In this document: positions 1 to 64,000 of the stretch, in pieces
How the letters are laid out: the number at the start of each line of letters is the position of its first letter
Numbering within the stretch: the stretch's first letter is position 1
Assembly (NCBI RefSeq): GCF_017498065.1
Contig: NZ_JAGDFX010000007.1
Location: forward strand, 124,001-188,000
Length of the DNA stretch: 64,000 bases
Reading direction: 5' to 3'
From: Oceanisphaera pacifica
GTDB taxonomy: Bacteria; Pseudomonadota; Gammaproteobacteria; Enterobacterales; Aeromonadaceae
Position numbers and translations under genes: made by a program
Notes under the pieces: generated by a model
What the model was told of the DNA's origin: nothing
Databases searched by the model: none
The model's input: the letters and a program-made list of their open reading frames with translations, nothing else

Positions 1-423
1 AAAAGTCATGGGCGTATCGAGTAACGACAGTGCATACACCAAACGCTGATAGCGCAACCGAAGGCTTTCGTTATACATTTCAAAGGCAATATCAAGTTGC
101 CCTGTTTTAAAAGCATCATCAAAACTGTTTTGATGACGCTTAAAACGCATAATATCGGCTTGGGTAAAAATATTTTTGCCGTAATCTAGGCTATCAATAT
201 AGCGATCGAATATGAGCTGTGAAAAAGCGTCATCTAATTGAAATTTCCGATAATGAGAACGGGTAAACAGTGAGCTAACCCGCTTGCTCGCAGCCGCGTG
301 CTGGCTTTCTGGCGCCAAAAGTGGAATAGCGGAGGCATCAGTAGTGGGTGGTACCGCCCAAGCAACACCTGCCGCCATCATACCAACGGCGACCAAAGAC
401 AAACGAATTTTGTGACTGTTCAA
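1..423 (-). CDS. prc: Tail-specific protease Prc (N-terminal part, cut by window edge)
   Basis: Only the first 141 codons are visible; the gene continues beyond base 1. Prc (Tsp) is a periplasmic PDZ-containing serine protease that trims proteins from their C-termini, including penicillin-binding protein 3 and murein hydrolases. The visible part has an N-terminal signal segment ending near AWA, then the Prc N-terminal helical region with SHYRKFQLDD and IFDRYIDSLDYGKNIF, typical of the family. The protease core lies outside the window. The start is taken as TTG at 423, because AAGGAG sits about 8 bases upstream and no ATG fits better. It follows proQ by 10 bases, the same order as in E. coli, so the two are probably co-transcribed. 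Confidence 0.88.
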   Translation of the reverse strand, partial: MNSHKIRLSLVAVGMMAAGVAWAVPPTTDASAIPLLAPESQHAAASKRVSSLFTRSHYRKFQLDDAFSQLIFDRYIDSLDYGKNIFTQADIMRFKRHQNSFDDAFKTGQLDIAFEMYNESLRLRYQRLVYALSLLDTPMTF

Positions 424-433
424 ACCCAACTCC

Positions 434-1045
434 TTAAAGGATAAGATGCTCGAATTTAACACGCACCGACATACCGGTTTTTAACTCAACCTGCACATCA
501 TCACGGGTAATTTCTTTAATGGTAGCAGCGACCGGCGACTTACCCAGTAAGACTCGTATATCTTGTGAGACCACCAAAGTAGTCGGATCCGCTTTTTGGT
601 ACTCTTCCTTTATAGCGGGTTGTGCATCAGGTTTAGCTTTAGACTGCACTTTAGCCTGTGGCTTAGCTTTAGGCTTGGCTTTTTTAGCCGCAGGCTTATC
701 TTTGCGTGCGCCAAATACTTTTTCTTTGCTTTCTTTTAATGCGCCTTTGGCATGATCAACATGCTCTTGAGTCAGCTCGCCACAGGCTTGCCCATCTAAG
801 TCAACTCGGCTTTGTCCCGCTTTTAAACCGTGCAAATAGCGCCAGCTAGATGTGTACTGACGCAATGCCGTACGCAATAAGGTTTTAGACACCTTAGGAT
901 CATCACCCAAGCGAGCCGCTAAATCCTGAAATATGCCAATTTTAAGCGGCTTAGCTTCACCAGCAGAGATAAAGCACTGAGGGAAGCGTTCAGCCAAGTA
1001 GGCAATAACTTCTTTACTGTTTTTCAATTTTTCCGAGTTTTCCAT
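434..1045 (-). CDS. proQ: RNA chaperone ProQ
   Basis: ProQ is a FinO-family RNA-binding protein that binds sRNAs and mRNA 3' ends; in E. coli it affects ProP osmoregulation. The FinO/ProQ domain covers about residues 1-115, with [17 protein letters not shown] and [11 protein letters not shown] Lys/Ala/Pro/Gln-rich linker follows, at about 120-155. A C-terminal Tudor/SH3-like domain with [13 protein letters not shown] ends the protein. The ATG at 1045 is preferred over an upstream in-frame ATG at 1084, because family members begin MEN and an AAGG lies about 9 bases upstream. At 203 residues it is slightly shorter than the E. coli protein (232), mainly in the linker. It lies just upstream of prc on the same strand. 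Confidence 0.95.
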
Positions 1046-1134
1046 GAAATACCTTGGTTTAAGACCTAAGGGCGCATCGCCCACATTAATACACGCATAT
1101 TATAAAGAGCATACAGACAAAAGCGACCCAAACC

Positions 1135-1593
1135 TTACAACAAGGGCTGCACTGCTGCCACCCATTGCGTAAGACCTGCTTCATCTTCTTCGTCAAAACG
1201 CCCAAATTGAGGACTATCTATATCTAATACCCCCCAAACAGTGTCACCGTCACTAAGTGGCAAGACTATTTCGGCATTACTGGCACCATCGCAGGCGATA
1301 TGACCAGAAAATTCATGTACATTAGCCACACGCTGAACTTGGCCAGTTGAGGCGGCCGTACCACAAACCCCTTGTCCTAGCGGAATACGAACACAAGCCG
1401 GCTTCCCCTGAAATGGCCCCAATACTAAGCTATTAGGCTCACACAGATAAAAGCCAACCCAGTTAATATCTGCTAACGCCAAGTTAAGGAGTGCAGATAA
1501 ATTAGCCAGTTTAGCAATGCGATTGGTTTCGCCTTCGCACAATGCTTGCGCTTGGGCAGTAAGGCTTTGGTAAAATGCAGTTTTTTCAGTCAT
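1135..1593 (-). CDS. msrC: Free methionine-R-sulfoxide reductase (GAF-domain fRMsr)
   Basis: This GAF-fold enzyme reduces free methionine-R-sulfoxide in the cytoplasm. The 152 residues are a single GAF domain with INWVGFYL early and GVLDIDSP near the end. The three redox cysteines of the family are present at C67 (GKPAC), C77 (GQGVC) and C101 (HIACD), in the expected order and spacing, which separates it from a purely regulatory GAF protein. The gene lies about 90 bases upstream of proQ on the same strand. In E. coli, yebR/msrC also neighbours proQ. The start ATG at 1593 gives full family length. Confidence 0.93.
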   Translation of the reverse strand: MTEKTAFYQSLTAQAQALCEGETNRIAKLANLSALLNLALADINWVGFYLCEPNSLVLGPFQGKPACVRIPLGQGVCGTAASTGQVQRVANVHEFSGHIACDGASNAEIVLPLSDGDTVWGVLDIDSPQFGRFDEEDEAGLTQWVAAVQPLL

Positions 1594-1667
1594 AACTCTA
1601 ACATATCATTGTTTTTTGCTTAACTTACCTGCCCTTTCTCCAAATGAAAACCCGATGATGGTGATTG

Positions 1668-3455
1668 ATGGATAAAAAAAATCAACAGACGCCCATTTTA
1701 CAGTGGTCTGACATAATAAAAATGATGCAAAAACGCCGTTCAGCACTCATTTATGCCCATATTTTTGCGTTATGCGGCGTATTACTGTCTGTTCCTGTGC
1801 CTTTATTAATGCCATTGCTCGTTGATGAAGTTTTACTCGATAGTCCTGGGCGCTTGCTTGAAGGCTTAAGCTGGTTGTTGCCTTCAAGCTGGCAAACCGG
1901 TGTCGGCTTTATTTTAGCCGTATTAGTGATCACTCTCTTGCTTCGCTTTTTATCATTAGTCTTTAATATTATTCAGGGGCGCCAATTTGCTCGCGTTGCC
2001 AAGCAGTTGACGTTTCAGATCAGACAATTATTGGCGCGTCAGCTCTCTCGTACTCCGCTACGTTCTTTTGAGTCTGTAGGCGCAGGCAGTGTCAGCTCTC
2101 ACTTTGTGACCGATGTAGAAACCTTAGATAAATTTTTAGGGGAAACCTTAAGTCGCTTACTCATTAGTTTGCTAAGCGTCATAGGGACCGCCATCGTTCT
2201 ATTATTACTTAGCTGGCAGCTGGGGTTATTTATTTTGCTGCTTAACCCAGTGGTGGTGTATTTTTCGAGCCGATTAGGGGCCAAGGTTAAACATTTAAAA
2301 CGCAACGAAAACAGCGCCTTTGAACTGTTTCAACAAGCCTTAATAGAAACCCTAGATGGTATTCACGAAATACGCGCCGCTAATCGCGAGCGTCACTATC
2401 TACTGCGGGTAACGGATCGCGCCCGTGGCGTTCGTGACAGTGCCATTGATTATGCTTGGAAGAGTGAAGCCGCGGGGCGGGCCAGCTTTTTACTGTTTTT
2501 ATCGGGAGTAGAGCTATTTCGAGCCACCGGCATGATAATGGTATTATATACCGAGCTGACCGTTGGCCAAATTTTTGCCGTGTTTAGCTATCTTTGGTTT
2601 ATGATGGGCCCGGTACAAGACTTGCTCAATATGCAATATTCCTTTTATGCCGCCACTGCTGCGCTCAAACGCGTCAACACCATGTTATCTCTAGGTGACG
2701 AGCCCGAACAACAAGGCACGAGAGATCCTTTTGTCGATGCGACTACCTTGCCGATCACAGTAGAAAACGTCAGTTTTTCTTATAACGGTGAGCGCAAAAT
2801 TTTGGATAATGTGAGTTTACACATTAAGGCAGGCGAAAAAGTGGCCTTAGTCGGTGCCAGTGGCGGTGGCAAATCGACTTTTATTCAACTGTTACTGGGC
2901 TTGTATCCCGTTGATGACGGTATTATCCGCTTTGGTGGTATTAGTAGTCATGAAATTGGCTTTCCTACCATACGTGAGCATATCTCCTGCGTATTACAAG
3001 ACCCCGTTTTATTTAATGACACTATCGCGGCTAATTTAAGCTTGGGCGATGAACATGACGACACCGCCTTATGGCAAGCATTAACCGTGGCTCAATTAGA
3101 TGATGTCGTCGCCAATATGGACCAAGGGCTCAATACCCAAGTAGGTCGACGAGGCATTAAATTATCCGGTGGGCAAAAACAGCGGTTGGCCATTGCGCGC
3201 ATGGTACTTAAAAATCCGGCCATTGTTATTTTAGATGAAGCCACTTCAGCACTCGATACAGACACAGAAAGCAAATTACACGTCGCTTTATCTCGCTTTC
3301 TCCAAGGGAGAACCACGTTAATTGTGGCACATCGCTTAAGCTCGGTGCGCCAAGCCGATCGGGTATTGGTATTTGAAGACGGTAAGATCAGCCAATCTGG
3401 TACCCATTATGAGCTATTAGCGCAAGATGGCTTATACCGGACCTTGTATTCTTAA
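1668..3455 (+). CDS. ABC exporter, fused permease and ATPase (MsbA/type IV fold)
   Basis: This is a half-transporter of 595 residues. An N-terminal six-helix exporter membrane domain (about residues 20-320) is followed by a C-terminal nucleotide-binding domain (about 350-590). The ATPase shows Walker A GASGGGKS near 396-403, a Q-loop in VLQDPVLFND, signature LSGGQ near 499-503, Walker B VILDEATSALD and the switch histidine in VAHRLSS. No peptidase or accessory domain is seen, so the substrate is unknown; lipids, peptides or drugs are all possible. The ATG at 1668 is chosen over an in-frame TTG at 1665. It lies 113 bases upstream of the permuted TAXI lipoprotein on the same strand, so co-transcription is possible but not shown. 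Confidence 0.88.
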   Translation: MDKKNQQTPILQWSDIIKMMQKRRSALIYAHIFALCGVLLSVPVPLLMPLLVDEVLLDSPGRLLEGLSWLLPSSWQTGVGFILAVLVITLLLRFLSLVFNIIQGRQFARVAKQLTFQIRQLLARQLSRTPLRSFESVGAGSVSSHFVTDVETLDKFLGETLSRLLISLLSVIGTAIVLLLLSWQLGLFILLLNPVVVYFSSRLGAKVKHLKRNENSAFELFQQALIETLDGIHEIRAANRERHYLLRVTDRARGVRDSAIDYAWKSEAAGRASFLLFLSGVELFRATGMIMVLYTELTVGQIFAVFSYLWFMMGPVQDLLNMQYSFYAATAALKRVNTMLSLGDEPEQQGTRDPFVDATTLPITVENVSFSYNGERKILDNVSLHIKAGEKVALVGASGGGKSTFIQLLLGLYPVDDGIIRFGGISSHEIGFPTIREHISCVLQDPVLFNDTIAANLSLGDEHDDTALWQALTVAQLDDVVANMDQGLNTQVGRRGIKLSGGQKQRLAIARMVLKNPAIVILDEATSALDTDTESKLHVALSRFLQGRTTLIVAHRLSSVRQADRVLVFEDGKISQSGTHYELLAQDGLYRTLYS

Positions 3456-3568
3456 CAAGCAACCGTGCCGCCATCACCCATGCCTAAGTGATGGCGGCTT
3501 ATCATTTATGGTTGGTAACTTACCGTCGGTTACATGCCGACTCGCTTCAACAAATAGGGATAGGTTAG

Positions 3569-4576
3569 ATGTTGAACACACAACAACGCAGGCTGAGCGC
3601 TTTTATATTCATACTGTTAGGCCTCAGTGGCTGCGATACCCCGAACAACAATATCAATATTGCTCTTGGGCCTGACGCGAGCACCACGCAACAATTGTCT
3701 CAGCAAGTATTGAATAGTTATGGGGTAAATAACGATGACTATAATGCACATTTTTTACCCTTTGATAAGGCCTTAAAGGGGCTACAAGATGGCAGTATAG
3801 ACATATCTATGTCATTTTTAGGCTTACCCACCAATGGTATTAAAAGCTTACAAGCCGCCACTGGCGATGTCACTTTACTCAGCTTACCCGAGGAAGTTAT
3901 CGCCGATATTGAACAACACAGTGATTATCAACGCTTTACTATTCCCACAAGTAGCTATCAGTTTTTAACCAAAGAGGTGTCAACATTAACCGCCTACGCG
4001 GTATTAATGGCTAACACCCAGACGATTAATGACCAAATGGGCTACCAGCTAGCACGTATTATGTATAATGCCACTTTGGCACCCTTACCCCATGCTCAAT
4101 CTCACTTTTTAAGTTTAAAATATGCACTTGATGGTGGCAGTCACCTCCCGATTCACCCCGGTGCCAAACGCTTTTATGAAGAGCAAGGGTTAACCGTCAC
4201 TCTGCCCGTTGCCCAATTAAGTGCCGCAGGAGCAAAGCAAGAATTTATTTTTGGTACCGGTAGCCAAGGAGGCACCTATTATCCACTGGGCGGTGAATTA
4301 ACCACCCGCTGGAATGAACAACTTCCTAGCGTTAACTTTACCAATGTGGCCACCCAAGCCTCGATAGAAAACCTGCATAGTTTAAGAGAAGGCAAGATGG
4401 ATCTTGGCATGACGGTGAATGTATCTGCGGTTAACGCCCTACAAGGCAAAGGCGCTTTTGCTGAGCAAGCTGTTGAAAATATCGCTTTTATTGGCCAACT
4501 TTATCCCGAGGTCTTTCAAGTCGTCACCCGCAAGCGTGGCGACTTATCCTCTTTTGCTGATATTAAACGCCAATAA
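3569..4576 (+). CDS. TAXI-family lipoprotein with circularly permuted lobes
   Basis: Predicted lipoprotein of 335 residues. A signal peptide ends in lipobox LSGC with the lipidated Cys at 22. TAXI solute-binding proteins normally start with a GxGSxxGxYxPxG lobe and end with LPIPLHPGAxRFYxExG. Here the order is reversed. Residues about 29-208 match the usual C-terminal half, from GPDASTTQQLSQQVLNSYG to LPIHPGAKRFYEEQGL. After a linker (about 209-224), residues 225-335 match the usual N-terminal half, with FGTGSQGGTYYPLGG, ATQASIENL and LYPEVFQVVTRK, stopping at SSFADIKRQ. That is the hinge strand that normally leads into the other lobe, so both halves look complete and this is not a truncation. 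No TRAP membrane subunits lie nearby, so a transport, sensing or scavenging role is open. The ligand is unknown. Confidence 0.85.
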   Translation: MLNTQQRRLSAFIFILLGLSGCDTPNNNINIALGPDASTTQQLSQQVLNSYGVNNDDYNAHFLPFDKALKGLQDGSIDISMSFLGLPTNGIKSLQAATGDVTLLSLPEEVIADIEQHSDYQRFTIPTSSYQFLTKEVSTLTAYAVLMANTQTINDQMGYQLARIMYNATLAPLPHAQSHFLSLKYALDGGSHLPIHPGAKRFYEEQGLTVTLPVAQLSAAGAKQEFIFGTGSQGGTYYPLGGELTTRWNEQLPSVNFTNVATQASIENLHSLREGKMDLGMTVNVSAVNALQGKGAFAEQAVENIAFIGQLYPEVFQVVTRKRGDLSSFADIKRQ

Positions 4577-4816
4577 AACCAAGTAGGTGTTATTGTTTTT
4601 ATTTTTGTTCGCGATAAAGGTCAAACAAAGGCGCCTTGTACAACACACTACAGGCGCCCTCACATAAAGAATAAGTATCTACCCGCTAGCAAAACTCATT
4701 GACTATTCACTAAAAAATAAAACACCAACCACACATAGCACCATGAAACCCGCACTCAAGTTGCCATCCCAGTAGCATTATCTGCTGCTTCGCACTAACT
4801 TTATTGGGTTCTGGGG
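4577..4816. other. Intergenic stretch before the his promoter, with one hairpin
   Basis: No credible gene is seen. An inverted repeat of GGCGCC arms with inner TGTA/TACA pairing lies at 4630-4658. It has no T-run after it, so it is at best a weak terminator for the upstream gene. The reading frame of the upstream lipoprotein does not continue with TAXI-like sequence after its stop codon. Confidence 0.5.
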
Positions 4817-4845
4817 TTGGCAAATAAGGTTGGGCTTGTTAATGT
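4817..4845 (+). promoter_or_regulatory. Putative sigma-70 promoter of the his operon
   Basis: TTGGCA at 4817-4822 and TAATGT at 4840-4845 are separated by 17 bases. The -35 box is good and the -10 box weak. Start of transcription would fall near 4852, about 30 bases before the leader peptide, which fits a his-type leader. It is called from spacing and context only. Confidence 0.4.
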
Positions 4846-4883
4846 GGACCTAGACCTATTAGAGAGACAGGCCACACTATTTT

Positions 4884-4928
4884 ATGAATTTCCTGCAAAG
4901 CACCAAGCACCATCATCATATTGATTAG
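4884..4928 (+). CDS. hisL: His operon leader peptide
   Basis: A 14-codon reading frame encodes MNFLQSTKHHHHID, with four consecutive histidine codons at 4908-4919 (CAC CAT CAT CAT) and a TAG stop. It lies about 160 bases upstream of hisG and directly before alternative RNA hairpins. This is the arrangement of enterobacterial hisL, where ribosome stalling at His codons reports the level of charged tRNA-His. The E. coli leader has seven His codons; this one is shorter. The ribosome binding site is weak (AGGC about 12 bases upstream). Confidence 0.85.
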   Translation: MNFLQSTKHHHHID

Positions 4929-4929
4929 A

Positions 4930-5021
4930 CTTTCAGAATAATATTCTGGAAGGCTTTCGCTTGGCGGCTTCCAGCAGGATAAAAGATATTACCCTCGGAA
5001 GCTTTGCTCCGAGGGTTTTTT
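4930..5021 (+). promoter_or_regulatory. His attenuator: competing hairpins and terminator
   Basis: The terminator is CCCTCGGA (4992-4999) pairing with TCCGAGGG (5008-5015), followed by six T at 5016-5021. A second hairpin pairs CTGGAAG (4946-4952) with CTTCCAG (4968-4974). The segment CTTTCAG (4930-4936) can also pair with CTGGAAG, with one G-U. GCTTCC (4967-4972) can pair with GGAAGC (4997-5002), which would break the terminator stem. These mutually exclusive pairings next to a four-His leader are what a transcription attenuator needs. The exact low-histidine and high-histidine folds were not computed. Confidence 0.85.
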
Positions 5022-5088
5022 CGTATTATTGGCATTATAAATTTTTATCTATCTGTATTAACACGTAACACACAAGGACTATCGCACC

Positions 5089-5991
5089 ATGACTCTGGAT
5101 CAAACTCGTTTACGTATCGCAATTCAAAAATCTGGCCGTTTAAGTAAAGAGTGCCAAAAGATGCTGAAAGGCTGTGGTGTCAAGCTTAACTTGCGCGAAC
5201 AGCGCCTGATTGCCCACGCCGAAAACATGCCCATCGACTTATTATTAGTGCGTGATGACGATATTCCTGGCTTAGTGATGGACGGTGTGGTTGATTTGGG
5301 CGTAGTCGGTGAAAACGTGCTAGAAGAAACCGTGATGGAACGCCAAGCCCAAGGCGATGCGGCCGAATATAATGTGTTAAAACGCCTCGATTTTGGCGGT
5401 TGCCGCTTATCCTTAGCCGTGGCGCAAGAGTTGGACTATCAAGGCGTGAAAAGCTTAGAAGGCAAGCGCATTGCAACCTCCTACCCTTGGTTATTAAAGC
5501 GCTACATGGACAGCCAAGGCGTAAAATTTAAAAGCGTTATGCTCAATGGTTCGGTTGAAGTGGCGCCGCGCGCCGGTGTCGCCGAGGCCATTTGTGACCT
5601 TGTTTCTACCGGTGCTACCTTAGAAGCCAATGGCTTGGTTGAAACTGATGTTATCTTCCGCTCTAAAGCCGCCCTTATTCAAAGCGCCAATGCGCTGCCT
5701 GCTAGCAAGCAAGCGGTGGTCGACACCCTATTGCCGCGTATTCAAGGCTTACAACAAGCGCGCGAAAGCAAGTATATTATGCTGCACGCCCCTAAAGATC
5801 GCCTAGAAGAAGTGATTGATTTACTGCCCGGTGCCGAGCGCCCCACCATTATGTCATTAGCAGGGGAAAGCAATCAGGTAGCCATTCACATGGTAAGCAG
5901 CGAAGACATGTTCTGGGAAACCATGGAAGGCTTAAAAGCGTTAGGCGCATCCTCTATCTTGGTGCTGCCTATCGAGAAGATGATGGAGTAA
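5089..5991 (+). CDS. hisG: ATP phosphoribosyltransferase (long form)
   Basis: HisG catalyses the first, committed step of histidine synthesis, joining ATP and PRPP to phosphoribosyl-ATP. At 300 residues this is the long form, which carries its own C-terminal regulatory domain for histidine feedback and needs no HisZ. The N-terminal part has [11 protein letters not shown] and [13 protein letters not shown]. The catalytic lobe has the PRPP-loop region [14 protein letters not shown]. The C-terminal ACT-like domain (about 225-300) ends in [11 protein letters not shown]. It is the first structural gene after the attenuator, with AAGGA about 12 bases before the ATG. Confidence 0.97.
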
Positions 5992-5994
5992 GCC

Positions 5995-7290
5995 ATGAAT
6001 ATTCTTGATTGGAACCAGCTTAGCGAGTCTGAACAAACGGCGGCCTTACGCCGCCCTGCCCTTGCCGACAGCGGTCGTGCAGGTCAAGTGGCAGACATTA
6101 TAGATAAAGTACGCCACGGCGGTGATAACACCCTAATAGAGCTTACTCGCAATTTAGATAAATGCGAGCGCAGCAGCTTACAATTATCGGAACAAGAAAT
6201 TGCCAACGCCGCCAGTCGCGTTAGCGACGAGCTAAAAGCGGCCATTGAGCTGGCAATCACTAATATAGACACCTTTCACCGCGCCCAGTTACCTACGCCT
6301 ATTAGCCAAGAAACCAGCCCAGGGGTGCAATGCGAGCTGCATTTTCAGCCCCTAGAAAAAGTAGGTTTATATGTACCCGGTGGCACAGCACCTTTGGTTT
6401 CCACCGTGATGATGCTGGCTATTCCAGCACGACTCGCCGGCTGCGAGCGCGTTGTGCTTTGCTCTCCACCGCCCATTAACGACGCCATTGTTTACACCGC
6501 CCGCCGCTGTGGCGTGGATGCCATTTACACCTTAGGCGGAGCCCAAGCGGTGGCGGCCATGGCTTATGGTAGCGAGAGCATTACCAAGGTTGATAAGATT
6601 TTTGGCCCCGGTAATACCTGGGTAACAGAGGCCAAACGCCAAGTGTCATCAAGCGTTGATGGTGCCGCCATTGATATGCCTGCGGGGCCTTCTGAAGTGT
6701 TAGTGATTGCCGACGCCGATGCCGACGCCGATTTTGTGGCCGCCGACTTGCTCTCTCAAGCCGAGCACGGTGCCGACTCACAAGTCATTTTAGTGACCCC
6801 CAGTCAGCCTCTGGCCGATAAAGTGAACCTGGCATTAGAGGCACAGTTAGCTCAATTATCACGCTCAGATATTGCGCGCCAAGCCTTGGCTGAAAGCCGT
6901 ACTTTTATTTGTACCGACTTAGCGCAAGCGGCCATCATTTCTAACGCCTATGCACCCGAGCACTTAATTGTACAAACTGCCGATCCGCGCGCCTTATTAC
7001 CCCGCCTTAAAAATGCCGGCTCGGTATTCTTAGGCGCATGGACGCCAGAGTCGGTGGGCGACTATGCCAGTGGCACAAATCACACCCTGCCAACCTATGG
7101 CTACTCTCGTACCTATTCAAGCTTGGGCATTGCCGATTACCAACGTCGCTTCACCGTACAAGAGCTGACCCCAGCTGGATTACAAGCCATTGGCTCGGCG
7201 GTGGAGTTATTAGCGGCAACCGAAACACTGGATGCCCACAAAAATGCGGTTAGCCTGCGGCTCGCCAAACTGGAGAAGTCAACAGCATGA
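5995..7290 (+). CDS. hisD: Histidinol dehydrogenase
   Basis: HisD performs the last two oxidations, L-histidinol to L-histidine, with NAD and zinc. The 431-residue length matches the family. Zinc ligands equivalent to those of the E. coli enzyme are visible: Q255 and H258 in LLSQAEHG, D356 in SVGDYASG and H415 in LDAHKNAV. The FGPGNTWVTEAK and DMPAGPSEVLV motifs are also present. The gene starts 3 bases after hisG and its stop overlaps the hisC start (ATGA), so the genes are translationally coupled. A short Asp-Ala repeat (about residues 240-246) is encoded by repeated GCCGAC/GAT codons. Confidence 0.97.
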   Translation: MNILDWNQLSESEQTAALRRPALADSGRAGQVADIIDKVRHGGDNTLIELTRNLDKCERSSLQLSEQEIANAASRVSDELKAAIELAITNIDTFHRAQLPTPISQETSPGVQCELHFQPLEKVGLYVPGGTAPLVSTVMMLAIPARLAGCERVVLCSPPPINDAIVYTARRCGVDAIYTLGGAQAVAAMAYGSESITKVDKIFGPGNTWVTEAKRQVSSSVDGAAIDMPAGPSEVLVIADADADADFVAADLLSQAEHGADSQVILVTPSQPLADKVNLALEAQLAQLSRSDIARQALAESRTFICTDLAQAAIISNAYAPEHLIVQTADPRALLPRLKNAGSVFLGAWTPESVGDYASGTNHTLPTYGYSRTYSSLGIADYQRRFTVQELTPAGLQAIGSAVELLAATETLDAHKNAVSLRLAKLEKSTA

Positions 7291-8345
7291 GCATCACACT
7301 GTTAGCTCGCAAACAAGTGCAAGCTCTCACCCCTTATCAGTCTGCTCGCCGTATTGGCGGGCAAGGTCATATTTGGCTAAATGCCAACGAAGCTGCTGAG
7401 TGCGGCACCTATGAGCTTGATTGCACACGCCTTAATCGCTACCCCGAGTGTCAGCCACCACAGGTGGTGAATGCTTATGCTGCGTATGCCGGCGTTAGCC
7501 CCGAGCAGTTATTAGTGACTCGAGGTGGAGATGAAGGGATTGAACTGCTGATCCGTACCTTTTGTGAGCCTGGCCAAGATAATATTGTGATCTGCTCGCC
7601 CACCTATGGCATGTACGCCATTAGTGCCGAGACCAATGGCGTGGGCATTATTGATGTGCCACTTAACGCTAAACGTCAACCTGATGTTGACGCTATTATC
7701 GATAAGCTCGATAACACTAAGCTCATCTTCTTATGCTCACCCAATAACCCCACCGGCGACTTGGTTGATAGCAGCGATTTATGCCGCTTACTCGACGCCG
7801 CACGCGATCGCGCCTTAGTGGTGGTGGATGAAGCTTATATTGAGTTTTGCCCTGAGTTTAGCCAAGCTCGCTTATTGGCAGACTACCCGCAGCTGGTGAT
7901 TATTCGCACGCTTTCCAAAGCATTTGGTTTAGCAGGCTTGCGTTGTGGTTTTACCTTGGCGACGCCTGAAGTGATTGGCTTATTGTTAAAGGTTATTCCG
8001 CCCTATCCTATTCCTGAGCCGGTCGCACAAATTGCTGCTCAAGCGTTAAATGAGCAAGGGCTTGCGCTGATGCACACTCGCGTGGCTGAAATTAATCAGC
8101 TTAAACACACGCTGGGGGAGCACTTGCGCGCCCACCCACAGGTACAAGATGTGTTTGCCGCTAATGGCAACTATTTATTAGTGCGCTTTAGCCAAGGCGC
8201 GGCATTATTTGCACGCATGGCTAAGGCGGGTATTATATTGCGTGACTTTGCCAACAGACCTGGTTTGGCAGACTGCATTCGGATCACCATCGGCACTCAA
8301 ACCGAGATGGACGCGGTACTTGAGGTACTGCAACAGGAGCAATAA
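7287..8345 (+). CDS. hisC: Histidinol-phosphate aminotransferase
   Basis: This PLP enzyme converts imidazole-acetol phosphate and glutamate to histidinol phosphate. It is a fold-type I aminotransferase of 352 residues. The Schiff-base lysine is K211 in TLSKAFGLAGLRCGF. SPNNPTG (about 151-157) and DEAYIEF (about 181-187) are the usual cofactor-binding motifs. The ATG at 7287 overlaps the hisD stop. The gene ends directly before the GTG start of hisB. Confidence 0.96.
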   Translation: MSITLLARKQVQALTPYQSARRIGGQGHIWLNANEAAECGTYELDCTRLNRYPECQPPQVVNAYAAYAGVSPEQLLVTRGGDEGIELLIRTFCEPGQDNIVICSPTYGMYAISAETNGVGIIDVPLNAKRQPDVDAIIDKLDNTKLIFLCSPNNPTGDLVDSSDLCRLLDAARDRALVVVDEAYIEFCPEFSQARLLADYPQLVIIRTLSKAFGLAGLRCGFTLATPEVIGLLLKVIPPYPIPEPVAQIAAQALNEQGLALMHTRVAEINQLKHTLGEHLRAHPQVQDVFAANGNYLLVRFSQGAALFARMAKAGIILRDFANRPGLADCIRITIGTQTEMDAVLEVLQQEQ

Positions 8346-9412
8346 GTGACTAAGGAACGTATTTTATTTATCGATCGCGACGGCACCATGGTAGAAGAGC
8401 CCGCCGTTGATAAGCAGTTAGACCGCCTCGACAAGTTAGCGTTTTTACCCGGCGTGATCCCCGCCCTGCTTAAGCTACAAGAAAGTGGCTATAAGCTGGT
8501 GATGGTGACCAACCAAGACGGCTTAGGCACCAACAGCTTCCCCCAAGCCGATTTTGATGCCCCGCATAATTTAATGATGCAAATTCTCACCTCGCAAGGG
8601 GTGAACTTTCAAGATGTATTAGTGTGCCCGCACTTTCAAGAAGATGATTGTGCCTGTCGCAAGCCACGCTTAGGCTTAGTAAAAGACTATTTACAAGCTG
8701 GGCGCATCGACTTTACCGACTCTTGGGTGATTGGCGATCGGCAAACCGATATTCAATTAGCCGAAAACATGGGCTTACCTGGCTTACATTACGGGCACAA
8801 CGGGCTGGGTTGGCCACAAATAGTGGCGCAACTGTTAAGCCGTGGCCGCACCGCCGCTGTTATTCGTACCACCAAAGAAACCGATATTAAGATTTCTCTA
8901 GATCTCGATACCCAAGGTGGCAGCCAGCTTAATACCGGCTTACACTTTTTTGATCATATGCTAGATCAAATTGCCACTCACGGCGGCTTTCAGCTAAATG
9001 TGCAAGTAGATGGCGATTTACATATAGACGATCACCACACGGTAGAAGACACCGCCCTCGCGCTGGGCGAAGCCATGCGCAAAGCCCTAGGCAATAAACG
9101 TGGCATAGGTCGGTTTGGTTTTGTGCTGCCCATGGATGAATGTGAAGCCGCCGTCACACTCGACTTATCCGGTCGCCCTTATATGTCTTTTGAAGGTGAA
9201 TTTCGCCAAGACAAGGTTGGCGATATGTCAGTAGAGATGGTGCCGCACTTCTTTCGCTCACTCAGTGACAGCTTAGCCTGCAATATTCACCTAAAAGTGA
9301 CCGGCCAAAATACCCACCATATGGTAGAAAGCACCTTTAAGAGCTTTGGCCGCGCCTTGCGCCAAGCGCTTAAAGTGGAAGGCAATGAACTGCCCTCCAG
9401 CAAGGGGGTATT

Positions 9413-9416
<4 letters not shown>
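8346..9416 (+). CDS. hisB: Bifunctional histidinol-phosphatase / imidazoleglycerol-phosphate dehydratase
   Basis: This two-domain enzyme supplies two steps of histidine synthesis. The N-terminal HAD phosphatase domain (about 1-165) has nucleophile and acid D10 and D12 in FIDRDGT and a zinc loop [11 protein letters not shown]. The C-terminal dehydratase domain (about 168-356) carries metal-binding HH motifs in DDHHTVED and NTHHMVES. The fusion is the typical gammaproteobacterial form. It starts with GTG at 8346, directly after the hisC stop, with AGGAG in the end of hisC. Its own stop overlaps the hisH start by 4 bases. Confidence 0.97.
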
Positions 9417-11502
<2,086 letters not shown>

Positions 11503-11510
<8 letters not shown>

Positions 11511-12132
11511 TCACACTAACAAGTTCAACCCAGCGCAGCTAGATTGGGAAAAAGTTGACGGCCTGATGCCCGTTGTTGTGCAAGACTGCCATAGCGGCCG
11601 TGTACTGATGCTGGGTTATATGAATCAAGATGCCCTCGCCCAAACGTTAGCAAGCAAGCAGGTCACGTTTTATAGTCGCACTAAAAATCGCTTGTGGACC
11701 AAAGGCGAAAGCTCGGGCCATTTCTTACAGCTTACCGATATTAGCACCGACTGCGATAACGACACCTTGCTGGCATTGGTTGAGCCCATAGGCCCAACCT
11801 GCCATTTAGGTCACACCTCGTGCTTTAACCAGCAAACCCTGCCCGATTTGGTGTTTTTGTCTGAGCTTGAGCAAGTGATTGCTGATCGCAAAGGCGCGGA
11901 TGCCACATCAAGCTATACCGCGAGTTTGTATGCCAGCGGCACCAAGCGTATTGCGCAAAAAGTTGGCGAAGAAGGCGTAGAAACTGCGCTGGCCGCCACC
12001 GTGCACGATCACAATGAGCTAATCAACGAGTCCGCCGACTTGCTCTATCACCTTACCGTGTTATTACAGCAAGAAGAACTGCAGCTCAGTGATGTCATTG
12101 CCAAGCTGCAAGCACGACATACAGTTAAGTAA
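11503..12132 (+). CDS. hisI: Phosphoribosyl-AMP cyclohydrolase / phosphoribosyl-ATP pyrophosphatase
   Basis: Bifunctional HisI(E) catalyses the second and third steps of the pathway. The N-terminal cyclohydrolase domain (about 1-115) has the zinc-associated cysteines in [10 protein letters not shown] and [10 protein letters not shown]. The C-terminal pyrophosphatase domain (about 120-205) has [13 protein letters not shown], the nucleotide/Mg-binding helix, and [14 protein letters not shown]. It starts with GTG at 11503, overlapping the hisF stop by 8 bases. It is the last gene of the operon and is followed by a strong terminator. Confidence 0.96.
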
Positions 12133-12155
12133 GCGCCCAGCAGCAAACTAGTACT

Positions 12156-12195
12156 AAAAAGCCCCGAGATACAAACGTGTATATCGGGGCTTTTT
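12156..12195 (+). terminator. Rho-independent terminator of the his operon
   Basis: AAAAAGCCCCGA (12156-12167) pairs with TCGGGGCTTTTT (12184-12195). The GC-rich stem is followed by a T-run, and the A-run on the other side makes it potentially bidirectional. It lies 24 bases after the hisI stop. Confidence 0.93.
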
Positions 12196-12546
12196 GTCGC
12201 TTGGTGTAATACCAGCCTGAAATATCACAGGTTTATACCAATCTGGAAAAGTAACTAGTCTGTTTTTATTTGTATAAAAAGTCGAACAAAGGGTCTACTC
12301 CACCGACACGCTGCAAGCTCCTCCCTGTGGCGCTCAGTACATGACATCCCTGTCATGTGATGGTCCCCTATGCCGCGAAGCCGCCTGTGAACGGGGTTAG
12401 CAGGCGACTCAGTGGCTGATGGCCGAACAAAAGGCTCACTTCGCCAAGCCCAGCATTATGTTAAGTACAAGCCAAACAATCCCCTACCCCTGCACTCCCC
12501 TTACTACTGAAAAGTAATAACGCCGAAAGAACAGTACCCAAGATGC
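12196..12546. other. Non-coding intergenic block with short inverted repeats
   Basis: No gene is supported. The block contains a perfect inverted repeat, ACATGACA (12339-12346) and TGTCATGT (12351-12358). It sits inside a stretch rich in CTGCAAGCTCCTCCCTG-like sequence that looks like a dispersed intergenic element of marine gammaproteobacteria. That impression is from memory of style, not from a search. Confidence 0.4.
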
Positions 12547-12610
12547 TTGACACAGGCGCGAACTATGATAAATTTTTATGGTGTTGATAACTATTGTTAT
12601 TATCAACACC
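12547..12610 (+). promoter_or_regulatory. Promoter overlapped by a Fur box, upstream of the iron transporter
   Basis: A TTGACA -35 box (12547-12552) and TAAATT -10 box (12569-12574) are 16 bases apart. Directly downstream lies a palindrome with 11-base arms, GGTGTTGATAA (12580-12590) and TTATCAACACC (12600-12610). Its inner 19 bases (12586-12604) match the classical Fur consensus at 14 of 19 positions by eye. This fits iron repression of the fbp genes that follow, since Fur bound here would cover the likely start of transcription. There are about 160 bases of leader before fbpA. Confidence 0.72.
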
Positions 12611-12768
12611 AATTATGCAAGCGTAAAGCCACATCAAAGACTCGATATTTTGCCATGGACGCAAACTCACCGCACGGAACTCGACAGTAAAACTCACTTA
12701 TTAACTGATTTATGCTGATATCCACAGTCACCTGCGCTTCCCTACCTACTCAGTAAGGATGTTTGTTC

Positions 12769-13782
12769 ATGCCTAATTCTATTTCTCGCCGCACAAAAGT
12801 CAGTGCGATTGCTCTCTCCACACTGATGCTACTAAGCCCGCTTAGCGCGAATGCCGCCTTAACCATTTATAATGGCCAGCATAAAACCGCCACCCTTGCC
12901 TTAATTGATGCTTTTAGTGCCAAAACCGATATTGAAGTGGTATCACGCCAAGGGTCAAGCAACGAGTTAGCGCACCAAATTGTAGAAGAAGGACATCGCT
13001 CGCCCGCAGATATTATTTACACCGAAGAGTCGACTCCGCTTATTATGTTGGCCAATAAAGGTTTACTAACCAGCATTGATGCCAAAGCGCTAAGCAATAT
13101 ACCGGCCGAATATCGTGATCCTGATGGCAAATGGGTGGGCTTGCTTGCTCGGTCGCGCGTTATTGCCTATAACAAAGATAATATTAGCCCAGATCAACTC
13201 CCCACCTCTGTGCACGACTTAACGAATGACAAGTGGAAAGATCAATTTGCCTTCGTTAAAACCAGCGGCGCATTTCAAAAACAACTTTCAGCCATGATTA
13301 AGCTCGACGGTAAAGAAAAAGCCACCGCTTGGTTAGAGGGGTTAAGTAAAAACGGCAAGGTGTATCGCCATAACAAAGCAGCACTGGATGCGGTAGAGCG
13401 CGGCGATATTGCGTTTGCATTAATTAATAATTACTACTGGGACAATATGGCCCGTGAAAAAGGCGCCGATAACCTACATTCTGCCTTGTACTTTATGGGG
13501 ACGCAGGATCTAGGTGATTTGGTGACGGTTTCCGGTGCCGCTATTGTGGCCTCAAGTCAAAACAAAGACGAAGCTCAGCAGTTTATGGCGTTTGCGACAA
13601 GCAAAGAAGGTCAGCAAATATTAACGGACAAAAGTGCACAATATCCGTTGAATACCGACGTAGACACCCATGGTCTAAAGCCCTTCTCTGAGCTGACGCC
13701 CCCTAATGATACATTAGACTTAGGCGAATACAGCGACGGTAAAGCGGCCATTGAGCTTCTGCAAGAAGTCGGTCTGCTATAA
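12769..13782 (+). CDS. fbpA: Periplasmic ferric-iron-binding protein (FbpA/AfuA type)
   Basis: This substrate-binding protein captures Fe(III) in the periplasm and hands it to the FbpB permease. It has a Sec signal peptide with likely cleavage after SANA (residue 29). The mature protein begins with LTIYNGQH, typical of the family. The tandem tyrosines that bind iron in FbpA are present as YY222-223 in NNYYWDN. The start is ATG at 12769, with AAGGAT about 10 bases upstream; an in-frame TTG six bases earlier is less likely. The gene leads a Fur-controlled set with permease and ATPase genes on the same strand. Total length is 337 residues. Confidence 0.93.
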   Translation: MPNSISRRTKVSAIALSTLMLLSPLSANAALTIYNGQHKTATLALIDAFSAKTDIEVVSRQGSSNELAHQIVEEGHRSPADIIYTEESTPLIMLANKGLLTSIDAKALSNIPAEYRDPDGKWVGLLARSRVIAYNKDNISPDQLPTSVHDLTNDKWKDQFAFVKTSGAFQKQLSAMIKLDGKEKATAWLEGLSKNGKVYRHNKAALDAVERGDIAFALINNYYWDNMAREKGADNLHSALYFMGTQDLGDLVTVSGAAIVASSQNKDEAQQFMAFATSKEGQQILTDKSAQYPLNTDVDTHGLKPFSELTPPNDTLDLGEYSDGKAAIELLQEVGLL

Positions 13783-13808
13783 AGCGTGCTACGCAAATGC
13801 ACCGTATT

Positions 13809-13838
13809 GGCCAGAGGTATAATAAGCAGCCTCTGGCC
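13809..13838 (+). terminator. Hairpin between fbpA and fbpB
   Basis: GGCCAGAGG (13809-13817) pairs perfectly with CCTCTGGCC (13830-13838). No T-run follows, so it may act as an mRNA-stabilising or partial-termination hairpin that keeps binding-protein levels above permease levels. That role is inference; such hairpins are common behind binding-protein genes. Confidence 0.5.
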
Positions 13839-13898
13839 ATGCTTGTTTATTAACGCCCAGCATCCGGTTTTTAAATCCGATAAACATTGAGAGCTGTC

Positions 13899-15521
13899 AT
13901 GTCTCACCCCATCGCTTATAACAAGCGCACTCAAGCTATTCCATTGGGCCTAATTTTTCCCGTGGTTTTGCTGGTGTTACTCACCAGCCTACCGCTGCTC
14001 TATATTGCCTTGCGAGCACAAGAGGCGGGACTAGATAGCGCACTGAGCTTGATCTTTCGCACCCGTGTGTATGACTTATTACTTAATACCCTAAAGCTGG
14101 TCACTGTGGTCACACTGCTCAGCAGTGTCATTGGCGTAACCACCGCTTGGTTAATTGAGCGCACCGACTTGCCTAAGCGCCAGCTGTGGAATGCCTTAAT
14201 CACCCTGCCCTTTGCCGTGCCGGCCTTTATTAGTAGTTATAGCTGGGTGTCTATTTTTCCGAGCTTAGAAGGGTTTGGTGGCGCGATTTTAGTTCTCACT
14301 TTATGTAATTATCCTCTGGTGCATTTGCCGGTCGCTGCCGCACTAAGGGGCATGGATCCTGCATTAGAAGAAACCTCGCGCTCGTTAGGATTTAATCGCA
14401 GACACACCTTCTTTAAAGTCATTTTACCCCAACTACGGCCGTCTTTATTAGGTGGCGCGATTCTTATTGCCTTGCATATGTTGGGGGAGTTTGGTGCCTT
14501 ATCCTTTTTAAACTACGAAACCTTTACCACCGCCATTTTTGATCAATACTACGTAGCCTTCGACGGCTCCTCCGCTGCCATGCTGACCTTGGTACTACTG
14601 CTGTTGTGCTTAGGGTTATTAGCATTAGAGCTACTGGTACGTGGCAAAGCGAAATACGCCATTGCCCGCAAAGGTGCCCCTGGTCAGCTAGACTGCATCC
14701 CCTTAGGCGCCATGCAGCCAGTGGCAATGTTTGGCTTAATGCTACTGATATTGCTCGCCGCCGGTGTTCCCTTAGGCATTATTAGCTACTGGTTAATAAC
14801 GGGAACCTCAAGCGCCTTGTCTATCAGTGAGGTACTGAATGCATTATCAACCACCCTCACCCTAGGAGCGGGTGGCGCTGTAATGGCCATTAGCTTTGCG
14901 CTGCCATTGGTATTTTTAACGGTGCGCTATCAAGGTAAGTTGGCCATGCTAGCAGAGCGATTACCTTATTTTATTCACAGTTTACCTGGGCTGGTCATTG
15001 GCCTTACGCTGGTCTTTTTTGCTATTCGTTATGCCTATCCGTTTTATCAAACGACGCTGCTCTTATTAATTGGCTACGCCATGCTCTATTTACCCTTGGC
15101 ACAGTCCTCTATTCGCGCAGCACTGGTGCAAGTTTCACAACAACTCGAAGAAGTGGCGCGCTCATTAGGTAAAGGCCCGCTCACCGTATTTATGCGCATC
15201 ACCTTACCCCTGATCACCCCAGGCGTTGGAGCAGGGTTAGCCTTGGTGTTTTTACAAATCATGAAAGAGCTGACTGCTACTTTATTACTTAGGCCAACAG
15301 GCGTAGAAACCTTAGCAACCAAGGTGTGGGAGCATACGGCGAATGCCGAGTTTGGCGCCTCAGCTCCTTATGCCGCTTTGTTAATATTGGTGTCTGGTCT
15401 GCCAGTATACTTATTAACCATGCGTACCTTTACCCAAAACCAACCACGCCAACTTAATCCCTCTCTTTCTATTACCAAGGCCAATATTGATGAAAAAGCT
15501 AATCATCCAGAATGTGTCTAA
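13899..15521 (+). CDS. fbpB: Ferric iron ABC transporter, fused double permease
   Basis: This inner-membrane permease of 540 residues contains two copies of the binding-protein-dependent permease domain in one chain, the usual form for FbpB/SfuB. About twelve hydrophobic helices are visible. Each half carries an EAA-type coupling motif for the ATPase: EETSRSLGFNRRHTF in the first half and EEVARSLGKGPLTVF in the second. The ATG at 13899 has GAGAG about 8 bases upstream and is preferred over an in-frame TTG at 13887. Its 3' end overlaps fbpC by 32 bases, suggesting coupled translation. Confidence 0.93.
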   Translation: MSHPIAYNKRTQAIPLGLIFPVVLLVLLTSLPLLYIALRAQEAGLDSALSLIFRTRVYDLLLNTLKLVTVVTLLSSVIGVTTAWLIERTDLPKRQLWNALITLPFAVPAFISSYSWVSIFPSLEGFGGAILVLTLCNYPLVHLPVAAALRGMDPALEETSRSLGFNRRHTFFKVILPQLRPSLLGGAILIALHMLGEFGALSFLNYETFTTAIFDQYYVAFDGSSAAMLTLVLLLLCLGLLALELLVRGKAKYAIARKGAPGQLDCIPLGAMQPVAMFGLMLLILLAAGVPLGIISYWLITGTSSALSISEVLNALSTTLTLGAGGAVMAISFALPLVFLTVRYQGKLAMLAERLPYFIHSLPGLVIGLTLVFFAIRYAYPFYQTTLLLLIGYAMLYLPLAQSSIRAALVQVSQQLEEVARSLGKGPLTVFMRITLPLITPGVGAGLALVFLQIMKELTATLLLRPTGVETLATKVWEHTANAEFGASAPYAALLILVSGLPVYLLTMRTFTQNQPRQLNPSLSITKANIDEKANHPECV

Positions 15522-16539
15522 GCAATTTGGCGAGGTACACGCCTTACACAATGTGAGCCTTGCGCTTGATGAAGGAAAAATGCTGGCCGTTTTAGGCCCT
15601 TCTGGCTGTGGTAAAACAACCTTACTGCGCTCTATCGCTGGCTTTGAAACCCCCAATGCTGGGCGCATTATGATTAATGATCAGACGCTATTTAGCCCGC
15701 AGACCAACATTAAGCCCGAGCACAGAAAAATAGGCTATGTACCACAACACGGGGTGTTATTTCCTCACTTAACGGTGGCGAATAATATCGCTTTTGGCTT
15801 ACCTAACACTCACTATCAACACAAAGCCAAAAAAGAGGCGCGTGTTAACGACATGCTACAACTGGTGGGCATGGACGGATTAGGGCATCGAATGCCCCAT
15901 GAGTTGTCGGGCGGCCAACAGCAAAGAATCGCCTTGGCACGGGCATTGGCCCCTGCCCCCTCGTTGGTATTACTGGATGAGCCTTTTTCCGCTTTAGATG
16001 CCGGATTAAGAGCCAGCCTACGAGAAGAAGTAAAAGCCACTTTACGTCAAATTGGCGCCACGGCAATTTTAGTCACACACGATCAAGAAGAAGCCTTATC
16101 CATGGCAGACTCAGTGGCAGTAATGCGTCAAGGTCAGTGCATACAGGTGGCGGATCCAGTTACTCTTTATCAATACCCTGCAGATTTGGATGTCGCTCAT
16201 TTTGTAGGGGAAGCCATAACCCTAGCAGCCACACTTAAAGCGGGCCAAGCTGATTGCAGCTTTGGCAAGCTGCCTTTAGCGCCCGTTTGCACGAATGAGC
16301 AAACAGATGCCATTATTATGATCCGCCCCGAGCAGTTTGTGCCCTGCTGCCACACCGAGCAACAGCTTGCAGGGCAAGTAATTGACACCACCTATTACGG
16401 CCACAATACATTAGTACACCTTAAAACCAATGCACAATACGGTGCACACCATATACATATACGCGTTAGCGGTGCCCATACTTATGCTAAGGGGGAGTAC
16501 ATGGGGTTAAAAATAATAGGTGATGTGATGGCGTATTAG
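15490..16539 (+). CDS. fbpC: Ferric iron ABC transporter ATPase
   Basis: This cytoplasmic ATPase energises the FbpAB iron importer. Of 349 residues, the first 240 or so form the ABC domain, with Walker A GPSGCGKTT, signature LSGGQQQRIALARAL, Walker B LVLLDEPFSALDA and switch histidine in VTHDQEEAL. A C-terminal TOBE-like regulatory region follows, with IMIRPEQFVP and TTYYGHNTLV. The start is ATG at 15490, one codon after an in-frame TTG. It overlaps the end of fbpB in another frame. No close terminator is seen after it. Confidence 0.93.
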   Translation: MKKLIIQNVSKQFGEVHALHNVSLALDEGKMLAVLGPSGCGKTTLLRSIAGFETPNAGRIMINDQTLFSPQTNIKPEHRKIGYVPQHGVLFPHLTVANNIAFGLPNTHYQHKAKKEARVNDMLQLVGMDGLGHRMPHELSGGQQQRIALARALAPAPSLVLLDEPFSALDAGLRASLREEVKATLRQIGATAILVTHDQEEALSMADSVAVMRQGQCIQVADPVTLYQYPADLDVAHFVGEAITLAATLKAGQADCSFGKLPLAPVCTNEQTDAIIMIRPEQFVPCCHTEQQLAGQVIDTTYYGHNTLVHLKTNAQYGAHHIHIRVSGAHTYAKGEYMGLKIIGDVMAY

Positions 16540-16625
16540 GGCTACCAAGAATAAGCCTGTTCTGCTCTTTATAAACGAAGACTTGCGGTTGTTTGGCTTG
16601 GCTGTTAGTTTACCAATACTCTTAT

Positions 16626-16642
16626 GTATGTTGGCATAACAA
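16626..16642 (+). promoter_or_regulatory. Ter-like sequence just before tus (weak candidate)
   Basis: The bases GTATGTTGGCATAACAA lie immediately before the tus ATG. E. coli Ter sites contain GTATGTTGTAACTA, and TerB overlaps the tus promoter to give autoregulation. Here GTATGTTG is identical, but three extra bases separate it from TAAC. The position is right and the match only partial, so this may be a diverged Ter site or chance. Confidence 0.3.
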
Positions 16643-17539
16643 ATGTTTACTTCAGCTGCTCGTTTAACACAAACTTTTAGTGAGTTAGAAGCCGCCATGG
16701 CTGCATTGACTCAGCTTATTAACGAAACTGGCCAAACCCAGTCTATTCAGGCTGCCTGTTTTACACTGCCTGCGGTGGCGAGCGGCGATGAACATGAGAC
16801 GGTGTCGCATATACCAGTCAATAGTCTAGACGGTGACCCAGCCATAGCCGCGGCGCTAAGTGGCTTTAAACAATGGTTTATGCAACCAAATTGTTCAACG
16901 AAGGCCAGCTTTCGTCTACCTGGCTACCTCATTTTACCCAGCACAGTAAAGCCACAATTGCATCAGCTAATTGAGCACATTAATCAACTAAAAAGCCAAT
17001 TTAAAGCCCAAGTACAAGAGGCAGGTAATCGAGACCAAAAGTTTGCACTGGTACACGATACCCTACCCGGTTTAATCACCTTGCAGGTGTATCGCCATTT
17101 AGTACTTTTACCTCATGCGGTGTCTCGGTTAGGCTTTACTTGGGCAAATAAGCAAATTATTCAAAAGGTAGATAAAGACGCGCTCATTAAACAACTTACC
17201 GATGCACGCTTATCTCCTCCTGCTCTGGTAGATGCACAAACCTGGTTACAGTCGGTAGAGAGAGAAATTTACGACGTTAAACGCGTATCTAACACCGCCG
17301 AGTTACGACTGCGCCGCCCGGTTAAAACGCACCCTATGGTGAATGTGCGCTGGCGCGAAGAAATACACCCGCGCCAGCAGCAAGTGAAAGCGCACCTGCC
17401 ATTGCTACTCTGCCAAGATGAGCCACCCGCCATTACCGCACTAGAAAGCTACCCGCCAGCTCAGGTACGCAAGCGCCGCGCAGCCACCACCAAAGACGAG
17501 CCGCTGATCCCTCGGCTACATATTTATTGCAAACGCTAA
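16643..17539 (+). CDS. tus: Replication terminus site-binding protein Tus
   Basis: Tus binds Ter sites as a monomer and stops the replicative helicase from one direction. The 298-residue protein aligns along its length with E. coli Tus (309). Conserved stretches include FRLPGYL, HINQLKSQF, LPGLITLQVYR, WANKQIIQKV, RRPVKTHPM and the C-terminal IPRLHIY. Residues that form the pocket for the flipped cytosine in the locked complex are kept: F134, H138 and G143 correspond to F140, H144 and G149, while I79 appears as Met80. It stands alone between fbpC and aspC. Base composition and style look like its neighbours, with no sign of a mobile element. Confidence 0.9.
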   Translation: MFTSAARLTQTFSELEAAMAALTQLINETGQTQSIQAACFTLPAVASGDEHETVSHIPVNSLDGDPAIAAALSGFKQWFMQPNCSTKASFRLPGYLILPSTVKPQLHQLIEHINQLKSQFKAQVQEAGNRDQKFALVHDTLPGLITLQVYRHLVLLPHAVSRLGFTWANKQIIQKVDKDALIKQLTDARLSPPALVDAQTWLQSVEREIYDVKRVSNTAELRLRRPVKTHPMVNVRWREEIHPRQQQVKAHLPLLLCQDEPPAITALESYPPAQVRKRRAATTKDEPLIPRLHIYCKR

Positions 17540-17683
17540 TTTATCACCTAGCCTGCTCATCCGTTAAAAAAACACCGCATACATTGAGTGATCACCGCAT
17601 TTTAACTAACGGAATCACGCACTTTTTATGCTATTATCGAAAGGCGTTACTTAACCCTCTTACTCACAAGGATTGAATATATT

Positions 17684-18874
17684 ATGTTTGAGAAAGTCAC
17701 CGCTGCACCGGCCGACCCTATTCTAGGGCTGACTGACACTTTTCGTAACGATCCTCGTACCAATAAAATAAACTTGGGCGTAGGCATCTACAAAAACGAA
17801 GCCGGCGACACCCCGGTTTTGCGTTGTGTTAAAAAAGCAGAAGCGCGCTTGGTTGAAGAGCAAACCACCAAAAACTACCTCGCCATTGAAGGGGTTGCCG
17901 CCTATGCCGGCGTAGTACAAAAGCTCTTGTTTGGTGACAATGCCGCCATTATTCAAGAGCAACGCGCTCGCACCGCACAATCACCGGGTGGTACAGGCGC
18001 ACTGCGCATTGCCGGTGAATTTATTGCGCGCCAACTTAATAGCAATACTATTTGGATTTCTAACCCTACCTGGGCCAACCACAAAGCTGTGTTTGCCGCT
18101 TCTGGTTTAGAAATCAAAGAGTACGGTTACTACAATGCCGAGACCAAAGACTTAGACTTTGATGCCATGCTGGCTGACTTAGCGCATGCCAAAGCTGGCG
18201 ACGTGGTGTTATTACACGGTTGTTGCCACAACCCCACCGGCATAGATCCTACACCTGAGCAATGGCAACAATTGGCTAAACTCTCTGCTGAAAAAGGCTG
18301 GTTGCCTTTGTTTGACTTCGCTTATCAAGGTTTTGGTAAAGGCATAGATGAAGATGCCTATGGCCTGCGTGTTTTTGCAGAGCACAACACCGAATTGCTG
18401 ATTGCCAGCTCATTCTCGAAAAACTTTGGTATGTATAACGAGCGTGTGGGTGCTTTCACATTAGTGGCCAACAATGCCGATGCGGCCAATGCCTCGTTCA
18501 GCCAAGTTAAAACCATTATTCGTGCCATTTACTCTAACCCACCAGCGCACGGTGCCAACGTTATCGCCATGATTGCCGAAGACGAAGCGCTATATGCAGA
18601 CTGGTTAGTCGAGTTGGCTGAAATGCGTGATCGCATTCAAGAAATGCGTACCTTGTTTGTAGAAAAGCTGGCCAGCCGTGGCGTCAGTAAAGACTTTAGC
18701 TTTATTGCTCGCCAAAACGGTATGTTTTCGTTTTCGGGGTTAACTAAACCACAGGTTGAACGCCTAAAAGACGAATTTGGTATCTACATTGTCGGCTCTG
18801 GCCGCATTAGCGTGGCAGGCATCACCAAGTCAAACATCGATGCTTTATGTGACGCCATCGCCGCGGTTATTTAA
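17684..18874 (+). CDS. aspC: Aspartate (aromatic) aminotransferase
   Basis: This PLP enzyme moves the amino group between aspartate and 2-oxoglutarate and often also handles aromatic amino acids. It has 396 residues and fold type I. The Schiff-base lysine is K246 in [15 protein letters not shown], the signature of the AspC/TyrB family. HNPTGIDP (about 182-189) and the substrate arginine region SGRISVAGI near the C-terminus are present. AspC and TyrB cannot be separated with certainty by eye; the N-terminus ([15 protein letters not shown]) fits AspC better. A terminator follows directly. Confidence 0.93.
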
Positions 18875-18900
18875 TACTAACAATAGCTAAGCGCACAATA

Positions 18901-18930
18901 AAAAACACAGAGCCAAGGCTCTGTGTTTTT
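18901..18930. terminator. Bidirectional terminator between aspC and the GGDEF gene
   Basis: AAAAACACAGAGCC (18901-18914) pairs with GGCTCTGTGTTTTT (18917-18930). Runs of A and T on the two sides allow termination from both strands. It separates convergent genes. Confidence 0.92.
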
Positions 18931-18949
18931 GCTATATGGCCTAAGCTCT

Positions 18950-20800
18950 TTAGTCTGTTAAACGAACGACTTGGCCTTTACCATCGTTTATTGTTCTGCT
19001 TTTCGCCTTAGCTTGATACATGGCATTATCGGCGCGAGTTAACAAGGTAGCGGCGCTGTCACCGTCTTCTGGATATAGCACCACCCCAATAGAAGCACCA
19101 ACCTGCAATTGATAATCCCCCCACTCAATAGGCTGGGCAATCAGTGTTAATAAGGACTGAGCCACCTTAAACGCGGCTGTTTCATCACTAATCTCTTCTA
19201 ACAGAATAACAAACTCGTCTCCGCCAATACGGGCGCAGCAATCAGTAGAGCGAAAGCGCTGCTGTAAACGCAAGCCCAGCTCTCTTAAAAATGCATCCCC
19301 TGCATTATGGCCATGAGTATCGTTAATCGCCTTAAAGCCATCTAAATCGATAAACAATAATGCAAAATGCTGAGGCTCGCGTTGAGCACGGTGAATGCTG
19401 CGCACCAGCTGCTCATTCAATAAGCTACGATTGGCCAGCCCAGTTAATGAATCATACAAGGCTAAATGTGCAATTTGCTCTTGCTGCTGCTGGCGATCTA
19501 ATATAAGCGCGGCCAAGTGACCAATACGCTCTACTACCATTTGTTCGTGATCGTTCGGTATACTTTGGTAGCGCGGAAATATCGCTAAAAAACTTTGCGA
19601 TATTTGCGGGTTTACTTGAATCGGCATTAACCAACAGCCCAACATTTTATATTGCTTGGCCAGTGCCTGCCATTCATGCCAATGCTCACCTTTTGACTCT
19701 GCAGAAAAGGCCTGCAAGCCCCCTAGCTCTAGTTTAGCCTTTAAGGTTTTTAATAGGCGATCAGTTTGTAGTGCATACAACTGCTGGCAAAATGAATCCG
19801 GCAAACTGGGGCCATTGCACACCTGTAAATGCTGCTCGGCACTAATTTTTACCACAGCAACGCGACAAGACTCTAGCTGGCGCTCTAACGACAAGCAGGT
19901 ATGATCAAAAATACGCTCTGCCGACTCATTACTGGTTGCCATTTCCAACATTTCGCGCTCTAAACGCAACAAAGCATCGGCACGGTCTTGCACCGTTATA
20001 TCTTGGCCAGTGTAAATCAGATAACGTGTGGGCTGCCCTTCTTCTTTTACTTGTTTTACCGTCCAACGAATATGTAGCGGATCGCCATGGGCATTACTCA
20101 TACGACAAGTAAAGACACTAAACTTAGTCGCCGACTGTTCAGCGCTGGGCAGATACTTTAAGCCATCTAACCCCAATAACATTTTAAACGGCTGGCCTTG
20201 TAATTGTTGCTGGGTAAAACCGGTATGCAGCTCCACACTATGGTTCAAATTGACAATGCAACCGCTGGGATCCGTTACCACCACCAAGGCACTCATGGTT
20301 TCTAAAATAGTATCAATGAATTTTTTTTCTGCAGACTGCGCCTGATGCACCTTGCGCAGCGCCTGCTCTTTATCTCGTAAATGGCGTTCACGATGAATAG
20401 CAGTAGTAATATTATTAATATGTACTAACACCACTTCCTTATGGCGTAGCGACCTAAGGGTAATAGAATGATGTATGGCCGTTTGATGCACAGGTGCATG
20501 GCGGTTAAGTAACGGCAATAACTTAGGGTGTAATTGATGAGACAACAAACGAGACAAGCGCTGTTCACACGCCTCTTCAACAGCCGTTAGTAATACCTCT
20601 GGTAAGGCTTGATCAAATAATAGCTCAAGCCGCTTACCCAGTGCTAACTGCGCACTAACACCACTATATCGCTCTAACCATTTATTCCAAAACAGTACAT
20701 TCTGTTGCTTATCAAGCAGTATAATACCATTTTCTATTTCATCTAATGCTTTCTGGCTTAATTCAGGTAATACGCTTTGTCTAGCAGGACATTGTGTCAT
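18950..20800 (-). CDS. PAS-PAS-GAF-like diguanylate cyclase
   Basis: Predicted soluble c-di-GMP synthase of 616 residues with no membrane helix. A first PAS domain lies at about 15-120 (NGIILLDKQQNVLFWNKW). A second follows at about 165-285 (LVVVTDPSGCIVNLN plus PAC-like TRYLIYTGQDIT). A GAF-like region occupies about 290-440, and the GGDEF domain about 450-610. The active-site motif is an intact GGDEF near residue 525. The product-inhibition I-site RSTD sits five residues before it. No EAL domain is present. The gene is the last of three with ATGA overlaps, after a CheC-type phosphatase and a response regulator, so it is probably tuned by that phospho-signal. Confidence 0.9.
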   Translation of the reverse strand: MTQCPARQSVLPELSQKALDEIENGIILLDKQQNVLFWNKWLERYSGVSAQLALGKRLELLFDQALPEVLLTAVEEACEQRLSRLLSHQLHPKLLPLLNRHAPVHQTAIHHSITLRSLRHKEVVLVHINNITTAIHRERHLRDKEQALRKVHQAQSAEKKFIDTILETMSALVVVTDPSGCIVNLNHSVELHTGFTQQQLQGQPFKMLLGLDGLKYLPSAEQSATKFSVFTCRMSNAHGDPLHIRWTVKQVKEEGQPTRYLIYTGQDITVQDRADALLRLEREMLEMATSNESAERIFDHTCLSLERQLESCRVAVVKISAEQHLQVCNGPSLPDSFCQQLYALQTDRLLKTLKAKLELGGLQAFSAESKGEHWHEWQALAKQYKMLGCWLMPIQVNPQISQSFLAIFPRYQSIPNDHEQMVVERIGHLAALILDRQQQQEQIAHLALYDSLTGLANRSLLNEQLVRSIHRAQREPQHFALLFIDLDGFKAINDTHGHNAGDAFLRELGLRLQQRFRSTDCCARIGGDEFVILLEEISDETAAFKVAQSLLTLIAQPIEWGDYQLQVGASIGVVLYPEDGDSAATLLTRADNAMYQAKAKSRTINDGKGQVVRLTD

Positions 20801-21426
20801 TCAATTAACTCAGATAAATATTGTTGTAATGCGGCAATAAATTTATCTGCCGAGTGCACATCAATAACAAAAGCGAGATAACCTTCTAAATCTCGCTCAC
20901 GCAGACTAAATTTAATCTGCACCAACATAATAACAGATGCACTATCTTGCTCGCCATCTAAGGTTAACTGACTTAATAAATTCGGCGTCTCAATATTAAA
21001 CACTTGAGGAATTTCAGTTTGCACTTGTTGATTAAGCAGATTCGCTAAAGTGGCCAAACAGTTGTTCAGTAAAATGTTACCCAGCTCTGAGAGTGTCTCT
21101 TGCTCTAACTCCGAAATTTCACCCACTGACATGTCTTCGCCTAAGATTGCGCGCACTAACTCAAGGCTGCGTTCTTCAGGAAATAACAGCGCCGCTCGGC
21201 CCGACATAAAGCCGCTAAAATCTTGCATTACACCGGCCAAGGCACCGGGCATATAATGACAAAAACTGCCACTGGCTTCAGTAGGATGCAAAAACTGCAA
21301 ATCAGGCACCGATAATAGCACCTCGTCTTGCACCATTTGTGAGAGCGCATTAGCGGCACGGCCAATGCCAATGTTCATTAGCTCAACCACTAACTCATGC
21401 TCATCACTAGACAACAGGGTTTTCAT
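20797..21426 (-). CDS. CheC-like phosphatase
   Basis: CheC-family proteins remove phosphate from CheY-type response regulators. The 209-residue protein has the two helix motifs of the family, ELVVELMNIGIGRAANAL near residues 11-28 and SELEQETLSELGNILLNN near 105-122, each with the E-x2-N pattern used in catalysis. It sits between a single-domain response regulator and a diguanylate cyclase and overlaps both by 4 bases. The natural substrate is therefore probably the neighbouring regulator (inference). Confidence 0.85.
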   Translation of the reverse strand: MKTLLSSDEHELVVELMNIGIGRAANALSQMVQDEVLLSVPDLQFLHPTEASGSFCHYMPGALAGVMQDFSGFMSGRAALLFPEERSLELVRAILGEDMSVGEISELEQETLSELGNILLNNCLATLANLLNQQVQTEIPQVFNIETPNLLSQLTLDGEQDSASVIMLVQIKFSLRERDLEGYLAFVIDVHSADKFIAALQQYLSELIE

Positions 21427-21794
21427 GGAGTCACCCTAAGAAAGCTGGCCAAGTCATCGACATTGGTTGGTTTACCCATAAAAGCCATGCCTAACTCTTT
21501 AGCGCGCTCAACTAATGGTTGTTGAATGTTCGCGGTAACCAGCGCCATTCTCATATTAGGATGGCTTTCACGTAACTCAGCAGCCAGTACCAGCCCGTCG
21601 CGCCCAGGCATATTAAAGTCAATTAGCGCAATGTCAGCATCTTGCTCAGTAAGTAGTTGCTGAGCTTCATCTGCTGAGGCGGCCTGCAAAATATCAAATT
21701 CAGCCGTTAAGCTTTTTATTTGACGCATTAAACTGAGACGGGCCACGCGGCTGTCGTCCACCAAGAGCAAAGTGATAGCATTCGCCTGTGTCAT
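21423..21794 (-). CDS. Single-domain (CheY-like) response regulator
   Basis: This is a stand-alone receiver domain of 123 residues. It has acidic pair D13/D14 (LLVDDSR), phospho-acceptor D59 in IALIDFNMPGRDG, the conserved Thr in LVTAN and the Lys in MGKPTN. There is no DNA-binding or enzymatic output domain, so it must act by protein contact. It is the first gene of the three-gene minus-strand operon, and its stop overlaps the CheC-like start. No partner histidine kinase is encoded nearby. Confidence 0.92.
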   Translation of the reverse strand: MTQANAITLLLVDDSRVARLSLMRQIKSLTAEFDILQAASADEAQQLLTEQDADIALIDFNMPGRDGLVLAAELRESHPNMRMALVTANIQQPLVERAKELGMAFMGKPTNVDDLASFLRVTP

Positions 21795-21922
21795 TGTTTA
21801 AGTTCCAAATGAGATTTAACTGTTTATTATAAAGAAAATGTTAACTTTTAAAATGGTTTGGCAATAACTTTGTTGGTAAATGAGAATTGTCGCGCATTAC
21901 TATCTAGCTAGCCTAACCCAGA

Positions 21923-23362
21923 ATGAGTTTAGGCTCAGTTAAAACGTTCGTATTATCAAGCACTCATTGGTATTATTTACTAACAAATGCCTTAATAGTT
22001 GAGCTTTCATTGTTTGAAACCGTTATACCTAAGCCCATAAATCGCGTGTCTCGCAGGCGACTAAGGGTCTGCAGCGAGTGTGATTTATTGCTTGCCCTGC
22101 CCCCCTTAAAAACCGGTGAAAAAGCCGAATGTCCGCGCTGCAAACACACATTAGTGCGCCGACAATCTAATCCGGCCGAGCGCAGCCTGGCGTTGGCGGT
22201 GGCCACTCTTATCGCCTTAGCGCTCTCGGTGGCTTTTCCGTTTCTAAGCTTTAATATTAGCGGCATTGGTAATCGTATAGAGCTCACCGAAACCGCCTCT
22301 ACTCTTATTAGCTTACATCAACCACTGGTGGCCTTATCGGTACTGCTAACCGTGATAATTTTGCCCACAGTGTACTTATTAAGCCTGTTGTGGCTATGTA
22401 TTGGTATTACCCGAGGCAAACCTTTACCCAATAGCCAGCTTATAGCCCGCACTTTAGGTTATGTTACCCCTTGGATGATGGCCGATGTTTTTGTTATTGG
22501 CACCTTAGTGAGTTTAATTAAAATTGTTGGCATGGCCGATATTGAGCTGGGCTTATCATTTTGGACCTTTTGCACCTACGCCTTATTATTACTGCTTACC
22601 ACACAATCTATTGATCGCGATTGGTTATGGCTTGCGCTTAACTCAGCACCCAAAGCGCCTAACAGTGTACAAATAGGTCAATCTGCCTCGGCGCAAGGCT
22701 TAGCGGGCTGTCACACTTGTGGCTTAGTCAACCGTCTATCTGAGGCCACTTGTACGGTTCGCAAACATCCTTATCGCTGTTTACGCTGCAACGAACCGCT
22801 GCATCCATTTAATACCATCAATAATCAAACCACGCTGGCACTACTGGCCGCGGCCGCCATTATGTACTTTCCGGCTAACCTCTATCCCATTATGATCACT
22901 ACCTCTCTGGGGGACAGCCAAGCCTCGACTATTTTAGGTGGGGTATTACTGTTTTTTAAAAATGGGGATTGGCCCATTGCCATCATTATTTTAACCGCCA
23001 GTATTATTGTGCCTGTCAGTAAAATGCTCGCGCTATTATGGCTGTGCTATATAGTAAAGCAGCCCGCCTCTGCTCTTAGTCCATTGGCTCGGGTGCGCTT
23101 ATATCGCATTACCGAATTTATTGGCCGCTGGTCTATGGTAGATGTATTTGTGGTGGCCATTTTAGTCGCGCTTATTCGTAATGGCTCCCTTATGTCGGTT
23201 GAGCCCGGTGCTGGGGCCTTATCCTTTACTGTGGTGGTGGTACTCACCATGCTGGCGGCCATTATGTTTGACCCAAGGGCTATTTGGTTATCGGCACGCA
23301 CCACAACAGTCAATAGCTCTTCTCTTCATACCTCATTATCCAAGGAAGATCCCCATGTCTGA
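21923..23362 (+). CDS. pqiA: Paraquat-inducible protein A family membrane protein
   Basis: PqiA is the inner-membrane partner of the MCE protein PqiB in a system thought to move lipids between membranes. The protein has two PqiA repeats, each with a zinc-ribbon-like cytosolic motif (CSECDLLL..CPRC and CHTCGLV..CLRC) followed by about four membrane helices. It starts at ATG 21923, which gives about 45 residues before the first CxxC. A TTG at 22011 would give a start closer to relatives, so the start is uncertain. Its stop overlaps the pqiB start, and pqiB and pqiC follow. LetA is the closest alternative, but the three-gene set with a short PqiB points to pqi. Confidence 0.88.
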   Translation: MSLGSVKTFVLSSTHWYYLLTNALIVELSLFETVIPKPINRVSRRRLRVCSECDLLLALPPLKTGEKAECPRCKHTLVRRQSNPAERSLALAVATLIALALSVAFPFLSFNISGIGNRIELTETASTLISLHQPLVALSVLLTVIILPTVYLLSLLWLCIGITRGKPLPNSQLIARTLGYVTPWMMADVFVIGTLVSLIKIVGMADIELGLSFWTFCTYALLLLLTTQSIDRDWLWLALNSAPKAPNSVQIGQSASAQGLAGCHTCGLVNRLSEATCTVRKHPYRCLRCNEPLHPFNTINNQTTLALLAAAAIMYFPANLYPIMITTSLGDSQASTILGGVLLFFKNGDWPIAIIILTASIIVPVSKMLALLWLCYIVKQPASALSPLARVRLYRITEFIGRWSMVDVFVVAILVALIRNGSLMSVEPGAGALSFTVVVVLTMLAAIMFDPRAIWLSARTTTVNSSSLHTSLSKEDPHV

Positions 23363-24989
23363 AGCTCAACACGCCACGCGCCGGACGCAACGCTCTTTAT
23401 CTCCGGTGTGGATAGTTCCGCTGGTAGCCCTTCTTATTGGTGCTTGGATGATTTATGACAATATCAGCCGTTTAGGCCCCTCTGTAACCCTGATAATGGA
23501 AAATGCCGAGGGCATAGAGGCCGGTAAAACCCTCATCAAAACTCGCAACGTAGAAGTGGGGAAAGTTGAGAAAGTTAGCTTATCAGACGACAGAAGCCAC
23601 GCTGAAATTGTGGCGCGCATGAGCCCACAAGCGGCCAATATGCTTAACCAAGACACCCAGTTTTGGGTGGTTAAACCCCGTATTGGCCGAGAAGGCGTGA
23701 GCGGCTTAAGCACAGTACTGTCTGGGGCTTATATTCAACTACAGCCCGGTAATAGTGAAGTAACGCAAGAAACATTTGAGGTACTGGAGCAACCCCCCGT
23801 CGCTCCAGCAGATGCCCCAGGGTTGCGTATTACCTTGATAAGCGATGTGGGTAATGCCATTACCACTGGTGATCCTATTACTTATCAAGGCTATACGGTG
23901 GGCCGTGTAGAAAGCAGCGATTTTGACCCCGAACAGCGTAAAATGCGCCACCGTCTCTACATTCAATCTCCCTTTGAAGTATTGGTCAGTACCACCTCGC
24001 GTTTTTGGACGGTATCAGGCCTAGATATTCGCCTCGACTCAGAAGGCTTTCGCGTTAATGTTGGCTCATTAGAATCCTTAGTTGGGGGCGGCATTACCTT
24101 TGGCATTCCTAATAATGCCGGCCAAGGCACTCAAGCCGTAGCAAACAGCACCTATGTGCTCTTTAGTGATGAAGCTAGCGCCAAAGAAGGCCGCTATAAC
24201 GATTATTTAGAATATGTATTGCTTGTAGACGATACAGTACGCGGCCTTAGCGCGAATGCACCTGTAGAATATAGAGGGGTACGCATTGGCACCGTCATGA
24301 GTGTGCCGTGGAATTTTAGTGCTCAACAACCCGACTCACTCAGTCGCTTTGCTATACCTGTGCTGATCCGCATCGAGCCCCAACGTTTTGACGAGACCCA
24401 AGACGAGGTTGATCTTGAACAGTGGCAAACTCGATTAAATAATATGTTTAATCACGGACTACGAGCCTCACTTAAAGCCGGCAACCTATTAACGGGGGCG
24501 CTGTTTGTGGATTTAAACTTTCATAAAGACACCCCTGCTCACCAAGAGATGACCTTTGCCAATAAGCCAGTGTTTCCCACCACCTCGGGCAGCTTTGCGC
24601 AAATAGAGCAAAAAGTATCTAACCTACTTGATAAACTTAACGGCTTAAAAATTGAGCCTGTGTTAGACACACTTAATAGCACCTTGGCCAGTACCGAGCA
24701 GACCATGCGTAAGGTCAATGATATTGCCGCCTCAGTGGATGCCTTAATGGCCGATCCCGCTACTGGGCAGTTACCGGCCAACGTTAACAATACTATGCGC
24801 CAGCTACGCGATACCCTACAAGGCTTTGCGCCTGACTCTCAGGGGTATAACGAACTCACTCAAACCTTGTCGCGCCTAGAAAAACTCATGCGAGACATAC
24901 AGCCTGTAGTGCGCACCTTAAGTGACCAACCCAATGCACTTATTTTTGATAAAAAGTTAACCGAAGATCCACAACCGAGGGCTAAATAA
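23355..24989 (+). CDS. pqiB: MCE-domain transport protein PqiB
   Basis: PqiB is an inner-membrane-anchored protein whose MCE domains form a tunnel across the periplasm in E. coli. The 544-residue length equals that of E. coli PqiB (546). One N-terminal membrane helix (WIVPLVALLIGAWMIY, about 19-34) is followed by three MCE domains, starting near residues 42, 157 and 285, each with a V/I-E-V-G or similar turn. A C-terminal helical region occupies about 420-540. It starts with ATG at 23355, with AAGGAAG about 8 bases upstream. A longer in-frame extension exists but overlaps pqiA. It is joined to pqiC by a TAATG overlap. Confidence 0.92.
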   Translation: MSEAQHATRRTQRSLSPVWIVPLVALLIGAWMIYDNISRLGPSVTLIMENAEGIEAGKTLIKTRNVEVGKVEKVSLSDDRSHAEIVARMSPQAANMLNQDTQFWVVKPRIGREGVSGLSTVLSGAYIQLQPGNSEVTQETFEVLEQPPVAPADAPGLRITLISDVGNAITTGDPITYQGYTVGRVESSDFDPEQRKMRHRLYIQSPFEVLVSTTSRFWTVSGLDIRLDSEGFRVNVGSLESLVGGGITFGIPNNAGQGTQAVANSTYVLFSDEASAKEGRYNDYLEYVLLVDDTVRGLSANAPVEYRGVRIGTVMSVPWNFSAQQPDSLSRFAIPVLIRIEPQRFDETQDEVDLEQWQTRLNNMFNHGLRASLKAGNLLTGALFVDLNFHKDTPAHQEMTFANKPVFPTTSGSFAQIEQKVSNLLDKLNGLKIEPVLDTLNSTLASTEQTMRKVNDIAASVDALMADPATGQLPANVNNTMRQLRDTLQGFAPDSQGYNELTQTLSRLEKLMRDIQPVVRTLSDQPNALIFDKKLTEDPQPRAK

Positions 24990-25603
24990 TGATCACACGT
25001 CTATGGCACCCCACTCAGCGCTTTAGTCAATCAGCCTGTGCCCTCTTGGTGGGGGCTGCCTTGCTGGGGCTAAGCGGCTGTTCAAGCAAAACGGTTACTC
25101 CTACGACTTATATGCTACCCAGTAGTACTCCTACTCAGCAGTATCAGCAGCAAATGGCCATTACAGTGTCACCGGTGCGTATTGCCGGTCACCTAGACAG
25201 CGACGGCATTGTTATGCAGTTAAATGATATTGAAGTGTATCAAGCACGCCAGCACTTATGGGCAGAGGGTATTAGCCAGCAACTACAGCAACAACTGCAA
25301 CAACGTTTGGCGCTTAACCTGCCGCAATCGCAAGTAGTAAGCAAAGGCCAGCCCTTACAAGCCGAGTTACCCGTGCGCGATGTACGAGTACAGGTCACCC
25401 GTTTTCAAGGGCTAACAGCAGGCGATGCGCTATTAACCGGCCAGTGGCAATTATTAAACGGCAGCGGTCAGCTACTAAACCAGCAAGGTTTTAGTATTAG
25501 TACCCCACTAGAGAAAGACGGCTACCCTGCTCTAGTACGTGCGCTAGGACAGAGCTGGGAACAGCTTGCTGATGATATCACCTTACAGGTAGTGCAAAAG
25601 TAA
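24989..25603 (+). CDS. pqiC: ABC-type transport auxiliary lipoprotein PqiC
   Basis: PqiC (YmbA) is the outer-membrane lipoprotein that caps the PqiB tunnel. The 204 residues begin with a lipoprotein signal peptide and lipobox LSGC, with Cys near position 31. The body fits the ABC-transport auxiliary domain: YMLPSST, then VRIAGHLDSDGIV, and a central Gln-rich helix (QQLQQQLQQRL). It is the third gene of the pqi operon, with its start overlapping the pqiB stop. A hairpin terminator follows. Confidence 0.9.
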   Translation: MITRLWHPTQRFSQSACALLVGAALLGLSGCSSKTVTPTTYMLPSSTPTQQYQQQMAITVSPVRIAGHLDSDGIVMQLNDIEVYQARQHLWAEGISQQLQQQLQQRLALNLPQSQVVSKGQPLQAELPVRDVRVQVTRFQGLTAGDALLTGQWQLLNGSGQLLNQQGFSISTPLEKDGYPALVRALGQSWEQLADDITLQVVQK

Positions 25604-25631
25604 AGTACAAAAGTAAGGCCCAAAACCCACT

Positions 25632-25656
25632 ACCGCATTATTGTAATGCGGTGGTT
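25632..25656. terminator. Terminator between pqiC and the convergent membrane-protein gene
   Basis: ACCGCATTA (25632-25640) pairs with TAATGCGGT (25644-25652) around a TTG loop. GGTTTAAT follows on the plus strand and GTGGGTTTTG on the minus strand. The T-runs are short, so efficiency is uncertain in both directions. Confidence 0.6.
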
Positions 25657-26249
25657 TAATCCCAATCTTCTTCAATTACCTCAGGCTCGACGACTATGGG
25701 GGCCAACACTGACACAGCGGTCAGTAGTTGACGGCGCCTTTGCCAGTTAGCAACAAAACCAAAGCGATAACGCTCATCACCTAATTGAAAGCGCTCTTCT
25801 ACTTTGGCATCTAGGGTGTCTTGCACCTGCGCAAGTTCAGCTTCGTTTAATGATAAATCGATACTAAACGCAATAATGGCCCCATCGTGGCCGGGTAATT
25901 TATCTTTATTTACCGCACATACCCGCTCTCTGGGTACAGCAACCGCCTCATCATTGTTCCCGTTGACTAAATAAAGATGCTGTTCATCAAAGGCTAAGTT
26001 AATAAAACGTTGGCGGTTCCAACTGGCCGGCCATAGGCTCATTAGTAACACAGCACCGCCAAATAGCACCCCCACCCAGTGAATCAGCTCAAAACCGCCT
26101 TGGGCATCCCATATGGTCCAAATTACCACCCCAAGACTTGCCAATAACGCGAGTCCGTGGGTCATATAAAAGCGAAAAGCAGGAGGGGTTAATACAAAGT
26201 CTAACGGCTGTGCGAGCAGCGACGTTAACGACATGCGTTGCACTGTCAT
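25656..26249 (-). CDS. Two-helix membrane protein of unknown function
   Basis: The family is not recognised. The 197-residue protein has a short N-terminal amphipathic segment and two hydrophobic helices (about 30-45, GLALLASLGVVIWTIW, and 56-72, VGVLFGGAVLLMSLW). A soluble domain of about 120 residues follows, with alternating strands (INLAFDEQHLYLVNG, AIIAFSIDLSL), reminiscent of PH-like bacterial membrane domains. An acidic C-terminus (PEVIEEDWD) ends the chain. It is a single gene, convergent with pqiC and divergent from mepA. The start ATG at 26249 has GGAAT upstream. Confidence 0.75.
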   Translation of the reverse strand: MTVQRMSLTSLLAQPLDFVLTPPAFRFYMTHGLALLASLGVVIWTIWDAQGGFELIHWVGVLFGGAVLLMSLWPASWNRQRFINLAFDEQHLYLVNGNNDEAVAVPRERVCAVNKDKLPGHDGAIIAFSIDLSLNEAELAQVQDTLDAKVEERFQLGDERYRFGFVANWQRRRQLLTAVSVLAPIVVEPEVIEEDWD

Positions 26250-26394
26250 GAGTATTCCAATTAACCAAAAAGTGCCCTAGATTAACAAAAAAACCGTTCT
26301 TTATAAATAACAGCGCTAAGGCGGTGCTAACATAGCAAAACAATCGGATAATAGACTTAGAATTCAATAACAAAATAAGCAAGGAGCGCGCCAA

Positions 26395-27174
26395 ATGAAG
26401 CAATGGATCCGCCTGTTAGGCTTAATCGTTTTCTCTGCTTTACTGCCCAATACCGTAGTGGCACAAGCCGTGGGTGGCTATGCTGCAGGATGCCAATTTA
26501 ACGCCCAAGCCTTGCCACCGTTTGGCCCCGGATTTTATGTGCTTCGCGCCAGCCGCGAGCGGTATTACGGTCAAAGCTCCTTAATTGAGTATTTGCAAAA
26601 TTTAGGCAATAAGCTCGATCAGGCGCAATTTCCTGCCATGTTAGTGGCCGATATGGCAAAAGAGCGCGGTGGGCCTTTTGCTTATGGCCACCGTAGCCAT
26701 CAGTCGGGCCTAGACGCCGATATTTGGCTGCGTACCCCGCCCCACACCATTGATAGCCGACAACTAGAAACACTGTCAGCACAAGATATGGTCAACCATA
26801 GCCACTATACTCTTAGCCCTCATTTTAAAGATCAGCAGCGTTTACTGATTGCTTTAGCCGCACAAGACCCAAAGGTGAGCCGAATTTTTGTTCACCCTTT
26901 AATTAAACAAGCCATGTGCAAAGCCTATGGTGACGCCCCTTGGTTAAGTCGCTTACGCCCTTGGTTTGGTCACTCTAAACATATTCATGTGAGGTTGCAT
27001 TGCCCAACGGGGGATAGCCACTGCGAACCACAAGCACCCGTGACCCCAGGCACAGGGTGCGGCAGTGAGCTGGCCAGTTGGATTAATGATAAAGACGGAC
27101 GCTTAAGCAGTGGTGGAAAGCGCAAACCTTATCGCCCTACGCTACCAAAACAATGCCAAGGCTGGGTCAAGTAA
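26395..27174 (+). CDS. mepA: Penicillin-insensitive murein endopeptidase
   Basis: MepA is a periplasmic zinc peptidase of the LAS family that cuts D-Ala-mDAP cross-links in peptidoglycan. A signal peptide ends near VVAQA (about residue 25). The zinc site is visible as H102/D109 in YGHRSHQSGLDADIW and the HxH in SKHIHVRLHC. Cysteines at several positions (GCQFN, AMCKA, LHCPTGDSHC, GTGCGS) suggest disulfides, as in the E. coli enzyme. The start has AGGAGC upstream. It precedes glpK by 70 bases on the same strand, probably as a separate unit. Confidence 0.92.
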   Translation: MKQWIRLLGLIVFSALLPNTVVAQAVGGYAAGCQFNAQALPPFGPGFYVLRASRERYYGQSSLIEYLQNLGNKLDQAQFPAMLVADMAKERGGPFAYGHRSHQSGLDADIWLRTPPHTIDSRQLETLSAQDMVNHSHYTLSPHFKDQQRLLIALAAQDPKVSRIFVHPLIKQAMCKAYGDAPWLSRLRPWFGHSKHIHVRLHCPTGDSHCEPQAPVTPGTGCGSELASWINDKDGRLSSGGKRKPYRPTLPKQCQGWVK

Positions 27175-27244
27175 TACAGTGACCGATTTATCTTGTTATG
27201 CTTAAAAGTGTATTAATACTGCGCTGTTTAATAAGGAGTCCCTT

Positions 27245-28804
27245 ATGCCATCCTCCCCTCAATATGTGATTGCCCTTGATCAAGGCACGACTTCGTCGCG
27301 CGCCATTATTTTTGATGATCGAGCACAAATACAGGGCTGTGCCCAGCGGGAGTTTGCCCAAATTTACCCTCAGACGGGTTGGGTAGAGCACGACGCCATG
27401 GAAATTTGGGCCAGCCAACGAGCAACCCTAACCGAGGTATTAGCAAAAACCGGCATGTCGCCCACCGATATTTCAGCCATCGGCATTACCAATCAGCGTG
27501 AAACCACGGTTATTTGGAATAAGCATACTGGGCGCCCTATTTATAACGCCATTGTCTGGCAATGTCGGCGCACGGCAGAGATATGTGAGCAGTTAACAGC
27601 AGACGGACTCAGTGACTATGTGCAAGAGCAAACAGGTTTAGTGATTGATGCTTATTTTTCGGGCACAAAGATAAAATGGCTACTAGATAATGTAGAAGGT
27701 GCCCGCGAGCAAGCCGAGCGTGGTGAATTATTATTTGGCACCATAGACACTTGGCTGATTTGGAAGCTAACCGAAGGCCGTGTGCATGCAACCGATTACA
27801 CCAATGCATCACGCACCATGCTATTTAATATCAACACCCTTACCTGGGACGATAAACTGCTAAAGGCGCTCGCTATTCCTCGTTCACTTTTGCCTGAGGT
27901 AAAAGCCTCAGGGGAGATATTTGGCTATGCCTATTTAGGCGGCAGTGGCATTGGCTTAGCCGATAAAGAGATAAGCAATAACGGCGGCAAAGTCGCCATT
28001 GCCGGTGTGGCAGGGGATCAACAAGCCGCGCTGTTTGGTCAACTATGCGTAAATAAAGGCATGGCTAAAAATACCTATGGCACTGGCTGCTTTTTATTAA
28101 TGAATACAGGGCTGCAAAAGGTACGTTCACAGTTTGGCCTGCTCACCACCTTAGCCATTGGCGCACAGGGCGAGGTTAATTACGCCTTAGAAGGTTCGGT
28201 ATTTATGGGCGGCGCTATTATTCAATGGCTGCGCGATGAACTGGGCTTAATACGCTCTGCAGAAGATACCGAGTATTTTGCCGGCAAGGTCAGTCACACT
28301 AATGGTGTCTATTTAGTGCCGGCCTTTGTTGGCTTAGGCGCGCCCTACTGGGACCCTTATGCTCGCGGCACCTTAATGGGCTTGAGTCGAGGAGCCAATC
28401 GCAATCATATTATTCGGGCAGCCCTCGAGGCCATTGCTTATCAAAGCCAAGATGTATTACACGCCATGCAACAAGATGCAGGCATTGCTTTATCGGCATT
28501 AAAAGTAGATGGCGGTGCCGTGGCCAACGATATATTGATGCAGTTTCAAGCAGATATCAGTGATATTGACGTGGTTCGCCCAACGCTGCTTGAAACCACC
28601 GCCTTAGGAGCTGCTTTTTTAGCCGGTTTAGCCGTGGGGATATGGCAAAATACTGAACAACTCAGCCAAATGTTAATCCAAGGTCAACGCTTTACCCCTG
28701 CCATGCGTCAATCGCAACGCGAGACGCTCTATCAAGGCTGGAAAAAAGCCGTAACTCGCTCTCAACACTGGGAAAATACCGCTGACAGACCCGAGGAAAC
28801 ATAA
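27245..28804 (+). CDS. glpK: Glycerol kinase
   Basis: GlpK phosphorylates glycerol to sn-glycerol 3-phosphate with ATP. It is a FGGY-family kinase of 519 residues (E. coli 502). Key motifs are [12 protein letters not shown] at the N-terminus, [33 protein letters not shown] and the C-terminal signature [15 protein letters not shown]. No glpF facilitator gene is next to it, unlike the E. coli glpFK arrangement; instead glpD follows directly. AAGGAG lies about 8 bases before the ATG. It shares a TAATG overlap with glpD. Confidence 0.96.
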
Positions 28805-30330
28805 TGCCTACAAACGTGACTGATGTAGATGTATTGGTAATTGGTGGCGGCGTCAATGGCGTGGGCATTGCCATGGATGGCGCAGGCCGTGGGCTTAAGG
28901 TCGCCTTATGTGAAATGCACGATTTAGCCTCTGCCACTTCTTCTAATAGCAGCAAGCTTATTCATGGCGGGCTGCGCTATTTAGAGCACTATGAATTTGC
29001 CTTAGTCAAAAAAGCCCTTGCTGAGCGTGAAGTTTTATTAGCCAATGCTCCGCATATTATGTGGCCACTGCGCTTTCGTCTGCCCCACCAAGGCGCACTT
29101 CGCCCAGCTTGGATGCTGCGCCTTGGCTTATATTTGTACGATCATCTTGCCAAACGCAGCCAATTACCCTCGTCACACAGTGTACGCTTTAGTACCAATA
29201 GCCCATTAAAAAGCAGTTTTACCAAAGGCTTTGAATATTCAGATGGCTGGGTAGATGACGCCCGTTTGGTGGTGTTGTGTGCCATGGCGGCACAGCAGCA
29301 CGGAGCCGAAATTAAACCCAGAACCGCCTGCATTAGCGCACAACGAACACAAGGCGTATGGCAGGTCATATTGGAAAATGCCGATACCCACACCCAGCAA
29401 CATTATCGCGCTAAAGTACTGATTAATGCCGCCGGCCCGTGGGCAAGCTCTGTATTTGATAAGGTGATTGAACAGGCCGCGCCGCAACAGCTGAGATTAG
29501 TAAAAGGCAGTCATATAGTGGTACCTCAGTTACACAGTCAGCCTCAGGCGTATATTTTGCAACACATCGATCATCGTATTGTGTTTGTGATCCCCTATGA
29601 ACAGCACTTTTCTCTGATTGGCACAACAGATGTAGACTACCAAGGTGATCCGGCTCAAGTGGCCATTAGTACCGACGAAATAGACTATTTGTGTCAGGTT
29701 GCCAACGATCATTTTAGCCAACAGATTAGTGCCAAAGACGTGGTATGGAGTTATGCGGGGGTGCGCCCTCTTATTGAAGCCGGCCAAGCTGCAGGCCAAC
29801 AAGCCCAAACGGCCTCACGAGATTACCGCTTTACTGTCGATGCTCCCCAAGGCGGCGCGCCTTTATTGTCGGTATTTGGGGGTAAGCTCACCACTTATCG
29901 TTTACTGAGCGAAGACGCAGTTAATGCTATTAGCCCTTATTTTGCACACATAAGCGCGCCTTGGACAAAAGACGCCACTCTGCCAGGCGGAGACTTTAGC
30001 TCGCAGCCGGCATTAATTGCCCAGTTGCGCCAGCATTACCCTTGGTTAAATCACTCAGAGTTGCAACGCTGGGTGCGCAGCTATGGCCGCTTATGTGTTG
30101 AGTTTTTGCCAAAAACTCAACACTCAAATCACACTAAACCAGGCTATCAAGCATTGGGGGAACATTTTGGTTGTGGTTTATATCAAGCAGAAGTGGATTA
30201 TTTAATGCGCCAAGAGTGGGCCTATAACGCAAACGATATTTTATGGCGTCGAACTAAACTAGGGCTCAGCTTTAATGAGCAACAAATCGCTCGCCTACAG
30301 CAATATATGCAGGCGAAGCACACTCTTTAA
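28804..30330 (+). CDS. glpD: Aerobic glycerol-3-phosphate dehydrogenase
   Basis: GlpD is a membrane-associated FAD enzyme that oxidises glycerol 3-phosphate to dihydroxyacetone phosphate and passes electrons to quinone. The FAD-binding Rossmann motif VIGGGVNGVGIAMDGAGRG is at residues 11-29. SSNSSKLIHGGLRYLE follows, then the GTTDVDYQGDP and GGKLTTYR motifs typical of the family. It has 508 residues (E. coli 501). Its start overlaps the glpK stop, so glycerol is used through one transcript. No terminator with a clear T-run is seen before the convergent mscS gene. Confidence 0.96.
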   Translation: MPTNVTDVDVLVIGGGVNGVGIAMDGAGRGLKVALCEMHDLASATSSNSSKLIHGGLRYLEHYEFALVKKALAEREVLLANAPHIMWPLRFRLPHQGALRPAWMLRLGLYLYDHLAKRSQLPSSHSVRFSTNSPLKSSFTKGFEYSDGWVDDARLVVLCAMAAQQHGAEIKPRTACISAQRTQGVWQVILENADTHTQQHYRAKVLINAAGPWASSVFDKVIEQAAPQQLRLVKGSHIVVPQLHSQPQAYILQHIDHRIVFVIPYEQHFSLIGTTDVDYQGDPAQVAISTDEIDYLCQVANDHFSQQISAKDVVWSYAGVRPLIEAGQAAGQQAQTASRDYRFTVDAPQGGAPLLSVFGGKLTTYRLLSEDAVNAISPYFAHISAPWTKDATLPGGDFSSQPALIAQLRQHYPWLNHSELQRWVRSYGRLCVEFLPKTQHSNHTKPGYQALGEHFGCGLYQAEVDYLMRQEWAYNANDILWRRTKLGLSFNEQQIARLQQYMQAKHTL

Positions 30331-30353
30331 CTAAGCTCTCATCTTTATCCGCG

Positions 30354-31529
30354 CTAATCTTTGGGGTTGTTTTTAACATCAGGCTCTTGCGTCTCTTTGG
30401 GCTCAAGCCAAGGAGCCAGCGCTTTGGCTTCATCTAAATGCAATTGAACATTCTGATAAGGCAGCTCAATGCCTGCATCTTCTAACGCTTGTTGTAGACT
30501 TTCGAGCAGCTCACACGAAATTCGGCCTTTTATTTCTACATCTTTAGCCTGTACCCACACTTGCGCACTCAAGATTAACGCCGACTCGCCAATTTCACGC
30601 ATTTGCACACGGGGTTTTAGCTCTTGGTTACACACCACTAAAGGGTGCGCCTTCAGAATAGGCATAATAAGGGCACGTACCTCGGCAACCGATTCTTTAT
30701 AGCCAATACCTAGCGGAATACGAATACGTGTTGAGCCCTCAACACTAAAGTTAACGATATCTGATGTAGCCACACTTTCATTCGGGATCATGGTAAAAAT
30801 ATTATCGCGGGTGCGCAGCCAAGTCGTACGAAATGCAATCCGTACCACGCGGCCTTCTTCCCCGTGAATTTTAACCCAGTCACCTATACGAAATGGCCGC
30901 TCGATAAGCAGGGTAATGCCCGCAATAAAGTTTGCCAAGGTCGACTGCGCAGCAAAGCCAACGGCAATACCCACAATGCCTAAGCCGGCAATAATTGACA
31001 ACACATCAAACCCAAACTGAGCCAATACCGTAATGCTTCCCATGGCAATAAGCGCCACCGATAAGGTGTTTTTACATAACTGCTCAAGTGAAGAATCAAT
31101 ATGATGACGTGATAAATTAGAGGTGAGCGCACGAGACAGTAATAACCAAACCACGTAAAACGACAACGCCATTAACCCTGCACGAGCACTGCCTTTTAAT
31201 ACATTTTCGGGGGCTCCGTATTGTGCAAATAGACCAACAATAAAAGCCAACCCCAATAAGTAGCGCAGTACCATTCTGGCCGCTATAAAGGGCTTTGCTC
31301 CATAACGCCAGCGCCCTAAGAGCAATTTAAGTACATTAGCCAGCATCCAGTAGAGGGCGACAAATAACAGCAGTATCATTGCAGACACCAGCAGCTGGCC
31401 AACCATGGCCACCAACAGCTCTTGCCAATGCAGCCCTTTCATCCCTAGGGCATGCGTGGTCTCTTCAATGCTTCGCTCAAACTGTGTCCATAATTGTTCC
31501 CATAATTGAGAAACGCTTAATGTCGCCAT
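30354..31529 (-). CDS. MscS-family mechanosensitive channel
   Basis: Predicted inner-membrane channel that releases solutes on hypo-osmotic shock. Of 391 residues, about four hydrophobic helices come first, then the pore-lining TM3 region GLGIVGIAVGFAAQSTLANFIAG (about 183-205) and the beta-domain motif ERPFRIGDWVKI. A C-terminal alpha/beta vestibule domain follows, then a Glu/Asn-rich tail. It is longer than classical MscS (286), with extra N-terminal helices. A second, distinct MscS-type gene lies at 53909-55024. The ATG at 31529 has AAGGAT upstream. Confidence 0.88.
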   Translation of the reverse strand: MATLSVSQLWEQLWTQFERSIEETTHALGMKGLHWQELLVAMVGQLLVSAMILLLFVALYWMLANVLKLLLGRWRYGAKPFIAARMVLRYLLGLAFIVGLFAQYGAPENVLKGSARAGLMALSFYVVWLLLSRALTSNLSRHHIDSSLEQLCKNTLSVALIAMGSITVLAQFGFDVLSIIAGLGIVGIAVGFAAQSTLANFIAGITLLIERPFRIGDWVKIHGEEGRVVRIAFRTTWLRTRDNIFTMIPNESVATSDIVNFSVEGSTRIRIPLGIGYKESVAEVRALIMPILKAHPLVVCNQELKPRVQMREIGESALILSAQVWVQAKDVEIKGRISCELLESLQQALEDAGIELPYQNVQLHLDEAKALAPWLEPKETQEPDVKNNPKD

Positions 31530-31595
31530 AAATACATCCTTGTTTTATCGTCAATATTAGTATGTTGACGACCGCTAATAATATAGCGACCTGTG

Positions 31596-32225
31596 TTATT
31601 TTTCTGGTGACGATCGCAATAACAAGACAACACCGCTCAAGGCCAGTCCCAATAACAGCGCCAGCCCCACAAACCCCAGTATCTGATTAACCCTTTCATA
31701 GGGTGTCCATTGTAAGTAATGCAGCCGATACACCCCATTAATCACTCGTGTGTCTGTGCCCGCTTGTTGTAACTGTAAACGCGGCCAATTAAGCGTCAGT
31801 TTAACGCCGGTACTGGTATAGCCGTGGCTGGTTTCACCACCTTCAAGCGTGGTTAGCTCACCATAACGCATCGGGCGTTGGGCAATAGCATCACTTAATA
31901 ATAAGTGTAACTGCTCTAAACTGGGAACGGGCATAGGTAAAAGAGTATGAGCATTTACATGCAAAGGCCCGCTTGCTGTTGTTACCAACAAATGCTCGCC
32001 CAATACCGTTTTTAGCAGTCGTAATTCTTGCCACTGCGGATCTGGCGTAATTGATAAGTCGGCGTCAAGTGGATAAGTTTTTACCATTAACGGAGCAAAA
32101 GCGGCTTGATAGCCCGGTTTTATAAAAAAAATCGCCCCACTGAATGCCCACACCACTAAAGGGATTACTAACAGTATGCCCATTACTTTATGAACCACTC
32201 TTTTCTTCATTACTTTGTTGCTCAT
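31596..32225 (-). CDS. PepSY-associated membrane protein
   Basis: The 209-residue protein has one membrane helix at each end (about 14-34, MGILLVIPLVVWAFSGAIFF, and 183-203) and a periplasmic domain between them. The HKVMGILLVIPLVVWAFSGAIFFI segment and the YRLHYLQWTPYERVNQILG segment before the last helix resemble PepSY-associated TM proteins, which are often linked to iron or redox metabolism. It is a single gene upstream of mscS on the same strand. The specific role is unknown. Confidence 0.65.
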   Translation of the reverse strand: MSNKVMKKRVVHKVMGILLVIPLVVWAFSGAIFFIKPGYQAAFAPLMVKTYPLDADLSITPDPQWQELRLLKTVLGEHLLVTTASGPLHVNAHTLLPMPVPSLEQLHLLLSDAIAQRPMRYGELTTLEGGETSHGYTSTGVKLTLNWPRLQLQQAGTDTRVINGVYRLHYLQWTPYERVNQILGFVGLALLLGLALSGVVLLLRSSPEK

Positions 32226-32789
32226 TATTTGATCTACCAGTGGTTGATGTGCTCTTTTTATCGTTGCTTTACAACAAAAAGTGAATTTTATTTGCTCAGA
32301 GTTTACAATTTTTTAGTTGTATTTTGGCTACTAAAAAAAGAGCGCGTCATTTTGCGTCGCGACTAAGCTGAGTATTTAACAACCAACCAAGATACCATTT
32401 GAGTCCTAATTTCCATCCTATTTTATGCTTAAAATCGTTCTGTACTGATGATCATTCAGCCCATCATATACTCTACAACCCCCATAAACAGCGGCATTAC
32501 GCTCATCTTTCAACTTAACTACTTATTTATTAATCGATTTGCATGATAACGCCCATCAAAAAAGTCAGTGTAAAGCAACCTACTTTTTCACACTGAAGTT
32601 TCTGTTGTAATGATATTTGACATTGCCCCTCTCGATCGCTAAACATAGAGTGTGAATTAACTTGAATGGAGCTCAGCACAGCGCGTATGGTGAATCACAA
32701 CTTAAGGAACTAAGTTTTGTGATTCTTTCAATCTGCTATACAGCTTATTTTTACGATAAAAACCAAAACATATATGTGAGGGATTTTTC
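32226..32789. other. Long intergenic region upstream of the outer-membrane barrel gene
   Basis: No gene is seen in this 564-base AT-rich stretch. A possible promoter has TTGACA at 32617-32622 and TAAACA at 32640-32645 (17-base spacing). Downstream, GAATCACAA (32692-32700) pairs with TTGTGATTC (32717-32725), with an inner CTTA/TAAG pairing, forming a long imperfect hairpin in the likely 5' leader of the barrel gene. It could be an operator, an sRNA target or a structural leader. Confidence 0.4.
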
Positions 32790-33335
32790 ATGAAAGCATT
32801 CAAAAAAGTATCACTAGCAGTATGCACAAGCGCTTTATTGCTCCCCGCTCTTTCTCACGCTCAAACTGCCAATCAAACTTTTGGCCCACAAGCCGGCGAC
32901 CGTGAGTTCACTATCAGTGGTGCGGGTACCAGTGACAAAGAATTCGATAACGGTGCCATGGGCCTATCAGGTGAAATGGGCTGGTACTTAACCGATCAAG
33001 TCATCGCCGGTGTTCGTCAAGGTGTAGCTTGGGGTTCAGTAGATAATGGCAGTGACGACTGGGCAGGTACCACTAAAGGTTATATCGACTACCAGTTTGG
33101 TCAAAACCAGTTCCGTCCATTTGTTGGTGCTAACTTAGGCGTTAAATACTATAACCACGCAAAAAACACCGGTACTGCAGGCCTAGAATTAGGTGCTAAG
33201 TACTATGTGTTGCCTTCAACTTTCGTACAGGCCCGTGCAGAATATAGCTTCTTGTTTGACAGCGGAAGTAGCGCTAAAGACAACTCCTCTAACGGTAGCT
33301 GGGACTACACAGTAGGTATGGGTTACAACTTCTAA
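32790..33335 (+). CDS. Small outer-membrane beta-barrel protein
   Basis: The 181-residue protein has a signal peptide ending at SHAQ (cleavage after about residue 24). The rest is alternating-strand sequence: GLSGEMGWYLTDQVIAGVRQG, GYIDYQFGQNQFRPFVGANLG, LELGAKYYVL, FVQARAEYSFLF. A terminal aromatic strand ends in Phe (DYTVGMGYNF), the usual BAM recognition signal. This fits an eight-stranded OmpA/OmpX-like barrel. No peptidoglycan-binding domain follows. Strong GAGGGA upstream of the ATG and a strong terminator suggest high expression. The precise role is unknown. Confidence 0.85.
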   Translation: MKAFKKVSLAVCTSALLLPALSHAQTANQTFGPQAGDREFTISGAGTSDKEFDNGAMGLSGEMGWYLTDQVIAGVRQGVAWGSVDNGSDDWAGTTKGYIDYQFGQNQFRPFVGANLGVKYYNHAKNTGTAGLELGAKYYVLPSTFVQARAEYSFLFDSGSSAKDNSSNGSWDYTVGMGYNF

Positions 33336-33381
33336 TTGTTGCCTGACTGGTTAACATAGACAAGTTACAATAAGCACAATA

Positions 33382-33415
33382 AACGGCCAACCCTAGGGTT
33401 GGCCGTTTCTTTTTT
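33382..33415 (+). terminator. Terminator of the barrel-protein gene
   Basis: AACGGCCAACC (33382-33392) pairs perfectly with GGTTGGCCGTT (33397-33407) around a CTAG loop. TCTTTTTT follows. Confidence 0.93.
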
Positions 33416-33764
33416 AGCTGAAAGCCTTACGCTGGCCGCTGTACGAAAAAACAAAACCGATGTTTTTAGCTGATAGCTGTCAGCCGTAAGCTGTCAGTTA
33501 AAGACAAACACAGCTTTTTGTAGCATTGTGGTGCACCTCTACATGGGTGTTTAGGTTGGTTTTTTATTTAACTGAAAGCTGACAACTCTGCTAAGAAATG
33601 CCGCTACGCGCCATCGACCAGCTGAAGCGGCCTCTACATAGATGTTTAGGGTTAGTTTTTAAACTGAAAGCTGACGGCTCTTTTGGTCGAATGAATTCGA
33701 CCCTACGAAAAAACAAAACCGTGTTCAGGGTTTAAACTGATAGCTGAACGCTGAAAGCTGAAAG
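33416..33764. repeat. Patch of degenerate short repeats
   Basis: No gene is present. Three imperfect modules recur. TACGAAAAAACAAAACCG occurs twice exactly (33442-33459 and 33704-33721). CCTCTACAT followed by a GTTTAGG/TTTTT stretch occurs at 33536 and 33631. AGCTGAAAGCTGA/AGCTGATAGCTGT motifs occur at least six times, often in opposite polarity. The pattern suggests a decayed dispersed intergenic repeat lying between the barrel gene terminator and the convergent end of ccoI. Confidence 0.75.
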
Positions 33765-35978
33765 CTATTTCTTAGCCGCTCTTACACTATTAAATAATAC
33801 GCATACGCTGCTTAACGACATGGCGATAGCGGCAATCACCGGATGTATCCAGCCCCATAGGGCTAGGGGGATCACGAGTGCATTATAGGCCAACGCCCAA
33901 AAGAGGTTTTGATACATTAAGGTGCGCGACTGATATGCCAACTCAAGTGTTACTGGTACGCGAGTAACGCCTTCAGACAAATAAATGGCCGCTGCCATAC
34001 CGGTTGCAGATGAAGCCTGTCCCACAGCAATACCTAAGCCTGCTCCGGCTAATGCCAGACCATCGTTAAGACCATCACCCACAAACGCCACCTGAGCTTT
34101 TTTCTCTAGTGCTTCAATAAAGCGGTGCTTTTGTTCAGGCGTGCGCTCAAACAATACCTGACTGGGCTCTATGCCTACTCGTGCGGCGAGTTCAGAACAC
34201 GCCTGCTGAGTGTCTCCACTTAAAAGATATACCGCTACCCCTCGCTGGCGCAAAGTATGAATGGTCTCTGCCACGCCCTCTCTGACGGTTTCGTGAAAAT
34301 AAATACTGCCCTTATAGTGCCCTTGGCTTGCTAGGTGTAACTGCATGCCGCTATGAATGAGTGGCGGCAAGGCGACACCTTGTTCAATTAACCAGCTCGC
34401 CCGCCCTGCTAATGCCACACCTTGGCCGCTGTGCCAACGCGTGCCTTCACCAACAATGCTTTCTCGCATGCCTGGCAGTTCAGATACAAACTTATCTCCC
34501 AGCAAGGCCTGCAATCCTTTTGCCGTAGGGTGCACCGCCTCATGCAAAATATGAGTTGCCAGTTGCAACAGCTCATTTTCACTTACCCCAGATGCAGGCT
34601 GCACGCTCTGCACACTGGGCTCAGCTGTGGTGAGGGTGCCGGTTTTATCAAACACCACCACCTTAATATTGGCCGCCGACTCTAATGCACTCGGATCACG
34701 CAGCACTATGCCTTGTTGCAACATACTGCTATGTCCCATGGTAACCACTAACGGAATCGCCAAACTTAAGGCGCAGGGGCAACTAACAATCAGCACCGCC
34801 ACGCCACGGGCAATAGACTCGGCCACCGGCATGCCTTGCCATAACGCGAGCAACACAGCAAATACTGCGGCGACCATAATAATGGGGATTAAAGCGCGGG
34901 CAATACGATCGGTTAACTGCTGTAAGGCAGTTTTGCGGCTCAACACATCACTAATAGAGTGCGATAAACGGTCAATGCGCCGTTCTCCGACACTTGCCGT
35001 AATAATCAGCTCGAGCTCACCTTCTAACACAGTGCAACCGGCTAACAGTTCATCGCCTGCGGTCATGACTTGTGGGGCATGCTCGCCGGTTAACAGTGAT
35101 AAATCAGCCTGGCCACTGCCAGATTTAACCACGCCATCTAGCGCCAGCTGTTGCCCTGCATGCAAGGCTACACTCTGCCCAGGCTTTATCATATCCGCAG
35201 ACTGCTCTACCCATTCACCCGCGTCATTTTTCACCGTCACAGTGTCTGGTATGGCCTGAAAATAACGGTGCACCACCTCAGATGCGCGCCTGCGTACGCT
35301 ACTGTCGAGCAATCGGGCAATCAGTTGAAAGGTAATTAGCATTACCGCGGCGTCAAAATACACATGATGTGATCCGGCATTTAGTTGCCATATTGAAATG
35401 CCGCAGGCGGCGATGACCGCCAACGTAATTAAACTATCAAGCCCGGGCGCGCCGGCCAATAAAGTACGCCAACCCACCCGATAAAAATGGCTACCTGAAT
35501 ATAAAATAACCGGGATAGCAAACAGGCCATTGGCCAAAGCAAGTGCCCATTGATATTCGGGCTCTACCGCCCCAAAAGGGGCAAGATACAGCAAAATAGC
35601 AGGCATCATGCTCCACATGCCTAACACCACAGCCACGGCTAAGCGCAGTTGTAACTGCAAGCGCATTTTGTGGGCGTGTTGGGCACTGCGTTCTGGATTG
35701 GTAGAGGTGTGTAACTCATAACCTAAGCGTGCCACGGCACGCTTAAGTAAGGTGATATCTGGTTTATGTTGTTGCCAATGGATCATGGCGATGTCGGCGG
35801 AAAAGTTCACCGCTGCATCACTCACATTGGCTTGTTTTTTTAATACCGCCTCTATGGCAATTGCACAGCTACCACATCGCATTCCCTGCACCATAAAAAC
35901 AGCGCTGTTATCAGGTGTGCCCGACTCAACTTGGGCACACTCATCAATAAGGTCTGGGCATGTGGCGCTAGATTGCAT
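33765..35978 (-). CDS. ccoI: Copper-transporting P-type ATPase for cbb3 oxidase assembly
   Basis: CcoI/FixI moves copper across the inner membrane for cbb3 oxidase assembly. The 737-residue protein has an N-terminal metal-binding domain with GMRCGSCA, eight predicted membrane helices, the TGE phosphatase loop (LLTGEHAP), the ion-site CPC (SCPCALSLA), the phosphorylated DKTGTLT and the hinge GDGLNDG. The start is taken as ATG 35978, one base after the ccoP stop; an in-frame TTG at 35993 is less likely. It is the last gene of the ccoNOPI operon, supporting an assembly role rather than general copper export. A Cys-rich segment (TCPDLIDECAQ) lies before the metal-binding domain. Confidence 0.92.
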   Translation of the reverse strand: MQSSATCPDLIDECAQVESGTPDNSAVFMVQGMRCGSCAIAIEAVLKKQANVSDAAVNFSADIAMIHWQQHKPDITLLKRAVARLGYELHTSTNPERSAQHAHKMRLQLQLRLAVAVVLGMWSMMPAILLYLAPFGAVEPEYQWALALANGLFAIPVILYSGSHFYRVGWRTLLAGAPGLDSLITLAVIAACGISIWQLNAGSHHVYFDAAVMLITFQLIARLLDSSVRRRASEVVHRYFQAIPDTVTVKNDAGEWVEQSADMIKPGQSVALHAGQQLALDGVVKSGSGQADLSLLTGEHAPQVMTAGDELLAGCTVLEGELELIITASVGERRIDRLSHSISDVLSRKTALQQLTDRIARALIPIIMVAAVFAVLLALWQGMPVAESIARGVAVLIVSCPCALSLAIPLVVTMGHSSMLQQGIVLRDPSALESAANIKVVVFDKTGTLTTAEPSVQSVQPASGVSENELLQLATHILHEAVHPTAKGLQALLGDKFVSELPGMRESIVGEGTRWHSGQGVALAGRASWLIEQGVALPPLIHSGMQLHLASQGHYKGSIYFHETVREGVAETIHTLRQRGVAVYLLSGDTQQACSELAARVGIEPSQVLFERTPEQKHRFIEALEKKAQVAFVGDGLNDGLALAGAGLGIAVGQASSATGMAAAIYLSEGVTRVPVTLELAYQSRTLMYQNLFWALAYNALVIPLALWGWIHPVIAAIAMSLSSVCVLFNSVRAAKK

Positions 35979-35979
35979 A

Positions 35980-36576
35980 TTAAGGCGCCCCAAACTCTGC
36001 CGTTAACTCCTCAGCTGTCCAAGGGCCACGCTGCCCGTACTCGGCTTCATGGGCCTCAACCAAGTCAACGTCAACGCTACTGGCATCATTGCCCCATTCA
36101 CTTCTTACATGAGTGAGCACCGCTGCAATTTCTGCATTAGACAAGTTACCACCAAAGGGCGGCATCACACCGGCAAAGGTTGCGCCGTGCACTTCAATCG
36201 GGCCTTGTAAGCCATCATGCACAATAGACACCGCTATTTTAGGATCCGCTAACAGCCATTCACTTTCGGCCAACGGCGGAAATGCCCCCGGTATCCCCTG
36301 CCCCGTAGCTTGGTGACAAGCACTACACTGCGCATTGTAAATAGCGCCACCATCAATGCCGCTGCCACCGGATTCAGTGTTAGCCACCACCTGCTCAGGC
36401 GCACTGCGACTGTCGCCGCCTAACATGGGCTTGCCTATCTGCCAGCTGTAATAACCAACACCCCATACTAATAACACCAGTATCCAAGCGATAACAATTT
36501 TAGGTACTCCGCGAGCCCCTTCTTCTGGCTCTGGAGCTTCGCGTCGTTGCGCTCGATGTTCATTTTGACTCATCAT
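35980..36576 (-). CDS. ccoP: CcoP-like cytochrome c subunit with a single haem
   Basis: This membrane-anchored cytochrome c of 198 residues sits in the place of ccoP. One N-terminal helix is at about 27-44 (VIAWILVLLVWGVGYYSW). The single haem-binding CSACH is near residue 85, with a likely axial Met in GVMPPFGG. Classical CcoP is about 300 residues with two CxxCH motifs; only one is present here and no frameshift is seen. The acidic C-terminal tail (about 165-198) has no second haem. Two adjacent ATG codons (36576, 36573) could start it. It directly follows ccoO and precedes ccoI. Confidence 0.85.
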   Translation of the reverse strand: MMSQNEHRAQRREAPEPEEGARGVPKIVIAWILVLLVWGVGYYSWQIGKPMLGGDSRSAPEQVVANTESGGSGIDGGAIYNAQCSACHQATGQGIPGAFPPLAESEWLLADPKIAVSIVHDGLQGPIEVHGATFAGVMPPFGGNLSNAEIAAVLTHVRSEWGNDASSVDVDLVEAHEAEYGQRGPWTAEELTAEFGAP

Positions 36577-37194
36577 TTACTCCTTATCTGTGTCAGAGGT
36601 GGGCTCTGCTTTGGGTAGCGTAGGCGCAGGGTAGGTATGATCGAGCGCCAATAAATACGCCACTAAGGCCTTAGCTTCATCGGTGGCCACCACTTGCCCT
36701 GATTCAGGCCCATAAGGCGGCGGAATATTCACCACTCGATCATTGACACCGGCTTTATCCACTTCTTTAAACAAAAAGCGATAAGGCGGCATTATGCTGC
36801 CTTTCATTACCGCTTGCGGGTTATATAAGTGAATTAAATGCCAATCTTCACTGGGCTGACGCGCCCCTATATTGAACAAGTCAGGCCCAGTGCGCATGGT
36901 GCCTAATAAATGCGGCTTATCATAGGCATAATCCCCCGGCACCCCAGGGCGGCCCCAACCGCGGTCTCTGTCACCGGTTGCAAAGCTTGGGTCTCGGGGC
37001 TGCTGGCTGTGGCAATAGACACATCCATTGGCAATATAAGATTGACGACCCGCCAGCTCTTGCTCGGTATAAGGTTTAAGATCCGGTGGCACCGCCTCGG
37101 TCGACATTTGGATATAAGGCAATACAACCAGCGTTAAGGTGGCAAGCAGCAAAATAAATGCAGCACCTACCATAATGGCGAGAGCACGTTTCAT
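36577..37194 (-). CDS. ccoO: cbb3-type cytochrome c oxidase subunit II
   Basis: CcoO is a monohaem cytochrome c that passes electrons to the catalytic subunit. The 205-residue protein has one N-terminal membrane helix (about 8-28), then a periplasmic haem domain with GCVYCHSQQPRDP and the axial-Met segment SIMPPYRFLF, both diagnostic for CcoO. It overlaps the ccoN stop by one base (TAATG) and has AAGGAGG just upstream. The order N-O-P-I, without a small ccoQ between O and P, differs from the usual NOQP order. Confidence 0.94.
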   Translation of the reverse strand: MKRALAIMVGAAFILLLATLTLVVLPYIQMSTEAVPPDLKPYTEQELAGRQSYIANGCVYCHSQQPRDPSFATGDRDRGWGRPGVPGDYAYDKPHLLGTMRTGPDLFNIGARQPSEDWHLIHLYNPQAVMKGSIMPPYRFLFKEVDKAGVNDRVVNIPPPYGPESGQVVATDEAKALVAYLLALDHTYPAPTLPKAEPTSDTDKE

Positions 37195-38807
37195 TATGAA
37201 ACCTCCTTGGCGCTAACACGGAACAGGGTGGGCTCATTTTTTGCCGTACCGCTACGTTTCAACATGGCAATAAAGTGCACCGCAAACACAATGTGACCTA
37301 GGGTCATTAAACTGCCGCCTAAGGTACGACCTTGTAGATACGGGATTGTCATTTGTACAATTTCAAGAAAAGGCGTTTTCGCATCAAGCAAGGCAACCCC
37401 TTGCAACCAGCCTGCGGTGGTGAGCGATACAAAATAAATTAAAATACCACTGGCCACTAACCAAAAATGCAGGCTGATCATCCGACGCCATGGCCATTCC
37501 CAATCGGTTAAACGCGGCATAATAAAGTACACTGCCCCAAATAAAATAAAGCTTAAAAAGGCATACATACCTAAGTGGGCATGAGCCACTGTGTAGTGGG
37601 TAAAGTGGGTGATTACGTTAATACTGCGCAAGGCTTCCATTGAACCTTGTAATGAAGAGGCGGTATACATCAAGGCACCAATCCAAACAAAGCGCAAAGT
37701 CGGTGAGTCTTTTAGCATCGAAAAATGCCCCCACATAGTACCGTGGTGGTTAATGGCCACTGTAATAACCGGTACCGACATCATCACACTGTGCACAATA
37801 GAGAGCGTGACCAACCAAGTTGGAATGGGCCCACCAATAATGTGGTGAATCCCCACTTGGCTATAAAATAAAGCCAACGACCAAAAACCAATCAGTGATA
37901 ACTTATAAGAAATAATCGGCCGGCCCAATATTTTAGGAATCAAATAATACGCGGTACCAATACCAATGGGCGTGACCCACAAGCCCAGCACATTATGCGC
38001 AAACCACCAATTTACCGTGGCCCCAGTGGCACCGGGGAAAAGATAAGGCGCATTGGCAATAAAAAATAAAAAAGGAAACCAAACTAACGCGGCTAAAAAG
38101 TACCAGCTAGACACATATAAATGGGGCTCGGTACGTTTTGCGCAGGTAATAAGTAAAGGTATGGCACACAAAGCCCCCGCCACCACAAACAAGGTGTCTA
38201 TTTGCCAAGGAAACTCCAGCCACTCTTGACCATCCGACAGCCCGAGATTAATGGCCCCTAGCCCAAACAGCATGCCAATATTCCAGATTACCGCCCCCGT
38301 AATGGCATATTTAGTGCCATATAAAGGGGTTTTAAATAACCGAGGAATTAAAAATAATATTACCCCTATGCCTGCCATAGACGCCCAGCCATAAGTCACC
38401 GCATTAAGGTGCATGGGGCGAATACGACCAAAGGTCCACCAGGCACTGTCGGCTAAAAACTCGGGATAGTGCATTTTAATGGATGAAAAAAGCCCATACA
38501 TAGAGCCGATTAATAACCAAATAACGGCTGACGTTAGCCAGGTTAATACTGCAGGTTTAGAGGAGTGGTCGGCCAGCCAGCGCGCATTAACCGCCTCATC
38601 ATCAATTTTTTTATCCACCACATACGGGGGCGCTCCCTCTAGGGCGGGGTCTTCACTGTGCCCTTCTTCACCGGGCGAGAAAATAGTACGAGCCGCAGCT
38701 TGGCTTTGGCTGAATTGATTGGTGGCAATAGACCAAATCAATAACAGTAAGCCCACAGTTGACAGCAAGAACGTAATAATAAGCAAAAGTGCTATAGTAG
38801 GCGTCAT
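37194..38807 (-). CDS. ccoN: cbb3-type cytochrome c oxidase subunit I with N-terminal extension
   Basis: CcoN is the catalytic haem-copper subunit that reduces oxygen to water and pumps protons. The 537-residue chain contains the MHLNAVTYGW haem-ligand region, WFAHNVLGLW, FYSQVGIHHIIGGP (CuB ligand and probable Tyr), INHHGTMW and HYTVAHAHLGMY (haem ligands). It is about 60 residues longer than usual at the N-terminus. The extra part (about 1-60) is one helix followed by IWSIATNQF and AARTIFSPGEEG, which resembles the small assembly protein CcoS (WAxxxGQFDD...A..ILFD). The ATG at 38807 has AGGA 9 bases upstream. It leads the operon. Confidence 0.92.
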   Translation of the reverse strand: MTPTIALLLIITFLLSTVGLLLLIWSIATNQFSQSQAAARTIFSPGEEGHSEDPALEGAPPYVVDKKIDDEAVNARWLADHSSKPAVLTWLTSAVIWLLIGSMYGLFSSIKMHYPEFLADSAWWTFGRIRPMHLNAVTYGWASMAGIGVILFLIPRLFKTPLYGTKYAITGAVIWNIGMLFGLGAINLGLSDGQEWLEFPWQIDTLFVVAGALCAIPLLITCAKRTEPHLYVSSWYFLAALVWFPFLFFIANAPYLFPGATGATVNWWFAHNVLGLWVTPIGIGTAYYLIPKILGRPIISYKLSLIGFWSLALFYSQVGIHHIIGGPIPTWLVTLSIVHSVMMSVPVITVAINHHGTMWGHFSMLKDSPTLRFVWIGALMYTASSLQGSMEALRSINVITHFTHYTVAHAHLGMYAFLSFILFGAVYFIMPRLTDWEWPWRRMISLHFWLVASGILIYFVSLTTAGWLQGVALLDAKTPFLEIVQMTIPYLQGRTLGGSLMTLGHIVFAVHFIAMLKRSGTAKNEPTLFRVSAKEVS

Positions 38808-38881
38808 AATGAATCCTATTTGTTCATATGGGATACATATTTTGAGTATGGTTGCTAACCATATAAAATCAAGCAGGTTTC

Positions 38882-38897
38882 TTGACAGTGGCGTCAA
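38882..38897. promoter_or_regulatory. Inverted repeat in the ccoN / PP-loop ATPase divergent region
   Basis: TTGAC and GTCAA arms are separated by six bases. It resembles an FNR/Anr site (TTGAT-N4-ATCAA), but the spacing is two bases too long. Because cbb3 operons are usually FNR- or Anr-activated, it is worth recording, yet it may be chance. The full non-coding region is 38808-38996 and holds nothing else recognisable. Confidence 0.25.
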
Positions 38898-38996
38898 CCT
38901 AATAAGCACAATACGGCTCGCTGTTGACCCCTTGCCTTATAAATACTGACAGCCTTAGCCAGTTTCACTGGACAGACCAGACTAAAGAGAAGATAA

Positions 38997-39662
38997 ATGA
39001 AGTTAAACGTTTTAATGTCGTGGAGCAGTGGCAAAGACAGCGCTTGGGCATTGCAGCAATTGTTGGCCGACTCGCGCTATAAGGTAGTGGGGTTATTTAC
39101 CACCATCAGTGAAGAGTTTGACAGGGTTGCTATGCATGGGGTGCGCACCACATTATTGCGCCAACAAGCGGCGGCGATTGGCTTACCGCTTAGCATCATT
39201 AGTTTGCCTAACCCCTGTACCAATGAAGTGTATAACCAGCGCATGGCGCAATTTATCCAACAAGCAAAAGCGCAAGGGGTGAGCGCTATGGCGTTTGGTG
39301 ATTTACTGCTAGAAGATGTGCGAACTTATCGAGAAAATCAGCTTAAAAGTGTCAATATAGAGGCGATATTCCCTATTTGGGGCACAGACACTAAGCAACT
39401 TCCTAACCAGATGTTTGCTGAGGGCTTGCGCACCATTATCACCTGTTTAGATCCTAACAAAGTGCCCATTGCCTGTGCCGGTAAAGAGCTTACCCCCGAG
39501 CTGTTAGCCCGCCTCCCAAGTGAGGTCGACCCTTGCGGAGAAAACGGTGAGTTTCATACCTTTGTCTTTGATTGCCCTTTATTTAAACAGCCTATCGATA
39601 TTAAAATTGGTGACAATGTGCGTCGTAACGGTTTTATTTTTACTGACGTATTCCCCGTATAA
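38997..39662 (+). CDS. PP-loop ATPase of the diphthine-ammonia-ligase-like family
   Basis: The 221-residue protein has the ATP-pyrophosphatase (PP-loop) motif SSGKDSAWAL at 10-19 and the later FGDLLLEDVR and DPCGENGEFHTF motifs of the DUF71/Dph6-like group. The family adenylates a substrate for amidation or thiolation. In bacteria the substrate is unknown, because diphthamide is absent; some members are linked to cobalamin or other cofactor work. It is divergent from ccoN and alone on its strand before an EamA gene. GAGAAG precedes the ATG. Confidence 0.85.
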   Translation: MKLNVLMSWSSGKDSAWALQQLLADSRYKVVGLFTTISEEFDRVAMHGVRTTLLRQQAAAIGLPLSIISLPNPCTNEVYNQRMAQFIQQAKAQGVSAMAFGDLLLEDVRTYRENQLKSVNIEAIFPIWGTDTKQLPNQMFAEGLRTIITCLDPNKVPIACAGKELTPELLARLPSEVDPCGENGEFHTFVFDCPLFKQPIDIKIGDNVRRNGFIFTDVFPV

Positions 39663-39738
39663 CGAGGTTAAGCACAGAGTTTGGCCTGGCTAATTAAGCC
39701 ATGGTAAGCTTACTTTTATTAACGATATTGGCGCGCTC

Positions 39739-40650
39739 ATGGCACACACAAATAAAGCAATAACTAACAATGAAACAGGATTCATTGCACTAACATGCTT
39801 GATATTGGGTGGTGCACTCTTGGGCTTATCTACTAATTTAGCGAAGTTGGCGGGTGAGCTGCAATTATCTCCCTTGGCCTTTTTAAGCTGGTCGATTGGC
39901 TGTGCTGCCGTTATATTACTGGTGTTAGCTGGCATACGCGGTAAGTGGCCACCAATTACCGGTCGCACCTTAGAATACTATGGCGTATCGGCGTTAGTAG
40001 GTGTTGCCGGTTCAAACTTAATTTTCTTTTCAGCCGTGCCCCATGTTGGCGCGGGATTTGTGGCGCTTATTATCTCTTTGCCTCCTCTGTTGACCTATGG
40101 GGGAGCATTATTGCTTGGTATTGAAAAGTTTAATGTCGCTCGCGCGTTAGGGATTGTTGCCGCGCTAATGGGCGCAGGTGTATTGGCAGCCAATAAACTG
40201 GCCGCCCCTAATGCCAATATATTATGGATTTTACTAGCCTTATTAGGGCCTGTATTGTTAGCGATTGGTAATTTATATCGAACCTTGCGCTGGCCAATAG
40301 GGGTATCGGCTGATGTATTGGCGCCAGGCATGTTAGTGGCAGCAGCTATAATGTTATTCAGCGCCAGTCTGCTGCCCGGTTTCTCATTAACGGTTCCCAC
40401 CCGCACTCTGCCCGTGTTACTGATTGCCGTTCAGGCTTTAGTCTTTGCTGGGCAGTTTTTATTGTTATTTATTCTGCAAAAGCACGGTGGCCCCGTCATG
40501 CTTAGCTTGCTGGGGGCCGTGGGTGCGGTAGTGGGTGTGCCTGTTGCTGTTTACTTGCAAGGTGAAGCGCCGCCTCAGGGCTTGCTAATCGGCGCCCTAC
40601 TGATTGGTACCGGTGTGGCACTGGTTACGTTTGGTAAAGCCAGAAAATAA
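39739..40650 (+). CDS. EamA-family (DMT) membrane transporter
   Basis: The 303-residue protein has about ten hydrophobic helices arranged as two EamA repeats (about 17-145 and 160-298), typical of drug/metabolite exporters. Motifs such as NLIFFSAVPHVGAGFVALI and the C-terminal VGVPVAVYLQGEAPPQGLLIGALLI fit the family. The substrate cannot be read from sequence. It is convergent with the methyltransferase gene that ends 11 bases later. No clear ribosome binding site is seen, so the start is less certain. Confidence 0.85.
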   Translation: MAHTNKAITNNETGFIALTCLILGGALLGLSTNLAKLAGELQLSPLAFLSWSIGCAAVILLVLAGIRGKWPPITGRTLEYYGVSALVGVAGSNLIFFSAVPHVGAGFVALIISLPPLLTYGGALLLGIEKFNVARALGIVAALMGAGVLAANKLAAPNANILWILLALLGPVLLAIGNLYRTLRWPIGVSADVLAPGMLVAAAIMLFSASLLPGFSLTVPTRTLPVLLIAVQALVFAGQFLLLFILQKHGGPVMLSLLGAVGAVVGVPVAVYLQGEAPPQGLLIGALLIGTGVALVTFGKARK

Positions 40651-40661
40651 TGAATGAGGGA

Positions 40662-41429
40662 TCAGGCGCGGATCGCATGAGAATACGCCTTGGTATCGTC
40701 TAATGTTTGTAACTGGTTGTCTTTTAGTCGCCAGTTAAAACGATGCTCGGTTTCCCCATCGTCTTCTAATAGCGTAAGCGTAACCTGAGTACCGGACAAG
40801 ATAGCGGATGTTACTTTAATGGGGGCTTCATTCAACCACACTCGCCCACCTAGTCGTTGAAACTTTTGGGTTAATGCCATTTTAAAGCGGTGCGCACCCC
40901 CTGCCTGCCATGCCCAAACTCCCGCCACATTAGCCGGCACCACCCACTTAAAAATATCTGAGCCGGCGGCAAAACATTTATCATCGGGCTGCCACTCCCC
41001 CATATCAAACGAGTGAGAAACAATACGCGTGCCCGGCTTAAGCTCGGTGAGCAGTTTAGGTCGAAGCAACAAATTAATACTTTGTAATAAATACATAGTG
41101 ACCACAGTGGCATCGCTTAAGTTTACATCAAAAAAGTCGTCTTCAATAAACTCAACCAAATGATCCATGCCCATAGATGTGGCAAATTCTTGTCCCTCTT
41201 CTAAGCGTTGCGGGTCCATGTCTACCCCCACCGCACGCGTTTCTCGCCCCATGGCAGCCCCTACCACAATACGCCCGTCACCTGAGCCTAAGTCGTAGAG
41301 TAAGTCTTGTGCATTTACGCCTGCCAAATCAAGCATACTTTCTACTATCACTTCATCAGTGGGTACAAAGGGCACATTTAATTCTGAGTTAAACTCCACG
41401 CCTTCGCCAATAATAAACTCGTTATACAA
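40662..41429 (-). CDS. Class I SAM-dependent methyltransferase
   Basis: The 255-residue protein has a DOT1/UbiE-like methyltransferase core: VPTDEVIVESML, the SAM-binding DLGSGDGRIVVGAA and the acidic strand end VGVDMDPQRL. YLLQSINLLLRPKLLTELKPGTRIVSHSFDM follows. The C-terminal part (about 165-255) is strand-rich. The substrate is unknown. The start is uncertain: a TTG at 41435 touches the AGGAG, while a TTG at 41429 has six-base spacing and is preferred. Confidence 0.8.
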   Translation of the reverse strand: MYNEFIIGEGVEFNSELNVPFVPTDEVIVESMLDLAGVNAQDLLYDLGSGDGRIVVGAAMGRETRAVGVDMDPQRLEEGQEFATSMGMDHLVEFIEDDFFDVNLSDATVVTMYLLQSINLLLRPKLLTELKPGTRIVSHSFDMGEWQPDDKCFAAGSDIFKWVVPANVAGVWAWQAGGAHRFKMALTQKFQRLGGRVWLNEAPIKVTSAILSGTQVTLTLLEDDGETEHRFNWRLKDNQLQTLDDTKAYSHAIRA

Positions 41430-41530
41430 GCTCAACTCCTGCTATCAAAGGGAATATCAGCGTCCTAGCTGATGTAGGCTTATATTAACACGACTAGGTA
41501 AGCTTAGTTGCTGAGCACAGATCTTTGTAT

Positions 41531-41565
41531 AAAAAAACACCCTCATACAACGCATGAGGGTGTTT
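41531..41565 (-). terminator. Terminator of the chemoreceptor gene
   Basis: AAACACCCTCAT (41535-41546) pairs with ATGAGGGTGTTT (41554-41565). Read on the minus strand, the stem is followed by a run of T from the A-tract at 41531-41537. It lies 25 bases after the receptor stop codon. Confidence 0.9.
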
Positions 41566-41589
41566 AATAGACATTATTGAGTACCTTTA

Positions 41590-43524
41590 TTACACTTTAA
41601 ACTGAGTCACCAAGGCGCGTAAGTGTTCGGCACGCTGTTGCAGCATCTGAATGGCTTCTAGCTGTTGCTCTGCATTATGGTGGATGCTGGCCGCACTATC
41701 AGAAATTAAATGTGCCGACTGGTTAATATGCTCAGCAACCGCCCCTTGCTCTTCTGTGGCCGCCGCCACTTGATGGTTACCCGAGCTAATGGCCTCAAAC
41801 TTCTGCTTAATACTTTGCAATGCCGCGGCAGACTGCTCTGTATTCGCCGTCACCTGCTGGCTGCTAATCGTTCCTTGGTGAATGGCTTTCGTTGATTCTT
41901 CCGCGGTTTGTTGTAATTGCGTAATTTGGTCGCGAATTTCTAACGTTGACTCTTGAGTCCGCTGTGCCAAATTACGCACTTCATCGGCCACCACCGCAAA
42001 ACCTCGCCCTTGCTCACCGGCGCGGGCTGCTTCAATGGCTGCGTTGAGTGCAAGTAAGTTGGTTTGCTCCGAAATACCGCTAATCACTTCTACCACAGAG
42101 TTAATATCACCGGCTTGTTCGGCAAAGTTGATGATGGTTTTTTCAATATCTGTCATCACCAAATTAAGCTCTTGCATGGTTTGTGCGGTTAGCGCCATAT
42201 TGTCGTTGGTAGAGTGGGTATCTTGTACCGCACTTTCGGTATCTTCTGCGGTGCGGTGCGCAATACCCGACACCTCGGTCACCGTTTGTCCCATTTCAGT
42301 AATAGCCGTGGCAACTTGATCGGTCTGGCCGCGTTGCATCTCGGTAGAGGTAAAGGTGTCATTGGCTAATTGAGCGAGTTGTTCAATGCCGTTTTTCATT
42401 GCGGTTTCGGTTTCTTTTATTTCGGCCACTAATTCACGAATCTTGCCAATAATGGCATTAAAACCTTTGGCCAAATGACCCAGTTCGTTGTCATGGCTGT
42501 CATCGAGGCGCGTGGTTAAGTCCCCGCCATTACTCGACATGCTCAGCAAATCATCCCCTACTTTGCGAATCGACTTACTGAGTGAGTTGGCAAATAAGAC
42601 GGTGAGTGCAATAAAGGCCGCCGTTAGCGCAATGCTGACCCAAACGGACGATGAGATCACAGAGTTAATAGCCCCACTAATTTCATCAGACGGCAATACC
42701 GCGACTAACTTTAAGCCGGTATCCCGCACATCTTGCACCGCAAGGTACACATCCTCGCCTTCAAGCTCGGTTCTTTCAAAAGAAAAACCAGATTGCTGCT
42801 TATTCAATAACTGGTTAACAGGACCATACTTCTCAATGCTATCCACATTTTGGCGCGTTAGTGATAACTCGGGGTGCACTGCCACCATGCCATGTTGATC
42901 CACCAAAAACATAAAGCCGTTTTCACCCAGCTTGTAGTTTGAGATTAAATCCACCACAGCAGACACATCATAACCTAGGCCTGCCGCCCCCACGCGTTCG
43001 CCGTTAATCTCGACCAACGTATTCACAAATAGCGTGAGCTTACCGCTACGCTCATCGGGGTCAATCGATAATGCTTGCTTCGCTGAGCTTTTAATAAAGT
43101 TGTAGTACCAATTATCACGCTCACCTGTGGGTGAGATGGCTTTAAAAAAACCCTCATCGGTATAGTAGGTGTTGGTTAAGCCCGATACCCAAAATAGCGT
43201 AGATGCCCCGGTATTCTCGCGCTGCTTTTTAAAGTAACGCAATACTTGATTATGCTGACTACTGGCCGCTTCACCTCGGTTCATCCAGTCATGCAGCATG
43301 CTATTTTTTGACATATCATCAGACAAGGTAATGGCAGGCATCAGCTCAGCTCTTACTTGCTCGGCCGTCAGACCCACGCTATTAGGCAAATACTCTTGCT
43401 CTGTTTGACCGTAGTACAAATTAGAAAATTGGTTCACATTGATAAGGGTTGACACTAAGGTGAGTAACGCCAGCGCCAAGGCGACAAACGCAATAAAAAC
43501 CGTACCTAATTTAAATCTCTGCAT
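41590..43524 (-). CDS. Methyl-accepting chemotaxis protein with dCache sensor
   Basis: Inner-membrane chemoreceptor of 644 residues. A first helix (about 9-29) and second helix (about 280-300) enclose a periplasmic double-Cache-like domain with [38 protein letters not shown] and [15 protein letters not shown]. This type often binds amino acids, amines or other small ligands. A HAMP region follows, then the signalling domain with the hairpin-tip signature [43 protein letters not shown] 43524 has GGGAGC upstream and is preferred over TTG 43536. A sigma-28-like promoter precedes it. No CheR-binding pentapeptide is seen at the C-terminus. Confidence 0.92.
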
Positions 43525-43643
43525 GGCAGCTCCCAAAACCCAATATGATGTAAAACACTAAAAATGGCAGATGAACAAGAAGTATATGTCAACAATAAGA
43601 GGCTGCCACTGACTGACGACGAGGCTCATAAAAAGACGACACT

Positions 43644-43669
43644 TTATCGGCAGCTCAGCCAAAAGTTGA
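43644..43669 (-). promoter_or_regulatory. Sigma-28 (FliA) type promoter for the chemoreceptor
   Basis: On the minus strand the perfect -10 box GCCGATAA (43651-43644) is preceded, 10 bases upstream, by TCAACTTT (43669-43662), which matches six of eight bases of the TAAAGTTT -35 box. Sigma-28 drives flagellar and chemotaxis genes. The usual spacing is 11, so it is one base short. The position is about 120 bases upstream of the receptor start. Confidence 0.6.
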
Positions 43670-44118
43670 GCTAAAAGTCACAATTTATACAAAAATAATT
43701 CTCGTATTTTGCTTCATCAGGCACGGCTAAACGTAAAATAAGTGGATAATCAAAGTATTGAACATCAATAACAGATCAAAAAAATTAACCACTTCTTACC
43801 AAAAATGTATCTTAAGACGCTATTGGGTTAGCCACGAACAACTCACTTAGACTGGCGATACAGCGCACATTTTTCTCATAAAAGTGCAGACTAACTGCTG
43901 TATTTTAGCCAGTAAATGCGTACTATGTGCTGCTTGATTTATGATGCTCTGCGTACTTCCATCCCCACGTCTGTCATCATAAATAGCCAAATTAGCACTA
44001 TACGGGTGCACTAAAAATTACATAAAAGACGTTTGAGAAACGGTAAATCAGCCTTTCTCAAGCTAAATTCGTCTGCGTGATACCTTGATGTATTACGCGC
44101 AACGTAAAGAGCTTAATT
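43670..44118. other. Non-coding divergent region between the chemoreceptor and arcC
   Basis: An AT-rich 449-base stretch with no credible reading frame and no strong repeat. It must hold the arcC promoter, but no confident ArgR, FNR or sigma-70 site could be assigned by eye. Confidence 0.4.
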
Positions 44119-45033
44119 ATGTTAGTTGTAGCAGCATTAGGCGGAAATGCCTTATTACAGCGCGGCGAACCGCAAACAGCACAAGTACAGCGCGACAACG
44201 TCAAAGTTGCCGCCCGCGCTTTGGCCGACATAGTCAAAGCCGGACACCAGCTGGTGATCACCCATGGTAATGGCCCTCAGGTAGGTCAATTGGCTTTACA
44301 ATGCGCCGCCTTTAGTCCAAACGACCATCATCCTATGGATGTATTGGGCTCGCAAACAGCGGGTATGATTGGTTACTTGGTAGAGCAAGAGCTGGGAAAT
44401 GTTCTAAAAAACGAGCTGCCCATTGCCACTTTGCTTACTCAGGTTGTGGTAGATAAAGAAGACACTGCTTTTCAGAACCCGACTAAATTTATCGGCCCGG
44501 TTTATAGCAAAGAAGAAGCCCACGAAAAAGCAGAAAAAGCCGGTTGGCAAATTGCACAAGACGGCGATAAATGGCGTCGCGTGGTTGCTTCGCCCAAGCC
44601 GACAGAAATACCTGACTTACAAGTCATTAAGTCTCTCGTTGAGCAAAACGTGGTGGTTATTTGTAACGGTGGCGGCGGTATTCCCGTGGTGCGCGATGGT
44701 GATAATAACTTGCAAGGCATTGAAGCTGTAATTGATAAAGATCTTTCCACTGCATTTTTAGCCAAGCAATTAGGCGCAGATGCCATGGTGTTGCTCACCG
44801 ATGTTGAAGCGGTATACCACGGCTTTGGCACGCCAGAAGCAAAACCTTTGCACACTTTAACCGTGGCAGAAAGTCATGCCATGAATTTGCCTGCCGGCTC
44901 TATGGGCCCCAAAATAAATGCCGCGTGTAACTTTGCCGAGTCAGGTGGTTTTAGTGCCATAGGTCGCTTGTCTGATGCCTTAGCGTTATTAGCGGGTACT
45001 GCAGGCACGCACATCGTTAAAGAGCATGCGTAA
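44119..45033 (+). CDS. arcC: Carbamate kinase
   Basis: ArcC makes ATP from carbamoyl phosphate and ADP, the last step of the arginine deiminase route, or runs the reverse reaction. The 304-residue amino-acid-kinase fold shows ALGGNALLQRG, THGNGPQVGQLALQ, ICNGGGGIPVV and VLLTDVEAVY, with GSMGPKINAACNFAE at the C-terminal nucleotide site. Unusually, no arcA, arcB or arcD is next to it, so its pathway partner (arginine, allantoin or purine catabolism) cannot be told from this window. A terminator follows. Confidence 0.94.
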   Translation: MLVVAALGGNALLQRGEPQTAQVQRDNVKVAARALADIVKAGHQLVITHGNGPQVGQLALQCAAFSPNDHHPMDVLGSQTAGMIGYLVEQELGNVLKNELPIATLLTQVVVDKEDTAFQNPTKFIGPVYSKEEAHEKAEKAGWQIAQDGDKWRRVVASPKPTEIPDLQVIKSLVEQNVVVICNGGGGIPVVRDGDNNLQGIEAVIDKDLSTAFLAKQLGADAMVLLTDVEAVYHGFGTPEAKPLHTLTVAESHAMNLPAGSMGPKINAACNFAESGGFSAIGRLSDALALLAGTAGTHIVKEHA

Positions 45034-45081
45034 ACCATACCATTAAGGGTGTCTTGCAGCACTCAGTTATGTAGCTCACTC

Positions 45082-45118
45082 ATAAGCCGCATTCGTAGCA
45101 CAAGAATGCGGCTTATTT
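45082..45118. terminator. Terminator after arcC
   Basis: ATAAGCCGCATTC (45082-45094) pairs with GAATGCGGCTTAT (45104-45116), followed by TTTA on the plus strand. It separates arcC from the convergent mgtC-like gene. Confidence 0.8.
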
Positions 45119-45141
45119 TATCTCGGCTTTTTTAATAGCGC

Positions 45142-45630
45142 TTAGGTACGCTCCTCTTTTACTTTACGCTTTTGTTCTGCTCGTCGTTCAAAGGGGGCGG
45201 CTAGTGCCAAAATAATTAGGGTAAATAACGTGCCTAATAAAGCGACCCCCAAGCTACCTAGCCCCACGGCAACACCAATGGCCGCTGTCATCCACACACT
45301 TGCAGCCGTTGTTAGGCCTTTTACCGCTTGTTGGTTGTCTAGCTTTAAAATAGTGCCGGCACCAATAAAGCCAATCCCCGTGACCACACCTTGTATTACC
45401 CGCGACAGTGCATCCAATGTCATGCCCACCCCAGAGCAGGCTAAAATAAATACAGCCGTGCCAATACACACCAAAATATGCGTACGCAACCCTGCGGGCT
45501 TACCTGCTTTTTCTCGCTGTACGCCAATAATGGCCCCCAGCACGGCCGCCGCTAATAAGCGCATTAACACATGCGCCAGCTCTCGCTCACTGGGTATGCC
45601 ATAGACTAGTGCTTCCCAAAAAATATCCAT
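45142..45630 (-). CDS. MgtC/SapB-family membrane protein
   Basis: The 162-residue protein has about four to five helices and the MgtC signature region LLAAAVLGAIIGVQREKAGKPAGLRTHILVCIGTAVF. VTGIGFIGAGTILK and GLTTAASVWMTAAIGVAVGLG follow. Classical MgtC has a longer C-terminal cytosolic ACT-like domain; this one ends after the membrane part with a charged tail (ERRAEQKRKVKEERT), so it is the short SapB-like form. The role in magnesium or acid stress is family-level only. No Mg-sensing leader was recognised. Confidence 0.87.
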   Translation of the reverse strand: MDIFWEALVYGIPSERELAHVLMRLLAAAVLGAIIGVQREKAGKPAGLRTHILVCIGTAVFILACSGVGMTLDALSRVIQGVVTGIGFIGAGTILKLDNQQAVKGLTTAASVWMTAAIGVAVGLGSLGVALLGTLFTLIILALAAPFERRAEQKRKVKEERT

Positions 45631-45758
45631 TTATAACTACCTATTCACAGATGTTTAACCATAAATCACCTCAAAAACGATTTCGTAAAATACGCTTACA
45701 CCTCAGTTTATTCTGGGCACAATATAAAGACAGAGCCTAATAGCCCTGCCTATCTTAA

Positions 45759-46124
45759 CTATTGGTGCTTAGTTTTACTCAAAACCTCTACCAGATGATA
45801 CTCATACAGGTTGGCATCGGCTGGAGTAGTATGTGCGTTAACACGTCTACGCTGTTCAATAGTGAGCCGATACTCGTAGCCGGACTCAAAGTTAAAACCT
45901 TGAATACCATCATAAAATAAATTCCCGTCTACCACTAAACACTGCATCGGTCCTACCCCAATACAATCTACTTTTTCTGGTTCTACCGTGACCGTTTTCA
46001 CTTTAACTGTTGAGTTTGCTGAAGAAACGGAAGGTGATGTTTCTATTGAGTCTTGGTTTTGTGGGGCATAGTTGCTGCATCCCATCAGCGTCATCAATAA
46101 TAATGCGGTTATGCTTGTCTTCAT
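45759..46124 (-). CDS. Lipoprotein with DUF4377-like domain
   Basis: The 121-residue protein has a lipoprotein signal peptide with lipobox LMGC (Cys16). A Ser/Thr-rich linker is followed by a domain (about 45-118) with VDCIGVGPMQCLVV, LFYDGIQGFNFESGYEYRL and YEYHLVEVLSK. This is the pattern of DUF4377 domains, often found with HslJ/META heat-shock lipoproteins. The function is unknown. It is a single gene on the minus strand between mgtC and the cupin gene. Confidence 0.8.
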   Translation of the reverse strand: MKTSITALLLMTLMGCSNYAPQNQDSIETSPSVSSANSTVKVKTVTVEPEKVDCIGVGPMQCLVVDGNLFYDGIQGFNFESGYEYRLTIEQRRRVNAHTTPADANLYEYHLVEVLSKTKHQ

Positions 46125-46302
46125 TATATGCCCGCCAACATACTCAATGTACTAATACTAAGAGCAGTTGCGGCCTCGTAGTGTTAAATGACTGTGGTTA
46201 ATCAAGCCAATAGCCCGATCACGTTTTTACATTAATAGTATCTTGATAAACACCCACATCAAGCAGGATTCACCCTGCAAATAGTAACGGCTGCACTTAA
46301 GG

Positions 46303-46620
46303 CTAACTGAAAAATACCGCCAGCCACACTGTTATACCATCTGCTTGCGTGTGACTCACCTTATGTTGGGTATGCGCAGGTATATGTATAAAGTCGCCTA
46401 CCTGTAAGCGAACTTCTCGGCCGCCGGTAAACTCTAGCCACCCCTCACCTTGTAACACCATCACCCATTCATCTTCATTTTGGTCATACCAACCTACAGT
46501 GGGTGAGTTATTTCCGTGGGATACAACTCGCTCGATACGCACATTAGGGGTTTTCAGCAAATCTTGAAAATGCTCATCCGTTAAGTCAGTAGGCAAGTTT
46601 TTAAATATATTGCTCTTGAT
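46303..46620 (-). CDS. Cupin-domain protein, possibly starting at AUC
   Basis: This small single-domain cupin has the metal-binding first motif (EWVMVLQGEGWLEF) and second motif (GDFIHIPAHTQHKV). Such proteins often bind metals or act as isomerases; no specific role is known. The first conventional start codon in frame is TTG at 46596, but it has no ribosome binding site. An AGGAG at 46628-46632 is ideally placed (7 bases) for an ATC codon at 46620. Starting there gives KSNIFKNLPTDL, matching the usual beginning of relatives. The start codon is therefore unusual or the base was an ATG in the ancestor. Confidence 0.75.
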   Translation of the reverse strand: MKSNIFKNLPTDLTDEHFQDLLKTPNVRIERVVSHGNNSPTVGWYDQNEDEWVMVLQGEGWLEFTGGREVRLQVGDFIHIPAHTQHKVSHTQADGITVWLAVFFS

Positions 46621-46752
46621 AAAGCAACTCCTCTGATTTAAATAGAGTAACTATCATTGTTCCTGTGATATAAACACCAAAAAAATTAGCACAGACTTGT
46701 TCTAAAAATAAGCTTTGCTATGCTCGAATCGTCGTTCAAAGGAGCATTGATA

Positions 46753-47238
46753 GTGAAAAAACGTAAAACGGGCACATTGCGCACCAGTATACATCACCAC
46801 GCAGAGGCTACCGGCAACCTGTTAGGAGAGGTGTTCCACTATCTTGCTTTATTTGCGATTGGCGGCATGACGGTGTGGGCTGGCACCATCGCCGCGTTAG
46901 AGATGTTTGAAAAAGGAGCCGCATCTATTGATGACATTTTGCTGCTTTTTATCTATTTAGAATTGGGTGCCATGGTGGGCATTTACTTTAAAACCAATCA
47001 TATGCCGGTGCGTTTTTTGATTTATGTGGCCATTACCGCTCTCACACGCATGATGATCTCCGATATTTCTCACCATAATGACCCTGATATGGGCGTATTA
47101 TATATTTCTGGTGCCATTTTATTGCTGGCCTTAGCCGTATTGGTGGTGCGCTATGCCTCGGCTCGTTTTCCTGGGGTACAACCGGCTACTAAGGCTCACC
47201 GCGTGAGTGATGAAAGTCACGAAGGCACAGAGCCCTAA
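46753..47238 (+). CDS. psiE: Phosphate-starvation-inducible PsiE-like membrane protein
   Basis: The 161-residue protein has four predicted helices and the PsiE features FHYLALFAIGGMTVWAG, LLLFIYLELGAMVGIYFKTNHMPVRFLIYVAITALTR and ISHHN. PsiE is induced by phosphate starvation in E. coli, but its activity is unknown. GTG at 46753, with AAAGGAG 8 bases upstream, is preferred over an in-frame ATG at 46720. No Pho box was found by eye upstream. Confidence 0.85.
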   Translation: MKKRKTGTLRTSIHHHAEATGNLLGEVFHYLALFAIGGMTVWAGTIAALEMFEKGAASIDDILLLFIYLELGAMVGIYFKTNHMPVRFLIYVAITALTRMMISDISHHNDPDMGVLYISGAILLLALAVLVVRYASARFPGVQPATKAHRVSDESHEGTEP

Positions 47239-47257
47239 GCTAAAATAGTGTACGGCA

Positions 47258-48115
47258 TTAAACGCCGTCATTGGCATCGCGAATACGCTCGCGGCGCTCG
47301 TATTCTTCTTCCATGGCGGCGTTAATCTCGTCTAATACCGAGTCGACATCCGCTCCTGCGCTATCATCTGCAAACTGCCCGGTTAATACAGAATGTGGTG
47401 TTAGCTCGCCGTCTTTAAACAGCGCCCACATTTCTTTGGCATATTGAGTCTGTAATAACTCGGGGGCAAAGCTGCCATAATAACGGCGCATATTGTTGAT
47501 ATCGCGCGCCAGCATGGCTTGGGCACTATTATTAGCCGCGGCATTCACCGCTTGAGGCAGATCAATCACCACAGGGCCATCGTCATCGACCAACACATTA
47601 AATTCTGATAAATCACCGTGAATAATGCCGGCACACAGCATCAATTTAATGTAGTGCATCATAAGCGCATGATCTTCAATGGCCTGCTCAGACGACATTA
47701 AGACTTCGCCCAGTTGTGGTGCCACATCACCTTCGTCGTCGGTGACTAACTCCATTAGCAAAACACCGTCTACACAGCCAAAGGTATTGGGTACCCGTAC
47801 CCCTGCTGCCGCTAAACTTGCTAGGGCATTCACTTCGGCGTTTTGCCACATTTGTTCTTGTTGCTGGCGGCCATAATTAGAGCGTTTTTCTATGGCTCTG
47901 GCTTGGCGACCATTGCGCATTTTACGGCCTTCATTATATTGCGCCGCCTTTTTAAAGCTGCGTTTTACTGCGTCTTTATAAACTTTGGCACAGCGAATAT
48001 GTTCACCGCAGCGCACCACAAATACATCTGCCTCTTTGCCACTCATAAGGCGGCTGAGTACTTCATCAATTAAGCCGTCATCAACGAGCGGCTGTAAGCG
48101 TTTAGGTGTTTTCAC
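47258..48115 (-). CDS. RIO-family serine protein kinase
   Basis: RIO-type kinase of 285 residues, like Pseudomonas PA4780. GTG at 48115 gives KTPKRLQPLVDDGLIDEV, the usual start of relatives, with AGG about 9 bases upstream; a longer TTG form is possible. The ATP-site lysine lies in CAKVYKDAVKRSFKKA. The catalytic loop is IIHGDLSEFNVLV and the metal-binding segment VVIDLPQAV replaces the usual DFG. The target in bacteria is not known; proposed roles concern ribosomes or stress. It lies upstream of no obvious partner, and the helicase gene follows on the same strand. Confidence 0.9.
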   Translation of the reverse strand: MKTPKRLQPLVDDGLIDEVLSRLMSGKEADVFVVRCGEHIRCAKVYKDAVKRSFKKAAQYNEGRKMRNGRQARAIEKRSNYGRQQQEQMWQNAEVNALASLAAAGVRVPNTFGCVDGVLLMELVTDDEGDVAPQLGEVLMSSEQAIEDHALMMHYIKLMLCAGIIHGDLSEFNVLVDDDGPVVIDLPQAVNAAANNSAQAMLARDINNMRRYYGSFAPELLQTQYAKEMWALFKDGELTPHSVLTGQFADDSAGADVDSVLDEINAAMEEEYERRERIRDANDGV

Positions 48116-48194
48116 AGGTAACCTGCTAAGTAGATTTGACAATTTATCGTCATATTATTGGGTTCTCGCCGCTATCAGCTTACCCGTAAACTAA

Positions 48195-48223
48195 GGCGGG
48201 CTCGGCATAATACCGAGCCCGCC
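48195..48223 (-). terminator. Strong hairpin after the RhlE-type helicase gene
   Basis: GGCGGGCTCGG (48195-48205) pairs perfectly with CCGAGCCCGCC (48213-48223). On the minus strand it is followed by TTAGTTTAC, a weak T-run. It lies about 35 bases after the helicase stop and before the RIO kinase start. Confidence 0.7.
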
Positions 48224-48256
48224 AAATGGGGTCATAGGATAAGAAAAATCAGTGCG

Positions 48257-49648
48257 TTAGCGTGAATATTGCTTAGCGCGTTTACCCCGTAAGGTTTTCT
48301 TTTTCGGCCCTGCCGCTTTGGTATTATTGGTCTTTTTCAAGCGCGGCGCTCTGGCGGTTGTGCTATGGCTCGACTCATCCGCCGTTTTAGCTCGGCGCGG
48401 CTTACCTTTGGGTCTATCGCCCGTGTTATCTAAGTCTATTACGGTTTCGCTGGCACGGTTTGAGCGCCCAGTAATCACCTTACGTGACAAGCTTTTTAAT
48501 AACGAGCCTCGGCTAGTCACTTCAAAGCCCGGCTTAATAATACGCTCAACTTGGCTGCCAATTAACTTTTGAATGCGCTCTAGAGCTTGTTCTTCTTCGC
48601 GGCTTACAAATGAGATGGCGGTACCTCTGGCACCTGCCCGGCCGGTACGGCCAATACGATGCACATAATCTTCAGGCAAATAGGGCAAATTAAAGTTCAC
48701 CACATAATCAAGGCCTTGAATATCAAGACCGCGAGCGGCCACTTCGGTGGCAATTAATACCTGTATTTTAGCAGACTTAAAATCGGCAATAGCACGGCGA
48801 CGCGAGCCTTGGCTTTTATCACCATGGCAGACAGCGGCGTCAATTTTACTCTTTTTCAACCCTGCTAATAAACGGTCGGCCTGCTCTTTGGTACTGGTAA
48901 ACACCAATACCTGAAACCAGTTCTCTTCTGTTAACAGTTGCTCAAACAGCTCAATTTTACGGCTTTCTTCTACTGGATATACCGCATGGGTGACGGTTTC
49001 TGCGGTGCTGTTTATTTTAGCGACCCGAATTTGCTGATGATTGGTTAAAATTTTATGAGATAGCTCATTAACAGCCGGTGAGGTGGTGGCAGAAAATAGC
49101 AAGGTTTGGCGCTTAGGTGAGGTCAGTTGCATCAACTTCACCACATCGGTAATAAAGCCCATATCTAACATGCGGTCGGCTTCATCCAACACCACAAACT
49201 CCACCTCACTTAACGTAATATTGCCTAAGGTTAAGTGCTCTAATAAACGCCCAGGCGTGGTGATCACCACATCGACTCCGGCTTTTAACTTGTTAGCTTG
49301 GCCACCCATTTTTACACCACCGTACATGGCCGTAACACTAATAGGCAAAAACTGGGCATAGGCACTAATGGCATCGCCTAATTGCTCAGCCAGCTCTCGG
49401 GTGGGCGTTAAAATTAAGGTACGTGGTTTATGTGCCACTGCGGCTTTAGGTTTATCTAGCATGCGCTGCAAAATAGGCACCGCAAAGGCGGCTGTTTTAC
49501 CGGTGCCGGTTTGGGCGGTCACTTGTAAATCTCTGCCACGGCGCGCCGGCACTATGGCTTGTTCTTGTACGGGAGTCATCGCACTGTAGCCACATTCAAC
49601 AAGAGCGCGTTGCAGTTCTGGGGCTAAATCTAAAGATGAAAAATGCAT
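48257..49648 (-). CDS. DEAD-box RNA helicase, RhlE type
   Basis: ATP-dependent RNA helicase of 463 residues. Motifs run in order: Q-motif TPVQEQAI, motif I AQTGTGKT, PTRELAEQ, TPGRLLEH, DEAD, SAT, VLVFTSTKEQ, ARGLDIQGLD and HRIGRTGRAG. A basic C-terminal tail (about 380-463) rich in Lys, Arg, Ser and Thr probably binds RNA. SrmB and RhlE cannot be fully separated by eye; the N-terminus fits RhlE. It may work in ribosome assembly or cold adaptation. AGGATC precedes the ATG. Confidence 0.9.
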   Translation of the reverse strand: MHFSSLDLAPELQRALVECGYSAMTPVQEQAIVPARRGRDLQVTAQTGTGKTAAFAVPILQRMLDKPKAAVAHKPRTLILTPTRELAEQLGDAISAYAQFLPISVTAMYGGVKMGGQANKLKAGVDVVITTPGRLLEHLTLGNITLSEVEFVVLDEADRMLDMGFITDVVKLMQLTSPKRQTLLFSATTSPAVNELSHKILTNHQQIRVAKINSTAETVTHAVYPVEESRKIELFEQLLTEENWFQVLVFTSTKEQADRLLAGLKKSKIDAAVCHGDKSQGSRRRAIADFKSAKIQVLIATEVAARGLDIQGLDYVVNFNLPYLPEDYVHRIGRTGRAGARGTAISFVSREEEQALERIQKLIGSQVERIIKPGFEVTSRGSLLKSLSRKVITGRSNRASETVIDLDNTGDRPKGKPRRAKTADESSHSTTARAPRLKKTNNTKAAGPKKKTLRGKRAKQYSR

Positions 49649-49747
49649 AAAAGATCCTCTGTAGAGTCGCTACAGTCAAAAAAACGAGGCAAGAATATAC
49701 CGTATTTTGGCAATATAGGAGAGAGTTGATTGTACTTTAAATGATAA

Positions 49748-49776
49748 ATTAAAGGAGAAGCAGCGCCTCCCCTTAG
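49748..49776 (-). terminator. Possible terminator after the DUF6172-like gene
   Basis: On the minus strand AAGGGGAG and CTCCTTT can pair, with a GCGCTGCTT loop, and TTTAATTT follows. The stem includes G-T pairs and is short, so the call is weak. Confidence 0.4.
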
Positions 49777-49803
49777 CAGTGTATTGCACTTCAATACAAG
49801 GTT

Positions 49804-50115
49804 TTAGATCTCATCCTCTTCTTGGGCAGCTGGACGTGCCTCGTAATTGCTCGCTTTCGCCAAAATTTCGACATAAAACTCAGTGGCATCTTGCGCTACC
49901 GCCGCGTCAATCTGCTTATTAATGTCAGACGGAAACACCTTTTCAGCCTCAGCTTCAGACAAGCCAAAGCGACAATCAAACGCCCAGTAATCTGCGCCAG
50001 CTGGGAGTTGCTTGTTACGCTCTCTTTTAAAGTATTTTTTAATCTCATGCTTAATCGCATCAATTAAACGAGCAGGCTTCAGCTTGGCATGCGTTAATGT
50101 GAAGGTCTTTTTCAT
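49804..50115 (-). CDS. Small DUF6172-like protein
   Basis: The 103-residue soluble protein begins MKKTFTLTHAKLKPARLIDAIKHEIKKYFKRE. It has a conserved YWAFDCRFG segment and a C-terminal amphipathic part (FYVEILAKASNYEARP). This matches small uncharacterised proteins often annotated DUF6172. It contains a Lys/Arg-rich N-terminal helix that could bind nucleic acid, but no function is known. AGGAAC precedes the ATG at 50115. Confidence 0.75.
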   Translation of the reverse strand: MKKTFTLTHAKLKPARLIDAIKHEIKKYFKRERNKQLPAGADYWAFDCRFGLSEAEAEKVFPSDINKQIDAAVAQDATEFYVEILAKASNYEARPAAQEEDEI

Positions 50116-50357
50116 GGGTGTTCCTACTGGATATTCTATTGTTCATCACTTAGCCATCACAGCTAAATGCTAGTTGAGGCGTATTCTACATGGATATGAC
50201 ACAGATAACTGCCATTTTCGCTGGATTTTCTTACTATCTCGTTAAAGCCCAAGCATCGCCTGTAAAAAGCACAGCGGTTTAGGTACCCTTAACCCTAGTT
50301 AAGTGTAATGCTGATATATTAAAGTTAGCCTAATCAAAAGCTTAAGGAGAAGTCATA

Positions 50358-50774
50358 GTGTCGGACGACTTGTATCAACAAGGTATTAAAAAAATTCAAG
50401 AGCTTACCGCCTCCCCCGATGATAACCCAACAGGCAATATGGACATAGGTGCCGCTTTTGCCGATATAGCCCCTGATTTACAAAAATATGTGGTTGAGTT
50501 TGCCTTTGGTGGCATTTATTCACGCCCGGGGTTAGATAACAAGCAAAAAGTATTGGCCACCATTACCGCACTGGTTGCGCAGGGCAAGCCACAAATTGCC
50601 ATGCACATTAACACCGGTCTTACCGTAGGCTTAACGCCCGAAGAAATTGTTGGCTGCATTATGCACTTGCTGCCTTACACGGGTTTTCCGAGTGTGATCA
50701 ATGCACTTACGGTTGCCAAACAAGTATTTAAAGAACAAGGCATATCAGTAGACACCAGCGCTGTTCAATCATAA
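50358..50774 (+). CDS. Carboxymuconolactone-decarboxylase-family protein
   Basis: All-helical protein of 138 residues in the CMD/AhpD-like family, with RPGLDNKQKVLATITALVAQGK and GLTPEEIVGCIMHLLPYTGFPSVINALTVAKQVF. It lacks the CxxC of AhpD-type peroxidases and has one Cys next to the family His region (GCIMHLL). A decarboxylase, peroxidase or other role cannot be chosen. It starts with GTG at 50358 behind a strong AAGGAGA. A terminator follows the gene. Confidence 0.87.
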   Translation: MSDDLYQQGIKKIQELTASPDDNPTGNMDIGAAFADIAPDLQKYVVEFAFGGIYSRPGLDNKQKVLATITALVAQGKPQIAMHINTGLTVGLTPEEIVGCIMHLLPYTGFPSVINALTVAKQVFKEQGISVDTSAVQS

Positions 50775-50794
50775 GCACAACCCTTTATCACTGG

Positions 50795-50824
50795 GCCACT
50801 TACCGCTTGGTGAGTGGCGTTTTT
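50795..50824 (+). terminator. Terminator after the CMD-family gene
   Basis: GCCACTTACC (50795-50804) pairs with GGTGAGTGGC (50809-50818) around a GCTT loop, with one G-T pair. GTTTTT follows. It isolates the following riboswitch from upstream transcription. Confidence 0.88.
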
Positions 50825-50887
50825 GAAAATACAGTCGGAGTTTATTACCAAAGAAGCATAATGCGGACTGACTTATAACAAAAAGTC

Positions 50888-50978
50888 ATACCCTAAGGGT
50901 GGCAATTCATGCCTGAGATGCGTCATACGCAGACCCTTTGAACCTGCTCCGGTTAATACCGGTGTAGGAATAGGAAGT
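50888..50978 (+). promoter_or_regulatory. TPP riboswitch (THI box) aptamer without a downstream thiamine gene
   Basis: The core features of a thiamine pyrophosphate aptamer are all present on the plus strand. These are CCTAAGGGTG, the CTGAGA turn (pyrimidine-sensing), ACCC-TTTGAACCTG, GGTTAATACC with CCGG/CCGG stem, and GTGTAGGA. Normally such an element lies just upstream of thiC, tenA or a thiamine transporter. Here a C8 tract follows, then a convergent lipoprotein gene begins 46 bases later; the next plus-strand gene is about 730 bases away and not thiamine-related. No strong expression platform is seen, only a weak GGAATA/TATTC pairing. Confidence 0.85.
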
Positions 50979-51024
50979 CCCCCCCCTTTATTCGGCTTTT
51001 GCAACAAGTAAAACGGACTACTGC

Positions 51025-51498
51025 TTACTGCGACAGCTGCTCTGTCACCGGTACTTGCCAGATAATGTCAACGGGCCGCTTGCCCCAAGCCCGTGCTTGC
51101 TTTTTATCGAGCATTAAAATGTCTATTTTTTGACGCCAGCGCTTATTCATTTTATCTAGCACTCGATACTTACCCTCAAAACCGGCAATTTCTACTTCGG
51201 TATTATGCGTTAACCCTTCACCAATTAAGTCACGAGAGACAGCAATGGCTTTCATGCCCGGCACCAATATGTCTCCCCAAGCTGCTAACCCAATATTACC
51301 CTTTTTTGTTTCATCTTCGGCCAAGGTATAGGCTGTGGCGGTCACGGTTGCAGTGACGGTTTCTACCTGAACCACTCCTACTTCATCGGTGTCACTGCTC
51401 TTAGCCGTTTCATCTTCTGTTTTGCTACACCCAGCCAATAATAAGCTCACCAATAAGGCACCTAACATGGCTGGATTAGCATAAAAAATACAATGCAT
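51025..51498 (-). CDS. 3D-domain lipoprotein
   Basis: The 157-residue protein has a lipoprotein signal peptide with lipobox LLAGC (Cys24) and a Thr/Val/Asp-rich linker. The 3D domain (about 58-150) shows TAYTLAEDETKKGN, GLAAWGD, AVSRDLIG and the motif YRVLDKMNKRWRQKIDILM, whose aspartates give the domain its name. The double-psi barrel relates to lytic transglycosylase MltA and Rpf/YabE proteins, so cell-wall work is likely. The gene is convergent with the TPP riboswitch. AGGAAT precedes the ATG. Confidence 0.85.
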   Translation of the reverse strand: MHCIFYANPAMLGALLVSLLLAGCSKTEDETAKSSDTDEVGVVQVETVTATVTATAYTLAEDETKKGNIGLAAWGDILVPGMKAIAVSRDLIGEGLTHNTEVEIAGFEGKYRVLDKMNKRWRQKIDILMLDKKQARAWGKRPVDIIWQVPVTEQLSQ

Positions 51499-51707
51499 TG
51501 TTTATTCCTATGTTACCTAGATTTAACTTATTGGCGCTTATTACGCTCATAAGCATGATAAATACCTGTTATCACCACAAGGTAACACTCCCTAAAAACA
51601 GATACATACGAGCATCATTCTTATCTGGATGACTTATGCTATGATTTTGCAGAACGTTATGCCGTATTTCATTTTATTCATCGCCCTTTACGAGAGTCGT
51701 ATTACCA

Positions 51708-52793
51708 ATGGAATTAACGCTATTTATACTTGCCACCCTACTGAGTACTGTCATCACCCTATTGCCATTATGGCGTTGTGAAGCTTGGTGGGTAAGAGGA
51801 TTAGACTTTCCTCGGGTACAATTTTTTTATCTCATTCTAACGATTATTGTACTTGCGCTATGGCGGCTTGACCTTTGGGCTGCCAGTAGCCTAGGAATAT
51901 TGACACTCAATACGGCATATCTGCTCTATCATGGCTGGTGGATCTTACCCTATACTCGCTTTCATCCGGCAGAAGTTGCAGCAACGGCCACTGAAGATGC
52001 CCCATCGACGATCACCATTTTGTCATCTAATGTACTGGCTACCAACAGGCATGCTGACTGTCTTATTGAGTTAGTAGAGCGCCATCAACCAGATATTTTA
52101 GTCACTCTAGAGTCCACTCACTGGTGGGAACAGCAGCTAGCAGTATTAGAAGCCGACTACCCTTACACCATAAAGTGCCCACTCGATAACCTATACGGTA
52201 TGCATGTGTACTCACGCTTAGTACTTAAAAACAGCCGCATTGAATATTTAGTACAAGACGACGTGCCTTCTATGCATTGTTTAGTGGAGCTAGCCTGTGG
52301 CAGCCAGATTATTACGCACTTTATTCATCCTGCACCACCTAGCCCCACTGAAAATGAAGAGTCAAGCGAACGAGATGCTGAACTGCTTGCCGTAGCAGAT
52401 AAGGTAGCAGATACGCAGTTACCTGTAATTGTGGCCGGCGATCTTAACGACGTGGCTTGGTCACCCACTACGCGTTTATTTAGAAAGATAAGTGGTCTGC
52501 TCGACCCTCGAATTGGGCGAGGCATGTTTAATACCTTTCATGCAGAGCATTGGTTTATTCGCTGGCCGCTCGATCATCTGTTTCACAGCCATCATTTTCG
52601 AGTGAGTCAATTACAACGCTTAACACTCAAGGGATCCGATCACTTTGCACTGCTAAGCCGCTTAAGCTTTAAGCCCAATAAACGCAATGGCTACAGTGAA
52701 CTTAGCGCCGATGCCGACGATCAGCAATGGGCCAAAGAAAAGATGCATCAAGAAAATGTAAATAAGAGCGATGTACCCGATCTTACTGAGTAG
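51708..52793 (+). CDS. Membrane-anchored endonuclease/exonuclease/phosphatase-family protein
   Basis: Three N-terminal membrane helices (about 4-20, 33-50 and 55-75) are followed by an EEP-superfamily domain (about 100-325). Catalytic features are ILSSNVLATN, the Glu in LVTLESTHWW, VIVAGDLNDVAW and the final GSDHFALL. This layout is common for inner-membrane proteins with a periplasmic or cytosolic phosphodiesterase of unknown substrate. An acidic 35-residue C-terminal tail ends the chain. It is a single gene closed by a terminator. Confidence 0.85.
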   Translation: MELTLFILATLLSTVITLLPLWRCEAWWVRGLDFPRVQFFYLILTIIVLALWRLDLWAASSLGILTLNTAYLLYHGWWILPYTRFHPAEVAATATEDAPSTITILSSNVLATNRHADCLIELVERHQPDILVTLESTHWWEQQLAVLEADYPYTIKCPLDNLYGMHVYSRLVLKNSRIEYLVQDDVPSMHCLVELACGSQIITHFIHPAPPSPTENEESSERDAELLAVADKVADTQLPVIVAGDLNDVAWSPTTRLFRKISGLLDPRIGRGMFNTFHAEHWFIRWPLDHLFHSHHFRVSQLQRLTLKGSDHFALLSRLSFKPNKRNGYSELSADADDQQWAKEKMHQENVNKSDVPDLTE

Positions 52794-52835
52794 CACAGCG
52801 CATTAATAGAGGTATAGTCGAAGTGAAAAGTGATA

Positions 52836-52870
52836 GGCTAGGCGAATAAAAACTCCCCTAGCCCTATTTT
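52836..52870 (+). terminator. Terminator after the EEP-family gene
   Basis: GGCTAGG (52836-52842) pairs with CCTAGCC (52857-52863) around an AT-rich loop. CTATTTTTATT follows. It separates the EEP gene from the convergent CYTH gene. Confidence 0.75.
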
Positions 52871-52879
52871 TATTCTTAA

Positions 52880-53560
52880 TTAGCTAACAATCAAGCACTT
52901 GGGCTTTTCTTCCCATTTAAAATACGGGTGCAGGGCCAGATAACTATTACTGTACTTTTTATCTGACACTTCTTTCATCACCCAGCCTTCTGGATAAGTA
53001 TCCACTTCTATATTTTCGTCTTCTAGCTCAACCTCAACCAGAATTAGCCCTTTATTGTTCAAGTCAAATACATCTAGCTCAAAGGCAAATCCGTTGAACA
53101 TTTTAGTGTAACGCATTTTATGAATCTGCTTGGCATCGGCCACGCTGTCGAGTATTGACACACCATCAATCATTGGAATAGCAAACTCAACTTCTAAGCA
53201 AGAAAGTCCAATTCTGGGGCCTTTAATGGTCAAAAATGCTTGATCGTCGGCCACACGTATCCGAATGGATATATCATCGGCAGTATGTAAATAACCGTGT
53301 TCTTTATCATCAGAGTCAGTTAACTGCTCGATCATTAGGTAGGCTTGATCGACAGGAATAGGATATGAAAAATACTGTCCACCACGGTCTTTTTTGCCAG
53401 ACTCAATGGTAAAGTAACCTTGATTATCGCTGACAGACACCTGTACTAATACTTTATTATTGGTAACTATGTAACCCTGCCTAAATAAAACACCATCGAC
53501 TAAATCGCTTTCGGGTACCTGACTTACAAGAAATTTTCTTTCTATTTCTTTGTTTATCAT
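52880..53560 (-). CDS. CYTH-domain protein with duplicated half-domain
   Basis: CYTH enzymes act on triphosphates (triphosphatase or adenylate cyclase type) using an EXEXK motif; here it is EIERK at 5-9. Bacterial CYTH proteins of this type are about 155 residues, but this one has 226. Residues about 27-88 (RQGYIVTNN..YFTIES..YPIPVDQAYLMIEQL) repeat, in weaker form, residues about 87-149 (HGYLHTADD..RIRVADDQAFLTIKG..FAIPMIDGVSILDSV). The second copy keeps the basic RIR and TIKG residues expected to line the active tunnel; the first copy has lost them. The remaining part (MRYTKMFNGFAFELDVF..VEVELE) is ordinary. No partner gene is adjacent. Confidence 0.82.
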   Translation of the reverse strand: MINKEIERKFLVSQVPESDLVDGVLFRQGYIVTNNKVLVQVSVSDNQGYFTIESGKKDRGGQYFSYPIPVDQAYLMIEQLTDSDDKEHGYLHTADDISIRIRVADDQAFLTIKGPRIGLSCLEVEFAIPMIDGVSILDSVADAKQIHKMRYTKMFNGFAFELDVFDLNNKGLILVEVELEDENIEVDTYPEGWVMKEVSDKKYSNSYLALHPYFKWEEKPKCLIVS

Positions 53561-53908
53561 ATTAATTACCTCACTGCTTACATAATAAAGTATGACTATA
53601 TTACTTTATCTTCGATGTTAATTAATAACATACTCAATTCGCCTATGTTACCCCTTATTAAAAACCAGCTTATAACTCATGTAATTAAAGCTAAAACCTG
53701 AGCTTGTCACCATCATTAGCAAAGTTATAGACAATAAGCAAGCAAACAGCCATCCCTATGCTGTATTGCTCGCCTTATGGACAAAAAATCGGCGATGAGC
53801 CATTGTTATCAACGCCTGCTGCAACTGCTGAGCAAACGCCTTAGCGCCCTTTCTCAGTCAACAAGCGTTCATGCTCAGCCTCATTCGAGGTCAAATTTCA
53901 TCACGTTT
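53561..53908. other. Non-coding gap between the CYTH and second mscS genes
   Basis: No credible gene, strong hairpin or repeat is seen in 348 bases. It lies between two minus-strand genes, so it should hold the CYTH promoter. Confidence 0.4.
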
Positions 53909-55024
53909 TTAGTGCTCCATTTGCTTATCAGCATCTAATATAGGGTCGTGATTTAACAACACATGATTCAGTGGCAAGATCTTACAGCCTTTAGCACGAG
54001 CAATATCAGCAATTCCCATTAAAATCTCTCCTTGCGCTTTGGCAAAATCGGCATAAGGCACAAAGCTATTGCCGCCGGTGGAGCGCACCCAAGCATAAAT
54101 ATTAAGCTTCAATGCTTTATCGCCAAACTCACTAAAATCAAACACAAAATAATCAAGATCGTTACGCGTGGCCAAAAAGTCATTACCTTCTGCCACTACC
54201 TCTTTGACCTTATCGTAGTCATCGTAACTTAACAGAATGTCTTGTGAGAGGGTGCGGTGTGCTAACCGTGAGTGGTTAATTAAGTTCTCGGTATTAAAAA
54301 CAGAGTTAGGCACATAAATGCGCTTACCATCCCAGCCTGCAATGGTGGTTGAACGCCAGCCAATGTGCACAACTGTGCCTGATAAGCCGCTACTTTTAAT
54401 AATAATATCGTCACCTAACTTAAAAATTCGGCTGGCAAATATCGTCAAGCCACCAAAAAAGTTAGACACTAAATTTTGCGCGGCAAAGCCTACCGCAATA
54501 CCCGCAGTACCACCAAAGGCAAGCAAACCTGCAATAGACAAACCTAGCGCTTGAAATACGCCAAGCGCCACCACTAAAAATGCCACTATGACCGCAAGCT
54601 TCTTAACGGCCGAGGCTACGGTTCTGTCTATATAGATCTTTTGAGTATTAGCACGCTTAAAGTAGTTCTCTTCCACTCGGTTAATTAAGCGGAACAAAAA
54701 CCAACCAATTAACAGCACAAACAGGACTTCTTGCGCGACTGGGTTCACTTTATCGATAACCGCATAGCCATGGCCAGGCGGAAAATAATGCCGAATAGCA
54801 ATGATAGTCCCAAGCAACCAAACAGAGGTGCGCAAAGGAGAGCTAATGGCATTGAAGATGGCACTACGCCACACTTTGACTTCTGGTTTATCTCTTTTCC
54901 AGAGAAAAGTGAGCGTCAGCCTGAGCACCAGATTCACGATCAGTAGCCCCGCCACTAAAAAAACAGGGAAAAACCACCACTGCCCGCTTTCTAAAATTTC
55001 TTCTGCAGAGTCAACCCACTCCAT
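53909..55024 (-). CDS. MscS-family mechanosensitive channel (second, distinct type)
   Basis: The 371-residue protein has about five hydrophobic helices. The pore helix is LLAFGGTAGIAVGFAAQNLVSNFFGGLTIFASR, then KLGDDIII and the Arg-rich WRSTTIAGWDGKRIYVPNS segment common to small-conductance channels of the YbdG/MscM group. The C-terminal vestibule domain runs from about 240 to 350. ATG 55024, with AGGAG 9 bases upstream, is preferred over an in-frame ATG at 55081. The protein differs clearly from the MscS-type protein at 30354-31529, so the two are not recent duplicates. Confidence 0.88.
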   Translation of the reverse strand: MEWVDSAEEILESGQWWFFPVFLVAGLLIVNLVLRLTLTFLWKRDKPEVKVWRSAIFNAISSPLRTSVWLLGTIIAIRHYFPPGHGYAVIDKVNPVAQEVLFVLLIGWFLFRLINRVEENYFKRANTQKIYIDRTVASAVKKLAVIVAFLVVALGVFQALGLSIAGLLAFGGTAGIAVGFAAQNLVSNFFGGLTIFASRIFKLGDDIIIKSSGLSGTVVHIGWRSTTIAGWDGKRIYVPNSVFNTENLINHSRLAHRTLSQDILLSYDDYDKVKEVVAEGNDFLATRNDLDYFVFDFSEFGDKALKLNIYAWVRSTGGNSFVPYADFAKAQGEILMGIADIARAKGCKILPLNHVLLNHDPILDADKQMEH

Positions 55025-55306
55025 TAATAAGCTCCTATTGTTAAAGGTAAAATATGCTAAAACGTTAAGGCAAGTCAGCACAATTACTTTGTTCGGCCTA
55101 GCAAGGCCTTACTAGACTCACCTTCTGTTATGGCTCGATCCTACCCACCTCTTACCAGAGGTACAATGGCGCTTGAATCAACTCAGTCCTTTTATCCAAA
55201 TAACGCATAAAGATCCCTTTTCATTATCAAGATAGTGTATGGTACGCCACTTCATTTTTTATTTTTTACTCATCAAAGCTGCGGGCAACCGCACTCAGGA
55301 TTTCCT

Positions 55307-57292
55307 ATGGATACGGAGCAGCCACCGTCTAATCGTGGCACCATTAACCCACCTGTTTTTTATACCTCTGCACTGCTTATCATTTGTTTAGTGATATTTG
55401 TGGGGGTTTTACCACAAAAATCTCAGCAGCTGTTTAGCCAAGCACAAAGCTGGATTGTGGATAACGTTAGTTGGTTTTATATTCTGACCTTAGCACTGAC
55501 CTTAATCGGCACTGTGTTTATGGCTGCAAGTCGCTATGGCAACATAAAACTTGGGCCCGATCACAGTGAACCCGATTACAGTAATACCTCTTGGTTTGCC
55601 ATGCTATTTTCTGCTGGTATGGGGATTGGCCTCATGTTTTTTGGCGTAGCTGAGCCTGTTATGCACTTTCTAACGCCGCCAACAGGAGAGCCCGGCACCG
55701 TTGCCGCTGCCCGCGAAGCCATTAAGATCACCTTTTTTCATTGGGGCTTACACGTTTGGGCTTTGTATGCTGCAGTCGCATTAATTTTGGCTTTTTTCTC
55801 GTACCGACATGGCTTACCACTCACATTGCGCTCGGCCTTATATCCCTTTATTGGTGAGCGTATTTATGGCCCCATTGGTCATGCGGTCGATATTTTTGCC
55901 ATTATTAGTACCGTGCTGGGTATTGCTACCACACTGGGCTATGGCGTACTGCAAATTAACAGTGGCCTAAACTATTTATTTGATATGCCAATTAGTGCCA
56001 ATATGCAGGCGCTGCTTATTATTGGTATTACCGCCTTAGCGACCCTGTCTGTGGTATCGGGCTTAGATAAGGGAGTAAAAATCCTCTCTGAAACCAATTT
56101 AGTGTTAGCCGTATGCTTATTGCTGTTAGTGCTCATCTTTGGCCCTACGGCACTCTTATTAGAAAGTTTTGTCGAAAACACCGGTAGCTACTTATCTGAT
56201 ATCGTGAGCAAAACCTTTAACCTCTATGCTTATGATAAAACCGATTGGCTAGGAGGCTGGACGGTATTTTATTGGGGCTGGTGGATTTCTTGGTCTCCTT
56301 TTGTAGGGATGTTTATTGCGCGTGTTTCTCGTGGGCGCAGCATTCGTCAATTTGTGGTTGGCATTTTACTGGTGCCATCGGGCTTTATATTTTTATGGAT
56401 GACGGTATTTGGTAATACCTCAATTCATATGATTATGGAGCAAGGTATCGTAAGCTTGGCTGAAACCATACAAGCTGATAGCTCTTTAGCCTTATTTGCC
56501 TTTTTAGAGCACTTTCCGTTTTCGTCTTTGTTGTCGTTTATTGCCATTATTATGGTGATGCTGTTTTTTATTACCTCAGCAGACTCCGGCTCGTTAGTAG
56601 TAGACATGCTGGCTTCTGGCGGCCAAACTCGCACTCCCGTATGGCAGCGTATTTTTTGGGCTTCGTCTACCGGCGTAGTAGCCATTGTGCTACTTATGAG
56701 TGATGGCTTAAACGCCTTACAAACCGCGACTCTGGTCAGCGCCTTACCATTTTCGGTGGTGCTATTAGTTGCCTTTTGGGGATTATTAAAAGCATTAGAC
56801 ACAGACGCGACCAAGCGTATGTTGCGCCAACAAAGTGCCGTACATCATCCGCCACGCCAGCAGCAAAACGAAGGCGGCTGGCAGCGACGTTTACGTGGCA
56901 TTGTGATGTTTCCGCGCCGCTCTCACGTCAATCGCTTTATCGATGAGGTGGTATTAGATGCCTTTGAGGCTGTGGCTGACGAGCTGCGTAAGCAGGGCTA
57001 TCACACCGCTATTATTAATAACCAAGCCGCCAAGCAGATCAAATTAGAGGTAAAACATAGCGACGAGGCGAACTTTGTTTACGAAGTGCACCCTCGAGCC
57101 TATGTACGCCCCAATAATGAAGCTGAAGACAAAAACAAAACCAATGATGACCGCAAATACTTTCGTGCCGAAGTACACTTAACGGAAGGCGGCCAAGACT
57201 ATGACATTATGGGCTGGTCTAAAGATGAAGTCATTGAAGACATCATTGATCAGTACGAACACCATATGCATTTCTTACACGTGGTACGTTAA
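55307..57292 (+). CDS. BCCT-family betaine/choline/carnitine transporter
   Basis: Inner-membrane transporter of 661 residues with twelve helices, taking up quaternary amines such as choline or glycine betaine. Family signatures are WFAMLFSAGMGIGLMFFGVAEPV, FFHWGLHVWALYA and the core WTVFYWGWWISWSPFVGMFIARVSRGRSIRQF, which contains the Trp-rich substrate box. A cytosolic C-terminal domain (about 520-661) with RRSHVNRFIDEVVLDAFEAV is typical of BetT/BetP-like osmo-regulated members. Start ATG 55307 has AGGA 9 bases upstream. Osmotic protection is the likely role, in line with two MscS channels in the window. Confidence 0.93.
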   Translation: MDTEQPPSNRGTINPPVFYTSALLIICLVIFVGVLPQKSQQLFSQAQSWIVDNVSWFYILTLALTLIGTVFMAASRYGNIKLGPDHSEPDYSNTSWFAMLFSAGMGIGLMFFGVAEPVMHFLTPPTGEPGTVAAAREAIKITFFHWGLHVWALYAAVALILAFFSYRHGLPLTLRSALYPFIGERIYGPIGHAVDIFAIISTVLGIATTLGYGVLQINSGLNYLFDMPISANMQALLIIGITALATLSVVSGLDKGVKILSETNLVLAVCLLLLVLIFGPTALLLESFVENTGSYLSDIVSKTFNLYAYDKTDWLGGWTVFYWGWWISWSPFVGMFIARVSRGRSIRQFVVGILLVPSGFIFLWMTVFGNTSIHMIMEQGIVSLAETIQADSSLALFAFLEHFPFSSLLSFIAIIMVMLFFITSADSGSLVVDMLASGGQTRTPVWQRIFWASSTGVVAIVLLMSDGLNALQTATLVSALPFSVVLLVAFWGLLKALDTDATKRMLRQQSAVHHPPRQQQNEGGWQRRLRGIVMFPRRSHVNRFIDEVVLDAFEAVADELRKQGYHTAIINNQAAKQIKLEVKHSDEANFVYEVHPRAYVRPNNEAEDKNKTNDDRKYFRAEVHLTEGGQDYDIMGWSKDEVIEDIIDQYEHHMHFLHVVR

Positions 57293-57310
57293 GACTCGCA
57301 AGCATCAATA

Positions 57311-57344
57311 AAAAATGGCGATTAATCAGTTAATCGCCATTTTT
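57311..57344. terminator. Bidirectional terminator between the BCCT and MliC-like genes
   Basis: AAAAATGGCGATTAA (57311-57325) pairs perfectly with TTAATCGCCATTTTT (57330-57344) around a TCAG loop. A and T runs flank both sides. Confidence 0.93.
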
Positions 57345-57374
57345 CCCTGCTTTTATTCGCGATACGGTAACAAA

Positions 57375-57734
57375 TTATTCTTCTTGCACAACGCAGCGCT
57401 CCAGCGTCTGTCCAATTGTGCCACCTTGATGGTGCTCTGATAATGTACCCTGTGAACCCAACCCAGATCCTTTAGTCCACCACTCCAGTCCCTGCCCAAT
57501 ATAACGGGCCCCACTGGCTGACTTCGCAATACGCAAAGTATGGAGGTTGCCTTGGTAATCAATGGTAGCCGAGTCGGTGTTCGGGTAAGTCGCTAAAATA
57601 GATAATCCACTTTCGCAACGATACTCCACAGCGTTAACGCTCGCAGCTACTGTTGAGGGTGAAGTTGACTGCACCGTACAAGCGCTTAAGCCTGCGCATA
57701 AAACAACAGAGGCAATAAGTGTAATCCGCTTCAT
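57375..57734 (-). CDS. MliC-like lipoprotein (C-type lysozyme inhibitor family)
   Basis: Small lipoprotein of 119 residues with lipobox LSAC. The mature domain has VEYRCESGLSILATY, a conserved ASGARYIG loop and GLEWWTKGSG, the pattern of the MliC/PliC lysozyme-inhibitor fold, in which the SGxxY loop enters the lysozyme active site. Cysteines in YRCES and ERCVV probably form a disulfide. ATG 57734, with GGGAG 8 bases upstream, is preferred over ATG 57746. Such proteins protect the wall against host or predator lysozymes. Confidence 0.82.
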   Translation of the reverse strand: MKRITLIASVVLCAGLSACTVQSTSPSTVAASVNAVEYRCESGLSILATYPNTDSATIDYQGNLHTLRIAKSASGARYIGQGLEWWTKGSGLGSQGTLSEHHQGGTIGQTLERCVVQEE

Positions 57735-58014
57735 AATCACTCCCATAAAATAGTTAATACAAACATCATATACTACCTATTTTGACATTATAAGGCAGCA
57801 CTAATACTGGCAACGCAACAGCAGTGTGTGAGGCTGCCAGAGACGCGAGCAGTAGATGCCATTAGCCAAAAGCCGAACTATAAATAATTTAATAGCAACC
57901 TGCATTTATCGGCTGCATGGTACTGTGGTAAACGTTATCATATATTTGTGCTGGTGCTAGTAGCACCGCACGCTTAAGGAAAAGCGTAAAGACAAGTATT
58001 CACAAGGACGCTCA

Positions 58015-59235
58015 ATGACCATTCAGCTTGATTTTCGTACGCTTAGCCTAACACTGATGCTGTTTAGCCTGGTGTTTGGTTTAGGTATGTTTGCCTACTC
58101 TAAAGAACACGCTAAGTTTAGTGGTATAAAAACCATGGGCATGGGGTACTTTCTTATTGGCGGTGGCTGTGTCTTGCTTGGGCTGCGTCACTTTATTCAT
58201 GATATTGCGTCTATCTTACTGTCTAACGTGGCCATTATTAGCGGTGTGGTACTAATCAACAGAGGCTTATTTAACTTTCTTGGTATCTCTTTGCGTTTTG
58301 AGCGTTGGTTAAGCCCATTACTCATAGTGTTACTGGCGGCTGCACTTTCTTTCTATACCTTTTATATTCCCAATGTTAGCCTGCGAATACAGGCTTTTTC
58401 GCTCACCTTTGCCCTTATTTGTTTTATCGGTGCCGGCGGCGTCTTGCAACACAATAAGCCCCATGGCCGTATGGCTGCCAACATGCTAATGGTTATGTTT
58501 TTGCTTATTGGCGCCTTTTTCATTTTCCGCTTAATGTGGACCTTTTATGAAAGTCCACCCGATGACTTTATGAATGCGGGACTACTCAGTGCACTGGCGG
58601 TTATTGCTGGGGAGTTTCTCGTTATTTTATCTTCATTTTCCACTATATGGATGGCATCTGATGAACTACAACATGAGCTTTCAGAAATCGCCCGCATTGA
58701 TCCATTAACCGGAGTCTATAATCGACGAGCATTCGACGAGTATTGTGAGACAGAGCTCAGTCGCGCACTACGCTCACAGACCTCGTTTGCCATTATAATG
58801 TGTGACTTAGATAACTTTAAAAGAGTCAATGACGAACATGGCCATCATATAGGTGATGAAGTGCTAAAACGCTTTGCCACTACGCTTAAAGAGAATACCC
58901 GACAGCAAGATGTGGTGGCGCGTTTTGGAGGAGAAGAGTTTGTATTACTGTTGCCTAATAACAATACCAAACAGGGATTATTGGCAGCAGAACAACTAAG
59001 AGCAAAAACAGCAGCAACCCAGATTGCCATAGGTAATAATGTAAGTTTAAGCATTTCAGCCAGCTTTGGGGTCGCGCATTACGACGCTCACGATAATGAC
59101 TGGAGCACCGTATTGCACCGGGCTGATAACGCACTTTACATGGCCAAAAAACAAGGCCGTAATCGCGTGATCGGCCATCCTTCAACATCAAGAACCAATG
59201 ATTCAACATCGCTATATAAGCAACAATATCAATAG
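58015..59235 (+). CDS. Membrane-bound diguanylate cyclase
   Basis: The N-terminal half (about 1-215) has seven hydrophobic helices forming a membrane sensor of unknown ligand. The GGDEF domain (about 225-385) has DPLTGVYNRRAFDEY, the active-site GGEEF (RFGGEEFVLLLP) and the inhibitory I-site RQQD five residues before it. Both are intact, so the enzyme probably makes c-di-GMP. No EAL domain is present. It is a single gene, convergent with the LysR gene. AAGGAC precedes the ATG. Confidence 0.9.
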   Translation: MTIQLDFRTLSLTLMLFSLVFGLGMFAYSKEHAKFSGIKTMGMGYFLIGGGCVLLGLRHFIHDIASILLSNVAIISGVVLINRGLFNFLGISLRFERWLSPLLIVLLAAALSFYTFYIPNVSLRIQAFSLTFALICFIGAGGVLQHNKPHGRMAANMLMVMFLLIGAFFIFRLMWTFYESPPDDFMNAGLLSALAVIAGEFLVILSSFSTIWMASDELQHELSEIARIDPLTGVYNRRAFDEYCETELSRALRSQTSFAIIMCDLDNFKRVNDEHGHHIGDEVLKRFATTLKENTRQQDVVARFGGEEFVLLLPNNNTKQGLLAAEQLRAKTAATQIAIGNNVSLSISASFGVAHYDAHDNDWSTVLHRADNALYMAKKQGRNRVIGHPSTSRTNDSTSLYKQQYQ

Positions 59236-59326
59236 AGTATGTCCGAGCCAATAACTGTAGCTGCTCTATTCCGCTTTACGGTGTTTGAACCGCGGGTCTG
59301 TACTCGCTGCATGATAAACACAGGTT

Positions 59327-60247
59327 TTAGCGACGATACGTCAGCGCGCCGAGTGTAGCGTCAAACTGCATTTGTTTAAGCCGTTCAATAAACCACTTAA
59401 GGCCTCGTCCCTTGTTACTGCGCTGCCAAGCAACAGAGATATCCCCCAGCGGCGGCGGTGTATCTAAGGTTAATAGTGTTAATTTTCCTACTGCTAACTC
59501 TTGAGCAATGCGATGAACCGGTAAGTAACCCACGCCCAACCCTTTGCACTGCGCGGCAATTTTATGAGTAATGCTAGGTACAATAATACGGCTGCGACCA
59601 TCTAATAACCCAGAAGATCGTGTGGGCAAATGTTGAGAGCTATCTGCCACAATAACTGTGGGATAATCCTGTATCGCACTCACAGGCAAAGGCATGGGCA
59701 ACTGAGCCAAGGGATGATCGGCAGCCACTGCAAACTCAAAGTTCACTTGACCCAGTGCGTGCAAAGCCACGCCTGAAGCTGTGGCTTCGCCTGCCGCACC
59801 TATTACTAAGTCACAACGATCGTCACTGAGTGCCTCCCAGCTTCCGCCCAACACTTCTTCACTGAGGCGAATTTCAGTTTTAGGCTGTATTCGCTGAAAC
59901 TCCTCAATCAGTTCATAAACCGGATCACAGCTAAGTACGCTATCAATACAGATCCTTAACTCCACTTCCCAGCCATCTGCGGCTTGACGTACTAATGCCG
60001 TTAACTCTTCAGATGCTTTAAGAATGTGCCGCCCCTGCTCTAACACTAATCGCCCAATCGCGGTCAACTCAGCCTTACGCCGACGCCTGTCAAAAAGTTC
60101 AACGCCCAAATCTTCTTCTAGCTTACTAATGGTGTAAGAAACCGCAGACGGCACCCGATGCAACTCTTGTGCAGCTGCGGCAAAACTGTGGCGCCGTGCG
60201 ATGGCATCCAATGTTTGCAGTGCATCTAGCGTGATCAATAAAGACAT
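59327..60247 (-). CDS. LysR-family transcriptional regulator
   Basis: The 306-residue regulator has an N-terminal winged helix-turn-helix (about 5-65, FAAAAQELHRVPSAVSYTISKLEEDLGVELFDRR). The LysR ligand-binding domain (about 92-300) follows. It is divergent from the doxX-GHR-pirin-wrbA genes, the usual layout for a LysR protein that controls its neighbours. The inducer is unknown; an electrophile or quinone is a reasonable guess from the target genes. Confidence 0.92.
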   Translation of the reverse strand: MSLLITLDALQTLDAIARRHSFAAAAQELHRVPSAVSYTISKLEEDLGVELFDRRRRKAELTAIGRLVLEQGRHILKASEELTALVRQAADGWEVELRICIDSVLSCDPVYELIEEFQRIQPKTEIRLSEEVLGGSWEALSDDRCDLVIGAAGEATASGVALHALGQVNFEFAVAADHPLAQLPMPLPVSAIQDYPTVIVADSSQHLPTRSSGLLDGRSRIIVPSITHKIAAQCKGLGVGYLPVHRIAQELAVGKLTLLTLDTPPPLGDISVAWQRSNKGRGLKWFIERLKQMQFDATLGALTYRR

Positions 60248-60382
60248 AGTTCAAGGTACCCAATATTGGTTGTTCAATTTAACTGATATTAAAGGTCAAA
60301 ATGTTCCGTTATTTTTTAGCAAAGCTTTTCACTATAGTAATTACATCAAACAACAAACTTGATATTACTTAAGGATAACACC
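60248..60382. promoter_or_regulatory. Divergent control region of the LysR and doxX genes
   Basis: It contains an inverted repeat TTTAA-N6-TTAAA (60278-60293), close in style to LysR T-N11-A sites. A TATAGT -10 box lies at 60333-60338 for doxX, with no good -35 box, which would suit activator dependence. The assignment is by pattern and position only. Confidence 0.4.
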
Positions 60383-60844
60383 ATGAGCAACGCCTTGATC
60401 CACCGCATACTGTTCACTAACAGCCAAGTTACCGGTTTGGCGCTACGCCTGTCGGCCGGTGCTATTTTTGTTGCCCATGGTGCTCAAAAATTATTTGGCA
60501 GTTTTGGCGGCAACGGTCTGCAAGGCACTGCACAGTGGATGGCTTCAATAGGATTAGAGCCCGGTTATTTAATGGCGCTAGCGGCGGGAAGTGCTGAATT
60601 TTTTGGCGGAATAGCATTATTAATAGGTCTGCTCACTCGCCCTGCCGCGCTTATGTTAGCCATCACTATGTTAGTCGCCATTATGGGAGTACACCTACCC
60701 AATGGCTTCTTTATGAGTAATAACGGCTACGAGTTTGCATTGGCTTTGCTCGGCATGGCGGTGGCATTGGTGTTTAACGGCGGTGGTAAATATTCTTTAG
60801 ACCGCAAGCTAAGTGGCATGACAACTAACAATAATCTTAAATAA
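60383..60844 (+). CDS. DoxX-family membrane protein
   Basis: Four-helix membrane protein of 153 residues. Signatures are RLSAGAIFVAHGAQKLFGSFGG, GGIALLIGLLTRPAALMLAITMLVAI and a C-terminal FALALLGMAVALVFNGGGKYSLD. DoxX-like proteins are often linked to thiol or quinone redox stress, and here the neighbours agree. ATG 60383 has AAGGAT 10 bases upstream and is preferred over TTG 60359. First gene of a likely four-gene LysR-controlled group. Confidence 0.88.
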   Translation: MSNALIHRILFTNSQVTGLALRLSAGAIFVAHGAQKLFGSFGGNGLQGTAQWMASIGLEPGYLMALAAGSAEFFGGIALLIGLLTRPAALMLAITMLVAIMGVHLPNGFFMSNNGYEFALALLGMAVALVFNGGGKYSLDRKLSGMTTNNNLK

Positions 60845-60970
60845 AAGTAGATGTCATCAATAAATATACACACATAACTCAAAGTTCATTTAATACCGAT
60901 AATGCTGAGCATAGGTACCGAGCGACAAAGGCTCTTGATCATCATATAACAACATAAAGGAGGCACCATT

Positions 60971-61942
60971 ATGGGCTTACTTGTAGAAGGTCAGTGGGTT
61001 GACCAATGGTATGACACTGACTCTAACGGCGGTAAATTTGCCCGCAGCGAGTCGCAATTTCGCAACTGGATCACTGCCGACGGCAGTGCCGGCCCTACCG
61101 GTGAAGCTGGGTTTAAGGCCGAAGCCGGACGCTACCACTTATACGTGTCACTCGCCTGCCCATGGGCCCACCGCACCTTAATTTTTCGCAAACTTAAAGG
61201 ACTGGAATCCATGATTTCAGTGTCTGTGGTCAACCCGTTAATGGCAGAGCACGGCTGGACCTTTGCCCCAGACGAAGGCGTGGTGGCCGACCCGCTTTTT
61301 CAGGCTGATTATATGCACCAGATTTATACCACCGCCGATCCTCAGTATACAGGTCGAGTCACTATTCCGGTGCTTTGGGATAAACAACAACATAAGTTGG
61401 TGAGTAACGAGTCGGCTGACATCATTCGCATGTTTAACTCCGCATTTGACGACATTGGCGCTGAGCCTGGTGATTATTATCCACAGGCACTGCGGGCACA
61501 CATTGATAGCCTCAATGAGCAGGTCTACCACAAGGTTAACAACGGTGTTTATAAGGCGGGGTTTGCCACTACTCAGCAGGCCTATGAAGAAGCGGTATTA
61601 CCGTTGTTTGCAACCTTAGATGAGTTAGAGCAGCGACTCGCAACACAGCGCTATTTATTGGGCGACACCATTACCGAAGCAGATTGGCGCTTATTCACCA
61701 CACTGGTGCGCTTTGATGCGGTGTACCATGGGCATTTTAAATGCAACATCAAACAAATTGCCGACTACCCAAACTTAAGCGGTTATCTGCGCGAGCTCTA
61801 TCAATGGCTAGGTGTGGCAGACACGCTCAATATGAAGCACATAAAAGAGCATTATTACCGCAGTCACGCCACCATTAACCCCACAGGTGTCGTGCCTGTT
61901 GGCCCAGCGTTCACGCTCGACGCCCCACACGGGCGCGGGTAA
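60971..61942 (+). CDS. Glutathionyl-hydroquinone reductase
   Basis: Xi-class glutathione transferase (YqjG/PcpF/ECM4 type) of 323 residues, which removes glutathione from glutathionyl-hydroquinones. The catalytic Cys is in SLACPWAHRTLI, followed by the family's long N-terminal loop and the GSH-binding VTIPVLWD and NESADIIRMFN. The C-terminal helical domain has the conserved YRSHATINPTGVVPVGP near the end. A strong AAAGGAGG lies about 7 bases before the ATG. Its place with DoxX, pirin and WrbA suggests quinone detoxification. Confidence 0.93.
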   Translation: MGLLVEGQWVDQWYDTDSNGGKFARSESQFRNWITADGSAGPTGEAGFKAEAGRYHLYVSLACPWAHRTLIFRKLKGLESMISVSVVNPLMAEHGWTFAPDEGVVADPLFQADYMHQIYTTADPQYTGRVTIPVLWDKQQHKLVSNESADIIRMFNSAFDDIGAEPGDYYPQALRAHIDSLNEQVYHKVNNGVYKAGFATTQQAYEEAVLPLFATLDELEQRLATQRYLLGDTITEADWRLFTTLVRFDAVYHGHFKCNIKQIADYPNLSGYLRELYQWLGVADTLNMKHIKEHYYRSHATINPTGVVPVGPAFTLDAPHGRG

Positions 61943-62033
61943 TAAATTTAGCGCCATTAACAACCAAGCCCGCTGAGCAATGCCTTAAACCATTGCTCAG
62001 TGTGCCCCACCAATATACAGCAGGAGGTTTTTT

Positions 62034-62732
62034 ATGATTGAACTAAGACCCTATCGCGAATTGGGCGGCGCACAGCATGGTTGGCTAGACACTCGCCACC
62101 ACTTTTCATTTGCCGATTATTACCACCCTCAGCATATGGGCTGGGGGCAGCTAAGAGTATGGAACGATGACACTATTGCTGCACATTCAGGTTTTCCACC
62201 GCACCCTCATCGCGAGATGGAAATTATCACTTATGTGCGCAAAGGGGCTATCACTCACCAAGATAACTTGGGTAATCGCGGCCGTACCGCAGCGGGAAAT
62301 GTGCAGGTGATGAGTGCGGGCACTGGCATTGCGCACAGTGAAATGAATATCGAACATGAGACCACGCAGATCTTTCAAATTTGGATTATGCCCAATGAAA
62401 AAGGCTTACCACCCAGATGGGGCACCAAGCCATTTCCCAAAGATGAGCATAGTGGTGACTTTGTTACCTTGGCCAGTGGCTTTTCCACAGATAGCAAGGC
62501 GCTGTCCATTCGCGCCAATGCCCGTTTAATGGCTGCAACCCTAAAAGCCGGACAAAGCACGCACTACCAACTTGATAAGGGACGCAAAGCATACCTAGTA
62601 CCGGCTAGCGGACAAATAGAAATTAATGGTGTACTCGCGACAGCCAGAGATGGCGTTGCCATTAATAATGAGCCGCTGTTGCACGTTAGTGCGCAGCAAG
62701 ACAGCGAAATTGTACTAGTAGATGTGGCATAA
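62034..62732 (+). CDS. Pirin-family bicupin (YhaK/YhhW type)
   Basis: The 232-residue double cupin has the pirin motif [22 protein letters not shown] with metal-binding His/Glu, and [12 protein letters not shown]. Bacterial YhhW has quercetinase activity and YhaK senses oxidants. Both fit the redox neighbourhood, but the reaction is not known here. AGGAGG lies about 6 bases before the ATG. The spacing to the upstream gene is about 90 bases. Confidence 0.92.
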
Positions 62733-62797
62733 ACCGCACGGCTTACAACTGCATAAACCTATATACCCAGCAAAACCTATCTAAAAAGGATACCAAT

Positions 62798-63397
62798 ATG
62801 ACAAACGTATTAGTGCTTTATCACTCAATGTATGGACATATCGAAACCATGGCCAATACCGTTGCCGAAGGCGCGCGCAGTGTTGACGGAGTAAAAGTGA
62901 CCGTTAAACGCGTACCCGAAACCATGGATACTGAGGTATTTAAAAATGCCGGCGGTAAAACTGAGCAAGCCGCCCCTGTAGCAACACCGGCAGAGCTGGC
63001 GGAATACGATGCCATAATAGTAGGCACGCCAACACGCTTTGGTAATATGTCGGCACAGATGCGTAACTTTTTCGACCAAACCGGTGGCCTGTGGGCCAAA
63101 GGCGCACTGGCCGGAAAAGTGGCCAGCGTATTCACCTCCACAGGTACGGGTGGCGGGCAAGAAATGACCATCACTTCTACCTGGACCACACTGGCCCATC
63201 ACGGCATGGTTATTGTGCCAATTGGTTATACCGCACCCGAATTGTTTGATATTTCTCAGGTAAGTGGTGGCACCCCTTATGGGGCATCAACCCTAGCCGG
63301 TGGTGATGGCTCTCGCCAACCCGACTCCCGAGAACTCGCCATCGCTCGCCATCAAGGTGCGCACGTGGCAAGTATTGCAGCTAAGCTCGCAAGCTAA
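62798..63397 (+). CDS. wrbA: NAD(P)H:quinone oxidoreductase WrbA
   Basis: Flavodoxin-like FMN enzyme of 199 residues that reduces quinones by two electrons, avoiding semiquinone radicals. FMN-binding motifs are [38 protein letters not shown] and [11 protein letters not shown]. The C-terminal [26 protein letters not shown] is diagnostic for WrbA. It is the last gene of the LysR-controlled redox group. AAGGATA precedes the ATG. Confidence 0.96.
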
Positions 63398-63416
63398 CGA
63401 TTAACCAATATCTCTG

Positions 63417-63448
63417 GCGCCACTAGCAGATCACAGCTCTAGTGGCGC
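63417..63448 (+). terminator. Hairpin after wrbA
   Basis: GCGCCACTAG (63417-63426) pairs perfectly with CTAGTGGCGC (63439-63448). No T-run follows, so it could be a terminator with poor tail or a palindromic repeat unit. It lies next to the transposase remnant. Confidence 0.55.
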
Positions 63449-63483
63449 TGCTTACTCTATAGAACCCAAGTTGCCATCCAATG

Positions 63484-63828
63484 TTAAATTGTTTCACTAA
63501 GACTCATATTGAGCCAGCGGTCTGAGTTTTTGGCCGTAATTAGCAAATTTGAATGGGATGTAAAACTAAAATGGCTAAAATATCTAAACACTACCCATAT
63601 TAAAATAGTCTCAATAGTATCCCTGACCATCAAAATAACAAGAAGATGACATTTTTCTACCCAACCTCGACAATGCTCAAAGTACAAACAGCCTGAATAA
63701 TAGTCTGTTCCATATAGATATGCTCTTCTCATCGTACGACTCACACAGTGATAAAATGACGTGTCTGAAAAGGCTAATTTAAGCAAAACATAGTTTAAGC
63801 ATAGTGCTAGGCTTAAAAAAATCAGCAA
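63484..63828 (-). pseudogene. Decayed IS200/RAYT-type (Y1) transposase fragment
   Basis: The translated minus strand contains LAFSDTSFYHCVSRTMRRAYLYGTD and YFEHCRGWVEK. This matches the start of Y1 transposases of the REP-associated type, which read [24 protein letters not shown]...YEHRRxW. The family is over 300 residues; here the match fades after about 60 residues, and the expected His-x-His and catalytic Tyr regions are not recognisable. The reading frame of 114 residues ends at 63484. It is a degraded leftover rather than a working element, and no terminal repeats were identified. Confidence 0.75.
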
Positions 63829-63904
63829 GTGTGAGAGGCTTATTAAGCTGGGTGATTAGACATTACCGCGAAAGCAGCAATATCAATGGTACACACCCAA
63901 ATCT

Positions 63905-64000
63905 TTAATTAGCCGAGTATTTTTCAACTTCTCTGCGCCAGCGACCTTCTAAGCTATCAAGCTGAGCAGCACCATAAATAGCGCGCTCGGCCCCAGAGTA
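63905..64000 (-). CDS. C-terminal end of an unidentified protein (cut by window edge)
   Basis: An open frame enters from beyond base 64000 and encodes 31 residues ending ...LEGRWRREVEKYSAN before a TAA stop. The sequence GAERAIYGAAQLDSLEGRW is amphipathic and coding-like. The family is not recognised from this much sequence. Confidence 0.5.
   Translation of the reverse strand, partial: YSGAERAIYGAAQLDSLEGRWRREVEKYSAN

Follow-up and report, generated by a model that had tools for sequence, protein, structure and literature searches.

The question raised by this locus was whether a reading frame in which the two halves of a TAXI-type solute-binding protein stand in reverse order encodes a circularly permuted binding protein and, if so, where its chain was cut, from which lineage it came and which transporter it serves. 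The frame lies in the window, the 64,000-nucleotide stretch of Oceanisphaera pacifica DNA analyzed here; it is open, starts with ATG, and encodes a lipobox, GLSGC, with Cys22. Taken as a whole, with its origin, spread, fold, and inferred function, the product is very probably a circularly permuted TAXI-type TRAP solute-binding lipoprotein. The features of the locus, with the evidence for each, are as follows:

3569..4576, + strand: permuted TAXI solute-binding lipoprotein gene, 335 aa (open frame, profiles, full-length collinear relatives)
3569..3634, + strand: lipoprotein signal peptide, residues 1-21, and lipidated Cys22 (sequence, conservation)
3656..4192, + strand: canonical C-terminal half, now first, residues 30-208, from the GSGT-equivalent strand to HPGAKRFYEEQGL (Pfam/TIGR match, alignment with 8s4j chain 118-298)
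3977..4015, + strand: second hinge strand, residues 137-149 (DSSP on the model; equivalent to VcGluP 255-267)
4193..4240, + strand: linker between the old C and N termini, residues 209-224 (family comparison)
4241..4567, + strand: canonical N-terminal half, now second, residues 225-333, from GTGSQGGTYYPLGG to ADIK (profiles, structure-sequence alignment)
4481..4531, + strand: first hinge strand, residues 305-321 (DSSP on the model; equivalent to VcGluP 116-131)
4577..5088, + strand: interval to hisG, occupied in sister species by a TRAP_fused permease and a GcvA-like LysR gene and here only by the his leader (tblastn, Rfam)
4904-5024, + strand: histidine operon leader, Rfam RF00514, 51.5 bits (Rfam)

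Two profiles each matched the 335-aa protein in two stretches, Pfam NMT1_3 (PF16868) with 187.6 bits against a cut-off of 27 and NCBIfam TRAP_TAXI (TIGR02122) with 184.8 bits against a cut-off of 84.35. The best stretch, corresponding to positions 113-289 of 289 in the Pfam profile or 144-320 of 320 in the TIGR profile, fell at residues 30/31-207, and the N-terminal half of the TAXI profile followed the C-terminal half, at residues ~223-333. In HMMER alignments with the solved TAXI structures 1us4, 8u79, 8s4j, and 9ibo, residues ~28-206 corresponded to the C-terminal half and residues ~222-331 to the N-terminal half, and the two matched stretches adjoined within these structures at the DLKGK/RV position. 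The canonical order, N-terminal half and then C-terminal half, was not that of the window protein, which was placed in a permuted subfamily. The swapped order and the completeness of both halves, claimed in an earlier note on this DNA, were borne out by the agreement of the Pfam and TIGR matches with the HMMER comparison, and on the basis of these alignments the chain order is shown to be rotated. Both the profiles and the solved-structure sequences assigned the protein to TAXI (cluster F) and not to the cluster B sugar-binding fold.

Full-length, collinear permuted proteins were found in 10 of the 23 species of the genus, including that of the window, the other nine being 54-59% identical to it (genus members by named records L051-L053, L066, and L118: Oceanisphaera/Oceanimonas/Zobellella). 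A scan of 84,980 genomes with two short exact peptide patterns, which sets a lower bound, recovered 68 named loci, a few of them from the same genomes, with the same order at full length and 44-59% identity. The loci belonged to the families Bacillaceae/Caryophanaceae, Halomonadaceae, Aeromonadaceae, and Alcaligenaceae (genera Halomonas/Vreelandella/Billgrantia/Bisbaumannia, Sporosarcina, Psychrobacillus, Oceanobacillus, Virgibacillus, Bhargavaea, Lentibacillus, Salinibacillus, Castellaniella, and other Alcaligenaceae). The permuted protein occurred in 14 of 397 genomes from the order of Aquibacillus, and no copy except the window's own was detected among 369 sampled gammaproteobacterial genomes; the distribution is therefore patchy. 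All 49 permuted members compared matched PF16868. Cys22 was invariant in the 10 genus members and at least 90% conserved across the 49. The linker varied little in length throughout the permuted family, with 20-22 aa from the GL to the GTGS motif, and T209, V210, and A215 within it were invariant in the 49 members.

That two broken TAXI genes were joined here by chance, or only in the assembly, and that the product is nonfunctional is vanishingly improbable. The window copy does lack a linked permease, but the same order was read at full length and free of stops in ~80 loci from several families, with the near-constant linker. Fusion by chance was ruled out by these conserved full-length relatives and by the purifying selection described below.

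A model of the permuted protein, obtained with AlphaFold2 from 49 permuted sequences, was two-lobed, with a pLDDT of 91.2 and a pTM of 0.85, compared to 87.4 and 0.81 for the control model of a canonical TAXI protein from a Clostridia record. Two alpha/beta lobes and the two long hinge strands (residues 137-149 and 305-321) were present in the prediction, and its secondary structure was a rotation of that of the control: canonical E34...E116-132 and H140 corresponded to permuted E225...E305-321 and H331, and canonical E147...E253-265, H270, and H312 to permuted E29...E137-149, H155, and H197. Since Foldseek is a sequential aligner and blind to permutation, the contrast with the canonical control was used instead of the match itself. 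Seven TAXI chains came first for the canonical model, with TM scores of 0.75-0.81 (normalized by query length) over ~295 columns, whereas the best TAXI matches of the permuted model spanned only 207 columns with a TM score of 0.42, a contrast to be expected when a permutant is submitted to a sequential aligner. By prediction, the permuted protein is thus shown to close into the two-lobe TAXI fold.

The position of the cut was read from VcGluP, in which the hinge strands are 116-131 and 255-267, domain 1 comprises 29-115 and 268-328, and domain 2 comprises 132-254 (PMC11574862); VcGluP numbering is the chain numbering plus 28. The last aligned residue of the window protein, 331, corresponded to VcGluP 144 and the first, 28, to VcGluP 146, so the cut lies within domain 2, ~13 residues beyond the first hinge strand. 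On this mapping both hinge strands are uninterrupted and domain 1 forms a single continuous stretch of the permuted protein. Of the clean permutation at the hinge that the earlier note had proposed, the permutation is real and complete, but the cut is in domain 2 and not at the hinge. The lipid anchor, likewise, was not placed at the hinge as had been supposed: with the break past strand 116-131 and inside 132-254, it now sits on domain 2 instead of domain 1. The chain would run from the lipid-anchored N terminus through domain 2 and the second hinge strand to the old C-terminal part of domain 1, and then through the linker to the old N-terminal part of domain 1, the first hinge strand, and a short end of domain 2. 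We infer that the permutation shifted the anchor from one domain to the other and left the pocket unaltered; that the moved anchor altered closure or the coupling to a partner is a matter for speculation. Three permuted proteins from Alcaligenaceae (L106, L109, and L110) carried a plain signal peptide without a lipobox, and their Bacillota relatives were lipoproteins. The lipid anchor is therefore not obligatory to the design.

Ordinary TAXI proteins (TIGR02122/PF16868; TtGluBP 1us4/1us5 and VcGluP 8s4j) share with the window protein homology in both halves, the motifs GTGS..G.YY, LYPE, and HPGA.RFYEE.GL, the two-lobe fold, likewise predicted here, and, through the relatives of the window protein, the link to a TRAP_fused permease. 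According to PMC11574862, which cites Roden et al. 2023, many of them are lipoproteins too. The permuted protein differs from them in the swapped halves, the new termini within domain 2 (VcGluP 144/146), and changes in the pocket. Closest among known cases is Treponema pallidum TpMglB-2 (Tp0684), assigned to "Type Ic / Cluster Bc," a naturally permuted ABC glucose-binding lipoprotein with relatives in several genera. Its ligand binding and conformational change are normal, and its authors also raised the speculation that a tether favours the altered topology (PMC4990184). Like the window protein, it is permuted in nature, is a binding lipoprotein, and has a wider family. TpMglB-2, however, belongs to cluster B, has strands shifted within the N lobe, and gained a fourth hinge crossing, whereas the window protein is a cluster F TRAP protein that was rotated within domain 2 and needed no extra crossing. 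Another TAXI protein with an unusual architecture and a lipid anchor is BP0403 (TAXI-GltS) of Bordetella pertussis, in which an N-terminal domain was added and the partner is GltS; its TAXI domain is standard and superimposes on VcGluP (PMC12344293). In the literature searched, no paper joined circular permutation, TRAP transporters, and TAXI, and the word stem "permut" was absent from the two recent TAXI papers, in keeping with the earlier note, to which no described permuted TAXI protein was known. No naturally permuted binding protein of a TRAP transporter appears to have been described before the window protein. With permuted binding proteins already known from TpMglB-2, what is new is a permuted TAXI subfamily with its parent lineage and partner identified.

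The parent lineage was found among canonical-order TAXI proteins from the order of Aquibacillus, the halves of which reached 61-68% identity with their counterparts in a permuted Bacillaceae protein. In these canonical sisters ~2 residues separated the matched halves, at the point where the permuted protein is cut. In the careful binding-protein tree, for which permuted sequences were first rotated into canonical order, all 34 permuted rows grouped in a single clade (97/92) within canonical Bacillota; its sister was one canonical group (95/83), and a second such group lay further out. The permease tree, free of permuted sequences, gave the same branching and united the partners of the permuted proteins in one clade (99). 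Because the two trees agree, the canonical order came first and was changed to the permuted one a single time, while the permease kept its place. These phylogenies show that the permutation arose in one event from a canonical TAXI protein of Bacillaceae and that the permuted protein, together with its TRAP_fused permease, later reached Halomonadaceae/Aeromonadaceae and, separately, Alcaligenaceae. Inside the Bacillota rows, the Halomonadaceae/Aeromonadaceae clade (98/93) stood apart from the Alcaligenaceae pair, which points to two transfers.

Tandem duplication followed by partial loss is the usual route to circular permutation, and the event may have proceeded in this way; as for a duplicated intermediate, no tandem TAXI gene stood beside the canonical or permuted loci read. 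One locus (L098) had a distant canonical TAXI gene two genes upstream. The states before and after the event are both extant: orthologues in canonical and in permuted order exist today, their pockets are nearly the same, and their permeases are orthologous. They constitute a natural experiment on how chain order and the choice of the anchor-bearing lobe bear on ligand capture and on docking onto a secondary transporter, and the permuted protein is a ready permuted scaffold for biosensors.

A permease gene lay directly downstream on the same strand at 78 of 85 permuted loci (a few genomes counted twice), with a median gap of 85 nt. The earlier note had asked for further members and whether their neighbours are shared; the 68 named loci supply the former, and this TRAP_fused permease is the shared neighbour. 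The permease matched TIGR02123 at 715.7 bits and has a DctM domain, but of DUF3394 just the initial ~45 residues; it is therefore without most of the periplasmic "claw" that PMC11574862 describes for VcGluQM. A GcvA-like LysR regulator gene was usually next after the permease in Aeromonadaceae and Halomonadaceae. The neighbouring genes gave no clue to the ligand, none of them being conserved beyond the permease and, in Gammaproteobacteria, the LysR gene. A Virgibacillus permuted TAXI gene (L089, 4370-5365) had no TRAP permease downstream and a 996 aa frame next to it, an orphan outside the window's genus. At one canonical sister locus (L174, 1623-5097), the permease was split into frames of 474 and 201 aa with a 400 aa frame between them, which suggests an inserted element.

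It is conceivable, if rather unlikely, that the permutation was an adaptation for membrane docking, in which the short-tethered anchor on domain 2 would fix the orientation toward a permease without the globular DUF3394 "claw," the opposite lobe would be held at the membrane compared to ordinary TAXI lipoproteins, and orphans would have been re-used as sensors.

Alignment with VcGluP indicated that Ser40, Tyr45, Glu125, and Gly203 of the pocket are kept and that Gln93 is replaced by Val, Tyr200 by Gly (Ser in the window copy), and His123 by Tyr. The glutamate-type pocket (Gln93, Tyr45, Tyr200, and Glu125 in VcGluP numbering) was thus incomplete, with Gln93 and Tyr200 replaced, and mutation of Gln93 costs VcGluP 990-fold in affinity (PMC11574862). 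Glutamate was rejected as an unlikely ligand in view of the Val and Gly/Ser replacements, and judging from these residues the ligand is probably another compound; a small carboxylate is a guess by analogy with the wider family. Canonical sisters carried the same substitutions, with pocket residues essentially alike in sisters and permuted members, and the pocket was therefore largely inherited through the permutation. The protein would act as a Venus flytrap that captures a small carboxylate-type ligand in the pocket of its canonical parent, not a glutamate pocket, and passes it to the linked permease.

The window lacks this partner. In five sister genomes the permuted TAXI gene was followed by the permease gene, the LysR gene and, in most, hisG; in the window and in four further genomes (G011, G013, G018, and G021), hisG followed the permuted gene directly, with no permease or LysR gene. 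No relic of either was detected by tblastn in 4577-5088, and the his operon begins at 5089, after the orphan gene and the leader. The cognate permease was absent from the whole genome of the window, where the best match, 42% identical, was found on another contig in an 884 aa frame (G000:C33) adjoining an ordinary TAXI gene. The linked permease is lost in the window's species. The orphans are still under purifying selection, with a dN/dS of 0.12 for the pair G013/G021 (dS 0.31) versus 0.065-0.098 in operon-bearing species; synonymous sites were saturated in comparisons with the window copy itself.

Loss of the permease and regulator, together with the long branches of three orphans in the careful tree (0.47, 0.68, and 0.84 versus 0.12 for the operon-bearing L051), would fit a relic on its way to being lost, but the frame and signal peptide were intact in five orphan species and the dN/dS of the orphan pair was near that of operon-bearing species, which leaves such decay quite improbable. 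The orphan has probably kept its role as a binding protein, either supplying an unlinked TRAP permease or acting as a sensor. The former possibility, delivery to the one remaining TAXI-type TRAP permease that the genome encodes, the 884 aa frame, is put forward tentatively: that permease is present, and of the four other orphan species three had similar long-frame permeases (42-43% identical to the lost permease), but it adjoins a canonical TAXI protein of its own and is just 42% identical to the lost cognate. Somewhat less likely, the orphan has turned into a sensor of its ligand and passes the signal to a membrane protein other than a transporter. The gene was kept under selection after the permease was lost, and the pocket of the window copy has Ser and Phe versus Gly and Ile/Leu in most other members; against this, no conserved partner gene stood beside the orphans except the his operon. 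With its cognate permease gone and its longer branch, the window copy may now differ in function from its relatives. The gene directly upstream in the window (1665-3455, + strand), which did not hold this place in the sister loci read, encodes an MsbA-like ABC exporter of 596 aa (TIGR02203, 361 bits, below the cut-off).
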